Shown: piece after piece, positions 1 to 64,000 of the stretch
Numbering within the stretch: position 1 is the first letter of the stretch
How the letters are laid out: every line of letters starts with the position of its first letter
Assembly: GCA_022841465.1 (NCBI GenBank)
Contig: JALHRL010000001.1
Span: forward strand, 124,001-188,000
DNA: 64,000 bases
Reading direction: 5' to 3'
From: Bacteroidia bacterium
GTDB taxonomy: Bacteria > Bacteroidota > Bacteroidia > B-17B0 > Aurantibacillaceae
Made by a program: the position numbers and the translations under genes
Notes under the pieces: model-generated
Told to the model about the DNA's origin: nothing
Seen by the model: only the letters and a program-made list of their open reading frames with translations
The model's database searches: none

Positions 1-12
1 GCGGGTTAAAAC

Positions 13-390
13 TTAAACAAACGTTTTCAACCACTCAATTGCTTTTTCTTTTTCCGTAAAAATCCGTGTAGGCACAAGTGGCCTATTAAATTTAATGTAA
101 AACTGAATTAAAATTTTTTGCGCTAAGGTATTTACCAAGAAGGCCTCGGCTTTAGAGTATTCTAGCGATTCTTCGCTTGCCATAAATTCTCGTGCTTCTG
201 GTGTAACTGAAGTAAAAGCACCACCTATAATTAATACCGGAACTTTTTTTCCACCGCTTAATTCACCAAATGCTTTTACGTTTTCTTTGGTACAATCTAT
301 GGTGTACTCATGCTCATCACTCGTGTATAATTCTAAAATGCCATCGTCTCTTAAAATAATGGTAGAGTGACTTAAAACTATTTTGTTCAT
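13..390 (-). CDS. SpoIIAA/STAS-like small protein (DUF7793-like)
   Basis: A 125-residue soluble protein with no signal peptide or membrane segment. The pattern of an N-terminal beta hairpin, then VPVLIIGGAF followed by TPEAREFMAS, and a C-terminal TEKEKAIEWLKTF helix resembles the SpoIIAA/STAS-type fold annotated as DUF7793 in many Bacteroidota. In those proteins the C-terminal helix (EKEKAIEWL) is a recurrent feature. The ATG start is preceded by a 91-bp spacer, and no clear TAnnTTTG element is seen there. Function is unknown. The family name is from memory of sequence style, so the gene is more certain than the family. Confidence 0.7.
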   Translation of the reverse strand: MNKIVLSHSTIILRDDGILELYTSDEHEYTIDCTKENVKAFGELSGGKKVPVLIIGGAFTSVTPEAREFMASEESLEYSKAEAFLVNTLAQKILIQFYIKFNRPLVPTRIFTEKEKAIEWLKTFV

Positions 391-481
391 TTAATAAAAC
401 TATTTTAGAGTTGCAGAACAGGTAAATAATTAAAAGGGCAAAAACAAAATTTTACTTTTGTTTTAGGGGTAAGTGCAAATA

Positions 482-1225
482 TTATTTTGTATAAAGTTCT
501 TCTACCTTATTCCAGTTGATAAGGCTCCACCAATTTTCTATGTACTCAACGCGTTTGTTTTGATACTTAAGGTAATATGCATGTTCCCATACATCAAGCG
601 CCAATAAAGGAGTTCCGCGTTCGTAATCTAATTGCATTAAGGGGTTATCTTGGTTAGCCGTTGTTACAATTTTTAATTTGCCTTCTTTAGTTTTTATTAA
701 CCAACACCAACCGCTGCCAAATATTTTTAAAGATTTATCAGAAAATTCTTTTTTAAAATTTTCAAACGATTTAAATTCAGCAACAATTGCCTTTGCAATG
801 TTTCCTTCAGACAGGTTAGCGTAACCTTCGGGGTTGGGGCGTAACATTGTCCAGAATAAAGAGTGATTATAATGTCCCCCTAAATTATTTCTTATAACTG
901 CCGATGTAAATTTATCTACATGGGTACACTTTATTTCATCAGGGCTTAAGTAATCAATATTGGTAGATGGAGTTTCGTTCAGTTTATTTACGTATGCCTG
1001 ATGGTGTTTTGTATGATGAATTTCCATCGTTTGTTTATCAATAAATGGCTCTAAGTCTCCATAGCCATAAGGTAACGCTGGCAAAGTAAATTTTTCAGAA
1101 AGATTTAAAGAAGAAGAAATTTTTTCAACGGCATTTATTTTTTCTTCGCCAATTAATCCTTTGCCAAGGCCAATTAAACCAAGCAAGGCACCTTTTTTTA
1201 AAAAATCTCTTCTGTTATTGCTCAT
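482..1225 (-). CDS. Fe/Mn superoxide dismutase with Tat signal
   Basis: Superoxide dismutase of the iron/manganese family, converting superoxide to oxygen and hydrogen peroxide. The metal ligands are visible as His70 (MEIHHTKHH), His121 (NHSLFW), Asp211 and His215 (DVWEHAYY). GSGWCWL replaces the usual GSGWAWL. The N-terminus (NRRDFLKKGALLGLIGLG) is a twin-arginine export signal, so the enzyme probably works folded in the periplasm or is lipid/membrane associated. The extra 40-odd residues explain the length of 247 aa against about 200 for cytosolic relatives. The start codon directly abuts the stop of the upstream biotin carrier gene, so the two are very likely co-transcribed and translationally coupled. 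Metal preference (Fe or Mn) cannot be decided here. Confidence 0.95.
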   Translation of the reverse strand: MSNNRRDFLKKGALLGLIGLGKGLIGEEKINAVEKISSSLNLSEKFTLPALPYGYGDLEPFIDKQTMEIHHTKHHQAYVNKLNETPSTNIDYLSPDEIKCTHVDKFTSAVIRNNLGGHYNHSLFWTMLRPNPEGYANLSEGNIAKAIVAEFKSFENFKKEFSDKSLKIFGSGWCWLIKTKEGKLKIVTTANQDNPLMQLDYERGTPLLALDVWEHAYYLKYQNKRVEYIENWWSLINWNKVEELYTK

Positions 1226-1735
1226 TTAAAACTGAATTAGCAATTGGTTTTTTTCTACTGCATTTCCTTTTTGCACAGCAATTTTTTTTACAATACCATC
1301 TGCGGGGCTCTTTAGCATGTTTTCCATTTTCATGGCTTCTAACACTAATAGCACATCGCCTTTTTTCACTTCGCTACCTTCGTTCACCAAAATATTTAAA
1401 ACCATACCGGGCATTGGTGCTTTTATTTGGTTTATTTTTTTACTTGCGCTAGAATCCATTCCAAGGCTTTGTAAAAGGGTATCGTATTTATCTTTTAATT
1501 CAAGCGTGTACTTAATAGAATTTATTTTAAGTACCATTGTTTTTTCGGCAGCATTTAATTTAACCACATCAATATTGTAAGAACTATTGTTGTAAATTAA
1601 ATGGTATTGATAATCGTTTATCTTAATAAAATCGCCTTTTATTAATTGTTCGTTTAAACTTCCTTCAAATAATGTGTCGTTTAATTTAATATCTGTTTTA
1701 AACGAATTGCTGTTGTTAACCTTTACATTATACAT
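1226..1735 (-). CDS. Biotin carboxyl carrier-type protein
   Basis: A 169-residue protein whose last 70 residues form a biotinyl/lipoyl domain: KAPMPGMV, then EAMKMEN with Lys136 as the expected biotinylation site, then a C-terminal VEKNQLLIQF strand. The N-terminal 95 residues resemble the linker part of biotin carriers from acyl-CoA carboxylases (propionyl/methylcrotonyl type). No carboxylase or carboxyltransferase subunit lies beside it in this window, so its partner enzyme must be encoded elsewhere. It heads a two-gene unit with the Tat-exported superoxide dismutase. A TAnnTTTG element lies only 4 nt before the ATG, implying an almost leaderless mRNA. Confidence 0.88.
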   Translation of the reverse strand: MYNVKVNNSNSFKTDIKLNDTLFEGSLNEQLIKGDFIKINDYQYHLIYNNSSYNIDVVKLNAAEKTMVLKINSIKYTLELKDKYDTLLQSLGMDSSASKKINQIKAPMPGMVLNILVNEGSEVKKGDVLLVLEAMKMENMLKSPADGIVKKIAVQKGNAVEKNQLLIQF

Positions 1736-1739
1736 GACA

Positions 1740-1747
1740 CAAATTTA
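1740..1747 (-). promoter_or_regulatory. -7 promoter element (TAAATTTG) of the biotin carrier gene
   Basis: Exact match to the Bacteroidota TAnnTTTG element, read on the minus strand, with 4 nt between its last base and the ATG at 1735. Transcription would then begin at or next to the start codon. No clear -33 element is seen. Confidence 0.55.
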
Positions 1748-1762
1748 GCACTAATATGCAAT

Positions 1763-1789
1763 AAAAAACCCCCGGTGTTTTACCGAGGG
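1763..1789 (-). terminator. Intrinsic terminator after the 277-aa secreted protein gene
   Basis: CCCCCGGT (1769-1776) pairs with ACCGAGGG (1782-1789) with one mismatch. On the minus strand the stem is followed by a run of T (A at 1763-1768 on the plus strand). It separates the 1812-2624 gene from the biotin carrier/SOD unit. Confidence 0.75.
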
Positions 1790-1811
1790 CTTCTTTTTAA
1801 TATCTTTTAGG

Positions 1812-2624
1812 TTACTTCTTTACAAATTCACCCATTTTGTTGTCGTAATTCAGAAAATAACCACCTTTAGGTAAATTGCTAACATCTATTTTATCGCCAA
1901 ATCCTTTTTTAACCACGTTACCATATTGGTCGTAAATTTCGTACATGGTTTCAATTGGTTTTCCTTTTGAAACAAAGTTAATATCTGTTTTAGCTTTTAT
2001 AGGTGCAAAAGTAATTTCCGGAACATCGCTAACAAACTCTGCTGCTTTGCTTAAACGAGGCTGACCGCTGTAATCTGTTTGACGAACACGTACTTGATTT
2101 TTACCGCTGTGAGGAACAATTTTAAATGAATAATTGTTTGTTACAGGAGTTCCTACGCCATCTACTTCCCCAACTTTTACCCATTTGTTCCAGCGATACT
2201 GTTCAACTGCAAATGTAAGTTTACCGGTTTCAGATTTAGTGCTCCATTTAAAGGTGCCTTCTTTGTCAACCTCCATACTTACAATTTCATAAGTACTTTT
2301 TGGTTTTAAAACTTCGGCATTTAATACTTTTGGTTTACAATCTTCTTTATGAAATATTTTAATTTCTACTTTATCTCCAACATTTAATTTCCATGGCTTC
2401 ATGTCAATTTCAAAGGCACTAGAGTTAACCTCGTCAGTAGTAATGTTGCCATTTACCTTAACCTCCGATACACAGAAACCAACACCATTAGAGCCAAATG
2501 GATTTTGAACGTACAAGTTTTTACCTTGGTAGTTGCCTTCTAAAATAATAACACCTCCACTTTGTGCCGACGCATTTTTAGTAACAAATAACAGGACTAC
2601 AAGTAATACAAGAATTTTTTTCAT
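1812..2624 (-). CDS. Secreted protein with T9SS-like C-terminal tail, unknown function
   Basis: A secreted protein of 270 aa. The start is taken at MKKILVLL (2624) rather than an upstream in-frame ATG at 2645, because the signal peptide (KKILVLLVVLLFVTKNASA) then begins correctly. The body is predicted beta-rich, with two segments reminiscent of fibronectin-like folds. The last 45 residues (YEIYDQYGNVVKKGFGD, then LPKGGYFLNYD, ending GEFVKK) follow the pattern of a type IX secretion sorting domain: a paired strand, a G-x-Y strand and a basic end. That tail suggests surface export or anchoring, which is inference. The family is not recognised. A terminator follows the gene. Confidence 0.75.
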   Translation of the reverse strand: MKKILVLLVVLLFVTKNASAQSGGVIILEGNYQGKNLYVQNPFGSNGVGFCVSEVKVNGNITTDEVNSSAFEIDMKPWKLNVGDKVEIKIFHKEDCKPKVLNAEVLKPKSTYEIVSMEVDKEGTFKWSTKSETGKLTFAVEQYRWNKWVKVGEVDGVGTPVTNNYSFKIVPHSGKNQVRVRQTDYSGQPRLSKAAEFVSDVPEITFAPIKAKTDINFVSKGKPIETMYEIYDQYGNVVKKGFGDKIDVSNLPKGGYFLNYDNKMGEFVKK

Positions 2625-2742
2625 CGATAAAATTATACCGTTCATAACTTAACGGTGCAATATTATAATGTTATTTTTGAATTACAAAATATTTTTTCAG
2701 AAAAACAGCAATTTTAATTAAGTAAGGATTGTTAGAAATACG

Positions 2743-2750
2743 TATATTTG
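2743..2750 (+). promoter_or_regulatory. -7 promoter element (TATATTTG) of the peptide-binding lipoprotein gene
   Basis: Exact TAnnTTTG match ending 20 nt before the chosen ATG at 2771. Its position supports the ATG start over an in-frame TTG at 2729, which lies upstream of this element. Confidence 0.55.
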
Positions 2751-2770
2751 TAGGTAGTAAAAGGAAATAT

Positions 2771-4504
2771 ATGAAAATTTTCGGAGGGGTTTTAGGTGCT
2801 TTTTTAGTTATTTTTACTCTAAATTCTTGTAAAAACGGAGATTCTGGGATTACAGAGAGCCAATTAACCAACAATTCAGGGGGGTATAAAGGAGGCAATA
2901 AAGTTGCCAGATTGGCTGAAATGGCTACTCCTGCAAGCATTTTCCCTCATCTCCTAACCCAAGCTGCCGAGGGCCTAATATCGGGTCAAATTTTTGAAGG
3001 CTTGGTAAAAGTTGATCCCAAAACCTTAGAAGTAAAGCCCGGTTTAGCAGAAAAATGGAGCTTATCAGCTGATGGTAAGGTAATTACGTTTTTTCTGAGA
3101 AAGGATGCTAAATTTCAAAAAACCGGTATTTTTAGCGATAAAGATGTTAATGTAACGGCTAATGACGTAAAGTTTACTTTTGAGTTACTTTGTACAGCAT
3201 CTGATAATAATTTACATTTTGCAACTATTTGCAAAGACAGAATTTTAGGTGCCAACGAAGCATATGCGGCTTCAAAAAATGGCCAAAAGGCAGAAGTGAA
3301 TGGTGTAAAAGTAATTGATGAACATACAATTGCTTTTGAATTATTGAATTCTCCTGCTATTTTTTTAGACATTATTGGTAGTCCTGCAGCCGGAATTTTA
3401 TCTCAAGAGGCTTATTTAGCCGAAAAAGAAAAAACAAAAATTGGTGCCGGTCCTTTTGTGTATGATACTAAAAACTCTAACGATAAAATATTTAAGCTGT
3501 ATAGAAATGTAAATTATTATGGCAAAGATAAAAATGGAGTGTCATTACCTTATTTAGATAGTTTAATAATAGTAAGCGTACCTTCTTCTGAAGTTGCTTG
3601 GGATGGTTTTAAAGAAGGAAAATTTGATTACATAAGTTCTATACCTGCTAATCAGTTAAGCAGTATTGTAGAAGAAAATATTGAAGCTTTTAAAGGAAAA
3701 AATCCAAAGTATGTTTTAGAACGCAGTGCAGAAATGGTTACGCAATATTATTTGTTTAACACCAAAGAAGCTCCTTTTAACGATATTAAAGTTAGAAAAG
3801 CATTTAATTATGCGATTGACAGAGACAGAATAATTGAACGGGTGTTGTTTGGACAAGCATTTGGCCCTGCCATTAACGGCATTGTGCCACCAACTTTTGA
3901 ATATTATAAATCACAAGAAATTGAAGGGTATAATTTTGATTTGAACAAGGCTAAAAAATTGTTGGCGGAAGCGGGATTTAAAGACGGGAAAAATTTTCCG
4001 GAAGTAAAATTAATAGTTAATTCAGGTAATATGCGCAACAATACGGTTGCCGCAGAAATTCAGAAACAACTAAATACGAACCTTGGAGTAAATATAGTTT
4101 TTGAATCCTTATCCAACAACGATAAGTTTTTATTGCAAACAAGCGGGCAAGGAAATATTTTCAGAGACGGTTGGGTGGCCGATTACCCTAGTCCGGAATC
4201 GTTTTTATCTATTTTTTACGGAGAGCCGGTTGTATTGGAAGCCGATAAAATATCGTATCCCAATACTATGAAATTTGTAAATGCAGATTATGATAAGTAT
4301 TACGAATTAGGGAGAGATGCGATAGAAAAAGATACTGCGGCAAAATATTTTTTAATGGCAGAGAAAATTTTAATTCAAGAAGCGCCATTAATTCCACTTT
4401 GGTACGAAAGTAATTATCGCTTAATTAACACAAGGCTAAGTAACTTTTATGTAAATCCGCTTCGTCATTTCGATTTTTCGGAAGTAGACATAAAAGAAAA
4501 TTAA
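2771..4504 (+). CDS. Oligopeptide/dipeptide ABC-type substrate-binding lipoprotein (SBP family 5)
   Basis: Periplasmic solute-binding protein of the extracellular family 5 (OppA/DppA type), 577 aa from the ATG at 2771. The signal ends in a lipobox (FTLNSCKNGD), so it is a lipoprotein. Family landmarks are the early SLSADGKVITFFLRKDAKF segment, VTANDVKFTFELL, FNDIKVRKAFNYAIDRDRI in the middle, and EAPLIPLWYESNYRLI near the end. It would bind peptides or other small ligands for an ABC importer, but no permease or ATPase genes adjoin it. The stop overlaps that of the convergent reductase gene in a shared TTAA. Confidence 0.9.
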   Translation: MKIFGGVLGAFLVIFTLNSCKNGDSGITESQLTNNSGGYKGGNKVARLAEMATPASIFPHLLTQAAEGLISGQIFEGLVKVDPKTLEVKPGLAEKWSLSADGKVITFFLRKDAKFQKTGIFSDKDVNVTANDVKFTFELLCTASDNNLHFATICKDRILGANEAYAASKNGQKAEVNGVKVIDEHTIAFELLNSPAIFLDIIGSPAAGILSQEAYLAEKEKTKIGAGPFVYDTKNSNDKIFKLYRNVNYYGKDKNGVSLPYLDSLIIVSVPSSEVAWDGFKEGKFDYISSIPANQLSSIVEENIEAFKGKNPKYVLERSAEMVTQYYLFNTKEAPFNDIKVRKAFNYAIDRDRIIERVLFGQAFGPAINGIVPPTFEYYKSQEIEGYNFDLNKAKKLLAEAGFKDGKNFPEVKLIVNSGNMRNNTVAAEIQKQLNTNLGVNIVFESLSNNDKFLLQTSGQGNIFRDGWVADYPSPESFLSIFYGEPVVLEADKISYPNTMKFVNADYDKYYELGRDAIEKDTAAKYFLMAEKILIQEAPLIPLWYESNYRLINTRLSNFYVNPLRHFDFSEVDIKEN

Positions 4505-5568
4505 ATAGCGTCAAAATCAATTATAACTTTTTCTGTTAAAGGATGCGATTGGCAGGTTAAAATATAACCTTCTTGCACTTCATCATCTGTTAAGGCAAAA
4601 TTAGCATCCATTTTTACTTTCCCTTCTATAACTTTTGCACGGCAAGTACAACAAACAGCTCCTTTACAACTAAACGGAGCATCAACACCCGCTTCAATGC
4701 TGGCATCTAACATGCTTATTCCGCTTGTTTCCAAATCAAAATTAGTTTCAATACCATACTGTATAACAGTAACGTGCGATTTCACATTTGCTCCACTTCC
4801 ATCTCCACTTTCTTTGTTTACAGCATCAATTACATTGGTAAAATATTCTATATGAATTTTTTCTTTTTTTACATTTAATTTTTCCAGTGCATTTTTTGCA
4901 TTTTCCATCATTGGTGCAGGGCCGCAAATAAAATATTCGTCTGCATTTACACCGCCAAAATTTTCAAGTAATTGAACGGCTTTCTCTTCTGTTACAATAC
5001 CTTTTTGTAAATCTGCAATAGCCTGTTGAGGTTCATCAAAAACATACATCACTTTTAAATTTGGATGTGACGAAGCGATGTGGTCGATATCCGTTTTAAA
5101 AATGGTAGAAGCTTCGTTTTTATTGGCGTAAATTAAAGTAATGGTGCTTTGTTTTTCTACGTATAATATACTTTTTAAAATACTCATCATAGGAGTAATT
5201 CCACTTCCGCCGGCAAACAATACATAATTTTTCTTTTGATTTCCTGCAAGTATGCTGTGAAAATTTCCCATTGGGGTCATTACCTCCACAACATCACCAA
5301 CTTTTAAATCCTTGTTAATGTAAGCAGAAACCAAACCGCCTTTTACTTCTTTAATGGCTACGCGTAATTCTTTTTCATGAGGCGCTGTACATAAGCTATA
5401 ACTGCGACGAACTTCTTGTCCGCCTAAGTTTAACTTTAAGGTTATGTACTGTCCTTGTTTAAAAAGATACTCAGGTTGTTGAGGCGCAGGAACTTCAAAT
5501 GCAACCGAAACAGCATCAGCAGTTTCTCTTTTAATATCTTTTACTTTTAATTTATGAAAACGGGCCAT
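4501..5568 (-). CDS. Ferredoxin-NADP reductase with C-terminal 2Fe-2S domain (PaaE-like)
   Basis: An oxidoreductase of 355 aa with an FAD-binding domain (RSYSLCTAP), an NAD(P)-binding domain (FAGGSGITPMMSIL) and a C-terminal plant-type ferredoxin domain with cysteines spaced CKGAVCCTC plus a later LTCQSHP cysteine. This order is typical of PaaE, the reductase of phenylacetyl-CoA epoxidase, and of related oxygenase reductases. No paaABCD genes are present, so the electron acceptor is unknown. The start is put at MARFHKLKVKD (5568); the longer reading begins upstream of the TATTTTTG promoter element. A terminator divides it from the upstream peroxiredoxin gene. Confidence 0.9.
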   Translation of the reverse strand: MARFHKLKVKDIKRETADAVSVAFEVPAPQQPEYLFKQGQYITLKLNLGGQEVRRSYSLCTAPHEKELRVAIKEVKGGLVSAYINKDLKVGDVVEVMTPMGNFHSILAGNQKKNYVLFAGGSGITPMMSILKSILYVEKQSTITLIYANKNEASTIFKTDIDHIASSHPNLKVMYVFDEPQQAIADLQKGIVTEEKAVQLLENFGGVNADEYFICGPAPMMENAKNALEKLNVKKEKIHIEYFTNVIDAVNKESGDGSGANVKSHVTVIQYGIETNFDLETSGISMLDASIEAGVDAPFSCKGAVCCTCRAKVIEGKVKMDANFALTDDEVQEGYILTCQSHPLTEKVIIDFDAI

Positions 5569-5586
5569 GATAAAATAATTGAGGTG

Positions 5587-5594
5587 CAAAAATA
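5587..5594 (-). promoter_or_regulatory. -7 promoter element (TATTTTTG) of the ferredoxin reductase gene
   Basis: Exact TAnnTTTG match on the minus strand, 18 nt before the ATG at 5568. It argues for the ATG start over the longer reading frame. Confidence 0.5.
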
Positions 5595-5612
5595 GCAACA
5601 AATGAAGAATAA

Positions 5613-5641
5613 AAAAAGCGCCCGGTTTTAGAGCGCTTTTT
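5613..5641 (-). terminator. Intrinsic terminator of the peroxiredoxin gene
   Basis: AAAAAGCGC (5613-5621) pairs with GCGCTTTTT (5633-5641), giving a stem with A/T-rich flanks on both sides. It can stop transcription leaving the peroxiredoxin gene on the minus strand. Confidence 0.8.
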
Positions 5642-5664
5642 AAAATTAATTAGGGGGAAAACAA

Positions 5665-6297
5665 CTAATGTTTGCTTAAATAGCTGGCAACGCCTTTATG
5701 GTCGGCTTTCATGCCATCTTTTCCTTTGCTCCAGTTGGCAGGACAAACCTCTCCGTTTTCTTCGTTAAACTGTAAAGCATCTACCATACGTAAAACTTCA
5801 TCAACATTACGACCCAGCGGCAAATCGTTAATTAACATGTGGCGAACAACACCGTTTTTGTCAATTAAATACAAGCCACGGAAAGCAATCATTGGACCGG
5901 TTGCAATTAAATTTCCATCGTCGTCTACATCATAGTCTCCAAATAAAGTACCATAATTTAATGAAATGGTTTTTGTGGTATCGGCAACAATTGGGTATGT
6001 AACACCTTTAATACCTCCGGCGTTTTTATCCATTTGTAACCAGCCCCAGTGGCTTTCTTCCGTGTCTGTACTGCATCCAACTACCGCAACTCCTCTGCTT
6101 TCAAATTCATTTAATTTTTCTTGAAAAGCATGCAATTCAGTTGGGCATACAAATGTGAAATCTTTTGGATAGAAAAAGAATACCACATATTTTTTTCCGA
6201 TGTATTGATCTAATGAGAAATTTTCTACTATTTCTCCTCCTTTAATTACAGCACCTGCTTTAAATGACGGTGCTTTTTTTCCTACTAATGATGACAT
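5665..6297 (-). CDS. Typical 2-Cys peroxiredoxin (AhpC/Prx1 type)
   Basis: Thiol peroxidase of 210 aa that reduces hydrogen peroxide and alkyl hydroperoxides. The peroxidatic Cys51 lies in FTFVCPTEL and the resolving Cys185 in GEVCPANW, the arrangement of typical dimeric 2-Cys peroxiredoxins. The GGSD-less but long C-terminus (KGVASYLSKH) resembles the Prx1 subgroup. It is transcribed divergently from a second, different peroxiredoxin, with a 15-bp palindrome between them that could be a redox-responsive operator. Its own terminator follows, so it is likely monocistronic. Confidence 0.95.
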   Translation of the reverse strand: MSSLVGKKAPSFKAGAVIKGGEIVENFSLDQYIGKKYVVFFFYPKDFTFVCPTELHAFQEKLNEFESRGVAVVGCSTDTEESHWGWLQMDKNAGGIKGVTYPIVADTTKTISLNYGTLFGDYDVDDDGNLIATGPMIAFRGLYLIDKNGVVRHMLINDLPLGRNVDEVLRMVDALQFNEENGEVCPANWSKGKDGMKADHKGVASYLSKH

Positions 6298-6337
6298 ATG
6301 TTTTTTGTTTTTAGTTATTAAATAAAATACGTGATTG

Positions 6338-6345
6338 CAAAATTA
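6338..6345 (-). promoter_or_regulatory. -7 promoter element (TAATTTTG) of the 2-Cys peroxiredoxin gene
   Basis: TAnnTTTG match on the minus strand about 40 nt before the start codon at 6297. The palindrome at 6376-6390 would fall around or just upstream of its -33 region. Confidence 0.45.
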
Positions 6346-6375
6346 TTAATTAATTTAGAACACTTAACCACAATA

Positions 6376-6390
6376 ATTGTTTAAAACAAT
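6376..6390. promoter_or_regulatory. Palindrome between divergent peroxiredoxin genes, possible operator
   Basis: ATTGTTT-A-AAACAAT is a perfect inverted repeat with 7-bp arms around one base. It sits between two divergent antioxidant genes, 27 nt from the start of one and just upstream of the promoter element of the other. Which regulator binds it, if any, is not known. Confidence 0.4.
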
Positions 6391-6416
6391 CATTTTAGTA
6401 ACAAAAACAAAGTATT

Positions 6417-6887
6417 ATGAGCATCTTGATAGGCAAAGCGGCACCTGATTTTAAATTATTTAACACCGAAAAAAAAGAAATTGAACTGAATAGTTTAAAA
6501 GGAAAAAATGTTGTGCTCTTGTTTTTTCCATTGGCTTTTACCAGTACCTGTACTAAAGAATTGTGTGAAGTGCGCGATAACATTGCGGTTTATAATGACC
6601 TGAATGCAGAAGTATTCGGTATTTCAGTAGATTCTTTATTTGCTTTGGCTAAATTTAAGGCAGAGCAAAACTTGAATTTTGATTTATTATCCGATTTTAA
6701 TAAAACGGTTTCTACTGCTTATCACACAATTTACCCCGAATTTGTTTTTAGTATGCACGGTGTAAGTAAACGATCGGCTTTTGTTATTGATAAAAATGGG
6801 ATTGTTAGACATGAAGAAATTTTAGAATCTGCCGGCGATATTCCAAGCTTCGAAAAAATAGTGAATACTCTAAAAGAATTAAATTAA
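6417..6887 (+). CDS. Peroxiredoxin (AhpC-TSA/redoxin family, Bcp/AhpE-like)
   Basis: A 156-residue peroxiredoxin with the motif AFTSTCTKELC: peroxidatic Cys45 and a second cysteine, Cys50, five residues on, as in many Bcp-type enzymes. The redoxin fold is continuous (APDFKLFN at the start, FVIDKNGIVRHEE near the end). It would reduce peroxides using thioredoxin or a similar donor. It diverges from the 2-Cys peroxiredoxin gene. Its stop codon is followed directly by the TTG start of rnhB, so the two probably form one transcript. Confidence 0.92.
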   Translation: MSILIGKAAPDFKLFNTEKKEIELNSLKGKNVVLLFFPLAFTSTCTKELCEVRDNIAVYNDLNAEVFGISVDSLFALAKFKAEQNLNFDLLSDFNKTVSTAYHTIYPEFVFSMHGVSKRSAFVIDKNGIVRHEEILESAGDIPSFEKIVNTLKELN

Positions 6888-7487
6888 TTGTTAGCGCTAA
6901 GTTTAAATAAAAATTTATTGGAAGCCGGTTGTGATGAGGCGGGAAGAGGTTGTTTAGCGGGCCCTGTTTTTGCGGCAGCCGTAATTTTACCTCACAATTT
7001 TAAGAACGAATTATTAAACGATTCAAAACAATTAAAAGAAGCACATCGTTATGAGCTAAGAACCATCATTGAAAAAGAAGCAATAAGTTGGGCTGTGGCA
7101 GAGGTAAATAATTTGGAAATAGATGAAATAAATATTTTAAATGCATCTTTTTTGGCAATGCACCGTGCAGTAGACAAACTTAAAACAAACCCGGAGTTTT
7201 TATTAATTGACGGGAATAGATTTAAACCTTACAAAAAAGTGCCACACCAATGCATAGTTAAAGGTGATGGAAAATACATGAACATTGCCGCCGCCAGTAT
7301 TTTGGCAAAAACCTATAGAGATGATTTTATGAAAAACGCGGCATTAAAATATCCGCAGTATAAATGGGAAAACAACATGGGTTACCCAACTGTTGCGCAT
7401 CGTGAGGCGATTAGTAGTTATGGACCCACACCGTTACACCGAATGAGCTTTCAATTATTACCTTCTCAGTTAAGTTTAGAGTTTTAG
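6888..7487 (+). CDS. rnhB: Ribonuclease HII
   Basis: RNase HII, which removes ribonucleotides and the RNA strand of RNA-DNA hybrids. The catalytic DEAGRG motif is at residues 16-21, the second acidic site at LLIDGN, and the family motifs [17 protein letters not shown] and HREAI follow. The length of 199 aa is normal. The start is a TTG directly after the stop of the preceding peroxiredoxin (zero spacing). This is the only suitable start before the DEAGRG strand and suggests translational coupling. Confidence 0.94.
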
Positions 7488-7564
7488 TCCAAACAAAAAC
7501 TTCTTCATAACTTCAATAAATTAATATTTTAATTTGCCATTGCGCTGTTTACTTTTACAATGAA

Positions 7565-10156
7565 TTGAAAGCAGTTAAAAAAATAATTTTTTGGGCATTT
7601 GTTGCAATTTCCGTTTTATTAGCATTTTGGGGTTACAACGCCTTAAAGCAAAATAAAAAACCAGCTTTAGATGTTTTATCATTAATGCCCGATAGTTGCG
7701 TGGTTTATGCTTCAACGGTAAATTTCCACGAGTTAAGTACAAAACTGATTTCACAAAATTTAATTTTTAAAACATGGACCATAGTGTCTGATATTAATAA
7801 TTTCTCAAACAAAATTTCATTTTATGACTCTATTTTATACAGCGAACCCTTAGTAGAAGATTTGTGCGAAAATAATACAGTTCATTTTGCAAGCTATTTT
7901 AAAAACAATAAAATGCAGTGGCTGTGTGCTATAAAATTAAAAGAGTTAAAACAAGAAGAAAGTATTTATGCGTTTTGCAAATTAAAATTTAATCAAAAAT
8001 CTGAGAAAATATTTCAAACTTCCGCAGGCGATTATGTTACAGTTAATGGAGGTGTATTGCTAATTGGGAACGGAAACGAAATAATTAAAGAAGCAATAAA
8101 TACTCACAAAGGGTTAAACGAGAATAAAGAATTTATAAAATGTTTAAGCAATTGTAGTAATAACGATGCTGTTAGAATTTATGCCAATCACGTTTTATTA
8201 GAGCGGCATAAAACAAAAACACCCTTTAACAGCAATTTACTTTTAAATGCATTTGAAAGTTGCAGCGCCATAAAGTTTGGGCCAAACGAATTGGTTTTAA
8301 ACGGAAATTATAACTCTAACTTAAGTCTTGAACAAAAATTGATGGAAAGTCAAAAACCACAAAACATAAGTGTATTTGATAACTTACCATTTTCAACATC
8401 TTATTTTAAAATTTATGCAGTTAGCAATTCTGAAGGGGTTTTAGAGTGTTTAAAGCAAGGCAATAAAAAAACAGAGCAGTTTAATGAAACATGGAGTAAC
8501 TTAAACCAAAAAACAATGTTTAAATTAAACAATCAGTTTTTTGAAAACATTAGTAATTATATTGGAGAATTTGAAACGAACCGAATGAACGCATTAATTT
8601 TAGGGATTAATGACACCTTAATATGTAAAGAGAATTTAAAATATTTAAGCGAAAGGGATACAGTTATAGGAAGCACACTGTTGCATTTTGTTAAATCGGA
8701 TATCAAAGTTCAAAACTTATTTGCTGATTTTTTTCAAGGAAACTACAACAATGCATTTGTTTTTAACAGCAACCTTTACTTTGTTTCAGACAAAACTTCA
8801 GCTATTGAATTAATACAAGTATTACAAAGTAATTCAACATTAAGTAATAATAATTTATTTATAGATTATGCTAATGAGAACATTAACACCAAAGCAAGTT
8901 ATATTGGTTTTTTGGCGCCTAATTTAAATCCGGAGAAAATAAAAAAGTTCACTAGCATAGATTTAGCAGCCAACAAGACAATAACTGAAAACTTAACGCA
9001 CGCAAGTATTGTAGCAGAGTTTTCCGAAGGAGTATCTAAGTATAGAATGCATTTATTGTATCAATCGCCAGAAGCACAAACTACACCTAATTTATTATGG
9101 CAATGTGCATTAGATAGCGGAGTAATTGGTAAACCATATTTATTCACTAACCATAATACTTCAGAAAAAGAAATAGTGGTTCAGGATAATGCCCATCAGT
9201 TATATTTAATAAATTCAACAGGAAACGTTTTATGGAAAAAGAAAATTAATGAAGAAATTCGCTCAGAAATTTATACAGTAGATATTTTTAAAAATAAGAA
9301 GTTTCAATTATTTTTTAATACCGATAATTATTTGCATTTAATTGATAGAAATGGAAAATACGTTGAAGGGTATCCAGTAAAACTTCCTGCAAAGGCTAGC
9401 AACCAATTAACTTTAGTTGATTATGACGCAGATAACAATGTTAGAGCATTTATTGCCTGTGATAATAATTTAATTTATAATTATACTTTGTATGGCATAA
9501 AGGCAGAAGGATATAAGCCCTATAGAACAAATGAAAAGGTTAGTTTGCCAATTAAATTTATTAGGGTAGGTGCCAGCGATTACTTAATAACTATGGATAG
9601 CGAAGGAGGCCTGCATGCTTTTAGCAGAAAAGGAGATGCAAGAATAGGATTTAGAAACAAAACAATTCAAAATTGTAAAGATTTTATTTTAATTGGCGCA
9701 AACAATATAAATAACACGCATTTGTTTTATTTTGACGAAACAAATAATTTAATAAATAAAATATCATTTGCAGATAAAAAAGATGTTCGCAAATTAAATG
9801 GAATTTTTGATAATTCCGTTTATAATTTCGGTTATTACAATGATGATAAAACGCCCGATTTAGCAATTGTTTCAGAAAAAGGATTGACTATATACGATGT
9901 GAATGGCTTTAGTATATATACCAACGAGAATTTTATTATAACAAACAACTGTAAAACAGAAAACATAGGTAATCGTACTATTTACTATGGTTTTAATTCT
10001 TTAAAACGAAATATTTTAATTGCAAATTCAAACTCAAGTACTGTCGATCAAATTCCAAGTGATTCGCAACCGGCCATTTTTAATTTATTTAATAACGAAA
10101 AGAAGTATATTATTTATTGCTACAATAATAAATTGTATTGCAGATTATTAAAATAA
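7565..10156 (+). CDS. Large membrane-anchored or exported protein, DUF3352-like with propeller-like C-terminus
   Basis: An 863-aa protein beginning with a signal-anchor (KKIIFWAFVAISVLLAFWGY) and otherwise extracytoplasmic. The first 500 residues have the style of DUF3352-type proteins (LSLMPDSCVVYASTV near the start, repeated F-x-ISNY segments). From about residue 520 there are repeats like those of PQQ/WD-type propellers: QLYLINSTGNVLWKKKI, LHLIDRNGKYVEGYPVKL, GGLHAFSRKGDARIGF. The start is a TTG at 7565; the nearby ATG at 7560 runs into a stop after two codons. Function is unknown. It is probably a Bacteroidota-specific envelope protein, and the family name is tentative. Confidence 0.8.
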   Translation: MKAVKKIIFWAFVAISVLLAFWGYNALKQNKKPALDVLSLMPDSCVVYASTVNFHELSTKLISQNLIFKTWTIVSDINNFSNKISFYDSILYSEPLVEDLCENNTVHFASYFKNNKMQWLCAIKLKELKQEESIYAFCKLKFNQKSEKIFQTSAGDYVTVNGGVLLIGNGNEIIKEAINTHKGLNENKEFIKCLSNCSNNDAVRIYANHVLLERHKTKTPFNSNLLLNAFESCSAIKFGPNELVLNGNYNSNLSLEQKLMESQKPQNISVFDNLPFSTSYFKIYAVSNSEGVLECLKQGNKKTEQFNETWSNLNQKTMFKLNNQFFENISNYIGEFETNRMNALILGINDTLICKENLKYLSERDTVIGSTLLHFVKSDIKVQNLFADFFQGNYNNAFVFNSNLYFVSDKTSAIELIQVLQSNSTLSNNNLFIDYANENINTKASYIGFLAPNLNPEKIKKFTSIDLAANKTITENLTHASIVAEFSEGVSKYRMHLLYQSPEAQTTPNLLWQCALDSGVIGKPYLFTNHNTSEKEIVVQDNAHQLYLINSTGNVLWKKKINEEIRSEIYTVDIFKNKKFQLFFNTDNYLHLIDRNGKYVEGYPVKLPAKASNQLTLVDYDADNNVRAFIACDNNLIYNYTLYGIKAEGYKPYRTNEKVSLPIKFIRVGASDYLITMDSEGGLHAFSRKGDARIGFRNKTIQNCKDFILIGANNINNTHLFYFDETNNLINKISFADKKDVRKLNGIFDNSVYNFGYYNDDKTPDLAIVSEKGLTIYDVNGFSIYTNENFIITNNCKTENIGNRTIYYGFNSLKRNILIANSNSSTVDQIPSDSQPAIFNLFNNEKKYIIYCYNNKLYCRLLK

Positions 10157-10176
10157 ACAATCTAAAATAAAAAAGT

Positions 10177-10767
10177 ATGTCATTTATAAGCATTCAAAAC
10201 GAAAAAGCAATTAAGCGAATTATTTATATTACCACTGTATTAATTTGTATTGTAGTGGTAATTTTGCAACAAAAGTTTTTGCCTCGTCCGGCAAATTTCC
10301 CTGACTTTATTTATAAACTACCAATGGTAAATGCAATTTTAAACGGCATCTGCAGTGTTTTATTAATTTTTTCTCTACTTGCCATAAAAAGTAAAAACAT
10401 TGCATTGCACAAAAAGTTAAACCTAACGGCTTTTGCTTTAAGCGCACTATTTTTGGTGTGCTATGTAACAGCGCATTATTTTGTGCCTGATACCCGTTAC
10501 GGAGATATAAATCACGATGGAATAATGAGTGCGGAAGAATCAGCAGCCGTTGCAGGAATAAAGCCTTTGTATTTAATCATTCTTTTAACGCATATATTTC
10601 TTGCGGCTATTGTTTTACCTTTTGTATTGCTTTCATTTTATTACGGTTTAACAGATCAACGCGAGAAACATAAAAAATTAACGCGCATTAGTTACCCCGT
10701 TTGGTTGTATGTAACTATTACAGGTGTTGTGGTGTATTTAATGATTAGTCCTTATTACAGTTATTAA
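10177..10767 (+). CDS. DUF420 family membrane protein with EF-hand-like loop
   Basis: An integral membrane protein of 196 aa with about five hydrophobic segments. HKKLNLTAFALSALFLVCYV and HKKLTRISYPVWLYVTITGV are characteristic of DUF420, a family linked to cytochrome oxidase biogenesis in other bacteria. Between the third and fourth membrane segments is the 12-residue sequence DINHDGIMSAEE, which fits the EF-hand calcium loop at positions 1, 3, 5, 6, 8, 9 and 12. It lies 20 bp after the preceding gene and 17 bp before a cytochrome c gene, consistent with one respiratory or redox unit. Calcium binding is inference from the motif. Confidence 0.88.
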   Translation: MSFISIQNEKAIKRIIYITTVLICIVVVILQQKFLPRPANFPDFIYKLPMVNAILNGICSVLLIFSLLAIKSKNIALHKKLNLTAFALSALFLVCYVTAHYFVPDTRYGDINHDGIMSAEESAAVAGIKPLYLIILLTHIFLAAIVLPFVLLSFYYGLTDQREKHKKLTRISYPVWLYVTITGVVVYLMISPYYSY

Positions 10768-10784
10768 ATAAGTTCGTGTATTTC

Positions 10785-12167
10785 ATGAGGCTTGTACAAT
10801 ATATTAAAATTATTTGTTTTGTATTTATTGTCGGCGCTTGTAATAACACCAACAAAAATGAAGAAACCAATAAAGAAGTTACTTGGTCAGAACACATTGC
10901 TCCAATCGTTTACAAAAACTGCTCTCCTTGTCATAGGCCAAACCAAAGCGGCCCGTTTAATTTATTAAGTTATAACGATGCAGTTAAAAAAGCAAAGCTT
11001 ATTAAGTTTGTTACCCAAACAAAATACATGCCGCCTTGGCCGGCCGACCCAAATTACTCGCACTTTATAGGAGAAAGAGTTTTAAACGAGAATGAAATAG
11101 AATTAATTAAACGATGGGTAGATAAAAACATGCCTCGTGGCGATTCTTTAAATGAGCCAAAAACCCCGTTGTTTAATGAGCATTCTAATTTTGGCAAGCC
11201 CGATTTAATTATACGTGCAAAAGATATTGTAAGAATTAAAGGAAACGGAACCGATGTTTTTTTAATTATGAAGTTTCCTTATGAATTAAATAACGACACC
11301 ATTGCGGATATCATTGAGTTTGTTCCGCATCAACGAAAACTGGTACATCATGTAAACGGACATTTAATTTCGTACGATTCAAACAGAACATTTAATTACA
11401 TGACAGGCGATAACATTCACAGTGATACAAAAGCACAATTGATGGAGGTGTATAAAAACATGCACATACCCTACACCGATAATTTACAACCAAACTTCCC
11501 AACATTAACTCCAAACACAGTTTACTATTTGCCCGGATATACACCCCCTGTTTATCCTTCAGAAATTGGTGGATATAAGCTCAAGAAAAATGGCGCATTT
11601 TTGTTAAATAATATTCATTACGGACCAAGCAATGTTGATTTAATGGATTCAAGTTACATTAATGTTTTTTTTAGAAAAGAGCCAATTAAAAGAGCCATTA
11701 CCGAAATACAATTAGGTACTTTTGGTGTTTCAAAAATAGAACCTGAGTTTATTATTCCTCCAAACGAAATTAAAACATTTCATACGTATGCAAAAATTGA
11801 GAAAGCAATTTCTATACTTTCCATAAATCCGCATATGCATTTAATTGGAAAAACTTTTTGGGCATTTGCACTAAAACCAAATGGCGATACTGTGCCTTTA
11901 ATTAAAATACCGAAGTGGGATTTTAGATGGCAATATTACTATACTTTTATAAATCCACTAAAGTTAGAGGCAGGGAGCACCATTCATGTTTATGGCACTT
12001 TTGATAACACTAAAAACAATCCATTTAATCCTTATTCACCTCCTCAAACTATTACAAATGGGGATGGAGTAGAGAGCATGAAAACAACCGAAGAAATGTT
12101 TCAGTTTATTTTTACTTTTGTACCCTACAAGCAAGGCGACGAAAAGATTAATTTAGAGAAAAATTAA
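10785..12167 (+). CDS. Cytochrome c-copper type II monooxygenase-like lipoprotein
   Basis: An exported lipoprotein of 460 aa, with the ATG at 10785 giving a signal ending FIVGACNN (lipobox). Domain 1 (about residues 40-125) is a cytochrome c with the haem site NCSPCHRP and a likely distal Met in TKYMPPWP. The rest resembles copper type II ascorbate-dependent monooxygenases: a His-His pair in RKLVHHVNGHL, then HxH in NPHMHLIGK, and a late Met in TTEEMFQF, as expected for the CuA and CuB sites of the peptidylglycine-monooxygenase fold. The substrate is unknown. The location next to the DUF420 gene fits periplasmic redox chemistry. A longer GTG reading from 10776 is possible but adds nothing. 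Confidence 0.82.
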   Translation: MRLVQYIKIICFVFIVGACNNTNKNEETNKEVTWSEHIAPIVYKNCSPCHRPNQSGPFNLLSYNDAVKKAKLIKFVTQTKYMPPWPADPNYSHFIGERVLNENEIELIKRWVDKNMPRGDSLNEPKTPLFNEHSNFGKPDLIIRAKDIVRIKGNGTDVFLIMKFPYELNNDTIADIIEFVPHQRKLVHHVNGHLISYDSNRTFNYMTGDNIHSDTKAQLMEVYKNMHIPYTDNLQPNFPTLTPNTVYYLPGYTPPVYPSEIGGYKLKKNGAFLLNNIHYGPSNVDLMDSSYINVFFRKEPIKRAITEIQLGTFGVSKIEPEFIIPPNEIKTFHTYAKIEKAISILSINPHMHLIGKTFWAFALKPNGDTVPLIKIPKWDFRWQYYYTFINPLKLEAGSTIHVYGTFDNTKNNPFNPYSPPQTITNGDGVESMKTTEEMFQFIFTFVPYKQGDEKINLEKN

Positions 12168-12191
12168 ATTTATTATTCTAATATATCAACC

Positions 12192-12620
12192 ATGAAAAAA
12201 CTAATACTTCTACTTACTTTTTTAACTTGTTTTACCTCTTGTAAGAAATATGCCGAAGGACCAAGTTTTACCTTGCTTACAAAAAAAAGCAGAGTAGCAA
12301 ATAATTGGAAATTGAAAAAGTATTTTATTGATGGTGCCGATAAAACAGGCGATGCATTAGTTGCGTTTAAAGATTTTAATTTGATAATAGATAAAAACAA
12401 CATGAAGTATTCTAAATCATTTACCGCACTAAGTATACTGCCTTATGGCGAGGCGGGCTCATGGAAGTTTTCTTCAGATAAAATGAATATTGAATTTACG
12501 CCCGATAACTCAAACATAAAACCATATTCATGGAAGATAGAAAAGCTAAAAGAGAAAGAAGTATGTTTTAGTTATACCGATAACAATACTGTTATTAAAG
12601 CGTATTTAATTCCTAAATAA
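12192..12620 (+). CDS. Small lipoprotein, lipocalin-like
   Basis: A 142-residue lipoprotein: signal MKKLILLLTFLTCFTSCKK with a lipobox Cys. NNWKLKKYFIDG and then GEAGSWKFSSDK are typical of the small lipocalin-like (DUF5004/DUF4923 style) lipoproteins of Bacteroidota, where a W-K-L strand opens the barrel. It follows the cytochrome c gene by 24 bp and may share its transcript. Its stop (12618-12620) directly abuts that of convergent trpS, leaving no room for a separate terminator. Ligand and role are unknown. Confidence 0.8.
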   Translation: MKKLILLLTFLTCFTSCKKYAEGPSFTLLTKKSRVANNWKLKKYFIDGADKTGDALVAFKDFNLIIDKNNMKYSKSFTALSILPYGEAGSWKFSSDKMNIEFTPDNSNIKPYSWKIEKLKEKEVCFSYTDNNTVIKAYLIPK

Positions 12621-13595
12621 TTAATTGTAACCAACAATACTCCGCACCAATTTTAGTTTTTCGTTTGCCATTTTAGAAGCTTTTGCTTCTCCTATTTGAA
12701 GTTCTTTTTCCAATAAATTTTCATCGGCCATTAGCTTATTAAAACTTTCGCGTTGTAATTTAAAATTATCCAGTATTGCTTCGTATAAAGCATTTTTAGC
12801 ATGGCCATAGCCAAAACCGCCTTTAACATAATTTGCGCGTAAATTTTCTGTTTGTTCTTTACTTGCAATTAATTGATACAATTTAAACACATTACATGTA
12901 TTGGGGTTTTTAGGTTCTTCTAAAGGAGTACTGTCAGTAATAATTGTGCCTACAACTTTTTTTAATTCTTTCTCCGGCAAAAAAATATTTATAAAGTTGT
13001 TGTACGATTTGCTCATTTTTTGTCCGTCAATTCCCGGAACAACTTTTGTTTCTTCATTAATTAAGGCTTCGGGTAACACAAAAACTTCACTTTCCATTCT
13101 ATTATTAAAAGCAGAAGCAATGTCGCGTGTCATTTCTAAATGTTGTACCTGATCTTTTCCAACCGGAACATAATTAGCATCGTATAATAAAATATCTGCT
13201 GCCATTAACACAGGATAAGTAAATAATCCCGCATTTACATCGCTCAATTTTTCACTTTTATCTTTAAATGAGTGAGCATTTGCAAGCATTGGAAAAGGAG
13301 TAAAACAATTTAAATACCAGGTAAGTTCTGCAACTTGGGGCACGCGACTTTGTCTGTAAAACAAATTCTTTTGCGTATCAAATCCAAAAGCTAACCAAGT
13401 AGCGGCAACGGCTTTTGTACTTTCTTTAATAAACGATGCGTTTTTAACACTCGTTAAAGTGTGCATATCTGCAATAAAAAACAAACTTTCGTTTCCGGGA
13501 TTTCTGCTTAATTCAATTGCTGGCATTATTGCCCCTAAAATATTTCCTAAATGAGGAACATTAGTACTTTGTATGCCGGTTAATATACGTGCCAT
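12621..13595 (-). CDS. trpS: Tryptophanyl-tRNA synthetase
   Basis: Class I aminoacyl-tRNA synthetase charging tRNA-Trp, 324 aa, the usual length for the bacterial enzyme. The HIGH-type signature is HLGN at 15-18, within TGIQSTNVPHLGN (most TrpS have TGIQPTG here). The KMSKS loop is at residues 193-197 in GIDGQKMSKSYNN. YVPVGKDQVQHLEMTRDIA is the conserved tRNA/adenylate segment. The divergent neighbour plsC begins 52 bp away. I see no T-box or other leader. Confidence 0.97.
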   Translation of the reverse strand: MARILTGIQSTNVPHLGNILGAIMPAIELSRNPGNESLFFIADMHTLTSVKNASFIKESTKAVAATWLAFGFDTQKNLFYRQSRVPQVAELTWYLNCFTPFPMLANAHSFKDKSEKLSDVNAGLFTYPVLMAADILLYDANYVPVGKDQVQHLEMTRDIASAFNNRMESEVFVLPEALINEETKVVPGIDGQKMSKSYNNFINIFLPEKELKKVVGTIITDSTPLEEPKNPNTCNVFKLYQLIASKEQTENLRANYVKGGFGYGHAKNALYEAILDNFKLQRESFNKLMADENLLEKELQIGEAKASKMANEKLKLVRSIVGYN

Positions 13596-13629
13596 GTTTT
13601 ATAAAAGCTAAAGGTATAATTTTATTAGC

Positions 13630-13637
13630 TATTTTTG
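13630..13637 (+). promoter_or_regulatory. -7 promoter element (TATTTTTG) of the acyltransferase gene
   Basis: Exact TAnnTTTG match, 10 nt before the TTG start at 13648. It implies a 5' leader of only a few nucleotides. Confidence 0.5.
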
Positions 13638-13647
13638 TGGATACTTT

Positions 13648-14400
13648 TTGAAAATCATTAAACTCATATTCGGCCCCATTTGGAAAATCTGGTTTTTTCT
13701 GTGGTTTGCCTTGCCCTTTTTAGTTTTATTCCCCTTGTTTTATTTTGCTTTAATAACAAAAAAATTTGATTTTGTGTTTAAGCTTAAAAGAGTTTGGGCG
13801 CGTATTATTTCAATTGGCAGTTTTTTATACCCAACCATTACGTATTCTAAACGAAAATATAAATTGCCGAAGCCGTGCATTGTTGTTTCTAATCACACTT
13901 CGTATCTAGATATTGTATTTGTTCCGTTTTATGTTGATCACACAGCTGTTTTTATGGGAAAAGACGAATTACTTAAAATACCTTTGTTTAAATATTTTTT
14001 TGTTTACTTTGATATTCCTGTTAAAAGGAAAAGCATAAAAGATTCGCACAATGCTTTTAAAAAAGCCGGTGATGTAATTGGTGCCAAAAGAACAATGATT
14101 ATTTATCCGGAAGCTACCATTAGCCCCAATGGGAAATTAAAACCCTTTAAAAACGGGGCTTTTAAATTAGCGGTGGAAAAACAAGTGCCCATAGTTCCGG
14201 TAGTTAATTTAAACAATTGGCATTTTCTTCAAAACGGAGGTTTTTTAAAAAGCTTTGGCAGCCCTGGTTTCCCTAAAATTATTGTTGGAGAACCTATAAG
14301 TACAATAGGAATGTCTGAAGAAAACATTGAGGAATTAAAAAATAAAGTGTTTACCTTTACACAACAAGAATTACAGAAATTTCATGGAACAAAAAATTAA
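13648..14400 (+). CDS. plsC: 1-acyl-sn-glycerol-3-phosphate acyltransferase-like (PlsC family)
   Basis: Membrane-associated acyltransferase of 250 aa. A hydrophobic N-terminus (IWKIWFFLWFALPFLVLFPL) is followed by the HX4D catalytic motif (NHTSYLD, His83 and Asp88) and the substrate motif YPEATISPNGKL (Glu155), a variant of FPEGTRS. PIVPVV is the fourth block of the family. It probably transfers an acyl chain to lysophosphatidic acid or a related lipid. The start is a TTG. The 3' end overlaps gatC by 17 nt in another frame, so the pair is co-transcribed. Confidence 0.88.
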   Translation: MKIIKLIFGPIWKIWFFLWFALPFLVLFPLFYFALITKKFDFVFKLKRVWARIISIGSFLYPTITYSKRKYKLPKPCIVVSNHTSYLDIVFVPFYVDHTAVFMGKDELLKIPLFKYFFVYFDIPVKRKSIKDSHNAFKKAGDVIGAKRTMIIYPEATISPNGKLKPFKNGAFKLAVEKQVPIVPVVNLNNWHFLQNGGFLKSFGSPGFPKIIVGEPISTIGMSEENIEELKNKVFTFTQQELQKFHGTKN

Positions 14401-14683
14401 TAATAAAACAGTAGAAGAAATTGCGCATTTAGCCCGTTTGGAGTTTAAGGATGATGCAATGCCTGAAATGATAAACGACTTAAACCGCGTATTAGCATTT
14501 GTAGATAAACTAAATGAACTAAATACAGATAATGTGGAGCCTCTAATATATATGAGTGAAGAAAGCAATGTTTTACGTGAAGATGAGCCCGCTGTTACAC
14601 TTACACAAAAAGAAGCTTTAAAAAATGCTCCGCAAAAAGATTCCGATTATTTTAAAGCACCAAAAGTGATAGATAACAAATAA
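14384..14683 (+). CDS. gatC: Asp-tRNA(Asn)/Glu-tRNA(Gln) amidotransferase subunit C
   Basis: A 99-residue GatC, the small subunit holding GatA and GatB together in the transamidation route to Gln-tRNA and Asn-tRNA. EEIAHLARLEF at the N-terminus and a C-terminal LREDEPAVTLTQKEALKNAP are family signatures. It starts inside the acyltransferase gene, overlapping 17 nt. gatA and gatB are not in this window, which is common in Bacteroidota. A strong hairpin terminator follows at once. Confidence 0.93.
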   Translation: MEQKINNKTVEEIAHLARLEFKDDAMPEMINDLNRVLAFVDKLNELNTDNVEPLIYMSEESNVLREDEPAVTLTQKEALKNAPQKDSDYFKAPKVIDNK

Positions 14684-14709
14684 AAAAAGCGGTTTTTAAA
14701 CCGCTTTTT
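14684..14709. terminator. Bidirectional terminator shared by gatC and the convergent small-protein gene
   Basis: AAAAAGCGGTTT (14684-14695) pairs with AAACCGCTTTTT (14698-14709) across a 2-nt loop, with T runs outside on either strand. The stop codon and last codons of the minus-strand gene at 14696 lie within the hairpin itself. Confidence 0.85.
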
Positions 14710-14965
14710 TTATTAAATATTTATCTCTAATCCTCAACAGTAATATTTTAATTTGTTTTCTAAAAATAAACATTAGCATTAAATAAGGCACTGCCATTAG
14801 GTATAATATTCCTGAGTTTAAACTTCTGGCTAGCGAGGTTGGGTCGTTTTTTAAACTGCTTTCTGCGGCTTGTTTACACATTGCACACTGCGCACTAACT
14901 TCACCGGTTAATAATACAAGTAAAAAAAATGCAATAAGTAAAATATAAGCAGAACGTTTGTTCAT
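14696..14965 (-). CDS. Small membrane protein with CxxC after signal peptide
   Basis: An 89-residue protein: signal peptide (AYILLIAFFLLVLLTGEVSA), then a QCAMCKQAAESSL segment with a CxxC pair at the expected mature N-terminus, then one membrane helix (LNSGILYLMAVPYLMLMFIF) and a basic tail. Proteins of this plan with CAMC are, from memory, widespread in Bacteroidota without known function. The gene is the second of a pair whose start and stop overlap as TAATG. Its last codons (KKAV-stop) form part of the shared terminator hairpin. Confidence 0.82.
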   Translation of the reverse strand: MNKRSAYILLIAFFLLVLLTGEVSAQCAMCKQAAESSLKNDPTSLARSLNSGILYLMAVPYLMLMFIFRKQIKILLLRIRDKYLIKKAV

Positions 14966-15597
14966 TATTGTTCAAACTTTTTGTAATCTGCAGGTACTTC
15001 TAATTTAGAGTCATCAATATTGCCCTTGTTAATTTTTGTCATTTCAAGTTTAGAAATAAATCTATTATCTGTGATAGAACGCTCTTCACTTAAAACAGGC
15101 ATGCTGCCTTTAGGTAAGCCTTTAATTTTATTAAAGTAAATACTTTGCTTGTCTTTTCTGTTCCATAATTCCATCATAGGCGTAAAAAAATCAAATTTAT
15201 CTGTGGTAACCCAGTATGAAATAATAGTGTTTTCGTCTTTGTTTTTTACAACAAACTCGGTACACTTAAGGCCCATTATTGTTTTTGACTTTCCTTTTGA
15301 TGTTTCGCATTTTCCTTTAATAACAGGAGGGATTTCGCTTTTTTGGTCGCCCCAAACCTTGCGTTTTGGGTTAACAAAATTAATGGCCCCTGTTTCTAGA
15401 TTAAAAATAAAACTTCCCTCTATGTTATCGCTTTTTTTAGCGTATTGATCTAATTTAATTTTTTTGTCTTTTACCCAGTATGTATTAGAGGTGGTGTCTC
15501 TTAAAGTGTAAAACTTAAATTCTATTGATCCGGTAAATGATTGCGCAAAATAATTAACGCTTAAAAAAATCAACAGAAGACTAATTCCTTTTTTCAT
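14965..15597 (-). CDS. Secreted DUF4412-like protein
   Basis: A 210-aa exported protein (signal MKKGISLLLIFLSVNYFAQ) with a body of beta strands. An FTGSIEFKFY opening, a central TIMGLKCTEFVVKNK with ENTIISYWVTTD, and a C-terminal KLEVPADYKKFE ending resemble DUF4412/GLPGLI-type periplasmic proteins of Bacteroidota. Those are often found beside other envelope genes and have no assigned activity. It overlaps the following CxxC membrane protein gene by 1 nt (TAATG), so they likely act together. The family assignment is moderate. Confidence 0.75.
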   Translation of the reverse strand: MKKGISLLLIFLSVNYFAQSFTGSIEFKFYTLRDTTSNTYWVKDKKIKLDQYAKKSDNIEGSFIFNLETGAINFVNPKRKVWGDQKSEIPPVIKGKCETSKGKSKTIMGLKCTEFVVKNKDENTIISYWVTTDKFDFFTPMMELWNRKDKQSIYFNKIKGLPKGSMPVLSEERSITDNRFISKLEMTKINKGNIDDSKLEVPADYKKFEQ

Positions 15598-15662
15598 AAC
15601 AATAGTTTTAGTAAGAATTTAGATGTAAATTTATAAAATTAATTTGTTTATAAGCGTTAAAA

Positions 15663-16031
15663 ATGCCTTTAGAGTCACAAAATTTCGGAAAATTAGGTGA
15701 AAAAGAAGCGGAGTTATACCTAAAAGAGAAAGGCTTTGAAATTGTTGAGCGCAATTGGCGGTTTAAGAAGTTAGAGGTTGATTTAATAGCGAAAGATAAC
15801 AAGGAGTTGGTATTTATTGAGGTGAAAGCCAGAGGAACAGATTATTTTGGTGACCCCGAATCGTTTGTAAGCAAGAAAAAGCAAAAAAATTTAATAGCCG
15901 CAGCAAATAATTACATAGCAGAAACCAATTTTAACGGCGAAACCCGCTTTGATGTAGTGGCTATCTTGCAAAATAATGATAAAATACTTGTAAATCACAT
16001 CCAAAACGCATTTTCTCCTTCAATTATCTAA
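15663..16031 (+). CDS. YraN family protein (UPF0102, endonuclease-like fold)
   Basis: A 122-residue protein of the YraN/UPF0102 family. GKLGEKEAELYLKEKGFEIVERNWR is the N-terminal signature, and EVDLIAKDN with FIEVKARG carries the Asp and Glu-x-Lys of a restriction-endonuclease-like active site. The family's cellular role is unsettled (Holliday-junction or DNA-uptake associated nuclease has been proposed). It is followed after 17 bp by the rluB-like gene, which appears to have its own promoter element. Confidence 0.9.
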   Translation: MPLESQNFGKLGEKEAELYLKEKGFEIVERNWRFKKLEVDLIAKDNKELVFIEVKARGTDYFGDPESFVSKKKQKNLIAAANNYIAETNFNGETRFDVVAILQNNDKILVNHIQNAFSPSII

Positions 16032-16033
16032 AG

Positions 16034-16041
16034 TATCTTTG
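16034..16041 (+). promoter_or_regulatory. -7 promoter element (TATCTTTG) of the pseudouridine synthase gene
   Basis: Exact TAnnTTTG match with 7 nt to the ATG at 16049. It begins 2 nt after the stop of the upstream yraN-type gene, so initiation here would give an almost leaderless mRNA. Confidence 0.5.
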
Positions 16042-16048
16042 CAATCTA

Positions 16049-17401
16049 ATGGAAAGAAAAAGACCCAATAAAAAATCAGGAAGTTTTTCAAAAAGCAAAA
16101 GCGGTTCCGGTAAATCTTTTAGTAAAGGAAAATCAAGTTCCGAAAAGCCCGGATTAAAAAACTTTTCTAAGTTTATAAAAAAGGATGCTGCACCTTTTAA
16201 AAAAGACAAAAAAGGGAAAGATGATAAATTTGAACGCGATAATAAGTTTGAAAAAACAAAACGAACGTATTCAAGCAGAGGCGATGAAAAATTTAATGAT
16301 GAAAGAAAATCGGAAAGATCTTTTGATAAAAAAGAAAGATTTTCAGGAAGTGGTGATAGAAAAAAACCTTTTGAAAAAAAAGAAGGCTATTCATCCGATT
16401 CTAAAAAAAGAAGCTACTCTAGTGATAAGGATGATAAAAAACCTTATGTGAAAAGAGGCGGAGATAGCGGCGGTTTTAAGAAAAGAGAGTATTCAGACAA
16501 CAAAGAGCCAAAACGTTCCTTTGAAAGAAAAGATACAGGAGAAAAAAAGCAATATTTTTCATCAGATAGAGGCGATAAAAAAAGTTACGAAAAAAGAGAC
16601 AAAGATTCTTACGGAGATAAAAAAAGAAGTTTTTCTAAAAACAAAAGTGGTTGGGCAAAGTCAGATAGACCGCAAGAAAAACATGAAGATGATGGAACCA
16701 TTCGTTTAAACAAATACTTATCTAATGCCGGCATCGCATCCAGAAGAGACGCCGATGTTTTAATACAAGGCGGCACGGTAAAAGTAAATGGCGTTGTAGT
16801 TGATCAGTTAGGCTACAAAGTTAAACCGGGCGATGTAGTAACCTATGCCGATTCGGCAGTTAAAACCGAACGAAAAGTGTATGTGCTTTTAAACAAACCA
16901 AAAGATTTTCTTACTACTACCGATGATCCGCAAGAACGCAGAACCGTAATGGAACTTGTAAAACCTGCTTGCCGAGAAAGAATTTATCCGGTAGGCAGAT
17001 TAGACAGAAACACAACCGGATTATTGTTGTTTACCAATGATGGTGATTTAGCTACTAAGTTAATGCACCCTAAATATTTGGTTAGAAAAATTTATCACGT
17101 AACACTTAACAAACCTTTAAAAGCAGAAGATTTTGAAACCATTGCAAATGGTTTTGAACTGGAAGATGGTTTTGTGAAGGTAGATGAAATTGCCTATGTA
17201 GGTCCGGGACGAAAAGAATTGGGAGTAGAAATTCACAGCGGAAAAAATCGCATTGTACGTCGTATTTTTGAGCATTTTGATTACGAAGTGTATAAGCTGG
17301 ATAGGGTAACTTATGCAGGATTAACCAAGAAAGATTTACCACGAGGCAAGTATCGTTTTTTAACCGAAAAAGAAATTGCTTATTTAAAAATGTTAAAGTA
17401 G
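16049..17401 (+). CDS. rluB: Pseudouridine synthase (RluB/RsuA type) with long basic disordered N-terminus
   Basis: A 450-aa protein. Residues 1-215 are a low-complexity Lys/Arg/Ser/Asp/Gly tract with recurring SF-basic and KKPFEKK-like units and no predicted fold. Residues about 220-280 form an S4 RNA-binding domain (IRLNKYLSNAGIASRRDAD). The remainder is the RsuA/RluB synthase domain with VGRLDRNTTGLLLFTNDGDLA, where the Asp is the catalytic nucleophile, and GKNRIVRRIFEHF. It modifies a uridine in rRNA, most likely in 23S. The tail is longer than the core of E. coli RluB but is of a kind seen in Bacteroidota homologues; it probably binds RNA. Confidence 0.92.
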   Translation: MERKRPNKKSGSFSKSKSGSGKSFSKGKSSSEKPGLKNFSKFIKKDAAPFKKDKKGKDDKFERDNKFEKTKRTYSSRGDEKFNDERKSERSFDKKERFSGSGDRKKPFEKKEGYSSDSKKRSYSSDKDDKKPYVKRGGDSGGFKKREYSDNKEPKRSFERKDTGEKKQYFSSDRGDKKSYEKRDKDSYGDKKRSFSKNKSGWAKSDRPQEKHEDDGTIRLNKYLSNAGIASRRDADVLIQGGTVKVNGVVVDQLGYKVKPGDVVTYADSAVKTERKVYVLLNKPKDFLTTTDDPQERRTVMELVKPACRERIYPVGRLDRNTTGLLLFTNDGDLATKLMHPKYLVRKIYHVTLNKPLKAEDFETIANGFELEDGFVKVDEIAYVGPGRKELGVEIHSGKNRIVRRIFEHFDYEVYKLDRVTYAGLTKKDLPRGKYRFLTEKEIAYLKMLK

Positions 17402-17432
17402 ATTTATATTATAATTTGAACACAATTGTACT

Positions 17433-19280
17433 ATGTGCGGAATAGTAGGTTACATTGGAAATAAAGATGCTTATCCTGTTTTAATTAAAGGATTACAGCG
17501 TTTAGAATATCGCGGTTACGATAGTGCCGGAGTTGCGTTAATAAACGGGGAAGGAAAACTAAATGTTTACAAGAAAAAAGGCAAGGTAAGCGAACTCGTT
17601 AGCGCAAGTAAAAATGAAGATCTAAGCGGTTCTGTTGGTATAGGTCACACACGCTGGGCAACACACGGCGAACCCAATGATGTAAACTCTCACCCGCACT
17701 ATTCCGATACCAAAGATTTGGTAATGATTCATAATGGCATCATTGAGAATTATGCTTCTATAAAAGAAAGATTAAAAAAACGCGGCCATAAATTTTTATC
17801 TCAAACAGATACCGAAGTTCTAGTTCATTTAATTGAAGATATTCAACAACACGAAGGAATGAAGTTGGGCCATGCAGTTATTGCTGCCCTTAAACAAGTA
17901 ATTGGTGCGTATGCAATTGTAGTGATGGATAAAAAAGACCCCAGCACTTTAATTGCGGCAAAAAAAGGAAGTCCTATGGTTATTGGTATTGGCAATAACG
18001 ATGATTTTTATATTGCTTCGGATGCTTCACCTATTGTTGAGTATACCAAAAACGTTGTTTATTTAGAAGATGAACAAGTTGCAATTATAAGAAGAGGTTT
18101 AGAATTAAAAATTAGAAATCTTAAAGACAAAGAAATTACTCCCTACGTTCAGGAATTAACAATTGAGTTGGAAGCAATTGAAAAAGGTGGTTACGATCAT
18201 TTCATGCTAAAAGAAATTTACGAGCAACCACGTTCAGTAAAAGACAGTATGCGCGGCCGATTAATTGCAGAAGAAGGAAAAGTGGTATTAGGCGGTATTG
18301 TTGATCACGAAGTAAAATTTAAAAATGCAAAACGAATTATTTTTATTGCCTGCGGAACATCATGGCATGCCGGCTTAGTGGGAGAATATTTATTTGAAGA
18401 ATTTGCCCGCATACCTGTTGAAGTGGAATATGCTTCAGAATTCAGATACCGCAACCCAATTATTTACCAAGATGATATTGTAATTGCTATTTCGCAAAGT
18501 GGTGAAACGGCAGATACCTTAGCAGCTATTGAATTAGCAAAAAGTAAAGGAGCAACCATTATTGGTGTTTGTAACGTTGTGGGTTCATCTATACCTCGTG
18601 CATCACACGGTGGTAGTTATACCCATGCCGGGCCCGAAATTGGTGTTGCATCTACAAAAGCATTTACCGCACAGGTTACCGTTCTAACATTAATGGCATT
18701 ACACGTTGCACGCTTAAAAGGAACAATGGCAGAAAGCCGTTTCCGTCAATTACTTTACGAAATGGAAGCAATTCCCGGAAAAATTGAAGAGGTATTAAAG
18801 CAAAACCCGGAAATAAAAAAGATTGCCGCGAAGTATAAAGACAGTAAAAACGCACTTTACTTAGGAAGAGGAGTTAGTTTCCCTGTTGCGTTAGAAGGCG
18901 CATTAAAACTAAAAGAAATTTCTTACATACATGCCGAAGGATATCCTGCGGCGGAAATGAAACACGGCCCTATTGCTTTAATAGATGAAGAAATGCCGGT
19001 ATTTGTTATTGCCACCAAAGGCGCTAACTACGAAAAAGTAGTAAGCAACATTCAGGAGGTAAAAGCACGTAAAGGAAAAATTATTGCAGTAGTAACTGCG
19101 GGCGACCATGATGTTAAAGAAATGGCCGACCATGTAATTGAAATTCCTGAAACAGATGAAAACCTGGTGCCTTTAATTTCGGTTATTCCATTGCAATTAT
19201 TATCGTATCACATTGCAGTAATGAGAGGTTGTAATGTAGATCAACCACGCAACCTTGCAAAAAGCGTAACAGTAGAATAA
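17433..19280 (+). CDS. glmS: Glutamine-fructose-6-phosphate transaminase (isomerizing)
   Basis: GlmS, which makes glucosamine-6-phosphate from fructose-6-phosphate and glutamine, the first step to UDP-GlcNAc for peptidoglycan and surface glycans. It is 615 aa with the N-terminal nucleophile Cys2 (MCGIVGYIGN), the glutaminase motif GIGHTRWATHGEP, SIS domains (ISQSGETADTLAA) and the invariant C-terminus LAKSVTVE. There is no glmS ribozyme-like leader: only 31 bp separate it from the upstream gene. The last 18 nt around its stop (19266-19283) recur at 19584-19601, after a gene-free repeat element. Confidence 0.98.
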   Translation: MCGIVGYIGNKDAYPVLIKGLQRLEYRGYDSAGVALINGEGKLNVYKKKGKVSELVSASKNEDLSGSVGIGHTRWATHGEPNDVNSHPHYSDTKDLVMIHNGIIENYASIKERLKKRGHKFLSQTDTEVLVHLIEDIQQHEGMKLGHAVIAALKQVIGAYAIVVMDKKDPSTLIAAKKGSPMVIGIGNNDDFYIASDASPIVEYTKNVVYLEDEQVAIIRRGLELKIRNLKDKEITPYVQELTIELEAIEKGGYDHFMLKEIYEQPRSVKDSMRGRLIAEEGKVVLGGIVDHEVKFKNAKRIIFIACGTSWHAGLVGEYLFEEFARIPVEVEYASEFRYRNPIIYQDDIVIAISQSGETADTLAAIELAKSKGATIIGVCNVVGSSIPRASHGGSYTHAGPEIGVASTKAFTAQVTVLTLMALHVARLKGTMAESRFRQLLYEMEAIPGKIEEVLKQNPEIKKIAAKYKDSKNALYLGRGVSFPVALEGALKLKEISYIHAEGYPAAEMKHGPIALIDEEMPVFVIATKGANYEKVVSNIQEVKARKGKIIAVVTAGDHDVKEMADHVIEIPETDENLVPLISVIPLQLLSYHIAVMRGCNVDQPRNLAKSVTVE

Positions 19281-19283
19281 TTA
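19266..19283 (+). repeat. 18-bp direct repeat, copy 1 (glmS 3' end)
   Basis: GTAACAGTAGAATAATTA covers the last codons and stop of glmS. An identical copy stands 318 bp downstream at 19584. The region between contains no gene and carries the palindromic element. The arrangement resembles an attachment-site duplication at a conserved gene end. Confidence 0.7.
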
Positions 19284-19304
19284 ATTAAGCTTTAATAGTT
19301 TTTC

Positions 19305-19459
19305 TTGTATTTTTTGGGCGCCTTATCGCGCTTTCACTTAAAGCCAGTTAAATTTTGTTGTATTTTTTGGGCTGCGGTGGCTTCCGCTGGTCGCCTCCCT
19401 GCCTACCGGACAGGCAGGCTCGCTCCAAAAATACTAAACAAAATTTTTAACTGGGCTTT
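19305..19459. repeat. REP/MITE-like palindromic element in the gene-free gap after glmS
   Basis: This occupies much of the 318-bp stretch without a gene. The outer arms 19340-19370 and 19425-19459 are imperfect inverted repeats (AAAGCCAGTTAAATTTTG against AAAGCCCAGTTAAAAATTTTG on the other strand). The middle is G+C-rich and carries CCTGCCT (19398-19404)/AGGCAGG (19412-19418). TTGTATTTTTTGGGC is repeated directly at 19305-19319 and 19358-19372. The composition contrasts with the A+T-rich surroundings. There is no open reading frame of note. It is probably a non-autonomous mobile or structured repeat. Confidence 0.7.
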
Positions 19460-19583
19460 TCATTCAATCACGGGCGCAACATTCTGCAGTATTATATAAC
19501 ATTAAATCTTAATCTTACACTTTTACAAAAAGATTTTTATCATATTCTACAAATAGAGGTATTAGTAAAAGTATTATAACTAA

Positions 19584-19601
19584 GTAACAGTAGAATAATT
19601 A
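19584..19601 (+). repeat. 18-bp direct repeat, copy 2
   Basis: Identical to the glmS 3' end at 19266-19283. It overlaps the stop codon of the convergent T9SS cargo gene. Together with that gene's last codons it forms a 30-bp near-perfect palindrome (19584-19613, one mismatched pair). Confidence 0.7.
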
Positions 19602-21488
19602 TTCTACTATTACTTTCTTGCTAATGTTTGTATTGTAGTTTCCTTTAATTTTTAAAACGTAAACTCCTTTTGCCAAATCGTTCGTTCTGAAGCTAAACAT
19701 GTTTTGTTTTACTTTCACCCAATCTCTTAACAAGGTGGTTACTAATTTACCTTGTGCATCATACAATTCAAAGCTTAAGTATTCCGGCTGCGATAAATTT
19801 AAATCAACACTAAACATATCGTTGGTTGGATTTGGAAACACTGTTGCGTTATTATTGGTATTTGTCTCCACTTGTTTTAAATCGGTAAATACATTACTCG
19901 TTGCAAGTTGCGCAACCCATGCACGGTGTGCGTTAGGATAGGAAATATTAAAAGCATAAGCATTGTAGCCACTTACCCAAACTTCTCCCGGAGTGCAATA
20001 TCTGCGTTGCGAACCCGAATAATCGCCCCAACGTTCTTGATTTCCTGAAAGTAAATTTACAAAGGTAGTTCCGTTTTGAATTCTTAAAATTGGTGAAAAA
20101 TCACCCATGGCATCTGCTCTAATAGCTGAAAGCCCACCAAAAATTTCATCAGAACTGTGATTAAAATTAATGATAGCAGTGTTATCTGCTACATTATTTC
20201 CGGCATAGGAAATATTAGGGTAACCAAAATCAACGGTATCGTTTGCTAAAATATATCCGTTAACTGTTGGTGAAACTGCTGCAGGATTATGAATTACACC
20301 GTAATAAACACTTACCTGATTGTTGGCGGGGTTATTGGTGTTGTGCACATATTGTATTTTATTGTTTTCGTAAAAGGCCCCAAGGTTTCTGGAATCATTA
20401 CTTGCTAAAGTTTGTACCGAGTTTGTTTGTCTTCCGTCCGGTGGAAACTGATAAGGCACATCTGTTATTAATGCTTTTGTTGTTACCGTTAAAGTAGGTG
20501 CGCCAATGGTATCAGTAACATTTACTAAAAACACCGTATCATTTTGTGAAGCTAAATTTCTGTTAGATACAAAATACATATTGGGCGATTTTAAACTGCT
20601 TCCACCTTTAGCAGGACATAAATTACGAATAGCTTTTCCATTAAACTGTATGTTAGAATGCAATACAGAACCTAAAGGCAAACCGGCATAACCACTGTCT
20701 TTTTTCATTTGCCAAACCAAAGTCTCCACAAATCCTGCTTGCCAGGTGCTATCGTTGTATAATAAATTTACGCTTAAAAACAATTCCTTTTCTGTCATGG
20801 CAATCATGGGGTAATCGCTCCACAAACCATAATTTAAAGGGTCGCCGGGAATGGTATACAAATTCCAGTTTAAAGCCGGATTATTGGTTTGTGAAAAACC
20901 TACAATCATTTTACTTGTAGAATCTGTAAAACCAACCATACACATCATTACAAATCTGTCTTTGTCAGGATCGTACATTACCTTTGGGTCAAACTCTTGA
21001 TGCAAATTATTAATGGGGGTTGTCCATGCAGCCAAAGATTTAAATGGAGAAATAGAATTGGTAACAACATTTCTTACATGAATATTAGTGTTTATTACCG
21101 AAACCAACATACCCGAATCGGAAATGGCCATGTCGTTATCGTTAGGGGTGCTGTAGCCCCAAGGGTTGGCAAAAAAACTTTGTCCTTTTAATAAAACAGG
21201 TAAAACCGCGTTGTTGTTTGTTGATTTATTAGAAGGCAAATAACTTTCAGGATAATTGTAATGCTCTATTTTTTTTGAAGCTTGTTTAGGTAATTCGTTT
21301 ACCAAAAGTTTAGGACTATAATCGGTAGTTATATTTTCTAAATTAACAACCGCTTGTTTTTGAAAGGTAAATGATTTTTTTACCGGCGCATGGTGTTTTG
21401 GCGCATTCTCTAAATATTTTTTACTTAATTGTGCAAAGGAAGCACTTGCAATAAAATAAAGTGAAAGAGTAAGTAATAATTTTTTCAT
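19599..21488 (-). CDS. T9SS type A sorting domain-containing secreted protein
   Basis: A 629-aa secreted protein: signal MKKLLLTLSLYFIASASFAQ, a large beta-rich body, and a type IX secretion C-terminal domain in the last 80 residues (VFPNPTNDMFSVDL, then FELYDAQGKLV, then NDLAKGVYVLKIKG, ending KKVIVE). The cargo would be exported across the outer membrane and attached to the surface or released. The body has propeller-like strands (DPKVMYDPDKDRFVMM, GLWSDYPMIAMTEKELFLSVNL), as in secreted proteins of unknown function common in this phylum. No catalytic motif is recognised. Its end forms a palindrome with the glmS-derived repeat. Confidence 0.9.
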   Translation of the reverse strand: MKKLLLTLSLYFIASASFAQLSKKYLENAPKHHAPVKKSFTFQKQAVVNLENITTDYSPKLLVNELPKQASKKIEHYNYPESYLPSNKSTNNNAVLPVLLKGQSFFANPWGYSTPNDNDMAISDSGMLVSVINTNIHVRNVVTNSISPFKSLAAWTTPINNLHQEFDPKVMYDPDKDRFVMMCMVGFTDSTSKMIVGFSQTNNPALNWNLYTIPGDPLNYGLWSDYPMIAMTEKELFLSVNLLYNDSTWQAGFVETLVWQMKKDSGYAGLPLGSVLHSNIQFNGKAIRNLCPAKGGSSLKSPNMYFVSNRNLASQNDTVFLVNVTDTIGAPTLTVTTKALITDVPYQFPPDGRQTNSVQTLASNDSRNLGAFYENNKIQYVHNTNNPANNQVSVYYGVIHNPAAVSPTVNGYILANDTVDFGYPNISYAGNNVADNTAIINFNHSSDEIFGGLSAIRADAMGDFSPILRIQNGTTFVNLLSGNQERWGDYSGSQRRYCTPGEVWVSGYNAYAFNISYPNAHRAWVAQLATSNVFTDLKQVETNTNNNATVFPNPTNDMFSVDLNLSQPEYLSFELYDAQGKLVTTLLRDWVKVKQNMFSFRTNDLAKGVYVLKIKGNYNTNISKKVIVE

Positions 21489-21520
21489 TGTAAAAGTTTA
21501 AACTTGAATTATAAAGGTAT

Positions 21521-21554
21521 AAAAAAAACCGAGAAGAAAAAGTTCAACTCGGTT
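21521..21554 (-). terminator. Intrinsic terminator of metH
   Basis: AACCGAG (21527-21533) pairs with CTCGGTT (21548-21554). Read on the minus strand, the stem is followed by eight T (A at 21521-21528 on the plus strand). It lies 20 bp past the metH stop. Confidence 0.8.
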
Positions 21555-21574
21555 GCTGAATTATTTAAATTGAA

Positions 21575-24500
21575 TTAGTAAGCCAACACCGGCCCTAACC
21601 ATTTTTCAACTACATCTACATTTAAATTTTTGCGTTTGGCATAATCTTCCACTTGTTCTTTGGTAATTTTGCCTACACCAAAATAATGTGCTTCGGGATG
21701 AGCGAAATACAAACCACTTACCGCTGCCGTAGGGAACATGGCTAAACTTTCGGTTAATTTTAAACCAATGTTTTTTTCTACATCCAATAGTTTCCAAATG
21801 CTTAATTTTTCTGTATGATCGGGTTGAGCAGGGTAACCCGGGGCCGGACGAATACCTTTATATTCTTCCTTTATTAAATCTTCGTTACTCAGGTTTTCAT
21901 TTTTATCGTAGCCCCAAATTTCTGTTCTTACTTTTTTATGCATTAATTCAGCAAAGGCTTCTGCTAATCTATCCGCTAATGCTTTTAGCATAATGGCACT
22001 ATAATCATCATGCGCTTTTTCAAAGGCTTCCACGTGAGGGTCAATTCCAAAACCTGTAGATAAAGCAAAGGCACCGAGGTAATCTGTAGCTTCTACAGGC
22101 TCAGCTAGCGAAAGGGAAGGTTTTATAAAATCTGCCAATGCAATATTGTATTGTCCGGCTGGTTTTTTGGTTTGTTGCCTGATGCTGTGAAAGGTTAGTT
22201 TTTTTGTGTTTCCGTTTTCGCTTAACACTTCCACATCATCGTGATTAGTTGCATGTGCAGGAAAAATCCCAACTACTGCTTTTGCGGTTAACCAGTTCTC
22301 ATCAATAATTTTCTTTAACATGGCTTTGGCATCGTTAAATAACTTTGTTGCCTCAGTGCCACGTTCAGGGTCAGAAAGAATTTTTGGATAAGAGCCTTTC
22401 ATTTCCCAGCTATGGAAAAATGGTGTCCAATCAATGTACGTTGAAATTTCTGCTATGCTGTAATTATCAAAAACTTTAACGCCTAAAAATGCGGGTTTGC
22501 TAATTTTTGTTTCACTCCAGTTAATCGGAAATTTATTTTTGCGCGCTTCTTCTAACGAAATAAATTTATTTTGCGATTGCGCATTTTTGTTTTGTTCTCT
22601 TACTCTCTCGTAATCGGCCTTAATGTCTTTCATAAAGTTATCTCTTAACTCATCTGAAATTAAACTGCTGGCCACCGGAACCGATTTACTTGCATCGTTT
22701 ACATGCACAACCGGACCTGAATAATTTTGAGCAATTTTTACGGCAGTGTGAACCTTAGAAGTTGTTGCACCACCAATTAACAAAGGAAGTTTAAAATTTA
22801 GGCGTTCCATTTCTTTGGCAACATGCACCATTTCATCTAATGATGGTGTAATTAAACCGCTTAAACCTATTACATCTACATTGTTTTTCTTTGCTTCGTC
22901 TAAAATTTTATCGCAAGAAACCATTACTCCCAAATCTATAATTTCGTAATTGTTGCAAGCTAATACAACGCCCACAATATTTTTTCCAATATCGTGCACA
23001 TCTCCTTTTACTGTTGCTAATAAAATTTTACCTGCGTTTGTTCTTCCATCACCAACAATTCCTGCTTTTTTGTTCGCTTCTTTTTCAGCTAATAAATATG
23101 GCTCTAAATAGGCAACCGCTTTTTTCATTACCCGTGCGCTTTTTACTACCTGTGGTAAAAACATTTTTCCTGCACCAAACAAATCACCTACTACATTCAT
23201 ACCCGCCATTAAAGGGCCTTCAATAACATGTAAAGGCCTTCCTAATTTTTGTCGCGCTTCTTCGGTATCTTCTTCAATATATTCTACAATACCTTTTACC
23301 AAGGCGTAGCTTAATCTTTGTTCCACATCTGTTTTTCTCCAGGCTTCATCTTTCTCGGCTTTGTCGGTTACTTTGCCTTTTAATTTTTCGGCATGGTTTA
23401 CTAAACGTTCTGTTGCATCATCTTTTCTGTTTAATAAAACATCTTCAACCAATTCTAATAATTCTTTTTCAATGTTGTCGTAAACAACCAACTGACTAGG
23501 ATTTACAATGCCCATATCCATTCCGTTTTTTATGGCATGAAATAAAAACGCAGAGTGAATGGCTTCGCGCACATGATCATTTCCTCTGAACGAAAACGAA
23601 ACATTACTAACGCCTCCGCTTACTTTTGCATGCGGTAAATTTTCTTTTATCCATTTGGTAGCATTAAAAAAATCTAAAGCATTTAAGCGATGCTCTTCCA
23701 TGCCGGTAGCAACAGGAAAAATGTTAGGATCGAAAATAATATCTTGTGCAGGGAAATTAACTTTGTTTACTAAAATATCGTAAGCGCGTTTACAAATTTC
23801 TTTACGGCGCTCTAATGTATCGGCTTGTCCCACTTCATCAAAAGCCATAACAATAACAGCAGCACCGTATTGTTTTATTTTTTCTGCTTGTTCAATAAAT
23901 TTTTCTTCGCCTTCTTTTAACGAAATAGAATTTACTATGGCTTTGCCTTGCACACATTTTAACCCTGCTTCAATTACACTCCATTTAGAAGAATCAATCA
24001 TAATGGGGACTCTTGAAATATCTGGTTCAGATGCAATTAAATTTAAGAAGGTTGTCATCGCTTTTTCGCTATCTAACATTCCTTCGTCCATGTTCACATC
24101 AATTACCTGAGCGCCGCCTTCTACTTGTTCGCGCGCAATTGAAAGGGCTTCTTCATAGTTTCCTTCTTTAATCAAGCGCAAGAATTTTTTAGAACCCGTT
24201 ACATTAGTTCGTTCACCTACATTTAAAAAATTACTTTCCGGTCTTAATGTTAAGGGTTCTAATCCGCTTAAATGCATTAATGTATCGGGCACCGGTTTTT
24301 TACGAGGTGGTGCAGCTTTTGCCAATTCGGCAATTCGTTTAATGTGTGATGGCGTTGTACCACAACATCCGCCTACAATATTTATAAATCCTGATTTTAA
24401 AAAATCTTCTATTTGGTGACCCATTTCATGTGCATCTTGATCGTATTCACCAAACTGATTTGGCAAACCTGCATTTGGGTAGGCACTCACAAAAAACGGA

Positions 24501-25291
24501 GCTTTAGTAGAAAGTTCTTCTAAATAGGGTCGCATGTCTTTCGCACCTAATGCACAGTTTAAACCAATACTTAACAAATCAACATGCGACACGGAGTTTA
24601 AAAAAGCTTCGGTTGTTTGACCGGATAAGGTTCTTCCACTTGCATCGGTTATAGTTCCGGAAACCATTACCGGCATTTTTCTATTAATAGATTTGCAATA
24701 ATTTTGAATAGCAAATAAAGCAGCCTTTGCATTTAAAGTATCAAAAATGGTTTCAATTAAAAGCACATCCGAACCACCCTCAACTAGTCCTTTCACCTGT
24801 TCTGTATAAGCAGCAACTAACTCATCAAAGGAAACAGCACGGTAACCGGGATCGTTAACATCGGGTGATAAAGAAAGTGTACGATTTGTTGGCCCAATAG
24901 AACCTGCAACAAATTTGGCAACATTAGCAAATTCGGGATTTTCTTTTTTAAATTCTGCAATGGCTTCTTTGGCAATTTTTGCCGATTCGTAATTTAGTTC
25001 ATAGGCCAAATCTTGCATATCGTAATCGGCCATGGCAATACTGGTTCCGCTAAAGGTATTTGTTTCAAGGATATCGGCACCTGCTTTTAAATATTCTTTG
25101 TGAATGGTTTTAATAATTTGTGGTTGTGTAATAGAAAGCAAATCGTTATTGCCTTTCAAATCTTTATGCCAATCGGAAAAGCGTTTACCGCGGTAATCTT
25201 TTTCTTCCAACTTGTATTGTTGAATCATAGTGCCCATAGCACCGTCAATTACCAAAATTCTTTTTTCCAGTTCTTGTTGTATATTGCTCAT
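21575..25291 (-). CDS. metH: Cobalamin-dependent methionine synthase
   Basis: Full-length MetH (1238 aa), which methylates homocysteine to methionine using methyltetrahydrofolate and cobalamin. Domain order: homocysteine-binding barrel with zinc ligands Cys246 (GLNCALG), Cys309 and Cys310 ([10 protein letters not shown]); pterin-binding domain ([14 protein letters not shown] to about residue 610); cobalamin cap and domain with the lower ligand His in [11 protein letters not shown]; and the SAM-binding reactivation domain ([12 protein letters not shown]). Residues 1059-1069 ([11 protein letters not shown]) replace the short linker normally found before DYIGAFA, and look repeat-derived. Expression is probably controlled by the SAM-I riboswitch and terminator upstream. 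Confidence 0.98.
22085..22120 (-). repeat. Repeat-derived in-frame insertion within metH
   Basis: The minus strand reads CCTTCCCTTTCGCTAGCTGA and continues with GCCTGTAGAAGC. This is close to the GCTGAGCCTGTCGAAG core of short palindromic repeats that I remember from many low-copy intergenic elements in Bacteroidota and other phyla. It translates in frame to [12 protein letters not shown] (residues 1058-1069 of MetH), where homologues have a shorter, unrelated linker. Confidence 0.6.
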
Positions 25292-25328
25292 AAAATAAAA
25301 AATCCCTTCAGTATTGCCGGAAGGGATT
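25292..25328 (-). terminator. Leader terminator of metH (riboswitch expression platform)
   Basis: AATCCCTTC (25301-25309) and GAAGGGATT (25320-25328) form a perfect 9-bp stem with a 10-nt loop. On the minus strand it is followed by a T-rich run that ends at the metH ATG (25291). As a terminator located in the leader, it is the obvious partner for the SAM-I aptamer just upstream. Confidence 0.85.
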
Positions 25329-25413
25329 AGGTTATCGTTTAAATTAAATATTTCTAATTATTTCCGACTTATCTTTTCCGAATTACTTCGAAACGAATTC
25401 CCACCTTCTAATT

Positions 25414-25427
25414 TAGTTAAGAAAGTT
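25414..25427. repeat. 14-bp direct repeat in riboswitch P3, copy 1
   Basis: TAGTTAAGAAAGTT, repeated exactly at 25439-25452 (25-bp period). It is part of the enlarged P3 arm of the SAM-I riboswitch. Confidence 0.75.
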
Positions 25428-25438
25428 TTAAAGTTATG

Positions 25439-25452
25439 TAGTTAAGAAAGTT
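25439..25452. repeat. 14-bp direct repeat in riboswitch P3, copy 2
   Basis: Second copy of TAGTTAAGAAAGTT. AGAAAGTTA (25445-25453) also pairs with TAACTTTCT (25467-25475), making a 9-bp hairpin inside the P3 arm. Confidence 0.75.
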
Positions 25453-25614
25453 ATATAAATGTAATTTAACTTTCTAACTGATGAACTTGTAAACTGATTA
25501 ACTGTATCAGGGTTGGTAAGGCTTCAAAGGGCGTATCCCTCAGCCTTTCTTGATAAGTTTGTTAAAGAACTGCTGTAAAGGTAAGTAATTCTTTAAATAT
25601 TAAAAAATTCCTTA

Positions 25615-25622
25615 TATTTTTG
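25615..25622 (+). promoter_or_regulatory. -7 promoter element (TATTTTTG) of the SpoIIE phosphatase gene
   Basis: Exact TAnnTTTG match with 5 nt to the GTG start at 25628, predicting a leaderless or nearly leaderless mRNA. Confidence 0.5.
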
Positions 25623-25627
25623 ATGTA

Positions 25628-27943
25628 GTGATTAAGTACCGCCTTATAATTGCCCTTTTTTCGTGTGTTTTAAGCTTTGTTTATGGCCAAGATAAAGCCT
25701 TGTATAGTATTTATTTGGGCGATACCGTTAATGTAATAGATAAAAACGGCTTAAATCAAGACCGTTGGGTTTATTTAGGAAAAGACAAGAAGGGAAAAAA
25801 GTATAAGTTTTATAAAAGCAGCCAAATTGTAGAAGATGGAAACTTTAAGGATGGAAAAAAAATTGGTTTATGGAAAACGTACCACAGCAGTGGAAAAATA
25901 GAAAGTGAAATTAGGTATGAAAATGATGAGCCAAATGGGAAGGCTAGATTTTACAATAAAGACGGAAAGTTAATTGCTGAAGGAAAATTAGTTGGAAAAG
26001 AGTTTGAAGGAGATTATTATATATTCGATGTTGATGGAAATAAATTTAAAAAGAATGCAAGCAGAAAAAACAACTACGCATATTTAGCATTTAGCGGTAA
26101 GGTAGAAAAGTTTGGTAAAGAATTAAACGATGTACACATTAAAGTTGAAAGAGATGATTTTGAAATTTACGATGCTATAAATAATGCGGATGGAACTTTT
26201 ACTTTAAAATTGGAATTAAATTTCGAATACATTATACATTTTATAAAGGACGGATATAATGATCATTCATTAATAATTAACACCAATGTGTATAACATTT
26301 ACGACACCACCATTTATAAATTAGATAAATGGAAAATTCAAATGTCGGATAACATTGCAAACACCATTAGCAGTGAGTTTTTAAGTTTACTATTAAACAA
26401 ACCGGCCGGAAAAATTTATTTTAATAAACGTAGAAAAAAGTTTACTTCTGATGGTGCTTACGTGAATTTGTTTAATAAACAAGTAAAAGGAATTAGTGAA
26501 TCTACCAAATTAATTTTAGCGCAAGCAGCAGACGACAACAAAAAATTAGAAATAGAAAACCTGCGAATAGAAGCTGAGAAAAAAATGCAGGAAATTAATT
26601 TATTAAAGCAAGCGCAAGAATTAAAAGAAGCAGAAATTAAAAAGAAAGAGGCAGAAATACTAGCTCAACAATTAGAAAAGGACAAGAAAGATCAGGAGTT
26701 AGCAATGGCAGAACAAAACAAAAAAATAAACGATTTAAAATTTGAGCAACAACAAATTGAGTTAGAAAAGAAAAGACTGGAAGCAGAAAGGAACTCCAAA
26801 GAGTTTGAGCGATTGGCTGTATTAAGAAAAATTCAGGAATACGAATTAAAGGAGAAACAAGATGCTTTAAATAAATCTACACAAGAGCTGGCTATTTCAG
26901 GTGCAGAAATAAAGAAGCGGGAAATGGAATTAGGGTTAGCAAACAGAGAAAAGGAATTGCATGAAAAGGAAATGAAACAACAAATGTTTTATGTTTATAT
27001 TTTGGTGGGAGGATTATTATTAATTGCATTATTTGCCTTTTTTATATTCAGAAGTTTTCAGCAGAAGAAAAGAGATCATCAGTTGCTTGAAATGCAATCA
27101 AAAGAAATTGAAAAACAAAAATATGATTTAGAGGAGAAGTCGAAATTAATTGAGCAAAAAAACGTAGAAACAGAACAAAGTATTCAATACGCCAAACGAA
27201 TTCAACATGCTATTTTGCCTCCTGAACAAGAAATTAATCAGTATTTAAAAGATTATTTTATCTTATATAAATCTAAAGATATTGTAAGTGGAGATTTTTA
27301 CTTTTTTTACGACAGACATGCCAAAGAGTGTGGTAAAGTTTTTATAGCATCAGTAGATTGCACAGGCCACGGTGTGCCGGGGGCCTTTATGAGTATGATT
27401 GGCTACGAGAAGTTAAAAGACGCCGTAGATATTACCGATGAACCCGGAAAAATATTATCGGAATTAAACAAAGGCGTAAAGGCTGCATTACGTCAATCTG
27501 CCGAAGCAACTTCTACCCGCGATGGAATGGATTTAAGTTTGTGTGCTATCCCAATTAACCAAAGCGGAAATAAAGTAAAAATAGAATACGCAGGAGCAAA
27601 CAGACCCTTGTGGATTGTAAGAAAAGATGCCAAAGATTTAGAGGAAATAAAAGCCACAAAAATTGCAATTGGAGGTTTAACAAAAGATTCGCAAGAATTT
27701 GAACAGCATAATTTGGAGTTTGATAAAGGAGACACGATTTACATGTTTACAGATGGATATGCCGATCAGTTTGGAGGACCAAAAAAGAAAAAATTAATGA
27801 CCGGGAAGTTCAGAGAAATATTAATGAGTATACAACACCTTTCTATTTTAGATCAGAAAAAACATTTAAATGATTTTATTGAAGAGTGGATGAAGGATGC
27901 TGAGCAGGTAGATGATATGCTGGTAATTGGAATTAAATTATAA
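25628..27943 (+). CDS. Membrane-anchored SpoIIE/PP2C-type phosphatase with periplasmic repeat sensor region
   Basis: A 771-aa signalling protein. Signal sequence (YRLIIALFSCVLSFVYG); YwqK/MORN-type repeats at about 60-130 (KIGLWKTYHSSGKIESEI, NGKARFYNKDGKLIAEG); a carboxypeptidase-regulatory-like beta domain at about 150-250; a long Lys/Glu/Gln coiled coil (290-455); one membrane helix (YVYILVGGLLLIALFAFFIF); a second short coiled coil; then a SpoIIE/PP2C domain with QHAILPP, SGDFYFFY, DCTGHGVPGAFMS, DGMDLSLC and FTDGYADQFGG. It would dephosphorylate a serine/threonine phosphoprotein such as an anti-anti-sigma factor, controlled by an envelope signal. The partner proteins are not in this window. 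The start is a GTG. Confidence 0.9.
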   Translation: MIKYRLIIALFSCVLSFVYGQDKALYSIYLGDTVNVIDKNGLNQDRWVYLGKDKKGKKYKFYKSSQIVEDGNFKDGKKIGLWKTYHSSGKIESEIRYENDEPNGKARFYNKDGKLIAEGKLVGKEFEGDYYIFDVDGNKFKKNASRKNNYAYLAFSGKVEKFGKELNDVHIKVERDDFEIYDAINNADGTFTLKLELNFEYIIHFIKDGYNDHSLIINTNVYNIYDTTIYKLDKWKIQMSDNIANTISSEFLSLLLNKPAGKIYFNKRRKKFTSDGAYVNLFNKQVKGISESTKLILAQAADDNKKLEIENLRIEAEKKMQEINLLKQAQELKEAEIKKKEAEILAQQLEKDKKDQELAMAEQNKKINDLKFEQQQIELEKKRLEAERNSKEFERLAVLRKIQEYELKEKQDALNKSTQELAISGAEIKKREMELGLANREKELHEKEMKQQMFYVYILVGGLLLIALFAFFIFRSFQQKKRDHQLLEMQSKEIEKQKYDLEEKSKLIEQKNVETEQSIQYAKRIQHAILPPEQEINQYLKDYFILYKSKDIVSGDFYFFYDRHAKECGKVFIASVDCTGHGVPGAFMSMIGYEKLKDAVDITDEPGKILSELNKGVKAALRQSAEATSTRDGMDLSLCAIPINQSGNKVKIEYAGANRPLWIVRKDAKDLEEIKATKIAIGGLTKDSQEFEQHNLEFDKGDTIYMFTDGYADQFGGPKKKKLMTGKFREILMSIQHLSILDQKKHLNDFIEEWMKDAEQVDDMLVIGIKL

Positions 27944-28368
27944 TGAAATCATTTTTTATAAGCATTTTACTTTTAGTAAACGGAATTGTTTTTGCGCAAA
28001 GCGAGAACATACCGGAAACCATTAATGCTTTGATGAAAGAACAGGAAAATGATTGGAATAATTTCAATATAGATGGTTTTATGAAACATTATTGGAATAA
28101 CGACAGCTTAAAATTTATAGGCAGCAAGGGAATAACCTACGGTTGGAAACAAACTTTGGCTAACTATAAAAAAAATTATTCTGACAAGGAGAAAATGGGC
28201 AAACTATTTTTTACCAATCATTTAATTGAAGTAATTGATACCAACAATGCTATGGTTTGTGGCAATTGGAAAATAAAAAGAAAGGATTCAGAAATTGGCG
28301 GCAACTACACTTTGCTATGGAAGAAAGTAAACGGCAAATGGGTAATTGTGGTAGATCATACAGGGTAA
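27943..28368 (+). CDS. Exported SnoaL/DUF4440-like (NTF2 fold) protein
   Basis: A 141-residue protein with a cleavable signal (FFISILLLVNGIVFAQ). The mature part has the plan of the DUF4440/NTF2-like family: MKEQENDWNNFNIDGFMKHYWNNDSLKFIG at the start, GGNYTLLWKKVNGKWVIVVDHTG at the end. Members are binding or catalytic pockets of diverse use. It overlaps the SpoIIE phosphatase gene by 1 nt (TAATG), so it is translationally coupled to it. A role in the same signalling process is inference. Confidence 0.85.
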   Translation: MKSFFISILLLVNGIVFAQSENIPETINALMKEQENDWNNFNIDGFMKHYWNNDSLKFIGSKGITYGWKQTLANYKKNYSDKEKMGKLFFTNHLIEVIDTNNAMVCGNWKIKRKDSEIGGNYTLLWKKVNGKWVIVVDHTG

Positions 28369-28459
28369 GAGTTTGTTTAGAAAAGCGCAATTATGAGTTA
28401 CAACAACTAAAAATTTAGGTGTTGAAAATCAGCATAATAAGATATTAAATTGTTAATTA

Positions 28460-28468
28460 CCCCCCCCC
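28460..28468. repeat. C9 homopolymer tract in the leader of a lipoprotein gene
   Basis: Nine consecutive C in an otherwise A+T-rich intergenic region, 124 nt before the ATG at 28593. Tracts of this length in low-G+C genomes are candidates for slipped-strand phase variation. Confidence 0.7.
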
Positions 28469-28503
28469 TCTATCTAAATTTAATTAGTTTGTGTTAAATT
28501 CGA

Positions 28504-28574
28504 TTTGTTCAACGTTGCAACAAGAACAAATGCAGTGCAGCATTTTTAAAAAACCGGAGCAAGCACGATGCTTG
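28504..28574 (+). promoter_or_regulatory. Stacked hairpins in the leader of the 28593 gene
   Basis: Three inverted repeats stand in series: TTTGTTC (28504-28510)/GAACAAA (28524-28530), AAATGC (28528-28533)/GCATTT (28540-28545) and CAAGCA (28560-28565)/TGCTTG (28569-28574). The first two share bases and could be mutually exclusive. Not recognised as a known riboswitch. The region 28369-28592 holds no gene. Confidence 0.4.
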
Positions 28575-28592
28575 TAATTTAAATTTTATACA

Positions 28593-29084
28593 ATGAAAAA
28601 TAAATTAAAATTTCTGGGAACTTTAAGTGTTATGTTAGTTGCAGCCTACGCTTGCGATAAAGCCACAAAAGAACCAATAGTAAATTCTAACGCAAATAAT
28701 AACCAAGAACCGCAAGTTACTTATGCAGGTAAATTAAGGCCAAATGCATATTGGAAAAAAGGAATGGGATTATGCAATTCTGACATGTATAAAAATTGTT
28801 ATGCATTTACAGAACCAGTTGTAGTTACACCGCATGCTACAAACAGAATAATTCAACAATGTGAAACCGGCGATATTAATGATATTGCTGATGCTTTTAG
28901 CAATGACCCTGATTTTGTGGTGTTTGGTGAAAACATTGACGAAGATAATATTGCTAAACTAAAAACAGGAGAATTGTATTTAGGAATTATTTTTCAAAAT
29001 GATGAATTTATAACAATTTATTCTGGACCGGAATATCCTGTAACAGATTCAAATTATGAATTTGTTTTTCAATATAGAAAATAA
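28593..29084 (+). CDS. Lipoprotein of unknown function
   Basis: A 163-aa lipoprotein (signal LKFLGTLSVMLVAAYACDKA with lipobox Cys) with an Asn/Gln-rich stretch after the anchor. The mature part contains a GLCNSDMYKNCYAF segment with two further cysteines, an acidic middle (DINDIADAFSNDPDF) and a final beta-rich region. No family is recognised. It stands alone between a leader with a C9 tract and hairpins and a strong 15-bp terminator hairpin, which suggests its own regulated transcript. Confidence 0.75.
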   Translation: MKNKLKFLGTLSVMLVAAYACDKATKEPIVNSNANNNQEPQVTYAGKLRPNAYWKKGMGLCNSDMYKNCYAFTEPVVVTPHATNRIIQQCETGDINDIADAFSNDPDFVVFGENIDEDNIAKLKTGELYLGIIFQNDEFITIYSGPEYPVTDSNYEFVFQYRK

Positions 29085-29093
29085 ATTCAAAAC

Positions 29094-29127
29094 AAACGCT
29101 TTGCATTATTAGTAATGCAAAGCGTTT
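29094..29127 (+). terminator. Terminator-like 15-bp perfect hairpin
   Basis: AAACGCTTTGCATTA (29094-29108) and TAATGCAAAGCGTTT (29113-29127) pair perfectly around a 4-nt loop. It lies 10 nt after the stop of the 28593 lipoprotein gene. The following T run is short, so stopping may be weak, or the hairpin may stabilise the 3' end. Confidence 0.7.
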
Positions 29128-29139
29128 AAATTAAAATAC

Positions 29140-30249
29140 ATGAAGTTTATTCTTTTGCTAATTATAATAATTACTTTTAGCTGCTGTGATAAGGAGGAAG
29201 AGAAAAAATTCAATCAAATTGAAATAGCAAAGCATGCAATTGATTCCTTTACCATCAAACAATTGGTCGCAGATGGAAGTGAACTTTATAACATTTGTTT
29301 ATATAATGATAGTACGTTATTAAGCACGGATGGGTTTGATAAAATTCTTTTGTATGCAAAAAATATCAATAAACAATTTATTTTTAAAAAAGCATTAAGT
29401 ATTGAGAACAATCCAAAGGAAATACATTTTATTCACATTAACAGAGAATCTGACCGGATTTACATTTTTGAAAAAGATAAAACAATACTTGAATTTGATT
29501 TTAATTTTAAAAAGTTAAACAAGTATATTACCAATTTTAAATTCCCTTTTTTGAAACAGGAGTATTTTTTATCATTTAGTCAAAATATACCCTTAATAAA
29601 ATACGGCAATGAATTTTATTCTAATTATACGCACTTAGATGTTATTGATTTTAATAAAACATATTTAGAAAAGTGGTTTGTAAAATTTGAGTTAACGAAC
29701 GATACAATTGTAAAACATGAGCAATTTATTAGCAAGCCTTTTAATTTTGGTAAATGGGATTATTTTAATTACTCGCATTGTTTAGCAAAAAACACTATTT
29801 ATAAACTTGTTGGAAGTTTTGATACTTTATATTATTATAATATTGAACAAAAAAGAGAAGGAAAGCATTATATAGGCAATAAAGATTATTCATTACCTAA
29901 GCCAGATTATTTACTGGATGATTCAAGAGGAGATATGTCAGCCGCAACCAAGAAAGAAATGATAAGCTTTAATTATACGTCAATTTACTATAACGAAAGC
30001 ACCAATCATTTAATTCTTTTTTACAGAATGCCGCTGTTAGAGAAAGAATTAAATGGCAAAAAATTTACTGATAAAGAAATAAGAGCTATTGTGTTAAATG
30101 ATAAGTTAGAGGTTGTTAAATATTTAACTTTTAAAGAAAAGTATTTAGACCCTATATGTTATATGTATATTAAAGGAAAAGGAATTGCGATACCAAAATT
30201 TACCGAAGATTATGAAAGTGAAATCAAATTTTATATTTATAATTTTTAG
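29140..30249 (+). CDS. DUF4221-like lipoprotein, predicted beta-propeller
   Basis: A 369-aa lipoprotein (signal KFILLLIIIITFSCCDKEE with a lipobox Cys). The mature region is a repeating series of strands: ELYNICLYNDSTLL, DKILLYAKNIN, DRIYIFEKDKTILEFD, TIYKLVGSFDTLYYYNIE. It has the style of the DUF4221/six-bladed propeller lipoproteins common in Bacteroidota. No enzymatic motif is visible. Its end overlaps the next lipoprotein gene by 38 nt, so the two are co-expressed. Base composition is even more A+T-rich than the neighbours. Identification is tentative. Confidence 0.72.
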   Translation: MKFILLLIIIITFSCCDKEEEKKFNQIEIAKHAIDSFTIKQLVADGSELYNICLYNDSTLLSTDGFDKILLYAKNINKQFIFKKALSIENNPKEIHFIHINRESDRIYIFEKDKTILEFDFNFKKLNKYITNFKFPFLKQEYFLSFSQNIPLIKYGNEFYSNYTHLDVIDFNKTYLEKWFVKFELTNDTIVKHEQFISKPFNFGKWDYFNYSHCLAKNTIYKLVGSFDTLYYYNIEQKREGKHYIGNKDYSLPKPDYLLDDSRGDMSAATKKEMISFNYTSIYYNESTNHLILFYRMPLLEKELNGKKFTDKEIRAIVLNDKLEVVKYLTFKEKYLDPICYMYIKGKGIAIPKFTEDYESEIKFYIYNF

Positions 30250-30637
30250 TTGTTTATTTTGTTTTTCATGTGCAAAGGAAGAACAAATAAAATTAAAAGA
30301 GCTAAAAAATTATATAACTGTAACAAGTTTGTCTATCAAAGAAAGCTTTTCAATTCTCCTTTTTATTCCCGGAAACCAATGTAAAAACTGTGTTCAAATG
30401 GATGCCAGTAAATTATCGACTTATTTAAATAACAACATTTATATTTTTACTGCAATACCTGAAAAGCAATTTAAAAACTTTAAAAATGTTTATTACGACA
30501 GAGGAAACAATTTAATGTCTTTATCATATGTAGATTTTGAAAATAAAATAGTTGTTTTAAAAGACGGGGAAATTATTTATTCATCTAAATTAAATTTACC
30601 TTCTTTTGCTGATATAACAGGTAAGTGTATAAAATAG
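30212..30637 (+). CDS. Small lipoprotein with CxxC motif
   Basis: A lipoprotein of 141 aa, starting at the ATG at 30212 (MKVKSNFIFIIFSCLFCFSC, lipobox Cys). An earlier in-frame start would add nine residues ahead of the signal. The segment LLFIPGNQCKNCVQMD carries a CxxC pair after a beta strand, like a thioredoxin-type redox site, and YFD-type strands follow, but the rest of the fold is not clearly thioredoxin. It is tied to the DUF4221-like gene by a 38-nt overlap, which suggests a shared function at the membrane. Not otherwise recognised. Confidence 0.7.
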   Translation: MKVKSNFIFIIFSCLFCFSCAKEEQIKLKELKNYITVTSLSIKESFSILLFIPGNQCKNCVQMDASKLSTYLNNNIYIFTAIPEKQFKNFKNVYYDRGNNLMSLSYVDFENKIVVLKDGEIIYSSKLNLPSFADITGKCIK

Positions 30638-30642
30638 AAATT

Positions 30643-33474
30643 TTACTTTCCTTTCTCTCCTTCTTCTTTCTTAAAATAATTTTTAAAATTGTAGGTAAAT
30701 GTTAGCATAAAGTAGCGTTGTAAAATGGTAGTGCGCGTATCCTCTATGTATGTTTCTGTAACGTTTCGTTGAATACTGCGGTTTTGATTTAAAATATCAA
30801 ATGCAAATAGTCTTAACTCTCCTTTGTTATCTTTTAAAAACTTAAAAGCCACTGCTGCATTTAGCAATGAAATGTTTTGATTAAAGGTAGAACTTAAACC
30901 GCCGTTTAAAATATGATTGTATTCTGCCTGCAACACCAGTTTTTTGGCTATGGTTAAATTAATTTTTGCTTTTGAAGATTGGTTAATGAAATTAGAGTTT
31001 AAGTTTTTCTGCAAACTGTTTACTACTGAATTGTAAGAAGTGTTAGAAGAAATTGTAAAATCTATTTTCTCACTAAAGTTGCTGCTAATTACTGCACCAA
31101 AATTCGGACTGGTGGTGTTAGAATAATTTAATTCGTTATTAATTAATGCGGGTATATTGTTGTAATTGCAGCCCGCACTTAAGTTAATATTAGATTTAAG
31201 TATTTTGGCCGGAAAGCTGTAATTGGCAAAAAAACGAAGAGTATAATAATTGTTTAAATTTTCAGGCCTTGATAGTTGCGACCCTTTTGCCAAAAATATT
31301 TTGGAAAAAACAACCGTATCGTTGTTGGCAATAATGGTGCTGTTTCCAATATAATTGTCGGTATAGGTTCCGCTTAATAAAACAAAAGAGGCAGTAGATT
31401 TTAAAGTGCTAACTCCGGAAAAACGTATGTTTAAATTGTGCTGAAAGTTTTGCTTTAAATCGGGATTACCAATACTTAATTGCAAAGTATTGCTGTTGTT
31501 TAACACGTCCTGCATTTGATCGATACTTGGCGGATTATTGCTGGAGCGATAAAACATTCTGAAATTATTTTGCTTATTAAACCTGTACATAAACATTCCA
31601 TTGGGTAAAATGGAAGTAAAAACTCTTCCGGAAGAATAGGCACTTGGGAAGAATTGATTTTTATTTAAATAGGCTTCCTGCGCGTTAACGCCAAAAGAAA
31701 GTGTAGTTTTTTCTTGGTTAAATCGATAACTAATACCGGCTAAATTTGCAATGTAAGTGTTGTTAAAGTTATTAGAAACAATAGAATCTCTTATAGAATA
31801 GTCATTTGCAATGTTGTTTTTTGAAAACGCATTTTTATCTGATTCTGAATAGTTGTAAGTATTAGAAATATTTAATGAAATAAAATGTTTTTTACCAAAG
31901 GCTTCTGTAAATGTGATGTTTCCATATGAACTATAGCCCGATTTAATTAACCGCGATTTCTGATCAATGGTATCAAAAGTGGTTAATGTATCTGAATAAT
32001 AATTATTTATAGACAGTAAATTACTGTTGCCGTTATTGGCGTTAATAGAGGGGTTTAAATTTACCGAAAGCGTTCTTCCTTTTTTAAGAAAGGAATGTCT
32101 ATATAAAATAGGAGCCGAAATATTGTATCCCGTTAAATAGGACAGGTGTTTGTTTTGTGTTTCACCAATTAACTTTTCATTAATATTATATCCGCTTAAG
32201 CCTGAGTTGCCATCATTTGTTTGAAATGAAAGTTTAGGCTGAAAAATAACAGAGTTAAGCGAATCTATTTTGTAGTCTATTCTTAAATTAAAGCGATGAT
32301 TAATATTTATACTTTTAGCAATACTGGTGTCTAAATAAGTTAAGCCGTTATTGCTGCCAATAATAAACTGACGAAGTAAATTTGATTCTGCATTGTTTTG
32401 TGTATAATTAAAAAAGTAGGAAGAAGTTACGCTAATGTTCTTCGACCAATCATCGGAATAATTTATTCCAAAAGCATGTGTTGTTGTAATACCGTTTTTT
32501 ATATCAACTAAAAAATTATCGGTACTGTTTTGTCTAAAATTTCCACCACTATTGCTTCTCCCGCCACCTCGTGGGCCCCTGTTGTTATTTCCACTACTAC
32601 TTACCACGCCTAATAAATCTTCACTTGTAAAGTTTTGTTCGTTTATATTATTAGAAAGCCCCATAAACGTAATTTTTCTTTTTTCTTTAAAAGAATTTAT
32701 AACCGCTCCGGCTTTGTATTTATCCTGGTAGCCTCCGCCGGCATAGTATCTCCCAAACACACCGTTTCTAAATTGAACCTTTGTAGTTATATTAATAGTT
32801 TTACTGTTATTCCCATCATCAAACCCTGTGAATTGCGCCTGATCACTTTTTCTGTCAAATACCTGTACCTTATCTATAATTTCTGCAGGCAAATTTTTTA
32901 AAACACTGTTTGGATCGTCGCCAAAAAATGGTTTACCATCTACCAATATTTGTTTTACTTCTTCGCCTTGCGCTTGAATTTTCCCATCAACAATTGTTAC
33001 ACCGGGCATTTTTGTAAGCAAATCTTCTGCCATGGCGTCTTTGTTTGTTTTAAACGCGTTAGAGTTATAATTGGTAGTATCGCCATTTTGTGTTGCAATA
33101 ACTGCTGTGGTTTTAACTTCTACTTCTTTTAAAATATTTGTGGAGGTGCTGAGTTTTATTTTCCCAATCCTTAAATTATCGGTTAATTGAATAGTTTTAA
33201 AAACATTCGCATAACCTATATAAGAAATTTTAAGCAAGTAATTTCCGGGGTTTAATTCTTCTATTTTAAAACCGCCCCTTGGGTTAGTAGTTAAGCCTTT
33301 AACTATGGATGAATCGGAAGCGTTTAAGAGAATTACAGCGGCCCCAATTGCGGAAGAATCGTTTTCTTCAACAACTTTACCGAAAATGGATAAAGTTTGG
33401 GCGCTAAATGGATTAATTGTTACAAGAAGTAAAAGAAAAAAAAGTATTTTTTTTGCTCGTCCCTTTTTATTCAT
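30643..33474 (-). CDS. Outer-membrane beta-barrel receptor (TonB-dependent-like, carboxypeptidase-regulatory N-terminus)
   Basis: A 943-aa outer-membrane protein. Signal peptide ([16 protein letters not shown]); a carboxypeptidase-D-regulatory domain ([36 protein letters not shown]); a plug-like domain ([40 protein letters not shown]); then a long beta-barrel ending [12 protein letters not shown], with a short charged tail. This is the OMP_b-brl_3 type often annotated as outer-membrane beta-barrel or TonB-dependent receptor in Bacteroidota. The substrate is not evident. Its ATG overlaps the end of the methylmalonyl-CoA mutase gene by 8 nt, an unusual pairing of a cytosolic enzyme with a surface receptor. 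Confidence 0.9.
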
Positions 33475-35590
33475 TCATTAACTTATTTAAAATATCAGTG
33501 GCGCTTTTAGCAATTACTGTTCCTGGGCCAAACACAAACGATACGCCATTTTTAAATAAGAAATCATAATCTTGTTGAGGAATTACACCTCCGGCAACAA
33601 CCATTATATCATCTCTCCCATATTTTTTTAATTCAGCAATCACTTGTGGAATTAAAGTTTTATGACCCGCTGCTAAACTAGAAACTCCAAGTATGTGCAC
33701 ATCATTTTCTACCGCCTGTTTTGCTGCTTCGGCCGGTGTTTGAAACAACGGCCCAATATCAACATCAAAGCCTAAATCGGCAAAGCTGGTTGCAATAACT
33801 TTGGCACCTCTATCATGACCATCTTGCCCCATTTTGGCAATCATTATTCGCGGCCTTCTTCCTTCTTTTTCTGCAAAAGTGTCAGACAGTGCTAATGCTT
33901 TTTTAAAATTCTCATCCATACTAATTTCTTTACTGTAAACTCCTGCAATAGATTTTATATTTGCCTGATAACGTCCAAATACTTTTTCCAGCGCAAAAGA
34001 AATTTCACCCAAAGTACATCTTACGCGTGCCGCGTTTACAGAAAGTTCTAACAAATTATCTTTACCACTTTTTGCTGCATTTGTTAAAGCCTCTAATGCT
34101 TCTGTTACTTCAGAATTATTTCTTTCTGCTTTTAACTTTTTTAATCTTTCAATTTGTTGCTGCCTAACTTTTGTATTATCTACATCTAATATTTCAATGT
34201 TTGTTTTTTCGGTTGTTTGATAAGCATTCACACCAACAATGATATCTTTTCCGCTGTCTATTCTTGCTTGTTTTCTGGCGGCGGCTTCTTCAATTCTCAT
34301 TTTTGGAATTCCGGTTTCAATGGCTTTTGCCATGCCGCCTAATTTTTCTACTTCTTCAATTAATCCCCAGGCCTTGTGTGCAATTTCATGCGTAAGCGAT
34401 TCAACATAGTAAGAACCCGCCCACGGATCAACCACTTTACAAATATTTGTTTCGTGTTGTAAAAACAATTGCGTGTTGCGTGCAATGCGTGCACTAAAAT
34501 CAGTAGGTAAAGCAATGGCTTCATCTAAAGCATTGGTGTGTAAACTTTGTGTATGGCCCATTGCAGCCGCCATTGCTTCAATACATGTTCTTGCAACGTT
34601 ATTAAATGGGTCTTGCTCTGTTAAGCTCCAGCCGCTTGTTTGACAGTGAGTACGCAAAGCCATTGATTTTGAAGATTTAGGATTAAACTGTTTTACCAAT
34701 TTTGCCCAAAGCATTCGCGCGGCACGCATTTTAGCAATTTCCATAAAGTGATTCATGCCAATTGCCCAAAAGAAAGACAGACGGGGAGCGAATGTATCAA
34801 TGTCTAATCCTGCTTTAATTCCAGTTCTAATATATTCTAAGCCATCGGCTAAAGTATAGGCCAATTCAATATCTGCAGTAGCACCTGCTTCTTGCATGTG
34901 GTAACCGCTAATAGAAATGGAATTAAACTTTGGCATGTTTTTGCTGGTGTATTCAAAAATATCAGCAATAATTTTCATAGAAGGTGCAGGAGGATAAATG
35001 TAGGTGTTGCGCACCATAAATTCTTTTAAAATATCATTTTGAATGGTGCCGGTAAGTTTATCCATACTCACTCCTTGTTCTTCTGCGGCAACAATATAAA
35101 AGGCGAGAATGGGCAATACGGCGCCGTTCATGGTCATAGATACGCTCATTTGATCGAGTGGAATTTGATCAAATAAAATTTTCATATCTAAAATAGAATC
35201 AATTGCTACACCTGCTTTTCCAACATCACCTTGCACACGTTCATGATCACTGTCGTAACCACGATGTGTAGCTAAATCAAACGCAACAGATAAGCCTTTT
35301 TGTCCGCCTGCTAAATTTCTTCTGTAAAAAGCATTACTTTCTTCGGCAGTACTAAAACCTGCGTATTGCCTTACTGTCCATGGGTTTTGAACATACATGG
35401 AAGAATAGGGGCCTCTTAAAAAAGGCGGAATTCCTGCCCCAAAATGCAGATGTTCAACGTTTTTTATATCATCAAAAGTATAGGTTTGTTTTACAGAAAT
35501 TTGTTCTGCAGTTACAAAAGGCTCGTTTTTGTTAGCCGTAATTTTGTCGTTAGAGGAACTGTATTTTATATTAGAAAAATCTTTGCGCAT
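33467..35590 (-). CDS. mutB: Methylmalonyl-CoA mutase, catalytic (large) subunit
   Basis: Adenosylcobalamin-dependent mutase (707 aa) interconverting methylmalonyl-CoA and succinyl-CoA, used in propionate metabolism. The TIM-barrel part contains [29 protein letters not shown] and [15 protein letters not shown]. The C-terminal cobalamin domain has DGHDRG with the lower ligand His592. The usual small-subunit gene mutA is not next to it: on that side is pth on the opposite strand. It may act as a homodimer or with a distant partner. The biotin carrier at 1226 could belong to the same propionate route, but that is inference. Confidence 0.96.
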
Positions 35591-35690
35591 AAAATGAAGG
35601 TAAAGAGTACGAATGCTAATTTACAAAAACTTTATAGATTGATGTTACTAACTTATATCAGCTTATTTTTAATGGTTAACACCAATAATG

Positions 35691-35698
35691 TATATTTG
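35691..35698 (+). promoter_or_regulatory. -7 promoter element (TATATTTG) of pth
   Basis: Exact TAnnTTTG match, 14 nt before the chosen ATG at 35713. The in-frame GTG at 35698 overlaps this element, which makes it an unlikely start. Confidence 0.55.
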
Positions 35699-35712
35699 TG
35701 GGGAGAGAAAAA

Positions 35713-36279
35713 ATGTCGAAGTTTTTAATAGCCGGATTAGGAAATATTGGCGATGAATACGCCGGAACACGCCATAATATTGGATTTGACGTTCTTGATT
35801 GTTTAGCAAAAGAGACAGGGGTTATATTCAGAAATGAAAGATTAGCCGATGTAGCGGAAATAAAACACAAAGGAAAAACATTGGTTTTAATAAAGCCTAC
35901 TACTTATATGAATTTAAGTGGTAAGGCAATAAATTATTGGATGCAAAGCGAGAAAATTGGCACAGAAAACTTAATGGTGGTGGTAGATGAATTGGCTTTG
36001 CCTTTAGGGAAAATAAGAATTGGCCCAAAGGGAAGCGATGGCGGCCATAATGGCTTAAAAAACATTCAGGAAATATTAAAAACAACAGAATACCCCAGGT
36101 TGCGGTTTGGAATAAGTAACGAGTTTTCTAAGGGACATCAAGTTAATTATGTGCTTGGAAAATGGAACGGCGAAGAACTAATTGCGCTTGAACCAAGAAT
36201 TAAAATTGCAACGGAGGCCATTAAAGCTTTTGCATTTATTGGTTTACAACGCTGCATGAATGAATTTAACAATAAATAA
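35713..36279 (+). CDS. pth: Peptidyl-tRNA hydrolase
   Basis: Pth (188 aa from the ATG at 35713), which frees tRNA from peptidyl-tRNA that drops off ribosomes. The family signature FLIAGLGNIGDEYAGTRHNIGFDVLD contains the catalytic His. KPTTYMNLSG, VDELALPLGKIRI and GGHNGLKNI are the other conserved blocks. A reading from a GTG at 35698 is five residues longer but overlaps the promoter element. It is the first gene of a plus-strand run to 40776. Confidence 0.96.
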   Translation: MSKFLIAGLGNIGDEYAGTRHNIGFDVLDCLAKETGVIFRNERLADVAEIKHKGKTLVLIKPTTYMNLSGKAINYWMQSEKIGTENLMVVVDELALPLGKIRIGPKGSDGGHNGLKNIQEILKTTEYPRLRFGISNEFSKGHQVNYVLGKWNGEELIALEPRIKIATEAIKAFAFIGLQRCMNEFNNK

Positions 36280-36366
36280 ATTCACTTTTCTTAGCAATAT
36301 AAACCTCAAAAACCACTTTTAAAATCCATTTCTTTTTACTTAATTTATACTCCTTAAAAATTTTTT

Positions 36367-37458
36367 ATGGCCAAGAATAAATCTATATTAAATCAAAAAT
36401 CTAAAGATTTTTTGTATTCCTATTTAAACAATGCATCACCAACCGGTTTTGAGGCAAGCGGTCAAAAAATTTGGTTAAATTATTTAAAGCCCTATATCGA
36501 TGAGTATTTTATTGACACCTATGGTACAGCTGTTGGGGTTATTAATCCCAAAGCTTCTTACAAAGTAGTGATTGAAGCACATGCCGATGAGATTAGTTGG
36601 TTTGTACATTATATAACAAAAGATGGTTTTATTTATTTGCGCCGAAATGGTGGCAGCGATCATCAAATTGCCCCCTCTAAACGCGTGAACATTCATACAG
36701 AAAAAGGATTTGTAAAAGCAGTATTTGGCTGGCCGGCTATTCATGTGCGCGATGCTGCAAAGGAAGAGGCACCAACATTAAAAAATATATTTTTAGATTG
36801 CGGTTGTAGTTCTGATAAAGAAGTAGAAAAATTAGGCATTCATGTGGGTTGTGTTGTTACTTATGAAGATGAATTAATAGAATTAAACAACACCTATTAT
36901 ACCGGCCGTGCATTAGATAATAGAATTGGGGGTTTTATGATTGCCGAAGTTGCTCGTTTATTAAAAGAGAAAAAAGATAAATTACCTTTTGGATTATACA
37001 TTGTTAATTCTGTACAAGAAGAAGTGGGTTTAAATGGTGCTCAAATGATAGCCCGAAAAATTAATCCAAATGTTGCCATAGTAACCGATGTTTGTCATTG
37101 TACACAAACACCCATGATGAATAAAATTTCAAGCGGAGATTTAGCTTGTGGAAAAGGCCCAGTATTAAGCTATGCTCCTGCTGTTCAAAATAATTTATTA
37201 AAATTAATTATTGAAGCTGCCAAGAAAAATAAAATAGATTTTCAACGCCAAGCTGCATCCAGAGCCACCGGAACAGATACAGATGCTTTTGCTTATTCAA
37301 CAGACGGCATTGCTTCGGCTTTAATTTCGTTGCCGCTTCGTTATATGCATACAACGGTAGAAAGTGTGCATAAAGAAGATGTAGAAGATGTTATTAAATT
37401 AATGTATCATAGTTTAAAAAGCATCAAAGTAAATCAAGATTTCAGATATTTTAAATAA
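36367..37458 (+). CDS. M42 family metallopeptidase (glutamyl/tetrahedral aminopeptidase type)
   Basis: Cytosolic M42 peptidase of 363 aa. The metal ligands sit in EAHADEISWFVHYI (His), ALDNRIGGFMIAEV (Asp), VQEEVGLNGAQM (catalytic and ligand Glu) and TDVCHCTQ (Asp). The late LRYMHTTVESVHKEDVEDVI holds the final His ligand. Members form large tetrahedral complexes trimming peptides. SPTGFEASGQ near the N-terminus is a family feature. No signal peptide. It is followed by the GH3 gene after 8 bp, so the two are probably co-transcribed. Confidence 0.94.
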   Translation: MAKNKSILNQKSKDFLYSYLNNASPTGFEASGQKIWLNYLKPYIDEYFIDTYGTAVGVINPKASYKVVIEAHADEISWFVHYITKDGFIYLRRNGGSDHQIAPSKRVNIHTEKGFVKAVFGWPAIHVRDAAKEEAPTLKNIFLDCGCSSDKEVEKLGIHVGCVVTYEDELIELNNTYYTGRALDNRIGGFMIAEVARLLKEKKDKLPFGLYIVNSVQEEVGLNGAQMIARKINPNVAIVTDVCHCTQTPMMNKISSGDLACGKGPVLSYAPAVQNNLLKLIIEAAKKNKIDFQRQAASRATGTDTDAFAYSTDGIASALISLPLRYMHTTVESVHKEDVEDVIKLMYHSLKSIKVNQDFRYFK

Positions 37459-37466
37459 TACTGTAA

Positions 37467-38999
37467 ATGCCAATTTTAGGTTCTATAATTAAAGGTGCAA
37501 TAGATTTACGTGGAAGAATTCCGGCTCGTAAAAACGTTCACAAGCAGCAAATTAAACAGTTAAAAAAGCTTTTAGCTAAAGCGGAGTATACATCGTTTGG
37601 AAACGAGTATGGATTTAGCAAAATGCTGATGGAGGAAGATCCTATTGGTTTATTTCAGAAAAATGTGCCCATTCACGATTATCAAAGTATTTTCGATTCG
37701 TGGTGGCACCGCGCTTTAAAAGGAGAACGCGATGTGTGTTGGCCGGGTAAAATAAATTATTTTGCGCTTTCTTCCGGCACTTCAGAAGCATCTAGTAAAC
37801 ATATTCCTGTGACTAAGGATATGATTAAGACTATTCACAAAGGAACGATAAAGCAAATACTTGCAACCAAAAATTTTAATTTTCCGAAAGAACAATACGA
37901 GTCGGAAATATTGTTTGTTGGTGGAAGCACTAACTTAAGATACAATGGCACCTACTTTAGCGGAGATTTAAGCGGAATTACCACCGGTACACAACCACGT
38001 TGGTTTCAAAACTTTACTTTACCCGGCCCGGAAATTCGCTCTTTATCGGATTGGGAAATTAAGCTGCAGGAAATAGTTGATAATGCTAAAAAATGGGACG
38101 TTGGATTTATTTGTGGTGTGCCGGCTTGGATTCAGATTTTATTTGAAAGAATAATTAAACAATACAATGCTAAAAGCATTCATGATGTTTGGCCAAATTT
38201 GAGGGTATTTGTTCACGGAGGTGTTGCCATACATCCATACAAAAACAGCATTAATGAACTGTGCGCTAAAGAACTTATTTTTTTAGATACCTACATGGCT
38301 TCTGAAGGATTTATTGCATTTCAGGAAAGACCAAACCCAAATCAGTCGATGAAACTGATTACAGATAACAAAATGTTTTTTGAATTTATTCCGTTTAATG
38401 AAGAAAATTTTGATGCAGATGGAAATGTTTTGCCAAATGCAAAAGCAGTAAATATTACCGAAGTAGAATTAAAGCAAGAGTATGCTTTATTGTTAAGTAA
38501 TACTGCCGGCGCATGGCGATATTTAATTGGTGATACTATAAAGTTTACCAATTTAAAACGTTGCGAGATTATTATAACAGGACGAACAAAACACTTTTTA
38601 AGTTTTTGCGGAGAGCATTTAAGTGTTGATAATATGAACCAAGCATTAAAACTAACGGCAGATGAACTTGGTATTAAAAGCAATGAGTATTGTGTTTACG
38701 GAAAACCTTACGAAGGTTTATTTGCTCACGAATGGTTTATTGGAACGGATAAAGAGATTGAAGCGAATGTTGTAAAAGAAAAACTTGACAATTATTTAAA
38801 GCAACTAAACGACGATTATACAACGGAAAGAATGCATGCATTAAAAGAAGTAATTGTAAATATTTTACCAAACGATGTATTTATTGAATTTTTAGCCAGC
38901 AAAAATAAATTGGGTGGGCAAAGTAAATTTCCGCGTGTATTAAAAGGAAAACATTTAAATGAATGGCTGGCATTTTTAGAAACGCATAGAAAAAAGTAA
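37467..38999 (+). CDS. GH3 auxin-responsive-promoter family protein (acyl-adenylating)
   Basis: A 510-aa protein of the GH3 family within the adenylate-forming superfamily. The phosphate-binding motif is LSSGTSEASSKHIPVT, followed by the GGSTNLRYNGTYFSGDLSGI segment split around the active site. YLIGDTIKFTNLKRCEIIITGRTKHFLS is the hinge region and the late GGQSKFPRVLKG block is also typical. Plant members join amino acids to acyl acids. Bacterial members, widespread in Bacteroidota, have unknown substrates. It sits 8 bp after the M42 peptidase and 1 bp before the LysE-type exporter, which would fit amino-acid or conjugate handling; that link is inference. Confidence 0.93.
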   Translation: MPILGSIIKGAIDLRGRIPARKNVHKQQIKQLKKLLAKAEYTSFGNEYGFSKMLMEEDPIGLFQKNVPIHDYQSIFDSWWHRALKGERDVCWPGKINYFALSSGTSEASSKHIPVTKDMIKTIHKGTIKQILATKNFNFPKEQYESEILFVGGSTNLRYNGTYFSGDLSGITTGTQPRWFQNFTLPGPEIRSLSDWEIKLQEIVDNAKKWDVGFICGVPAWIQILFERIIKQYNAKSIHDVWPNLRVFVHGGVAIHPYKNSINELCAKELIFLDTYMASEGFIAFQERPNPNQSMKLITDNKMFFEFIPFNEENFDADGNVLPNAKAVNITEVELKQEYALLLSNTAGAWRYLIGDTIKFTNLKRCEIIITGRTKHFLSFCGEHLSVDNMNQALKLTADELGIKSNEYCVYGKPYEGLFAHEWFIGTDKEIEANVVKEKLDNYLKQLNDDYTTERMHALKEVIVNILPNDVFIEFLASKNKLGGQSKFPRVLKGKHLNEWLAFLETHRKK

Positions 39000-39000
39000 T

Positions 39001-39633
39001 TTGTTTTTAACACTCGTATATCAAACTTTTATTATTATTATTTTGATGGCCTTTTCTTTTGGCCCTGCTTTTTTTGCGTTATTAAATACAAGCATTAAAC
39101 ACGGAGCAAAAGAGGGTGGCTTGTTGGCAACGGGTGTTGTTTTAAGTGATTTGTTTGTTTGTGTTTTGGTTATTTATTTGGTTAGTTTAGGAGCAACCAA
39201 TTTAATTCAAGATGAAAAAAACCAACATTTTATGGGTCTTATGGCCGGATTAATTTTAGTTGTATTTGGTTCTTTTTATTTTAAAAAACCGGTAAAAGTT
39301 ACCGACGAAACAATTGAACTCAAAAGCCCATCAGCAAAAAGTTTAATTTTAAAAGGGTTTTTTCTGAATTTAGTTAACCCTGCCGTTTGGCTACTTTGGC
39401 TAGGGAATATTACTGCCGTTAGTAAAACTTTAAGTTACTCTTTAGTTAATATGTTTATTTACTTTGGAATAACTCTTGGTTTAGTTTGGGCTGTTGAAGT
39501 TTTAAAAGCAAACATGGCCAGTAAAATAAAAAGATATTTAACTGCTAAAACAATGCGTAATATTAATATTATTACAGGAGTACTTTTGGTTTTATTTGGA
39601 TTAGCACTCATTTATAATCACTATTTTATTTAA
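39001..39633 (+). CDS. LysE/RhtB family translocator
   Basis: A membrane protein of 210 aa with six predicted helices. MAFSFGPAFFALLNTSIKHGAKEGG, GVVLSDLFVCVLVI and FFLNLVNPAVWLLWLGNI are typical of LysE-type amino-acid exporters. The start is probably the TTG at 39001, one base past the GH3 stop. A start at the ATG before AFSFGP would cut off part of the first helix. It follows the GH3 gene and precedes the DUF493 gene by 2 bp, so it is part of a tight run. The substrate is unknown. Confidence 0.9.
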   Translation: MFLTLVYQTFIIIILMAFSFGPAFFALLNTSIKHGAKEGGLLATGVVLSDLFVCVLVIYLVSLGATNLIQDEKNQHFMGLMAGLILVVFGSFYFKKPVKVTDETIELKSPSAKSLILKGFFLNLVNPAVWLLWLGNITAVSKTLSYSLVNMFIYFGITLGLVWAVEVLKANMASKIKRYLTAKTMRNINIITGVLLVLFGLALIYNHYFI

Positions 39634-39635
39634 TA

Positions 39636-39908
39636 ATGACAGAGCAAGATTTAGAGCGCTTTAAAGATAAATTAATAGAAACAACTACATTCCCTACAGT
39701 ATATATGTATAAGTTTATTGTTGAGGCAGACAATAGGAAAATTGCTTTAGTTGAAAATTTGTTTGATGAAGATGCTGAAATTTTAACCAAACTAAGCGGA
39801 AGCGGGAAATATATCAGTATTACCTGTAAGCAAGTTTCAACATCGGTAGATGAAATAATAGAACTGTATCGTAAAGCATCGCTCATTAAAGGAATAATGT
39901 TTTTGTAA
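39636..39908 (+). CDS. DUF493 family protein (YbeD-like)
   Basis: A 90-residue soluble protein of the DUF493/YbeD family, with an alpha-beta ferredoxin-like fold related to ACT-type regulatory domains. FPTVYMYKFIVEADNRK and SGSGKYISITCKQVSTSVDEIIELYRKAS are the family blocks. The role is unknown. In proteobacteria the gene is linked to lipoate genes, but here it stands between a LysE exporter and an aldose epimerase-like gene, separated by 2 and 1 bp. Confidence 0.88.
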   Translation: MTEQDLERFKDKLIETTTFPTVYMYKFIVEADNRKIALVENLFDEDAEILTKLSGSGKYISITCKQVSTSVDEIIELYRKASLIKGIMFL

Positions 39909-39909
39909 G

Positions 39910-40776
39910 ATGAACTTCGAAATCTCTTCCGGAAAATTAAAAGTTAAAGTTAACTCTCGGGGAGCCGAACTTAGCAGTGTTTTATTGGAAGGGGTTGAGC
40001 GCTTGTGGCAAGCAAATACAAGTATTTGGCCGCGACATGCTCCTGTTTTGTTTCCTATTGTTGGCAAATTAAAAAGGGATACTTATTTATTTTCGGATAA
40101 AAATTACAACCTAAACCAACATGGCTTTGCACGCGATAATGAATTTACTCTGGTAAATAAAACGCACAATAAAATTGTATTCGAATTAAGAACCAATGAT
40201 TCAACTTTAGAAAGGTATCCTTTTGAATTTTCATTGCAGGTAATTTATTCGGTAGAAGAAACTAAAATTAATTGCTCGTACATTGTAAGTAATGTTTCTA
40301 AGCACAAAATGTATTTTGGAATTGGCGCACATCCGGGATTTAAAATCCCCATTCATTTAAACGAAAAGTTTACAGATTACTATTTAGTTTTTGAAAGCGA
40401 ACGACCTTTTTATATTTCTAAATTAAATAATGGATTATTAAGTGAAACAAAAGAAGAGTTGGTTTTAACTAACGGAAAAATAAAAGTTACTAAAGAGTTA
40501 TTTGAGAATGATGCTTTGGTTTTTGAAAATGCTCAGGTAAATTCTGTTTCATTAGTTTCTTCTATTAGTAAAAATGGCATTGAATTGGATTGCAAGAATT
40601 GGCCCTATTTTGGTATTTGGGGCAAAAAGGGCTGCGAAGAATTTATTTGTTTAGAGCCCTGGCATGGAATCACTGATTCTGTTAATGCAAACGGGGATTT
40701 AAAACAAAAAAAAGGAATTAATAAACTAAATTCAGGTGAAAGTTTTGAATGTAGTTTTAGTATGAATTTCTTTTAA
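39910..40776 (+). CDS. Aldose 1-epimerase family protein (LacX-like)
   Basis: A 288-aa galactose mutarotase-like enzyme. [49 protein letters not shown] and [12 protein letters not shown] carry the conserved Arg/His/Glu pattern of the LacX branch. The late [14 protein letters not shown] supplies the catalytic Glu. It probably interconverts anomers of a hexose or a related sugar phosphate. It ends tail-to-tail with hemE, the two stops sharing a TTAA at 40773-40776. Confidence 0.92.
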
Positions 40777-41804
40777 TTGAATTTAAAACTCTTAACTACT
40801 TCTACAAAATACTTTACTTTTTCTTTATCTAAATCAGGATACAAGCCATGTCCCAGATTACAAATGTATCGTTCAGCACCAAATTCATTTAGCATTTTGT
40901 GTGTTTCTTCCAGAATTGTTTTTTCGGGCGCATATAACAAACAAGGGTCGGCATTCCCTTGCAGGGTAACATTTTTACCTGCTTCATTTCGCGCTTTTGT
41001 AGGATTAATGGTCCAATCAATTCCAATGGTATTGCACCCGGTATCAGCTATTTTATTTAATGCATAATGCGCATCTTTCGCAAAAACAGTAACTGGCACC
41101 AGTGGTTTTATTTCTTGCACAATTTTGTTGATGTAGTGCAAGCTAAATTCGTAAAATTGTTTTTCGCTTAAAATGCCGGCCCACGAATCAAACAATTGAA
41201 TCATATCGGCGCCTGCTTTTACTTGTGATTTTAAATAATTAATACTGCTTTGTGTAATTTTTTCTAATAATTGGTGTGCCAAAATAGGCTCGGTGTATAA
41301 AAATTGTTTTGCCTTGCTAAATGTTTTGCTTCCACTACCTTCTACCATATAAGCTAAAATGGTCCAAGGTGCTCCACAAAAACCAATTAAAGGAACGCGG
41401 TTGTTTAATTCTTTTTTAGTGAGTTGTAATGCTTTTAAAACATAATTTAAATCTTCGCCTTCGGCAATTTTTAATGCATCAATATCGCTTTTTGTTTTAA
41501 TGGTTTTCTCAAACCAAGGCCCCTTAGCTTCTATCATTTGATAAGGTAAACCCATAGCTTCAGGAATAACCAGAATATCACTAAAAATAATGGCGGCATC
41601 TACTCCTAAAATATCAACCGGCTGTATGGTAACTTCGCAAGCAAGCTCCGGATTTTTTACAAATTCAATAAAGTTTTTTGCTTTAGCGCGTGTAGCTCTG
41701 TATTCGGGTAAAACTCTTCCAGCTTGACGCATAAGCCATACGGGCACGCGCTCTGTTTTTTCGCCTTTGGCGGCTTTTAATACCAAGTTGTTTAATAGAC
41801 TCAT
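40773..41804 (-). CDS. hemE: Uroporphyrinogen decarboxylase
   Basis: HemE (343 aa), converting uroporphyrinogen III to coproporphyrinogen III in haem synthesis. The N-terminal signature [16 protein letters not shown] contains the substrate-binding Arg pair. [13 protein letters not shown] and [16 protein letters not shown] follow, and the C-terminal [10 protein letters not shown] is also conserved. Its ATG overlaps the stop of the bestrophin-like gene upstream (ATGA). The other haem-linked gene here, hemW, is 11 kb away. Confidence 0.97.
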
Positions 41805-42667
41805 TTTTTAAGTAGTTCTAGTAGGTTAGCTTTAATGTTATTGCAAATTTGATCCAAAGGTAAATCATTATCATCATCACCAAAAGGATCTTCAATTTCT
41901 TCTGCAATTAATTCAATACTTGCAAACACGTATAATACCACAATTGAAATAACAATGGTAGTGTATCTAAAATCCGGACCAAAAGCAAAGGGAATTGTAA
42001 ACACGTATAAAAATATTATTTTCTTTAAGAATAAATTGTACGAATAAGGGATAGGCGTATTTTTTATTCTTTCACAGGCACCACAGTTATTTGTAAACGA
42101 TTTTAATTCTTCATTTAATAATAAGAGTTGATTGTCGTTTAATTTTTTTTGTATATACAGCTCATTTAATTTTGCAAAAATAAGTTTAGCCATAGCATTC
42201 GGAGGGTGCTTTGAGTTTAGTAAATATTCTTTTGTTTTTTCATTCAATTCATGGATAACGTGCGAAAATGCCTTTTTACGCAAGTGACATTTTAAAAGAT
42301 AATTATAATGATAGATGTAACGCAATAGTTCTTCTTTATCTTCATTCTCCGTAAGGTAAGTTGTAATTCTTAAAGCCAAATTACGCGAGTTGTTTACAAT
42401 GTCACCCCAAATTTTTCTTCCTTCCCACCAACGATCGTAAGCAGTGTTTGTTCTAAAAACCAATAGCATAGATAAAACAAAGCCTAAAATAGAATGGATG
42501 ATGGTTATGTTTGCGTAAGACCAATGCAGCACATACACTTCAAAAGTAACAACCAGTGCAGTAAAAACACCAATCCCAATCATTGCCGGGATTAATCTAC
42601 GAAAGGTATCACTTTTATGAAATTGTATAATTAGCTTAAACCAATCTTTAGGATTATAGGTAATCAT
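41801..42667 (-). CDS. Bestrophin family (UPF0187) ion channel-like membrane protein
   Basis: A membrane protein of 288 aa with two N-terminal and two C-terminal hydrophobic regions. The signature [20 protein letters not shown] is diagnostic of the bacterial bestrophin/YneE family (anion or cation channels), and [10 protein letters not shown] with [17 protein letters not shown] is the typical C-terminal region. It is likely a pentameric channel. The gene overlaps hemE by 4 nt (ATGA) and seems to be its transcription partner. A TAnnTTTG element ends 5 nt before its ATG. Confidence 0.93.
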
Positions 42668-42672
42668 GGCAG

Positions 42673-42680
42673 CAAAAGTA
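42673..42680 (-). promoter_or_regulatory. -7 promoter element (TACTTTTG) of the bestrophin-hemE unit
   Basis: Exact TAnnTTTG match on the minus strand with 5 nt to the ATG at 42667, predicting an almost leaderless transcript. I see nothing else of note in 42681-42904 apart from a weak GAGAAA/TTTCTC hairpin. Confidence 0.5.
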
Positions 42681-42904
42681 AGGAATTTTAGGGCTTGGGC
42701 TAAATTTACTTATGTATTTATAATTTTCTCCGAAATTGCTGATGCTGAAGGAATATCGAGGGCTTAAAAAACATATTGTAACGAGTAAAAAACATGTCTA
42801 ATAGGAATTGCTATTTCTTTGAAATTAACAATTACAAAAAGCTTTAAAAATAAAATGTATAATAGAGAAACATCATTTCTCTCATCGTTTATCATAATTA
42901 GTAA

Positions 42905-42912
42905 TACCTTTG
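42905..42912 (+). promoter_or_regulatory. -7 promoter element (TACCTTTG) of the DedA gene
   Basis: Exact TAnnTTTG match with 12 nt to the ATG at 42925, so the leader would be very short. Confidence 0.5.
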
Positions 42913-42924
42913 TAATACTAATTT

Positions 42925-43548
42925 ATGTGGGAATTTTTAAAGCAACTTACAGATCCTAATAGTATAATTCTTTACGGAGGTTTATGGTTATTGCTTTTTG
43001 TAATTTTTGCAGAAACCGGTTTATTAGTTGGATTTTTTTTACCCGGCGATAATTTAATTTTATTAGCGGGTATTTTATGTAAATCAAAACCGGAATTATT
43101 AAATGTTAGTTACCCTTTTTTAGCCTTGTTAATGATTACTGCCGCAGTTGTGGGTAATATGTTTGGGTACTGGTTCGGGAAAAAAGCCGGTGAAAAACTT
43201 TACAAACGAGATGATAGTTTTTTGTTTAAGAAAAAACATTTAGAGGTTACTAATAAATATTATATACGATACGGAGGAAATGCCACTTTAATATTAGCGC
43301 GCTTTTTACCAGTGGTAAGAACATTTGCCCCAGTTATTGCCGGAGTAATAAAAATAAATTTCGGAAAGTTTATGTTGTTTAATGTTGTGGGAGCAATTTT
43401 ATGGATTGTTAGTTTATCGGGTATTGGATATTTTTTAGTTGTAGTTTTTCCGGACATAACAAATTACATGGGCTATATTTTTATAGCTTTAATTGTTTTA
43501 ACCGCAATTCCCATTGTTCGTTTGTTGTTTAAGAAAGAAAAGAAGTAA
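42925..43548 (+). CDS. DedA family membrane protein
   Basis: A 207-aa integral membrane protein of the DedA (VTT/SNARE-associated) family. AETGLLVGFFLPGDNLILLAG carries the early acidic residue; YWFGKKAGEKLY and ARFLPVVRTFAPVIAGVIKI hold the conserved Arg pair and Phe/Pro segments. Members act as flippases for undecaprenyl phosphate or phosphatidylethanolamine. It is followed 5 bp later by the convergent peptidase gene, leaving no obvious terminator. uppP, acting on the same lipid carrier, is also in the window but not adjacent. Confidence 0.94.
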   Translation: MWEFLKQLTDPNSIILYGGLWLLLFVIFAETGLLVGFFLPGDNLILLAGILCKSKPELLNVSYPFLALLMITAAVVGNMFGYWFGKKAGEKLYKRDDSFLFKKKHLEVTNKYYIRYGGNATLILARFLPVVRTFAPVIAGVIKINFGKFMLFNVVGAILWIVSLSGIGYFLVVVFPDITNYMGYIFIALIVLTAIPIVRLLFKKEKK

Positions 43549-43553
43549 AAACC

Positions 43554-44693
43554 TTATAATTCGTTTACAAAAGTTGTGATTAATTGGAAAACCTCTTTGT
43601 ATTTTGTAAGAGGAAGGGTTTTTTCTACATCATCAATATCATGATAAAATGAAACACCACCCAAAGTATAAATAAAAAATGCCGGAACGCCTTTTTCTGT
43701 AAACCAGTAATGATCGCTATTGCTTGCTTTTCCTCTTTTCTTTATCTCCTTTACAAATTTATTTTCGGCATTAATTTTTTCTAAAAGGTTAAATTGGTTT
43801 TCAAGAATAGCACCGTTTACTGCCATAATCCCGTCGTCGCCGGTGCCAAGTAAATCCAAATTAATTAAAAACTTAACGGAGCTTAATGGAAACGGACTAT
43901 TCTCTACAAAATATTTGGAGCCAATTAGGCCGGCTTCTTCACTTGAAAAGAAAATAAAAACAGTTTTGTATTTTGGTTTATTTTTGGCGTAATGTTTCAT
44001 TAAATTTAAAACAAATGCGGTGCCACTGGCATTATCGTTTGCGCCTGGGAAATAACAATTTTTCCCCATTCCTCCAAGATGATCGTAGTGCGCAGTAAAA
44101 ATCAAAACACTATCGTTGTTTTCTCCTTCTATTATTGCTCCAACATTATTAGTATTAAATTCCGGAATAAATTTAGCCTCCACATTTACTTTGGCTGTTT
44201 TTATTTCGTCGGTAAAACGAGATTTTAATAATTGAACTTCGCATTCATTCAATTGCAATTTTGTTCCCACACTGTAGGTTAATTTTTTTTGCAGTACTAT
44301 TTTGCATTTAACACTGTTGTTTTCTGCAAAGTAGGTAACACTGTCTTTTTTTGTAAAATTAAAACATGCCTTAACGCTGCCGCTACTTGGTTTAACAATA
44401 AAATCTCTTCCGGGAATGAGTTTTTTACCATTAATGGCAACATCCATTTTATTAGGATAGGTATTTACCGGATGCTGGTATGGCTGCTCGTAATTTAAAC
44501 CGAATAAGGGTTTCGCTCCGTTTCGTTTACATTCTTTAACTAAATAATCAGATGCCTTTTTTAATCCGTTTTTAGTGTAACCTCTTCCGAAATACTTTTT
44601 TGTGGTGAGTTCTTTAATAACATCTCTAACGTATGCACTATCCTGAGAAAAAAGAAAATTTGAAGTGAAGAGTAAAAAAAATAAAACGCGCAT
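43554..44693 (-). CDS. Exported M28 family zinc peptidase
   Basis: A 379-aa secreted aminopeptidase-like enzyme. Signal MRVLFFLLFTSNFLFSQ. Zinc-site motifs: FTAHYDHLGG (His, Asp), PGANDNASGTAFVLN (bridging Asp), FSSEEAGLIGSKYF (catalytic and ligand Glu), LINLDLLGTGDDG (Asp) and the final His in FYHDIDDVEKT. It would act in the periplasm or outside the cell on peptides or amino-terminal substrates. The gene overlaps the preceding 186-aa protein gene by 1 nt (TAATG). Confidence 0.94.
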   Translation of the reverse strand: MRVLFFLLFTSNFLFSQDSAYVRDVIKELTTKKYFGRGYTKNGLKKASDYLVKECKRNGAKPLFGLNYEQPYQHPVNTYPNKMDVAINGKKLIPGRDFIVKPSSGSVKACFNFTKKDSVTYFAENNSVKCKIVLQKKLTYSVGTKLQLNECEVQLLKSRFTDEIKTAKVNVEAKFIPEFNTNNVGAIIEGENNDSVLIFTAHYDHLGGMGKNCYFPGANDNASGTAFVLNLMKHYAKNKPKYKTVFIFFSSEEAGLIGSKYFVENSPFPLSSVKFLINLDLLGTGDDGIMAVNGAILENQFNLLEKINAENKFVKEIKKRGKASNSDHYWFTEKGVPAFFIYTLGGVSFYHDIDDVEKTLPLTKYKEVFQLITTFVNEL

Positions 44694-45253
44694 TAGCTAA
44701 ATCGTTTTTTAGCAAGTTCTTTAATTGCTTTGTAATTCTCATTATTGTCCTTCCAGTTGTAAACAGATTTTAATCCGTTTAAATAAGTTTCGGCATCTTC
44801 CCAGTTTGCACAGTTGTTTAACTGATCAATGGCTGTGCTGTACTCGGTTGTGTTTTGAGAAAACAAATCGTTGATGAACTGAAATTTTTGATTTAATGCA
44901 ATTTCCATTTTTTTACCTTGACCATTTGTACTTGCTGTAACCCTTATTGGGTCTATATGAGGTGTGTGGTTTGTTTCTTCTTTTATCTCTTGAACTATTT
45001 TTTCCGATTCAATTTCTTGTTGAGCTACAGCTTGATTAATTTTTGCATGCAAACCAAAGCTCGGTGAAATTTCTTTATTGGTTTTTAAATGTTTAAATAC
45101 ACTTAAATGTTCCTGTAAACTATGAAGTTGTTTTTGCAAATTTTCACAGTCATTTGAGCCGGGCTGTACGTTACCGTCAACAAATAACTCTAAATTTGGT
45201 AAAGTTTCATGAATAATGTTCTGAAGTTTACTTAATGTTTGCTCAATACTCAT
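44693..45253 (-). CDS. Conserved cytosolic protein of unknown function
   Basis: A 186-residue protein, mostly helical and charged, with no signal. The C-terminal part, KFQFINDLFSQNTTEYSTAIDQLNNC followed by AETYLNGLKSVYNW, is of a type I recall in hypothetical proteins across Bacteroidota; the N-terminal half is variable. The next gene, an exported M28 peptidase, overlaps by 1 nt, so they are co-transcribed, but no functional tie is evident. Confidence 0.8.
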   Translation of the reverse strand: MSIEQTLSKLQNIIHETLPNLELFVDGNVQPGSNDCENLQKQLHSLQEHLSVFKHLKTNKEISPSFGLHAKINQAVAQQEIESEKIVQEIKEETNHTPHIDPIRVTASTNGQGKKMEIALNQKFQFINDLFSQNTTEYSTAIDQLNNCANWEDAETYLNGLKSVYNWKDNNENYKAIKELAKKRFS

Positions 45254-45337
45254 GTTATAAAATATTTATCCGAATTTAATTTGAATTTAGCAGATGTTAC
45301 GTTACATTTATTTTTTGTTTTTAACGCCTTTTAAACA

Positions 45338-45910
45338 ATGTTTTTAGAAGATCATAAATCGGGATTACGACGTGGCTGGATTGAGGTTATTTGCGGAAGC
45401 ATGTTTTCCGGAAAAACTGAGGAGTTAATTCGCAGATTAAAAAGGGCGCAGTTTGCAAAACAAAAGGTAGAAATTTTTAAACCCAGTGTAGATACCCGTT
45501 ACGATGAAGTAAAAGTGGTTAGCCATGAGGGTAAAGAAATACATAGTACACCGGTTCCCGCAAGTTCTAATATTTTGTTATTAGCCGCAGATACTGCAGT
45601 TGTTGGAATTGATGAAGCGCAATTTTTTGATGATGAATTACCTAACGTTTGCAGGCAGTTAGCCGATAGAGGTGTGCGTGTAATTGTAGCCGGATTGGAT
45701 ATGGATTACTTAGGCAACCCATTTGGGCCCATGCCACAATTATTAGCAAGCGCAGAGTATGTTACCAAAGTTCATGCTATTTGTGTAGATTGTGGTCAGT
45801 TAGCTTACGTTTCACATCGCACAGCAGTTGATAAAAATCTATTGTTTTTAGGCGAAACAGATAGTTATAAACCTTTATGCCGTCAATGCTTTAACACTGC
45901 AAAAAAATAA
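45338..45910 (+). CDS. tdk: Thymidine kinase
   Basis: Type II thymidine kinase (190 aa) phosphorylating thymidine for salvage. P-loop [18 protein letters not shown] (residues 20-37), the DEAQFFDD motif with the catalytic base, and a zinc-ribbon lasso domain with CVDCGQ and CRQC. The murF-alr gene starts on the next base after its stop, as a GTG, so the two are in one transcript. Confidence 0.97.
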
Positions 45911-48370
45911 GTGTACGCTTTATCAGAAATAGCGCAAATTTGCGGAGGCGAGTTAATTGGGAAAGCAAACCCAAGTATAAATAACTTTGTTACAGATAGC
46001 AGGCAACTACTTCACACAAACGATTCTGTTTTTTTTGCACTTAAATCCAATAGAAACGACGGACATTTTTACATTGACACCTTAGTAAGGTTAGGCCTGA
46101 AAGCTTTTGTAATTACAGATAAAACTAAAATTAAAGAATCTTATTTAAGTGATGGTGTTTCATTTGTTGTGGTTAACAATGCCTTAAGCTCTTTGCAAAT
46201 GCTGGCTGCACACCACCGCTTAAAGTTTAAAATGCCTGTTTTAGGCATTACCGGAAGCAATGGAAAAACCATTGTAAAAGAATGGTTGTACCAATTATTA
46301 AATGATGATTACACCATTTGCCGAAGCCCAAAAAGTTACAATTCGCAAATTGGCGTTCCTTTAAGTGTTTTAAATATTAATTCAAATCATAACCTTGGTA
46401 TTTTTGAAGCCGGCATTTCGTTGCCTAACGAGATGAATAAACTGCAAGAAATAATTAAACCAACCTTGGGAGTATTTACATCCTTTGGCGAAGCGCACAG
46501 TCAGGGTTTTGACAGCAACAAACACAAACTCACAGAAAAAGTAAAACTATTTGATAATTGTAATAAGGTTGTGTTTAATGCCTTTGAACACGAAGATTTA
46601 TTGGAATATATAAGCACTAAATTCATAAGCATTGGAAGTAATAAAAATTGCAATTACCATTTATCATTTGAAACAAAAAGCAATTTTACGGAAATAGAAT
46701 TATCATCTCTTGGAAAATCTTATTCTTACAAAATACAATTTACCGATAAGGCTTCTGTTCTAAATGCAAGTACGTGTATTGTTACACTTATGGAAATGGG
46801 CTTGGAACCCAGCCTAATTCAGCAAAAATTAGTTAAACTACAAAGTATTGCCTTACGGTTAGAAGTGAAAAACGCAATACAAAACTCCATTTTAATAAAC
46901 GATTTTTATAATTCTGACATTGATTCCATTAAAATTGCTTTGGGTTTTTTAAATCAGCAGCACAGAAGAAAAAACAAAGTTTTAATAATATCTGATTTGG
47001 ATGAAACCGGAAAATCGGAAACAGAATTGTACACTGAACTTTCTAAGTTAATTGAAGATAGTAAAATTGATTTTTTAGTGTGTATTGGAGAAGCTTTAAA
47101 CAGAAACGGAAAATTGTTTAAACCCAAATCTGTTTTTTTTAATAGCGTTAAAGAATTTTTAACGGAACAAAATGTATTAAAAACCAATTTTAAAGACGCA
47201 ACCATTTTATTAAAAGGCGCACATCGATTTAAGTTTGAAGATATCAGTAAACTTCTTCAATTAAAAAGTCATGATACGGTTTTAGAAATTAACCTAAACA
47301 AATTGCAACACAATGTAAATTACTACCGCTCTTTAATTGGTAAAGATGTGCAGTTAATGTGCATGGTAAAAGCAATGGGTTATGGAAGTGGTGGATCTGA
47401 AATAGCGCGTAGTTTACAGCATATGGGTGTAAATTATTTGGCAGTAGCTTACGCAGATGAAGGAGTTGAGTTAAGAGATTCTTATATTTCTGTACCAATA
47501 ATGGTAATGAGTCCTGAACGCGACTCATTAGAAGATATTATTAATTACAAACTAGAGCCTGAAATTTATTCATTTAAAGTTCTAAAAGAATTTAAGGATA
47601 CTTTAAATAAATTAGGAATTGATTATCCTTACCCCATTCATCTAAAATTAGATACAGGAATGAAACGTTTGGGTTTTGAGAAAGAAGACATTTCAGAACT
47701 AATAAAAAACATTAAGAGTTTAAAGCAAATTAAAGTAGCAAGTGTTTTCTCTCATTTAGCAGGTTCTGACAACAAAAATTTAGATGTATTTACAGAGTCT
47801 CAAATAAGTTTATTTACCGAATTATGTAACGAAATAGAAAAGGGTATAGGTTATAGTTTTATTAAACACATTTGCAATACCGGTGGAATTTCAAGATTTA
47901 AAAAGGCACATTTTAACATGGTACGCTTAGGAATTGGAATGTATGGCTTTGGAATAGATGAAAATGAAAACAAATTACTGGAGTATACCGGTGTTTTAAA
48001 AACCTGTATTAGTCAAATTAAAAAAGTAGTAAAGAATGAAACTGTTGGGTATAACAGAATGGGGCAGGCCAAATACGACATGAAAATTGCAACCATACCC
48101 ATTGGTTATGCCGATGGTTTTCACCGCAGTTTAGGAAACGCTAATGCGGGTGTTTACATTAACGGAAAGTTTTGTAAAACGGTAGGAAACATTTGTATGG
48201 ATATGTGTATGGTTGATATTACAGAAGTGCAATGCAAGGAAGGAGACGAAGTAATTGTATTTGAAAATACCGAACAAGTAAAAGCAATTGCCAAAGCAAT
48301 GAATTCTATAGCTTACGAAGTTCTTACGAATATTTCAGGAAGAGTAAAAAGAGTTTATATACAAGAATAA
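45911..48370 (+). CDS. murF-alr: Bifunctional UDP-MurNAc-tripeptide:D-Ala-D-Ala ligase/alanine racemase
   Basis: A two-enzyme fusion of 819 aa, as found in Bacteroidota. Residues 1-450 are MurF, joining D-Ala-D-Ala to the muramyl tripeptide, with the ATP motif GITGSNGKTIVKE (GSNGKT at 115-120; Ile in place of the usual second Thr) and MNKLQEIIKPTLGV. Residues about 455-819 are alanine racemase, with the PLP lysine Lys487 in CMVKAMGYGSGG and the second base within FVKT-like GYNRMGQAKYD and GYADGFHRSLG. It thus supplies D-Ala and uses it. The start is a GTG directly after tdk. Confidence 0.97.
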   Translation: MYALSEIAQICGGELIGKANPSINNFVTDSRQLLHTNDSVFFALKSNRNDGHFYIDTLVRLGLKAFVITDKTKIKESYLSDGVSFVVVNNALSSLQMLAAHHRLKFKMPVLGITGSNGKTIVKEWLYQLLNDDYTICRSPKSYNSQIGVPLSVLNINSNHNLGIFEAGISLPNEMNKLQEIIKPTLGVFTSFGEAHSQGFDSNKHKLTEKVKLFDNCNKVVFNAFEHEDLLEYISTKFISIGSNKNCNYHLSFETKSNFTEIELSSLGKSYSYKIQFTDKASVLNASTCIVTLMEMGLEPSLIQQKLVKLQSIALRLEVKNAIQNSILINDFYNSDIDSIKIALGFLNQQHRRKNKVLIISDLDETGKSETELYTELSKLIEDSKIDFLVCIGEALNRNGKLFKPKSVFFNSVKEFLTEQNVLKTNFKDATILLKGAHRFKFEDISKLLQLKSHDTVLEINLNKLQHNVNYYRSLIGKDVQLMCMVKAMGYGSGGSEIARSLQHMGVNYLAVAYADEGVELRDSYISVPIMVMSPERDSLEDIINYKLEPEIYSFKVLKEFKDTLNKLGIDYPYPIHLKLDTGMKRLGFEKEDISELIKNIKSLKQIKVASVFSHLAGSDNKNLDVFTESQISLFTELCNEIEKGIGYSFIKHICNTGGISRFKKAHFNMVRLGIGMYGFGIDENENKLLEYTGVLKTCISQIKKVVKNETVGYNRMGQAKYDMKIATIPIGYADGFHRSLGNANAGVYINGKFCKTVGNICMDMCMVDITEVQCKEGDEVIVFENTEQVKAIAKAMNSIAYEVLTNISGRVKRVYIQE

Positions 48371-49390
48371 TCAAATATTCTGCTGCCATTTCCAGGCGCT
48401 CAGCATCATATCATCAATGGTGTATTTTGGGTTCCAGCCCAATTCTTTTTTGGCCTTGTCGTTGTTTGCGTAAATAGATACAACATCACCGGGGCGGCGC
48501 GGACCAATACTATAATTCAATTTTTTACCACTTACTTTTTCAAAAGCCTGAATGGCTTCAATTACGGTAACTCCTTTGCCGGTTCCTAAATTATATAACA
48601 GGCAGTTGCTTTTGTTTTTTGTTTCAATAAGTAATTGCATTGCTTTTACATGCGCATCGGCAATATCGCTTACGTGCACATAATCTCTTATGCAAGAGCC
48701 GTCACGCGTATCGTAATCGTTTCCATGTATGCTTAAATTATTTTTGCCAACTGCAGTTTGTGTTATAATGGGCACTAAGTTGCTTGGTTTATTAATAGAC
48801 CACTCGCCAATTTTACCGCTCATGTGCGCACCAACCGGATTAAAATAACGAAGTAAAACAGCATTAAACTTTTTACGTGTCTCACAAATAAATTGTATCA
48901 TCTCTTCGCCTACTTGTTTGGTGTGTCCGTAAGGCGATACCGCTTTTTGAAGTGCGCTTTCTTCTGTAACGGGTAAATCTGTCGTGTTACCATAAACAGA
49001 GCAGGAAGAAGAGAAAATAAAGTTAGAAATATTTTTATTCTCGCAAATTTTTAAAATATTGGTTAACGATTCAAAATTGTTGTGATAGTATTTTAATGGG
49101 TCTTCTGTACTTTCGCCAACAGCTTTGTAAGCTGCAAAATGTATAACGCCAACAATGTTTTCAAAAGTGTGTAAGGTTTGATTTAGTTTTTTTAAATCAC
49201 ACAAATCAACATTCAGTTTGGTAAAGGTTTTACCGGTAATTTCTTCAATTTTAGCATAAGCCTGCTCCGAGGAATTAGAAAAATTGTCGATAGAAATTAC
49301 TGCATATTCTGTGTTTTGTAAAAGTTCTATAATGGTGTGCGACCCAATATATCCCGCCCCTCCGGTAACAATAATGTATTTTTTATCCAT
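48371..49390 (-). CDS. galE: UDP-glucose 4-epimerase
   Basis: GalE (339 aa), interconverting UDP-glucose and UDP-galactose (and possibly the N-acetyl forms). The Rossmann motif GGAGYIGSH is at the N-terminus. SSSCSVYGN with SPYGHTK gives the Ser and Tyr-x3-Lys catalytic set. GDVVSIYANNDKAKKELGW is the C-terminal signature. Its stop abuts that of murF-alr in a tail-to-tail arrangement. The glucosaminidase gene lies 3 bp upstream, so the two form a unit. Confidence 0.97.
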   Translation of the reverse strand: MDKKYIIVTGGAGYIGSHTIIELLQNTEYAVISIDNFSNSSEQAYAKIEEITGKTFTKLNVDLCDLKKLNQTLHTFENIVGVIHFAAYKAVGESTEDPLKYYHNNFESLTNILKICENKNISNFIFSSSCSVYGNTTDLPVTEESALQKAVSPYGHTKQVGEEMIQFICETRKKFNAVLLRYFNPVGAHMSGKIGEWSINKPSNLVPIITQTAVGKNNLSIHGNDYDTRDGSCIRDYVHVSDIADAHVKAMQLLIETKNKSNCLLYNLGTGKGVTVIEAIQAFEKVSGKKLNYSIGPRRPGDVVSIYANNDKAKKELGWNPKYTIDDMMLSAWKWQQNI

Positions 49391-49393
49391 GTG

Positions 49394-50125
49394 TTAATTC
49401 GACTTCTTATCAGAAGTGTTAGCTCTTACAAATATAGCTTGTTCTTCGGTAGATTGCTTATAAAAAATAGCTGCAAACAAGTTTTCTTTAACTTCAAATG
49501 CATTTATATCCGGCTGAGGTGAAGTAATTATTTCGGGAATGTTAAGGGCAAGTAATTCTTCCGGCTTAAAGCTTTGAGGTAAAGGATTAATTTTATCCAA
49601 TTCGTACAATTTATAATTTTCAATAATTGTTATTAAATCAAAGGCATAAGGGGGTGAAGTGGCATAACCTGCATTTTTTAAACCAAAGCACCATGCTTGA
49701 TAATTATATAAACCAAATTCAAAGAGAAAGGAGTAACGAGGGCGCGATACTAAAAACAAACTGTGATCTAAATAAGAATCCTCAACACTTTTGTAACTTC
49801 TAAAGCATTCATTTAAAGTATCATCATCTTTATTAAAAGTATTTCCTCCCCATTCACGGTGACATTTAATTCCAAAATGATTGTTGGTATTTGAAGCTAA
49901 AAAACTGGTGCCGTAACTGCTTTCTTTTATAGCTTGCGCCATTATAACACTTGCCGGAATTTTATAAAGCACCATTTGTTCAATGGCAACTTCTTTATAT
50001 TGTTGAATGTATTTTTTTATGACCTCTTCTTTATTTTGCGCCTTTAATAAATTAAAGCAACAGAAAAAACAAACAACAGTTATAGCAATGAATAAATTAT
50101 GATTATTTAAATATGTTTTTTTCAA
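49394..50125 (-). CDS. Glucosaminidase domain protein (GH73-like peptidoglycan hydrolase)
   Basis: An exported cell-wall hydrolase of 243 aa. Signal/anchor (LFIAITVVCFFCCFNLLKAQ) after a short basic start. The glucosaminidase domain contains IPASVIMAQAIKESSYGTS, with the catalytic Glu, NHFGIKCHREWGG and FRSYKSVEDSYLDHSLFL, all typical of FlgJ/AcmA-type beta-N-acetylglucosaminidases. No LysM repeat is seen. The start is a TTG at 50125 (reverse of CAA), with a TAnnTTTG element 6 nt before it. Confidence 0.92.
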   Translation of the reverse strand: MKKTYLNNHNLFIAITVVCFFCCFNLLKAQNKEEVIKKYIQQYKEVAIEQMVLYKIPASVIMAQAIKESSYGTSFLASNTNNHFGIKCHREWGGNTFNKDDDTLNECFRSYKSVEDSYLDHSLFLVSRPRYSFLFEFGLYNYQAWCFGLKNAGYATSPPYAFDLITIIENYKLYELDKINPLPQSFKPEELLALNIPEIITSPQPDINAFEVKENLFAAIFYKQSTEEQAIFVRANTSDKKSN

Positions 50126-50131
50126 CTACTA

Positions 50132-50139
50132 CAAAAATA
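50132..50139 (-). promoter_or_regulatory. -7 promoter element (TATTTTTG) of the glucosaminidase gene
   Basis: Exact TAnnTTTG match on the minus strand with 6 nt to the TTG start, again predicting a near-leaderless mRNA. It is 17 bp from the oppositely directed element at 50156. Confidence 0.5.
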
Positions 50140-50155
50140 GCCGAGCACATTTCCT

Positions 50156-50163
50156 TATATTTG
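50156..50163 (+). promoter_or_regulatory. -7 promoter element (TATATTTG) of the prolyl oligopeptidase gene
   Basis: Exact TAnnTTTG match, 22 nt before the ATG at 50186. With the element at 50132-50139 it forms a compact divergent promoter. Confidence 0.5.
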
Positions 50164-50185
50164 GTATTAAAAGATTAATATTAAC

Positions 50186-52312
50186 ATGAGATTCTTTACA
50201 ACTCTATTTGTGTCAGTTTTAACGGCACTTTCGCCACTCACACATTATTCACAATCGCCGGTTAATTATCCTGAAACCGAACAAGGGAATGTAAGCGACA
50301 TTTATTTCGGACAAAATATAAAAGACCCTTATCGTTGGTTAGAGGATGATAGAAGCCCAAAAACCGAAGCTTGGGTAAAAGAACAGAACAAAGTAACGGA
50401 AGGGTACATGAGTGAAATTGATATTAGAAGTAAAGTTCATAACAGGTTAACAGAATTGTGGAATTACAATAAACAGTCAGCCCCATTTAAAAAAGGCGAT
50501 TATTATTTTTGTTACCGCAATACCGGCTTGCAAAACCAAAGTGTATTGTACATGTCAACTTTACTGGATGCTTCACCGGAAAGTTGGACGATGGTGTTAG
50601 ACCCAAATACTTTATCAGCTGACGGAACTGTGGCTTTAAATAATATTTCCATTTCTAAAAACAGTAAAACAATGGCTTATTCTGTTTCTAAAGCAGGGAG
50701 CGATTGGCAAGAAATCAGATTTAAGAATTTAGAAACAAAAAAAGATTTGCCAGATGTAATAAAATGGGTAAAGTTTAGCGGAGTTTCTTGGAAGGGAGAC
50801 GGAGTTTATTACAGCAGATACGATGAACCCAAAGGAAGTGCTTTTTCTCAAAAAAATACGGGACATAAAGTGTACTATCACAAATTAGGTACGCAACAAA
50901 CAAACGATGAATTAATTTACAAAGATGATGCACATCCTGATTATAATTTTTCGGCACAAACTACAAACGACGAACGTTATTTAATTATTTACGCCAGCAG
51001 CAGCACCAGCGGTTCCCTACCAATGATAAAAGATTTAAAACAAAAAAACACCAAATTTATTTTATTAGCCGAGAATGAGAATTTTAATTTTGATTTTTCT
51101 ATTATTGATAATATAGACAGCACGTTTTATTTGCTTACCAATAAAGAAGCAGCAAAGTATAAATTAGTATCATTTACATTTTCAAATTTTCAAATTCAAA
51201 ACGAAAAAATAGTTTTGCCGGAATCAAATGAATTGTTGGAAGGCGTAAGGCTGTGTAACAATAAAATTATAGCCGATTATTTGTATCACGCCGCTTCCAA
51301 AATGTTTGCCTATGATTTAAACGGTAAGCTAATACAAGAAATAAAACTTCCGGGAATATGTAAAGTTCGCGGTGTAAATACCAATAAAGACTACAATTTT
51401 GCTACTTACAGTATATCTCAATTTATTGCGCCGGATCAAGTATATTATTTGGATGCGGAAACATTTGAAAGCAGATTAATATTTAAACCGGAATGCAGTT
51501 TTGAATCGGATAATTATATAACAGAACAAGTTTTTTATAGAAGTAAAGACGGAACAAAAATCCCGATGTTTATGACTTATAAAAAAGGGTTGCAATTTAA
51601 TGGAGAAACGCCCTGTTTTGTTTATGGTTACGGTGGCTTTAATATTTCACTGGGGCCGGAATTTAGAATTGACAGAGCACTTTTTTTAGAAGCAGGAGGT
51701 GTATACTGCGTGCCTAACTTAAGAGGAGGCGGTGAATATGGAAAAGATTGGCACAAGTCAGGTATAAAGTGTAGAAAGCAAAATGTATTTGATGATTTTA
51801 TTTCTGCTTGCGAATATTTGGTAGCCAAAAAAATTACCAATTATAATAAAATAGCCATACACGGTAGAAGCAATGGTGGTTTGTTGATTGGAGCAGTAAT
51901 GACACAGCGCCCTGATATATGCAAGGTAGCGCTTCCTACAGTGGGAGTATTGGATATGTTGCGTTTTCATATATTTACTATTGGTAGAGCTTGGACAGTT
52001 GATTATGGTTGCAGTGAGGTAGAAGAAGAATTTAAGTGTTTATACAAGTATTCGCCCTTGCATAACATTAAAGAAGCTAATTACCCTGCAACAATGGTAT
52101 TAACAGGAGACCACGATGATAGAGTTGTACCTGCGCATTCATTTAAATTTGCCGCCACTTTGCAGAAAATGAATAAAAGTAAGGAGCCTATGCTAATAAG
52201 AATAGATGTAAATGCCGGTCATGGCGCAGGAAAGCCAACAACCAAGCAAATAGATGAATTTGCTGATATGTGGGCATTTACCATGCATCATTTGGAGATG
52301 AGTATGAACTAA
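50186..52312 (+). CDS. Exported prolyl oligopeptidase (S9A family)
   Basis: A serine peptidase of 708 aa cutting small peptides after proline. A signal sequence (FTTLFVSVLTALSPLTHYSQ) precedes the family N-terminus NYPETEQGNVSD and DPYRWLEDDRSPKTEAWVKEQN. The propeller domain occupies about 90-450. The hydrolase domain has the catalytic Ser562 in GRSNGGLL, Asp in GDHDDRVVP (642-646 region) and His679 in NAGHGAG. Gene neighbours give no further clue. Confidence 0.96.
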   Translation: MRFFTTLFVSVLTALSPLTHYSQSPVNYPETEQGNVSDIYFGQNIKDPYRWLEDDRSPKTEAWVKEQNKVTEGYMSEIDIRSKVHNRLTELWNYNKQSAPFKKGDYYFCYRNTGLQNQSVLYMSTLLDASPESWTMVLDPNTLSADGTVALNNISISKNSKTMAYSVSKAGSDWQEIRFKNLETKKDLPDVIKWVKFSGVSWKGDGVYYSRYDEPKGSAFSQKNTGHKVYYHKLGTQQTNDELIYKDDAHPDYNFSAQTTNDERYLIIYASSSTSGSLPMIKDLKQKNTKFILLAENENFNFDFSIIDNIDSTFYLLTNKEAAKYKLVSFTFSNFQIQNEKIVLPESNELLEGVRLCNNKIIADYLYHAASKMFAYDLNGKLIQEIKLPGICKVRGVNTNKDYNFATYSISQFIAPDQVYYLDAETFESRLIFKPECSFESDNYITEQVFYRSKDGTKIPMFMTYKKGLQFNGETPCFVYGYGGFNISLGPEFRIDRALFLEAGGVYCVPNLRGGGEYGKDWHKSGIKCRKQNVFDDFISACEYLVAKKITNYNKIAIHGRSNGGLLIGAVMTQRPDICKVALPTVGVLDMLRFHIFTIGRAWTVDYGCSEVEEEFKCLYKYSPLHNIKEANYPATMVLTGDHDDRVVPAHSFKFAATLQKMNKSKEPMLIRIDVNAGHGAGKPTTKQIDEFADMWAFTMHHLEMSMN

Positions 52313-52509
52313 ACCAAAAGGCGTAATTAATAGTTCTGAAGGAGGCTTTAATAAGTGAAGGATAATATTTTTACAATCTCTTAACAAATCATTATCTTTA
52401 TTAGCATTAAACTTGTTAAAGAAAAAAGAGTCAAATTAAAAATGCCATTTAAAAAAATATTAGCTGCAAGCAGAAATGGCCTGTAAGCAGATTTTAAAGA
52501 AAAAGAAAT

Positions 52510-52962
52510 ATGAAAAAGTTAATTATTGCAACAGCGGTGTTATTTGGGTTAAACACTGTCGCTTTCGCACAAGAGAAGGCAACCAAAGGTTCAAAACAAG
52601 GAGTTAATAAAGAGATAACTCCTGAAGAAAGAGCTAAAAACCAAGCCGGAAAAGCAGCAACAAAATTAGGATTAAATGAACAACAAAAGGCAGATTGGGA
52701 AGTTGCAACTTTAAAGCGTATTTTGGTGAATAAACCTCACCGCGATGCTTTAAAAGGATCAACCACTCCGGAGCAAAGAAAAGACATCCACTCGCAAATT
52801 AAAGCTAATAACGAAGCTTTTGATGTAAGTGTAAATGCTTTTTTAACGGAAGAACAAAAGGCAAAATACAAAAGCTGGAAAGAGGAAAAGCGTGAGGAAA
52901 TGAAAAAACGCGCTAAGAAAAATAAAACAGCCGATGATTCTGAAATAGGCGACGATAACTAA
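52510..52962 (+). CDS. Spy/CpxP-like periplasmic protein
   Basis: A 150-aa exported protein (signal KKLIIATAVLFGLNTVAFAQ). The mature chain is helical and highly charged, with two copies of a LT/LN-E-x-Q-K-A pattern: LGLNEQQKADWE and FLTEEQKAKYKSWKEE. This LTxxQ-type arrangement is typical of the Spy/CpxP family and of Bacteroidota relatives (DUF4890-like), which act as periplasmic chaperones or stress sensors. It has its own terminator. The 197-bp upstream gap holds no gene and no clear regulatory element. Confidence 0.82.
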   Translation: MKKLIIATAVLFGLNTVAFAQEKATKGSKQGVNKEITPEERAKNQAGKAATKLGLNEQQKADWEVATLKRILVNKPHRDALKGSTTPEQRKDIHSQIKANNEAFDVSVNAFLTEEQKAKYKSWKEEKREEMKKRAKKNKTADDSEIGDDN

Positions 52963-52982
52963 TTAAATTAAGTATAAAATTT

Positions 52983-53010
52983 AAGCCGTACCTTTGGTGC
53001 GGCTTTTTTT
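52983..53010 (+). terminator. Intrinsic terminator of the Spy-like gene
   Basis: AAGCCGTACC (52983-52992) pairs with GGTGCGGCTT (52996-53005), one G-U pair, followed by TTTTT. It places the real hemW start downstream, at the GTG at 53018, rather than at a TTG within the hairpin. Confidence 0.85.
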
Positions 53011-53017
53011 ATTTAGT

Positions 53018-54136
53018 GTGGCAGGTATTTACATTCATATTCCTTTTTGCAAACAGGCTTGTAGCTATTGCGACTTTCATTTTACCACCAATTTTTCTTC
53101 TTCCGAAAAAATGCTGGAGGCAATGTTGTTGGAATTAGAAAGCAGAAAGGGATATTTAGAAAGAAAAAACATCAGCACTATTTATTTTGGAGGAGGAACA
53201 CCAAGCATTTTAAGTTCTATTCAGTTAGAAAGATTTCTGAATACCATAAAAAAGCATTTTACTTGTGATAATAAAATGGAAATTACCATTGAGTGTAATC
53301 CGGATGATTTGTCGGATAAAAAATTGAACGAGTTAAAAAACACTGGTTTTAATCGCTTGAGTATTGGTGTGCAAAGTTTTAATGATGATGAATTAAAATG
53401 GATGAACCGAGCGCATACAGAAAATGATTCTGTTGATTCCGTAAAACGTGCTCAGGATTCAGGTTTTAATAACATTACCATTGATTTAATTTACGGCTCT
53501 AAATTTCAAACGTTGGCAAATTGGGAACAAACATTAATAAAGGCAGCAGCATTAAACATTCAACATATATCGGCCTATAATTTAACGATTGAAGATAAAA
53601 CAAAATTAGGGGTTGATTTTAAAAGAAAAGTGGAACCAGAAGTGAATGATGATTTTAGTGCAGAACAGTTTAAAATGATGATTGAATTTTTAAGCAAGGA
53701 AAATTTTATTCATTATGAAATTTCTAATTTTGGAAAGGAAGGATTTATTTCGCAACACAACAGCAATTATTGGAAAGGTGTTCCTTATCTTGGAATTGGC
53801 CCCTCTGCTCACTCCTATGATGGAGAAAACCGCCAATGGAATATTTCCAGCAATACGGCCTACATTAGTAAAATTAATAACAATGAAATTTATTTTGAAA
53901 AAGAAATCCTTAGTACCGATGAAAAATTTAACGAGTATATTTTAACCGGCTTACGAACAATTTGGGGCTGCGATAAAAATTATATTGAAAATAAATTTGG
54001 CTTCATGTATTTACAAAAGTTGAATTCTTTTATAGAATCAAATCAAGATTCATTTCATGTAAATGGTTCTGTTGTTTCACTAACAGATAAAGGAAAACTT
54101 TTTGCAGATTATATTTCAAAACAGTTGTTTGTTTAG
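53018..54136 (+). CDS. hemW: Radical SAM heme chaperone HemW
   Basis: HemW (372 aa), a radical SAM protein related to coproporphyrinogen III dehydrogenase HemN. The cluster motif is CKQACSYCDF near the N-terminus (Cys-x3-Cys-x2-Cys), followed by IYFGGGTPS, TIECNPDDL, RLSIGVQSFND and the HemW-type C-terminus. It is now thought to insert haem rather than make it. The start is taken at GTG 53018, giving MAGIYIHIPFC. A TTG at 52994 is in frame but inside the terminator hairpin. The stop overlaps that of ftsX tail-to-tail. Confidence 0.93.
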   Translation: MAGIYIHIPFCKQACSYCDFHFTTNFSSSEKMLEAMLLELESRKGYLERKNISTIYFGGGTPSILSSIQLERFLNTIKKHFTCDNKMEITIECNPDDLSDKKLNELKNTGFNRLSIGVQSFNDDELKWMNRAHTENDSVDSVKRAQDSGFNNITIDLIYGSKFQTLANWEQTLIKAAALNIQHISAYNLTIEDKTKLGVDFKRKVEPEVNDDFSAEQFKMMIEFLSKENFIHYEISNFGKEGFISQHNSNYWKGVPYLGIGPSAHSYDGENRQWNISSNTAYISKINNNEIYFEKEILSTDEKFNEYILTGLRTIWGCDKNYIENKFGFMYLQKLNSFIESNQDSFHVNGSVVSLTDKGKLFADYISKQLFV

Positions 54137-55002
54137 AAATATAAATCGCTTGTTTTTAATCGAAGATATCTGATTACCGAAAGTAATGCGCTTATTCCGG
54201 AAATGATAATTCCTACTACTATTACTCCGGCAAAAACAAGCAGTAATACATTCTCGTCTTGTAACTGTAATAAATCAGGAATAAATCGTGTGCTAATTAA
54301 TAAAAACCCCGCTAACAAAAACCCTGCAATTAATCCTGCAATAATACCTTGTCTTATTCCTTTAAACAAAAAGGGTTTGCTTATAAATATTCGGGTTGCA
54401 CCTACCAAATACATAGTTCGTATTAAAAAACGTTGTGAGTAAATAGAAAGCCGAATGGTGTTGTTTATAAGAGCAACAGCCACCAATAAAAGCGCCCCGC
54501 TAAAAATTAAGATAAAAAATGCAATTGCCTTGGTGTTTTTATTTAAACTGTTTATCATGTCTTTTTGATAAACTATTTCTTTAACAAAACTTTTTTGAAT
54601 CAAAACTTTTTCAATGTTCTGCAAAGTATCCGTATTAGCATAATTTGCATTTAGTTTTACATCCAATGCATTTAACAAAGGGTTACTTCCCAAAAAGGAA
54701 ATAAAATCTTCGCCTAAATTTTCTTTTAATTGCTGCGCAGCCTGTTCTTTAGAAACAAGGTTTACACTTTTAGCAAAAGGCGAACTATTTATTTCTTGAA
54801 TTAAGGCATCTATTTGCGCAGAACTGGCAGTATCTTTTAAGTAAATTTGAAATCCTATATTCTCTTTAAAGTGTTGCGTTAGCTTATTGGCGTTAATAAC
54901 AAGCAAACCAAGTGCTCCAAGCATGAATAACACAAGCGACAAGCTTACAATTACGGTAATACCCGAGGCTTTTATTTTTTTATTTGTTGGATTTGTACTC
55001 AC
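54133..55002 (-). CDS. ftsX: Cell division protein FtsX
   Basis: A permease-like division protein of 289 aa that works with FtsE to activate peptidoglycan hydrolases. One N-terminal helix (ITVIVSLSLVLFMLGALGLLV) and an extracytoplasmic domain (IGFQIYLKDTASSAQIDAL, VNLVSKEQAAQQL) are followed by three C-terminal membrane segments with SQRFLIRTMYLVGATRIFISKPFLFKG. ftsE is not adjacent, as is usual in Bacteroidota. The start reads as GTG. uppP and the DUF3098 gene follow the same direction upstream, 82 bp away. Confidence 0.95.
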   Translation of the reverse strand: MSTNPTNKKIKASGITVIVSLSLVLFMLGALGLLVINANKLTQHFKENIGFQIYLKDTASSAQIDALIQEINSSPFAKSVNLVSKEQAAQQLKENLGEDFISFLGSNPLLNALDVKLNANYANTDTLQNIEKVLIQKSFVKEIVYQKDMINSLNKNTKAIAFFILIFSGALLLVAVALINNTIRLSIYSQRFLIRTMYLVGATRIFISKPFLFKGIRQGIIAGLIAGFLLAGFLLISTRFIPDLLQLQDENVLLLVFAGVIVVGIIISGISALLSVIRYLRLKTSDLYF

Positions 55003-55084
55003 AATAAACTACCTAACGAAGTTATTTTTAAATACAAGGCAATTTGAAAGGAGTGATAGAGAATAATTAACAGAAGAATGTTTG

Positions 55085-55876
55085 TTACGCAGTAAGTTGT
55101 AAGCCTGTTGCTAAGGCATAAATCAAAAACAAAACACCCAATACAATCCGGTAATACCCAAAATGTTTAAAGCCATATTTATTTAAAAAAGCCACAAATG
55201 CTTTAACGGCAAAAATAGCTACAATAAAGGCTACAAGGCCTCCAAACAGCAATAGTTTAATGTCTTCCGAATGAATATTATCTTTTTCTTTAAGTATATC
55301 GTAGCCCGAAGCGGCAAACATGGTTGGTATGGCCAATAAAAAAGAAAACTCTGCTGCTTGCGCTTTGTTAAAACCGGAAAATATTCCTCCAAAAATGGTT
55401 GCTGCTGCTCTTGATACGCCTGGAATCATAGAAACACATTGAATTAAACCAATTTTTAAAGCGCCGGTGTAACTAATATCTTCAACTTCTTTATATTCCG
55501 ATTTTTTTTGTTGACTCCATTTATCTAGTAAAATCAAAACAACACCACCAATAATAAGCGAAATACTTACAGTAAAAGGATTAAACAAGTAGTGTTTAAT
55601 GGTTTTGTAAGCAAGCAAGCCAATTATTCCTGTAGGTAAAAAAGCAATCAATAATTTGATGTAAATATTTATTCCAACAAAAAAGCGTTTAATGTATAAT
55701 AATAAAACTGCTAAAATTGCGCCAAGCTGAATAACAATTTCAAAGGTTTTAGCAAACTCGGGGTTTTCAATTTTCATCATAGAGTCAGCCAAAATCATAT
55801 GGCCGGTTGATGATACAGGAAGAAATTCGGTAAGGCCTTCAATAATTGCAATAATTAATGCCTGAAAATAAGTCAT
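55085..55876 (-). CDS. uppP: Undecaprenyl-diphosphatase (UppP/BacA)
   Basis: A membrane phosphatase of 263 aa recycling undecaprenyl diphosphate, the lipid carrier for cell-wall and surface polysaccharides. EGLTEFLPVSSTGHMIL and PGVSRAAATIFGG are the two catalytic signatures. About seven or eight helices are predicted. Its start overlaps the stop of the DUF3098 gene (TAATG). Its product would serve the polysaccharide genes downstream and the murein enzymes here. Confidence 0.97.
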   Translation of the reverse strand: MTYFQALIIAIIEGLTEFLPVSSTGHMILADSMMKIENPEFAKTFEIVIQLGAILAVLLLYIKRFFVGINIYIKLLIAFLPTGIIGLLAYKTIKHYLFNPFTVSISLIIGGVVLILLDKWSQQKKSEYKEVEDISYTGALKIGLIQCVSMIPGVSRAAATIFGGIFSGFNKAQAAEFSFLLAIPTMFAASGYDILKEKDNIHSEDIKLLLFGGLVAFIVAIFAVKAFVAFLNKYGFKHFGYYRIVLGVLFLIYALATGLQLTA

Positions 55877-56118
55877 TACTTTTTATTTTCCACTGAAGAA
55901 ACAGATTTATCGCGCCACATAATGGCAACAATTATGGTTACAAAACCTAGTAAACACACAATGGGTGCAACGGTAATACGTTGTGTTCCGAAAATTTCCG
56001 GGTTAAACACATTCGGGTCTTCGCTACCACCACCCATCATTAACAAATAACCCAATCCTATTAGTAAAATACCGGCAAGTAAGATGTAATAATTTTTTTT
56101 GCTAAACGTTGCGTTCAT
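55876..56118 (-). CDS. DUF3098 small membrane protein
   Basis: A protein of 80 aa from the ATG at 56118, with two helices (YYILLAGILLIGLGYLLMMG and VAPIVCLLGFVTIIVAIMW) around a loop FNPEIFGTQRIT. It matches DUF3098, commonly between ftsX and uppP in Bacteroidota. A longer TTG reading from 56136 overlaps the promoter element at 56134 and is less likely. Function unknown. It is translationally coupled to uppP. Confidence 0.88.
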   Translation of the reverse strand: MNATFSKKNYYILLAGILLIGLGYLLMMGGGSEDPNVFNPEIFGTQRITVAPIVCLLGFVTIIVAIMWRDKSVSSVENKK

Positions 56119-56133
56119 ATCAATTTTAAAGCT

Positions 56134-56141
56134 CAAATATA
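56134..56141 (-). promoter_or_regulatory. -7 promoter element (TATATTTG) of the DUF3098-uppP-ftsX unit
   Basis: Exact TAnnTTTG match on the minus strand, 15 nt before the ATG at 56118. It decides against the upstream TTG start. Confidence 0.55.
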
Positions 56142-56219
56142 ATAAAAAACGAGCCTGTATAGGGCTTTTTAGACAATTAAATTCATAATTTTTCGTAATA
56201 TTGTTGTTTATTCTAAACT

Positions 56220-57308
56220 ATGGCTAAAGTAGCATTAATAACCGGTGTAACGGGGCAAGACGGGGCCTATTTGGCAGAATTGCTTTTAAACAAAGGATAC
56301 ATTGTACACGGTGTAAAACGCAGAAGTTCCTTATTTAATACCGATAGAATTGATCATTTGTATAAAGATCAACACGAGAAAAACGTTAACCTTAAATTGC
56401 ATTATGGCGATTTAACCGATAGCACCAACTTAATCAGAATTATTCAGGAAACTCAACCTGATGAAATTTATAATTTGGCAGCTCAAAGTCATGTGAAGGT
56501 TAGTTTTGAAACCCCGGAATATACAGCAAATTCAGATGCTTTAGGTACTTTAAGAATTTTAGAAGCAATACGCATTTTAGGTTTAGAAAAGAAAACCCGT
56601 TTTTATCAAGCTTCAACAAGTGAGTTGTATGGCTTGGTTCAAGAAATTCCTCAAAAAGAAACAACACCGTTTTACCCACGATCACCTTATGGTGTTGCTA
56701 AACTTTATGGATTTTGGATTACTAAAAATTACCGTGAAAGCTACGGCATGTATGCATGCAATGGTATTTTGTTTAATCACGAAAGCCCAATTAGAGGCGA
56801 AACATTTGTTACGCGTAAAATATCGCGTGGTGTTGCAAAAATAAGTTTAGGTATGCAAGATAAATTGTATATGGGAAATATTGATGCAGAAAGAGATTGG
56901 GGTCACGCGCAAGATTACGTGGAAGGAATGTGGTTAATGCTTCAACAAAACCAACCCGATGATTTTGTATTGGCAACCGGTGTTAAAATTACAGTTCGAA
57001 AATTTATTGAAATGGCTTTTGGTGAGGTTGGAATTTCAATTGAATGGAAAGGGAAAGAAGCAGAAGAAAAAGGCTACGATAAAAAAACAGGAAAAGTAAT
57101 TGTAGAAATTGATCCTAAATATTATCGCCCTGCTGAAGTTGATTTGTTAGTAGGCGATGCATCAAAGGCAAAAGAAAAATTAGGATGGGTTCCAAAACGC
57201 ACAGTGCAGGATTTATGTAAAGAAATGGTTGCTTCGGATTTGGAATTGTTTAAGCGCGATAAGTATTTATTAGAAGGTGGACACAAAGTGTTTCATCAAC
57301 ACGAATAA
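56220..57308 (+). CDS. gmd: GDP-mannose 4,6-dehydratase
   Basis: Gmd (362 aa) converting GDP-mannose to GDP-4-keto-6-deoxymannose, the first step toward GDP-L-fucose and similar deoxyhexoses. NAD(P) motif [15 protein letters not shown]. The catalytic set is in STSELYG and YGVAKLYG. The family sequence [16 protein letters not shown] and the C-terminal [22 protein letters not shown] are present. It begins the plus-strand polysaccharide module, with fcl 5 bp downstream. Confidence 0.98.
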
Positions 57309-57313
57309 TTTTA

Positions 57314-58255
57314 ATGGACAAAAAAGGAAAGATATACATTGCCGGCCACAGAGGAATGGTAGGCTCTGCCATTTTAAGAAATTTGCAAAGCAAAGGCTTT
57401 AGTAATTTTATTTTGAAAACTTCCGAAGAATTAGATTTAAGAAATCAAGAAGACGTAAAAAACTTTTTTGAAAAAGAAAAACCCGATTATGTTTTTTTGG
57501 CAGCAGCAAAAGTAGGAGGCATTCAAGCTAACAATACTTACCGCGCCGAGTTTTTGTACGACAATTTAATGATACAGAATAATGTTATTCATTTCTCTTA
57601 TTTAAATAAAGTAAAAAAACTTTTGTTTTTAGGTTCTTCATGTATTTATCCTAAATTAGCTCCTCAGCCGCTTAAAGAAGATTATTTGTTAAGCGGATAT
57701 TTAGAAGACACCAACGAGCCTTACGCAATTGCAAAAATTACCGGAATTAAAATGTGTGAAAATTATCGCAGGCAATATGGCTGTGATTTTATTTCGGTAA
57801 TGCCAACCAATTTATACGGACCAAACGATAATTATAATTTAAATAATTCACATGTTTTACCCGCTTTAATTAGAAAATTTCATGAAGCAAAAGAAAACAA
57901 TTCTCCTTCAGTAGAAATGTGGGGAACCGGCAGCCCTTTACGCGAATTTTTACACAGCGATGATATGGCAGATGCTTGCGTTTATTTAATGGAGAATTAT
58001 AGTGATGCAAAGCATGTAAATATTGGAACGGGAGTAGACTTAACAATTAAAGATTTGGCATTATTGGTTAAAAAAATAGTTGGTTACAACGGAGAAATTA
58101 AACACGATTTAAGCAAACCCGATGGCACTCCTCGAAAATTAATGGATGTTTCTTATTTGCATTCATTAGGATGGAAACATAAAATAGAATTGGAAGAAGG
58201 CATTAGCGCTGTTTATAATGAATTTAAACAGAAAAAGGGAGTTAAAGTCTGGTAA
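57314..58255 (+). CDS. fcl: GDP-L-fucose synthase
   Basis: Fcl/WcaG (313 aa), the epimerase-reductase that turns the Gmd product into GDP-L-fucose. Nucleotide motif [35 protein letters not shown] (active-site Ser and Cys) and [10 protein letters not shown] (Tyr and Lys) are conserved, as is the late [16 protein letters not shown]. It is directly behind gmd. The two together indicate fucose in a capsule, O-antigen or glycoprotein. No glycosyltransferase that would use it lies in the window. Confidence 0.98.
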
Positions 58256-58267
58256 TTACAATTCAAT

Positions 58268-59809
58268 TTGAAAAAAGCACTGAAAATAATTTCTTTTTTT
58301 TTGTTTGCTGTTGTTTCATTAAAGGCACAGTTTTATAACTTACCTTCAGAATATGGATTTTCATTACTAACAGAAAGAAATTTAGCGGCAAAAGATTCTT
58401 CAATTCATACAGGCGTTAAACCATACATTCATTTTTTCTCTAATAAATACATTCATGAGTCAGATAGCCAAGTTGTATTTAAGTATATTTCAGATGACCC
58501 CGCTGTAGATTTGATTTTTTACAATCATTTAATTAATGTACAATCTAAAAAAGAAAATTATAAACTAAGAATTGATCCATTAATTGGATATGATTTAGGA
58601 AGGAATTTGGTTGATACTGTTACACGTAATTTAGGAACAAATACAAGGGGTTTTGTTGCAAGTGCATATATTGGAAACGATTTTTATTGCGAAACGATTT
58701 TTTCCGAAAACCAATCTTTTTATCCGGATTATTTAATTTCCTTTTCGCAAGCAACCGGGGTAACACCGGGACAGGGGCGCCATAAGCCGTTTAAAATACG
58801 CGGGTATGATTATGCCTTTTCTACAGGATTCTTTTCTTACCAAGCATTTAAAAACTTAAACATACAAGTAGGGCATGGTAAACATAAAATTGGAAGGGGT
58901 TATCGTAGTTTATTATTAAGTGATAATTCTTTTAATTATCCTTACGCTAGAATTACACAACAATGGTTTGGCGGAAAACTACAATACACAAATATATATG
59001 CGGTTTTAATGAATTTAGTACCTGCTAATAAAATCCCGGTTCCAAACGCAGAAAGGTTGTATCAAAAAAAGCCGGCCGCCTTTCAATACCTAAGCTATAA
59101 TTTTACTGAATTTTTAAATATTGGTTTATTTCAAGGAATAATTGCAGAAGTTGGCAATTCAAAAAACAAACCGCAATTAGATTGGATGTATGCAAGTCCG
59201 GTTATTTTTAGTCACGCCGCCTATTATGGAATGAATAGCAAAAACAATGTTTTATTAGGAGCTGATGCAAAATTAAAATTAACAAACACCATTAATTTAT
59301 ATGGCCAGTTTATGGCTGATGATATAAGTAATAAAGACACATTGGGAAATGGTATGGGCTATCAAGTTGGAATAAATTATTTTAATGCTTTGGGAGTTAA
59401 AAATTTATTTTTTCAGGCAGAATACAACAGCACAACAGAAAAAGCTTATAAAAACCCATTAGATGTTCAAACAATACAATCGTACTCTCATTACAATCAG
59501 CCCTTAGCATTTACACCCGGCACCGGAAGCGAATTAGTACTAATAGCGGATTATAAAAAGAAAAATTTTTATGGAAATGTAAAATATCATTATCAAAGCG
59601 TATTGTTTAATAAAAAGGAATTATATAGTAATAATATTATAAATACAGTTGTAGGATACATGATTAACCGAGCGTACAATTTATGTTTTAATATAGGGTA
59701 TGTTTACCGTTACCAGAATTTTAATACCTTTAATGTTGATAATCATTCAACGCATTATCTTTATTTTGGAATTAAAACAAATTTATACAACGTTTATACT
59801 GATTTTTAA
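58268..59809 (+). CDS. Capsule assembly Wzi-like outer-membrane protein (paralogue A)
   Basis: An exported protein of 513 aa (signal KALKIISFFLFAVVSLKAQ, TTG start) with a predicted beta-barrel body of alternating strands. The segment HGKHKIGRGYRSLLLSDNSF and NYPYARITQQWF recurs in the second gene of this kind at 60878, where it reads DRHFIGDGYRSVLLSDFANP. This pattern is typical of proteins annotated as capsule assembly Wzi family in Bacteroidota. It probably helps attach or export polysaccharide at the outer membrane. It lies 12 bp after fcl and overlaps the transferase gene by 1 nt. Confidence 0.85.
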   Translation: MKKALKIISFFLFAVVSLKAQFYNLPSEYGFSLLTERNLAAKDSSIHTGVKPYIHFFSNKYIHESDSQVVFKYISDDPAVDLIFYNHLINVQSKKENYKLRIDPLIGYDLGRNLVDTVTRNLGTNTRGFVASAYIGNDFYCETIFSENQSFYPDYLISFSQATGVTPGQGRHKPFKIRGYDYAFSTGFFSYQAFKNLNIQVGHGKHKIGRGYRSLLLSDNSFNYPYARITQQWFGGKLQYTNIYAVLMNLVPANKIPVPNAERLYQKKPAAFQYLSYNFTEFLNIGLFQGIIAEVGNSKNKPQLDWMYASPVIFSHAAYYGMNSKNNVLLGADAKLKLTNTINLYGQFMADDISNKDTLGNGMGYQVGINYFNALGVKNLFFQAEYNSTTEKAYKNPLDVQTIQSYSHYNQPLAFTPGTGSELVLIADYKKKNFYGNVKYHYQSVLFNKKELYSNNIINTVVGYMINRAYNLCFNIGYVYRYQNFNTFNVDNHSTHYLYFGIKTNLYNVYTDF

Positions 59810-60894
59810 TGCTTGAATTAATTCTTGTATACTTAACTTCTTTTGGTGTTGCACTTTATGTTACACCGGCATTAATTCGTGTTGCTATTTTAAAACGATT
59901 AACGGATGTTCCTGCCGAAGAAAGAAAAATTCATAAACGTTCAGTGCCAACTGTTGGCGGTATTATAATTTATGCAGCTACAATCTTTTCTTTTTCTTTA
60001 TGGTATAAAGTGGGAGATGGAATGGAGTACGCTGATATATATAAGTCAATAGAAGAATTTAAATTAATTATCGCTACTAGTTTGGTGTTGTTTTTTGTTG
60101 GCGTAAAAGATGATATTATTGGAACAGCAGCAGTTAAAAAACTATTCGCACATATTTTGGTAGCCCTCATTTTAGTATTAATTGGAGATATAAGAATAAC
60201 CAGCTTACATGGCATTTTTGGAGTTTGGGGAATTCCTTATTGGGGAAGTGTGTTTTTATCATTGTTTACTTATGTAGTTGTAGTGAATGCTTTTAATTTA
60301 ATAGATGGCGTTGATGGATTAGCGGCAGGTGTTGGCATGATTGCATGTTGGGCTTTTGGAATTTGGTTTGTGTTTGCCGGAAATTATTCATTAGCGGCAC
60401 TGGCATTTTCTTTGGCCGGCGCCTTATTAGGGTTTTTAGTTTTTAATTTTGCACCGGCAAAAATATTTATGGGCGATTCAGGTTCCTTAATAATTGGTTT
60501 GTTTATTTGTATTCTTGCTATTAAATTATTAGAGTATCCTGTAGAGAAGTTAGATAAGTTTTGGGTTCATGTTTCTAAACCAATGTTTGTTATTGCGGCT
60601 GTAATTTATCCGCTGCTTGATACTTTAAGAATTTTTATTATTAGAGCTGTAAAAGGCCAATCGCCTTTTGCGGCCGATAAAAATCATATTCACCATCACT
60701 TATTAATGCGAGGGTACAGTCACGCTAAAACAGTTGTAATTGTTTATTTGTTTACCATAATTACCATTGCCGGAAGTTTAACGGGTTATTTTATTTTAGA
60801 TGCAACGGTAGGCCTTGCTGTTGTAATTGCAATTGCTTTGGTTTTCTTATTTTTAGTGTTAGTATTAAAACGTAAACATGCCAAGGTTTCTTAA
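59809..60894 (+). CDS. Undecaprenyl-phosphate sugar-1-phosphate transferase (WecA/MraY family)
   Basis: A polytopic enzyme of 361 aa transferring a sugar-1-phosphate (GlcNAc in WecA/TagO) to undecaprenyl phosphate to start a lipid-linked glycan. Motifs: KRSVPTVGGIII, VKDDIIG, NAFNLIDGVDGLAAG, FMGDSGSLIIG and the cytosolic DKNHIHHHLLMRGYS. The His-rich DKNHIHHH segment is typical of the WecA/TagO branch rather than MraY. It follows paralogue A with a 1-nt overlap (TAATG) and overlaps paralogue B by 17 nt. Confidence 0.95.
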   Translation: MLELILVYLTSFGVALYVTPALIRVAILKRLTDVPAEERKIHKRSVPTVGGIIIYAATIFSFSLWYKVGDGMEYADIYKSIEEFKLIIATSLVLFFVGVKDDIIGTAAVKKLFAHILVALILVLIGDIRITSLHGIFGVWGIPYWGSVFLSLFTYVVVVNAFNLIDGVDGLAAGVGMIACWAFGIWFVFAGNYSLAALAFSLAGALLGFLVFNFAPAKIFMGDSGSLIIGLFICILAIKLLEYPVEKLDKFWVHVSKPMFVIAAVIYPLLDTLRIFIIRAVKGQSPFAADKNHIHHHLLMRGYSHAKTVVIVYLFTIITIAGSLTGYFILDATVGLAVVIAIALVFLFLVLVLKRKHAKVS

Positions 60895-62494
60895 AAGGAA
60901 TTATTATTGGCTTTGTTTTATTTTTAATCTAGGCCAATTAGTAGCGCAAGATCATCTGTTATCAAAAAATTTATTTATAAACGCTGATATTCAAACCAGT
61001 ATTGATTATTGGAATATTCAAAATCCTGATTTTAAATTTCATTCATCGTTTAAGCCCTATTTAAGCAAAACCATTTCAGATTCTGCCGATTTAACGGTGC
61101 CATTTAACCACTATCTTATTCGAAATTATTTTCTAAGCAAAACATTAGATGATAAACCTCAACGAATCAATCATTATAATTTTCAGTTTCACCCAATAAT
61201 TCATTCAAGCCTAGGGTATGATTTATTAAACAATAAAATTGTAGGAGAAGCAATTGGCGGTGCACATGCAAAAGTGAATATTAATGATGATTTTACATTG
61301 GCAGGAACAGTTTTTGCTGGCTCTTCTGTTTTGCCTTTTTATCATGATTCAATTCTTGGCGAATCTAAATTATTACCCGGATTAGGGAGAGTTTACGGGA
61401 GCAACAATAAAGGCTATCAAATATTTGATTACAATGGCTATGTTTCTTATTCACCTAAAAATAATAAAGTTTTTAATTTTCAGTTAGGAAGAGACAGGCA
61501 TTTTATTGGTGATGGGTATCGATCTGTACTTTTAAGTGATTTTGCTAATCCTTACCCTTACTTTAGAATTAATACAAATATTTGGAGAATACAGTACAAC
61601 GCATGGTATACGTTAATGAATGATGTAACCAATGCTAATGGAATAAAGAAGAACTTTCAAAATAAATTTGCCACCTTTCATTATTTAAGTTGGAACATAA
61701 CCAAAAATTTAAATGTTGGTGTATTTGAAAATGTTGTTTGGCGAGGATCAGATACCAATCAGGTAAGATCGTTTGATGTAAATTATTTAAATCCAATTAT
61801 TTTTTTTAGGCCTCAGGAATACGCAGTAGGCTCACCTGATAATTCATTTATAGGATTAAACATTAGTTTAAAAATTGCGCGTACAATTAAGCTTTATGGA
61901 CAATTGGGATTAGACGAGTTTTTTTTAAAGGAGATTAGAGCGCGCCGCGGTTGGTGGGCTAATAAGCAAGCATGGCAATTAGGATTTAATTACATAAACG
62001 CATTTAAAGTGAAAGGTTTAAATGTACAGTTAGAGTATAATGAAGTAAGACCATATACTTACACCCATGGTCTAATTGCACAAAACTATGCACACAACGG
62101 CTTTGCCTTAGCACATCCTATGGGTGCAAATTTTAGAGAATTTGTTGGGTTAATTAATTATAGAAAGAGCAATTATCAATTTTCCGCAAAAGGAATTGCT
62201 GTTAATGTTGGGAAAGATACTATTGGAAGCAATAGTAATATAGGGCAAAATATTTTTAAGAGTTATGTTACGCGCCCTTATGAATTTGGACATAAAACAA
62301 CACAAGGAGACAAGCACACCGTTTTGCATGGCGAAATTAAATTTACTTATTGGGTGTTGCCAAACATTAATGGAAGATTAGAAATAGGATATATTCAACG
62401 AAGTGTTGTAAGCAGTGCGGGGTATAAATTAGAAAACCCTTTTGTGTTTATTGGAATTAAAACAAGTTTTTGGAATATTTATAATGATTATTAA
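60878..62494 (+). CDS. Wzi-like outer-membrane protein (paralogue B)
   Basis: A 538-aa exported protein with a signal after RFLKRNYYWLCFIFNLGQLVAQ and a beta-barrel-like body related to the 58268 gene: DRHFIGDGYRSVLLSDFANP, NPYPYFRINTNIW and a shared FWNIYNDY/LYNVYTDF-type C-terminal strand ending in an aromatic residue. It starts inside the transferase gene (17-nt overlap) and ends by sharing TTAA with recO. Its linkage to the transferase and its paralogue fits lipid-linked glycan export. Confidence 0.85.
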   Translation: MPRFLKRNYYWLCFIFNLGQLVAQDHLLSKNLFINADIQTSIDYWNIQNPDFKFHSSFKPYLSKTISDSADLTVPFNHYLIRNYFLSKTLDDKPQRINHYNFQFHPIIHSSLGYDLLNNKIVGEAIGGAHAKVNINDDFTLAGTVFAGSSVLPFYHDSILGESKLLPGLGRVYGSNNKGYQIFDYNGYVSYSPKNNKVFNFQLGRDRHFIGDGYRSVLLSDFANPYPYFRINTNIWRIQYNAWYTLMNDVTNANGIKKNFQNKFATFHYLSWNITKNLNVGVFENVVWRGSDTNQVRSFDVNYLNPIIFFRPQEYAVGSPDNSFIGLNISLKIARTIKLYGQLGLDEFFLKEIRARRGWWANKQAWQLGFNYINAFKVKGLNVQLEYNEVRPYTYTHGLIAQNYAHNGFALAHPMGANFREFVGLINYRKSNYQFSAKGIAVNVGKDTIGSNSNIGQNIFKSYVTRPYEFGHKTTQGDKHTVLHGEIKFTYWVLPNINGRLEIGYIQRSVVSSAGYKLENPFVFIGIKTSFWNIYNDY

Positions 62495-63207
62495 ATAGTA
62501 ACCTCTTTAAGTACCTCAATGCTTTTAAGCTCAGTAAAACCCGGAACATGAAATCTGTAATAAGCCAATAAACTTTCCAGTAATTCCTTACGCTCTGTAT
62601 TACTTAAAGTTTGTTCAATTATATTATTGCTTAACGAATTATATAGTAATTGAGATTGTACCTCGTTTAATCCTAAAGGAAATGCCAGTTGATGTTCGCA
62701 AAATCTTCCTTCTCTGCAATCAAAATATTTATTTAAAGCAGAATAATTATTGATAGGCTCAATACCTAAGTGCGATAATAATTCGATAATAAAGTAATGA
62801 TGGAAATTAATAAAATTGTTTTCAGTTTCATTAAGAAATCTTAAACTATTAATTATAAATTCAAACAGATGCGCATTACCGGCATGTTCTTTTAAAGTTT
62901 TATTCAGAATTTCATTTATAAATTGTGCAATACTAATTTTTTTGATGTTTTTGTTTAAGTCAGTATAAATATAATTGCAACTTATTTCATTCAACTGTTG
63001 AATGTCTTTGTTTTGTTTTACAATTAATTCTACATCAATTTGTGTTAATGGTAAAATAGCTGCTTTTTTAATTTTTGAGCTATATTTTGAAGAAACCCGT
63101 GCATAACATGTAACTATTCCATGTAATTCAGTAAAAAGTTTTATAATGTACTTTTTATCATCATACTTAGTGCATTGAAGCACTATAGCTTTATCTTTAA
63201 CTTGCAT
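62491..63207 (-). CDS. recO: DNA repair protein RecO
   Basis: RecO (238 aa) loads RecA at gaps with RecR. The N-terminal OB-fold begins KDKAIVLQCTKYDDKKYIIKLF and HGIVTCYARVSSKYSSK. The C-terminal helical part contains the usual YFIIELLSHLGIEP; the zinc cysteines seem largely missing, with only CREGRFCEHQ present. The start overlaps the stop of the porZ-like gene by 1 nt (TAATG), so they are co-transcribed. This recO-porZ pairing is, from memory, frequent in Bacteroidota. Confidence 0.93.
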   Translation of the reverse strand: MQVKDKAIVLQCTKYDDKKYIIKLFTELHGIVTCYARVSSKYSSKIKKAAILPLTQIDVELIVKQNKDIQQLNEISCNYIYTDLNKNIKKISIAQFINEILNKTLKEHAGNAHLFEFIINSLRFLNETENNFINFHHYFIIELLSHLGIEPINNYSALNKYFDCREGRFCEHQLAFPLGLNEVQSQLLYNSLSNNIIEQTLSNTERKELLESLLAYYRFHVPGFTELKSIEVLKEVTI

Positions 63208-64000
63208 TAGTTAATTACCAAAACTTTTGAAACTACTTTTAATTCTGCTGTAGGAAGTGCAGCATATACAACATATACGCCGGATGTTACTTTGTTTCCG
63301 GCAAAAGTTTTTAGAGGCCATTCAATTCTACCACCTTGTGATTTTGTTTCCCAAACAAAGTTTCCGGATTCATCTGCTATTTTTACAATAGAATTATCTA
63401 ACAGTCCTGTAATATAAACATTACCGGCATACCCCGGTTTAACAGGATTTGGAAAAGTTTTTATACCACTGTAATCTTCTGCTCCTTCAATGGTAACACT
63501 TTTATAGGTTTGTATTCCTATGGTTGAACCAATGTAAACGTTTCCGGTTTTTCCATCACATTTTATATCTACAATTTCGTTGGAGTAAAGCGGACTATTA
63601 TCTTTTGTAAATCGGTGAATTTGTCGTTGTCCATCAGGACTAAAACAAAATACGCCTCCCGCTTGTGTACCTACCCATTTATTATTAGCATCATCTACAT
63701 CAATACAGGTTACAACTTCACTTTCTAATAAAAGCTCCACATTACCATCTTGAAATATTTTAATAGGTTCGCCATCAACAGGACCACCGGTAAAAATACT
63801 TCCGGGCGAATTAAACACTCTTAAGCCTAAGGCAGTACCCACCCAAATTTTTCCGTCTTTATCTTCAGCAATAGAAAATACGGAATTAGAACCTAAATTA
63901 CCATTACCTACATTTTTGTTCAGCACCTTATACGATTCAATAGAAAAATTGGAAGTATTTTTGTTTATTTTGCAAACGCTTAATCCCTGATCGCGTTCAT
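63207..64000 (-). CDS. porZ: PorZ-like T9SS propeller protein, 5' part beyond the window
   Basis: The frame is open to the edge of the window and continues past it; residues decode as far as ERDQGLSVCKIN. The visible part has two-component-regulator-propeller repeats (AEDKDGKIWVGTALGLRVF, DDANNKWVGTQAGGVFCFS, DGKTGNVYIGSTIGIQTY), then a C-terminal domain (FPNPVKPGYAGNVYITGLLDN, RIEWPLKTFAGNKVTSGVYVVYA) ending KVLVIN. This matches the layout of PorZ, the type IX component that delivers anionic LPS to the attachment complex. The alternative is an ordinary propeller-containing T9SS cargo. The recO neighbour favours PorZ. Confidence 0.78.
   Translation of the reverse strand, partial: ERDQGLSVCKINKNTSNFSIESYKVLNKNVGNGNLGSNSVFSIAEDKDGKIWVGTALGLRVFNSPGSIFTGGPVDGEPIKIFQDGNVELLLESEVVTCIDVDDANNKWVGTQAGGVFCFSPDGQRQIHRFTKDNSPLYSNEIVDIKCDGKTGNVYIGSTIGIQTYKSVTIEGAEDYSGIKTFPNPVKPGYAGNVYITGLLDNSIVKIADESGNFVWETKSQGGRIEWPLKTFAGNKVTSGVYVVYAALPTAELKVVSKVLVIN

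Follow-up and report, generated by a model that had tools for sequence, protein, structure and literature searches.

A SAM-I riboswitch predicted upstream of metH in a Bacteroidia bacterium has a long P3 arm resembling dispersed genomic hairpins

The window (the whole 64-kb stretch of DNA analysed) carries metH on its minus strand. The 1238-aa open reading frame (ORF) has all five Pfam domains of B12-dependent methionine synthase and starts with the ATG at 25291-25289. Upstream of this methionine/SAM gene lies a predicted SAM-I riboswitch followed by a terminator; the features of the leader are listed in Table 1. The divergent neighbour on the plus strand (25628-27943) encodes a 771-aa protein with a SpoIIE-type phosphatase domain (PF07228).

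Table 1. Features of metH and its leader in the window
Feature	Position	Strand	Basis
metH, B12-dependent methionine synthase, 1238 aa	21575..25291	-	Pfam PF02574, PF00809, PF02607, PF02310, PF02965
T-rich tract, ends beside the ATG	25292..25302	-	sequence
Terminator 3' arm GAAGGGATT	25301..25309	-	93.9% of cells paired over 42 leaders
Antiterminator AT1 3' strand UUCCGGC, overlaps terminator 5' arm	25316..25322	-	covariation, nascent fold
Terminator 5' arm AATCCCTTC	25320..25328	-	93.9% of cells paired over 42 leaders
Antiterminator AT2 3' strand CUAAU	25326..25330	-	covariation, nascent fold
Antiterminator AT2 5' strand AUUAG	25354..25358	-	covariation, nascent fold
Antiterminator AT1 5' strand GUCGGAA, overlaps last P1 base and extension U25367	25362..25368	-	covariation, nascent fold
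SAM-I riboswitch aptamer (RF00162)	25366..25559	-	cmscan, 58 bits, E 6.5e-13
P1 3' strand GATAAG	25368..25373	-	sequence, cmscan alignment, fold
P4 hairpin	25376..25392	-	cmscan, fold
J3/4 CGT, proposed pseudoknot partner of ACG 25532-25534	25393..25395	-	by eye only
P3 insert, 105-nt imperfect hairpin like the dispersed-hairpin class	25406..25510	-	fold z -5.37, comparisons
P2-loop ACG, proposed pseudoknot partner of CGT 25393-25395	25532..25534	-	by eye only
P1 5' strand CTTATC	25552..25557	-	sequence, cmscan alignment, fold
Possible promoter -7 box TACCTTTA, one mismatch to TAnnTTTG	25576..25583	-	inferred

The match to the SAM-I family model RF00162 covers model positions 1-108 and scores 58 bits with permissive filters, above the gathering score of 44.4. 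Together with the 105-nt insert in P3 and the 9-bp terminator stem, it supports in silico the original prediction that metH has a SAM-I riboswitch whose P3 is enlarged and which is followed by a terminator at the start codon. With default filters, RF00162 gave no match in the 64-kb window, and in the search of the own genome the metH leader yielded only a 97-nt match of 37.6 bits, below the cut-off. Thus, the long P3 insert can hide the riboswitch from routine scans. Among relatives, RF00162 scored 62.8-91.7 bits at all 20 short-P3 loci and 45.8-61.6 bits at 18 of 20 long-P3 loci, missing L008 and L021. Hence the long arm accompanies a lower score, which explains how routine covariance scans can overlook such riboswitches. 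Weak matches to PyrR, ncr1575 and the PyrG leader on the minus strand were rejected as identities, being below the cut-off and resting mainly on the terminator region.

Both the cmscan alignment and the fold place P1-P4 around the conserved core, and the fold extends P1 by an A25558-U25367 pair. The block GGTGGGAATTC lies at 25405-25395 (minus strand). The pseudoknot proposed between the P2 loop and J3/4 has a CACG/CGTG version in relatives such as L043, L049 and L057 (seen by eye and uncounted); in the fold, 25393 is paired within P4 too, although the pseudoknot would need this base. The whole metH leader folds at -70.6 kcal/mol (z -5.63), and since none of 200 shuffled sequences folded as low, this structure is not due to chance. 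Aptamer conservation argues for retention of the predicted ligand binding. Its predicted anatomy is that of an ordinary SAM-I attenuator: the P1-P4 core, the metH context, and the terminator with an antiterminator are common to this riboswitch and the S-box leaders of RF00162, from which it differs in the 105-nt P3 insert and in a terminator that abuts the ATG.

The candidate promoter box upstream of P1 resembles TAnnTTTG, which we take to be the Bacteroidota-type promoter -7 motif. In 80 of 114 leaders (a count that includes near-duplicate genomes), the 45 nt before P1 contain TAnnTTTG, at a distance of 5-36 nt and mostly 16-20 nt. SAM-I riboswitches in Bacteroidetes are already in print, as passages of PMC2258182 report.

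The terminator is conserved among relatives. We aligned 42 of the 46 distinct long-P3 platforms, leaving out L018, L056, L066, and L110; in these 42 metH leaders, 93.9% of the cells of the 9-bp stem are paired, compared to 38-63% when the arms are slid. That the terminator touches the ATG proved to be both real and a common trait, as the distance from the T tract to the ATG is at most 10 nt in 14 and at most 20 nt in 24 of the 34 long-P3 leaders without an intervening gene (L018 entered this count with 28 nt, while its printed sequence gives 9). In 12 further long-P3 leaders, a gene lies between the riboswitch and metH. By eye, the gene found at this place in L008, L012, L020, and L024 is similar to SAM-dependent methyltransferases.

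The original prediction saw no antiterminator. This was wrong: a competing helix, AT1 with AT2, appears in the nascent fold and has comparative support in the same 42 leaders, as 82.8% of its cells hold standard pairs, a share that falls to 15.5-48.7% when the strands are slid by 1-3 columns. In GUAGA-type rows, MAFFT places AT1 one base off, and this reduces the pairing count. The number of antiterminator cells changed on both sides is 36, compared to a shuffled mean of 16.0, and none of 500 shuffles was as high. Two weaker measures gave 8 pairs with both sides changed (versus 5.9; 36 of 500 shuffles reach 8) and 17 pair types (versus 14.3; 28 of 500 reach 17), so that two of the five covariation measures are not extreme. 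One tested AT2 pair (columns 24/54) is broken in 22 of the 42 leaders. The conserved GUCGGA and AUUAG blocks that follow P1 in relatives can pair with UCCGRC and CUAAU, AT1 variants being GUCGGA/UCCGAC, GUCAGA/UCUGAC, and GCCGGA/UCCGGU.

The reading that we consider probable is a SAM-I attenuator that controls metH transcription and carries at the tip of P3 a hairpin of a dispersed and fast-changing kind. At low SAM, GUCGGAA and AUUAG just past P1 would pair with UUCCGGC and CUAAU; as the latter make up or overlap the terminator's first arm, this pairing would block the terminator, and metH would be transcribed, its start codon lying in open sequence. In the presence of SAM, P1 would be fully closed and hold the first two antiterminator bases, and the terminator would form a few bases before the ATG, stopping transcription. 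Any read-through RNA would keep the hairpin inside the ribosome footprint, where it may occlude the ribosome. The P3 arm, with its tip a ~100-nt hairpin of the dispersed class, presumably stays outside the switching and would be tolerated because it merely lengthens a helix.

In silico, the leader has the terminator and the mutually exclusive antiterminator of a transcription attenuator, with window energies of -12.6 and -10.8 kcal/mol, respectively. The transcript lacking the terminator 3' arm folds as the aptamer plus the antiterminator with P1 shortened, and in this nascent fold five P1 pairs coexist with the antiterminator. As, in addition, AT1 and P1 overlap by two bases only (25368 and 25367), exclusion of the antiterminator by SAM is narrow, and this overlap is the weak point of the mutual-exclusion model. 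In textbook SAM-I riboswitches, by contrast, the antiterminator takes most of the P1 3' strand. A purely translational mechanism, with the hairpin before the ATG blocking ribosomes instead of ending transcription, seems improbable to us: the stem is located within the ribosome footprint, and translational control is said in passages of PMC2258182 to be the commonest outside Firmicutes, but the stem is conserved together with its T tract, and the competing helix is conserved with changes on both sides.

The P3 insert lies between CAACC and GGTG. The two predicted 14-bp direct repeats were confirmed as an exact 14-mer within two 20-nt copies that are 90% identical (25411-25430 and 25436-25455), and the insert has inverted repeats as well.

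To describe P3 across relatives, we sampled 100 of them, of which 95 had a metH match; upstream DNA came from 90, and the leaders of 5 of the 95 were not included. The best 80 named contigs of a longer list were added, yielding 170 leaders in all, with some genomes present twice. A regular expression located the aptamer in 114 of the 170 leaders; of the 56 dropped, some have a visible aptamer core (such as L074, L147, L149, L155, L171, and L172), and others are truncated or gene-interrupted. Counted as distinct sequences, the 94 metH P3s fall into two equal sets, 47 measuring 11-51 nt and 47 measuring 67-117 nt (with 37 in the range of 80-93 nt), a split that describes the caught leaders only, since the expression dropped some with an aptamer core. 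The two forms differ as if a stem-loop replaced the helix tip of a functional RNA.

Long P3s predominate in this genus, and among relatives they were gained or lost recurrently. It is found in 30 of the 35 same-genus metH leaders with an aptamer; these come from 40 genomes, in 38 of which the leader was read, the regular expression not finding the aptamer in G014, G022, and G036, while G038 had no metH match and the leader of G013 was not included. When mapped on a tree built from 69 distinct MetH N-termini, 42 of them with a long P3, the P3 class requires eight changes, at least five of them forced by supported branches (mean for shuffled labels, 21.6). This means that the long P3 was gained or lost repeatedly. 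Most long P3s (35 of 47) fold with z < -2, and the one of L125 folds no better than shuffles. They are quite different AT-rich hairpins, whose texts vary by species (GTTAGAAAGTT, TTAAATG, GTTTCTTG, AAGTCAGA, AATTAAG, and others).

Similar hairpins are dispersed outside metH. The P3 of L015 had 46 matches in 18 of 40 genus genomes, 7 of them metH P3s and 39 elsewhere, while its reversed sequence, which keeps composition, repeats and palindrome, had a single match over the 40 genomes together; AT-rich text inflates BLAST scores, and this whole-genome control was run for the L015 query alone. The P3 of L008, for which no reversed control was run, had 20 matches including itself in 8 of the 40 genomes. 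Some of the matches are not hairpins; of 39 distinct dispersed loci, 15 hold one scoring 26 or more. The loci include intergenic gaps, such as L272 beside ORFs that by eye resemble rplU and rpmA, so that the class, like dispersed palindromic repeats, has copies at several unrelated intergenic sites. Dispersed copies occur in all 9 genomes whose P3 has the TTAAATG text and in 7 of the 26 others; these counts are lower bounds uncorrected for relatedness, and the TTAAATG class was defined by a score of 31 or more, a cut set after viewing the list.

For the window P3 itself, we found one modest match in the own genome and one free hairpin in a sister genome. The former (C4:131705-131746, E 0.0012) also matches on the other strand (E 0.03), as P3 is palindromic; the next own-genome match, C1:34951, has E 0.004. 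The latter, L288, lies between two convergent ORFs in the sister genome G008 and scores 60 against nt 8-89 of the window P3 (reversed, 19), while the metH P3 of G008 scores 43 (reversed, 22). The medians for the whole set of dispersed loci compared are 25 with real and 21 with reversed sequences, which limits strong likeness to the same-text minority. In 464 kb of the own genome, a fold scan and an inverted-repeat scan revealed no second hairpin of the P3 kind among the matches listed. The inverted-repeat scan produced 61 intergenic rows; among the 60 listed, two places being listed twice, only P3 combines a hairpin with strong tandem repeats (tandem-repeat score 30, at most 21 for the others).

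Long P3s also have a compositional bias, with more G than C in the 5' arm and more C than G in the 3' arm: it holds in 43 of 47, with G/C counts of 365/105 in the 5' and 70/382 in the 3' halves. The bias is seen in 13 of the 15 dispersed hairpins (61/15) and in only 8 of 47 short P3s, and control palindromes of the own genome are unbiased (51 versus 55; 253/257). The window P3 is one of the four long P3s that fail, having 6 G and 6 C in the 5' half and 0 G and 8 C in the 3' half after trimming. The G-arm/C-arm bias is a trait found here and not a published defining feature of palindromic repeats. It holds even though the opposite arm composition would pair equally well.

Part of the long arms of TPP riboswitches resemble the same kind of hairpin. 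TPP riboswitches are present in 29 of 31 genus genomes, scoring above the cut-off in 8 only. Their variable arm could be measured in 25 of 30 loci, and is 10-26 nt in 12 of them and 52-92 nt in 13 (82-92 nt in ten). The G/C bias of the long TPP arms is weaker (10 of 13; 91/50 and 53/82). Against SAM P3s, six of these 13 arms score clearly higher than against reversed P3s (83/47, 78/37, 73/42, 73/37, 47/23, and 46/33), and seven do not. Within a genome, the TPP arm and the metH P3 score 72 in G019 (reversed, 19) and 49 in G012 (28); as the median for the 12 same-genome pairs is 22.5, compared to 18 for other pairs, the likeness is carried by these two genomes. The TPP arm of the own genome (L339, C1:244213) is short, 19 nt. 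Two other RNAs were considered as hosts and rejected. RNase P RNA, found in 30 of 31 genus genomes with spans of 353-400 nt, had none of its 30 loci clearly above the reversed control (largest score 37, reversed 36), and among 30 cobalamin riboswitch loci the best scored 39 (reversed, 29; L379) and the rest 32 or less, with no clear match.

The original prediction held that P3 had grown by local duplication. The tandem quasi-repeats are indeed there, but the arm resembles dispersed hairpins and the long P3 is the usual form in the genus, and we consider it rather unlikely that P3 grew in place by slippage or local duplication while likeness elsewhere reflects convergence of unconstrained AT-rich Bacteroidota stem-loops. 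Such growth would fit the direct repeats inside P3, the P3 text common to close genomes (L010/L015, L007/L013), the end-to-end alignment of the window P3 with that of L008, and the seven long TPP arms without a clear match to SAM P3s. Against it stand the 46 matches of the L015 P3 versus one for its reverse, and a window P3 closer to a free hairpin (60) than to its ortholog (43). Also against it are the dispersed copies in 9 of 9 TTAAATG genomes versus 7 of 26 others, given the post hoc cut and kinship, and the RNase P and cobalamin RNAs of the genus, whose 60 loci lack a clear hairpin of this sort. We favor a P3 hairpin of the dispersed class, which would have been gained by insertion or copying.

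Apart from itself, the window P3 matches the own genome best at a place adjoining a PF05635 gene ('23S rRNA IVP'; L233, C4:131343-131657), while the next match has no S23 gene next to it. Of the 41 genomes searched, 36 have PF05635 genes. According to passages of PMC4990558, intervening sequences (IVSs) of rRNA with an S23p ORF are stem-loops that take the place of helix tips in 23S rRNA and are cut by RNase III. The P3 hairpin is likewise a long stem-loop in place of a helix loop in a functional RNA, and at some dispersed places in these genomes an S23 gene lies between the arms. However, P3 lies in the metH leader and not in 23S rRNA: its host is a riboswitch, and it contains no ORF.

The hairpins could accordingly be miniature ORF-less IVS elements, whose full form has a PF05635 (S23/four-helix-bundle) gene between the arms and an S23 protein aiding movement or processing, but we regard this as unlikely. 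Flanks were more complementary than 95% of swapped pairs at 14 of the 29 usable S23 loci (of 32), three of them exceeding every swapped pair, compared to 6 of 89 control ORFs; moreover, 13 of the 14 passing 5' arms have more G than C (132/28), like the long P3s, and rRNA IVSs also replace loops of 23S helices (PMC4990558). Against this, 15 of the 29 loci lack clear arms, and the own-genome locus L233, next to the best match of the window P3, fails with a flank score of 18, outside the 14 passing (since its 3' arm partly overlaps the called ORF, it could not score and was counted as a miss). Around the 32 S23 loci, a loose aptamer pattern gave scattered chance-like matches only and no convincing SAM-I half, and no S23 gene was seen inside P3. 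In addition, G004, G005, and G020 have a long P3 and no PF05635 match (G005 is 73% complete). The link between the P3 hairpins and S23 genes is suggestive only.

A broader reading, which we offer tentatively and would put below even chances, is that ~80-nt dispersed G-arm/C-arm hairpins of Bacteroidota are a so far undescribed class that lands on the tips of SAM-I P3 and TPP variable arms. Their replacement or rewriting would be so rapid that orthologous arms no longer resemble each other in sequence and yet stay one long hairpin, and they would be the ORF-less form of S23-carrying IVS-like elements; RNase III may cut the arm, leaving a two-piece riboswitch. The failure of the own-genome S23 locus in the flank test slightly lowered our estimate of both this landing-site reading and the IVS reading.

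In the CC-licensed PMC literature, we found no paper on dispersed repeats inside riboswitch arms among the top matches listed. As far as the matches listed from that literature show, the resemblance of the metH P3 and part of the long TPP arms to dispersed hairpins is new. STRR repeats, reportedly genomic short tandem repeats within rnpB of cyanobacterial RNase P RNA, are similar in being short genomic repeats inside a structural RNA; those are tandem in rnpB, whereas here a hairpin sits in a riboswitch arm. Long stem-loop inserts in riboswitches are already known, and the variable insertions described in passages of PMC2258182 are likewise long non-conserved stem-loops at a tolerated site. 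Here, in contrast, the stem-loop resembles genome-dispersed hairpins and part of the TPP arms, on which those passages are silent. Compared to REP/REPIN and other small palindromic repeats, short dispersed palindromes as well in the parts of PMC3116915 and PMC3733652 that describe them, the present hairpins are longer (~70-90 nt), AT-rich, and vary in text among related species (the comparison does not extend to tags). Riboswitch 'variable arms', usually taken as noise, can here be read as a record of dispersed hairpins, the same class being seen in SAM-I arms and part of the TPP arms, and this offers a concrete source from which arms may grow. The system also provides a test bed for the spread of IVS-like hairpins and possible RNase III cutting of a working aptamer.

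Some minor observations concern the surroundings of these loci. The own genome has a second SAM-I riboswitch (L001, C11:21411-21546; 63 bits), whose P3 is short by eye and which precedes an ORF resembling, also by eye, homoserine O-acetyltransferase. A dispersed hairpin of the TTAAATG kind (L261, G036:C45:290817-290883) lies in a tRNA-Ala/tRNA-Ile spacer. PF05635 genes (L217-L248) are located among tightly packed genes, the neighbours of L233 look like sufB and sufC by eye, and the passing S23 flanks are imperfect inverted repeats of short quasi-repeats. Among the TPP loci L339, L342, L344, L350, L353, and L354, five precede ORFs resembling outer-membrane receptors, and L344 precedes a thiC-like ORF (by eye).
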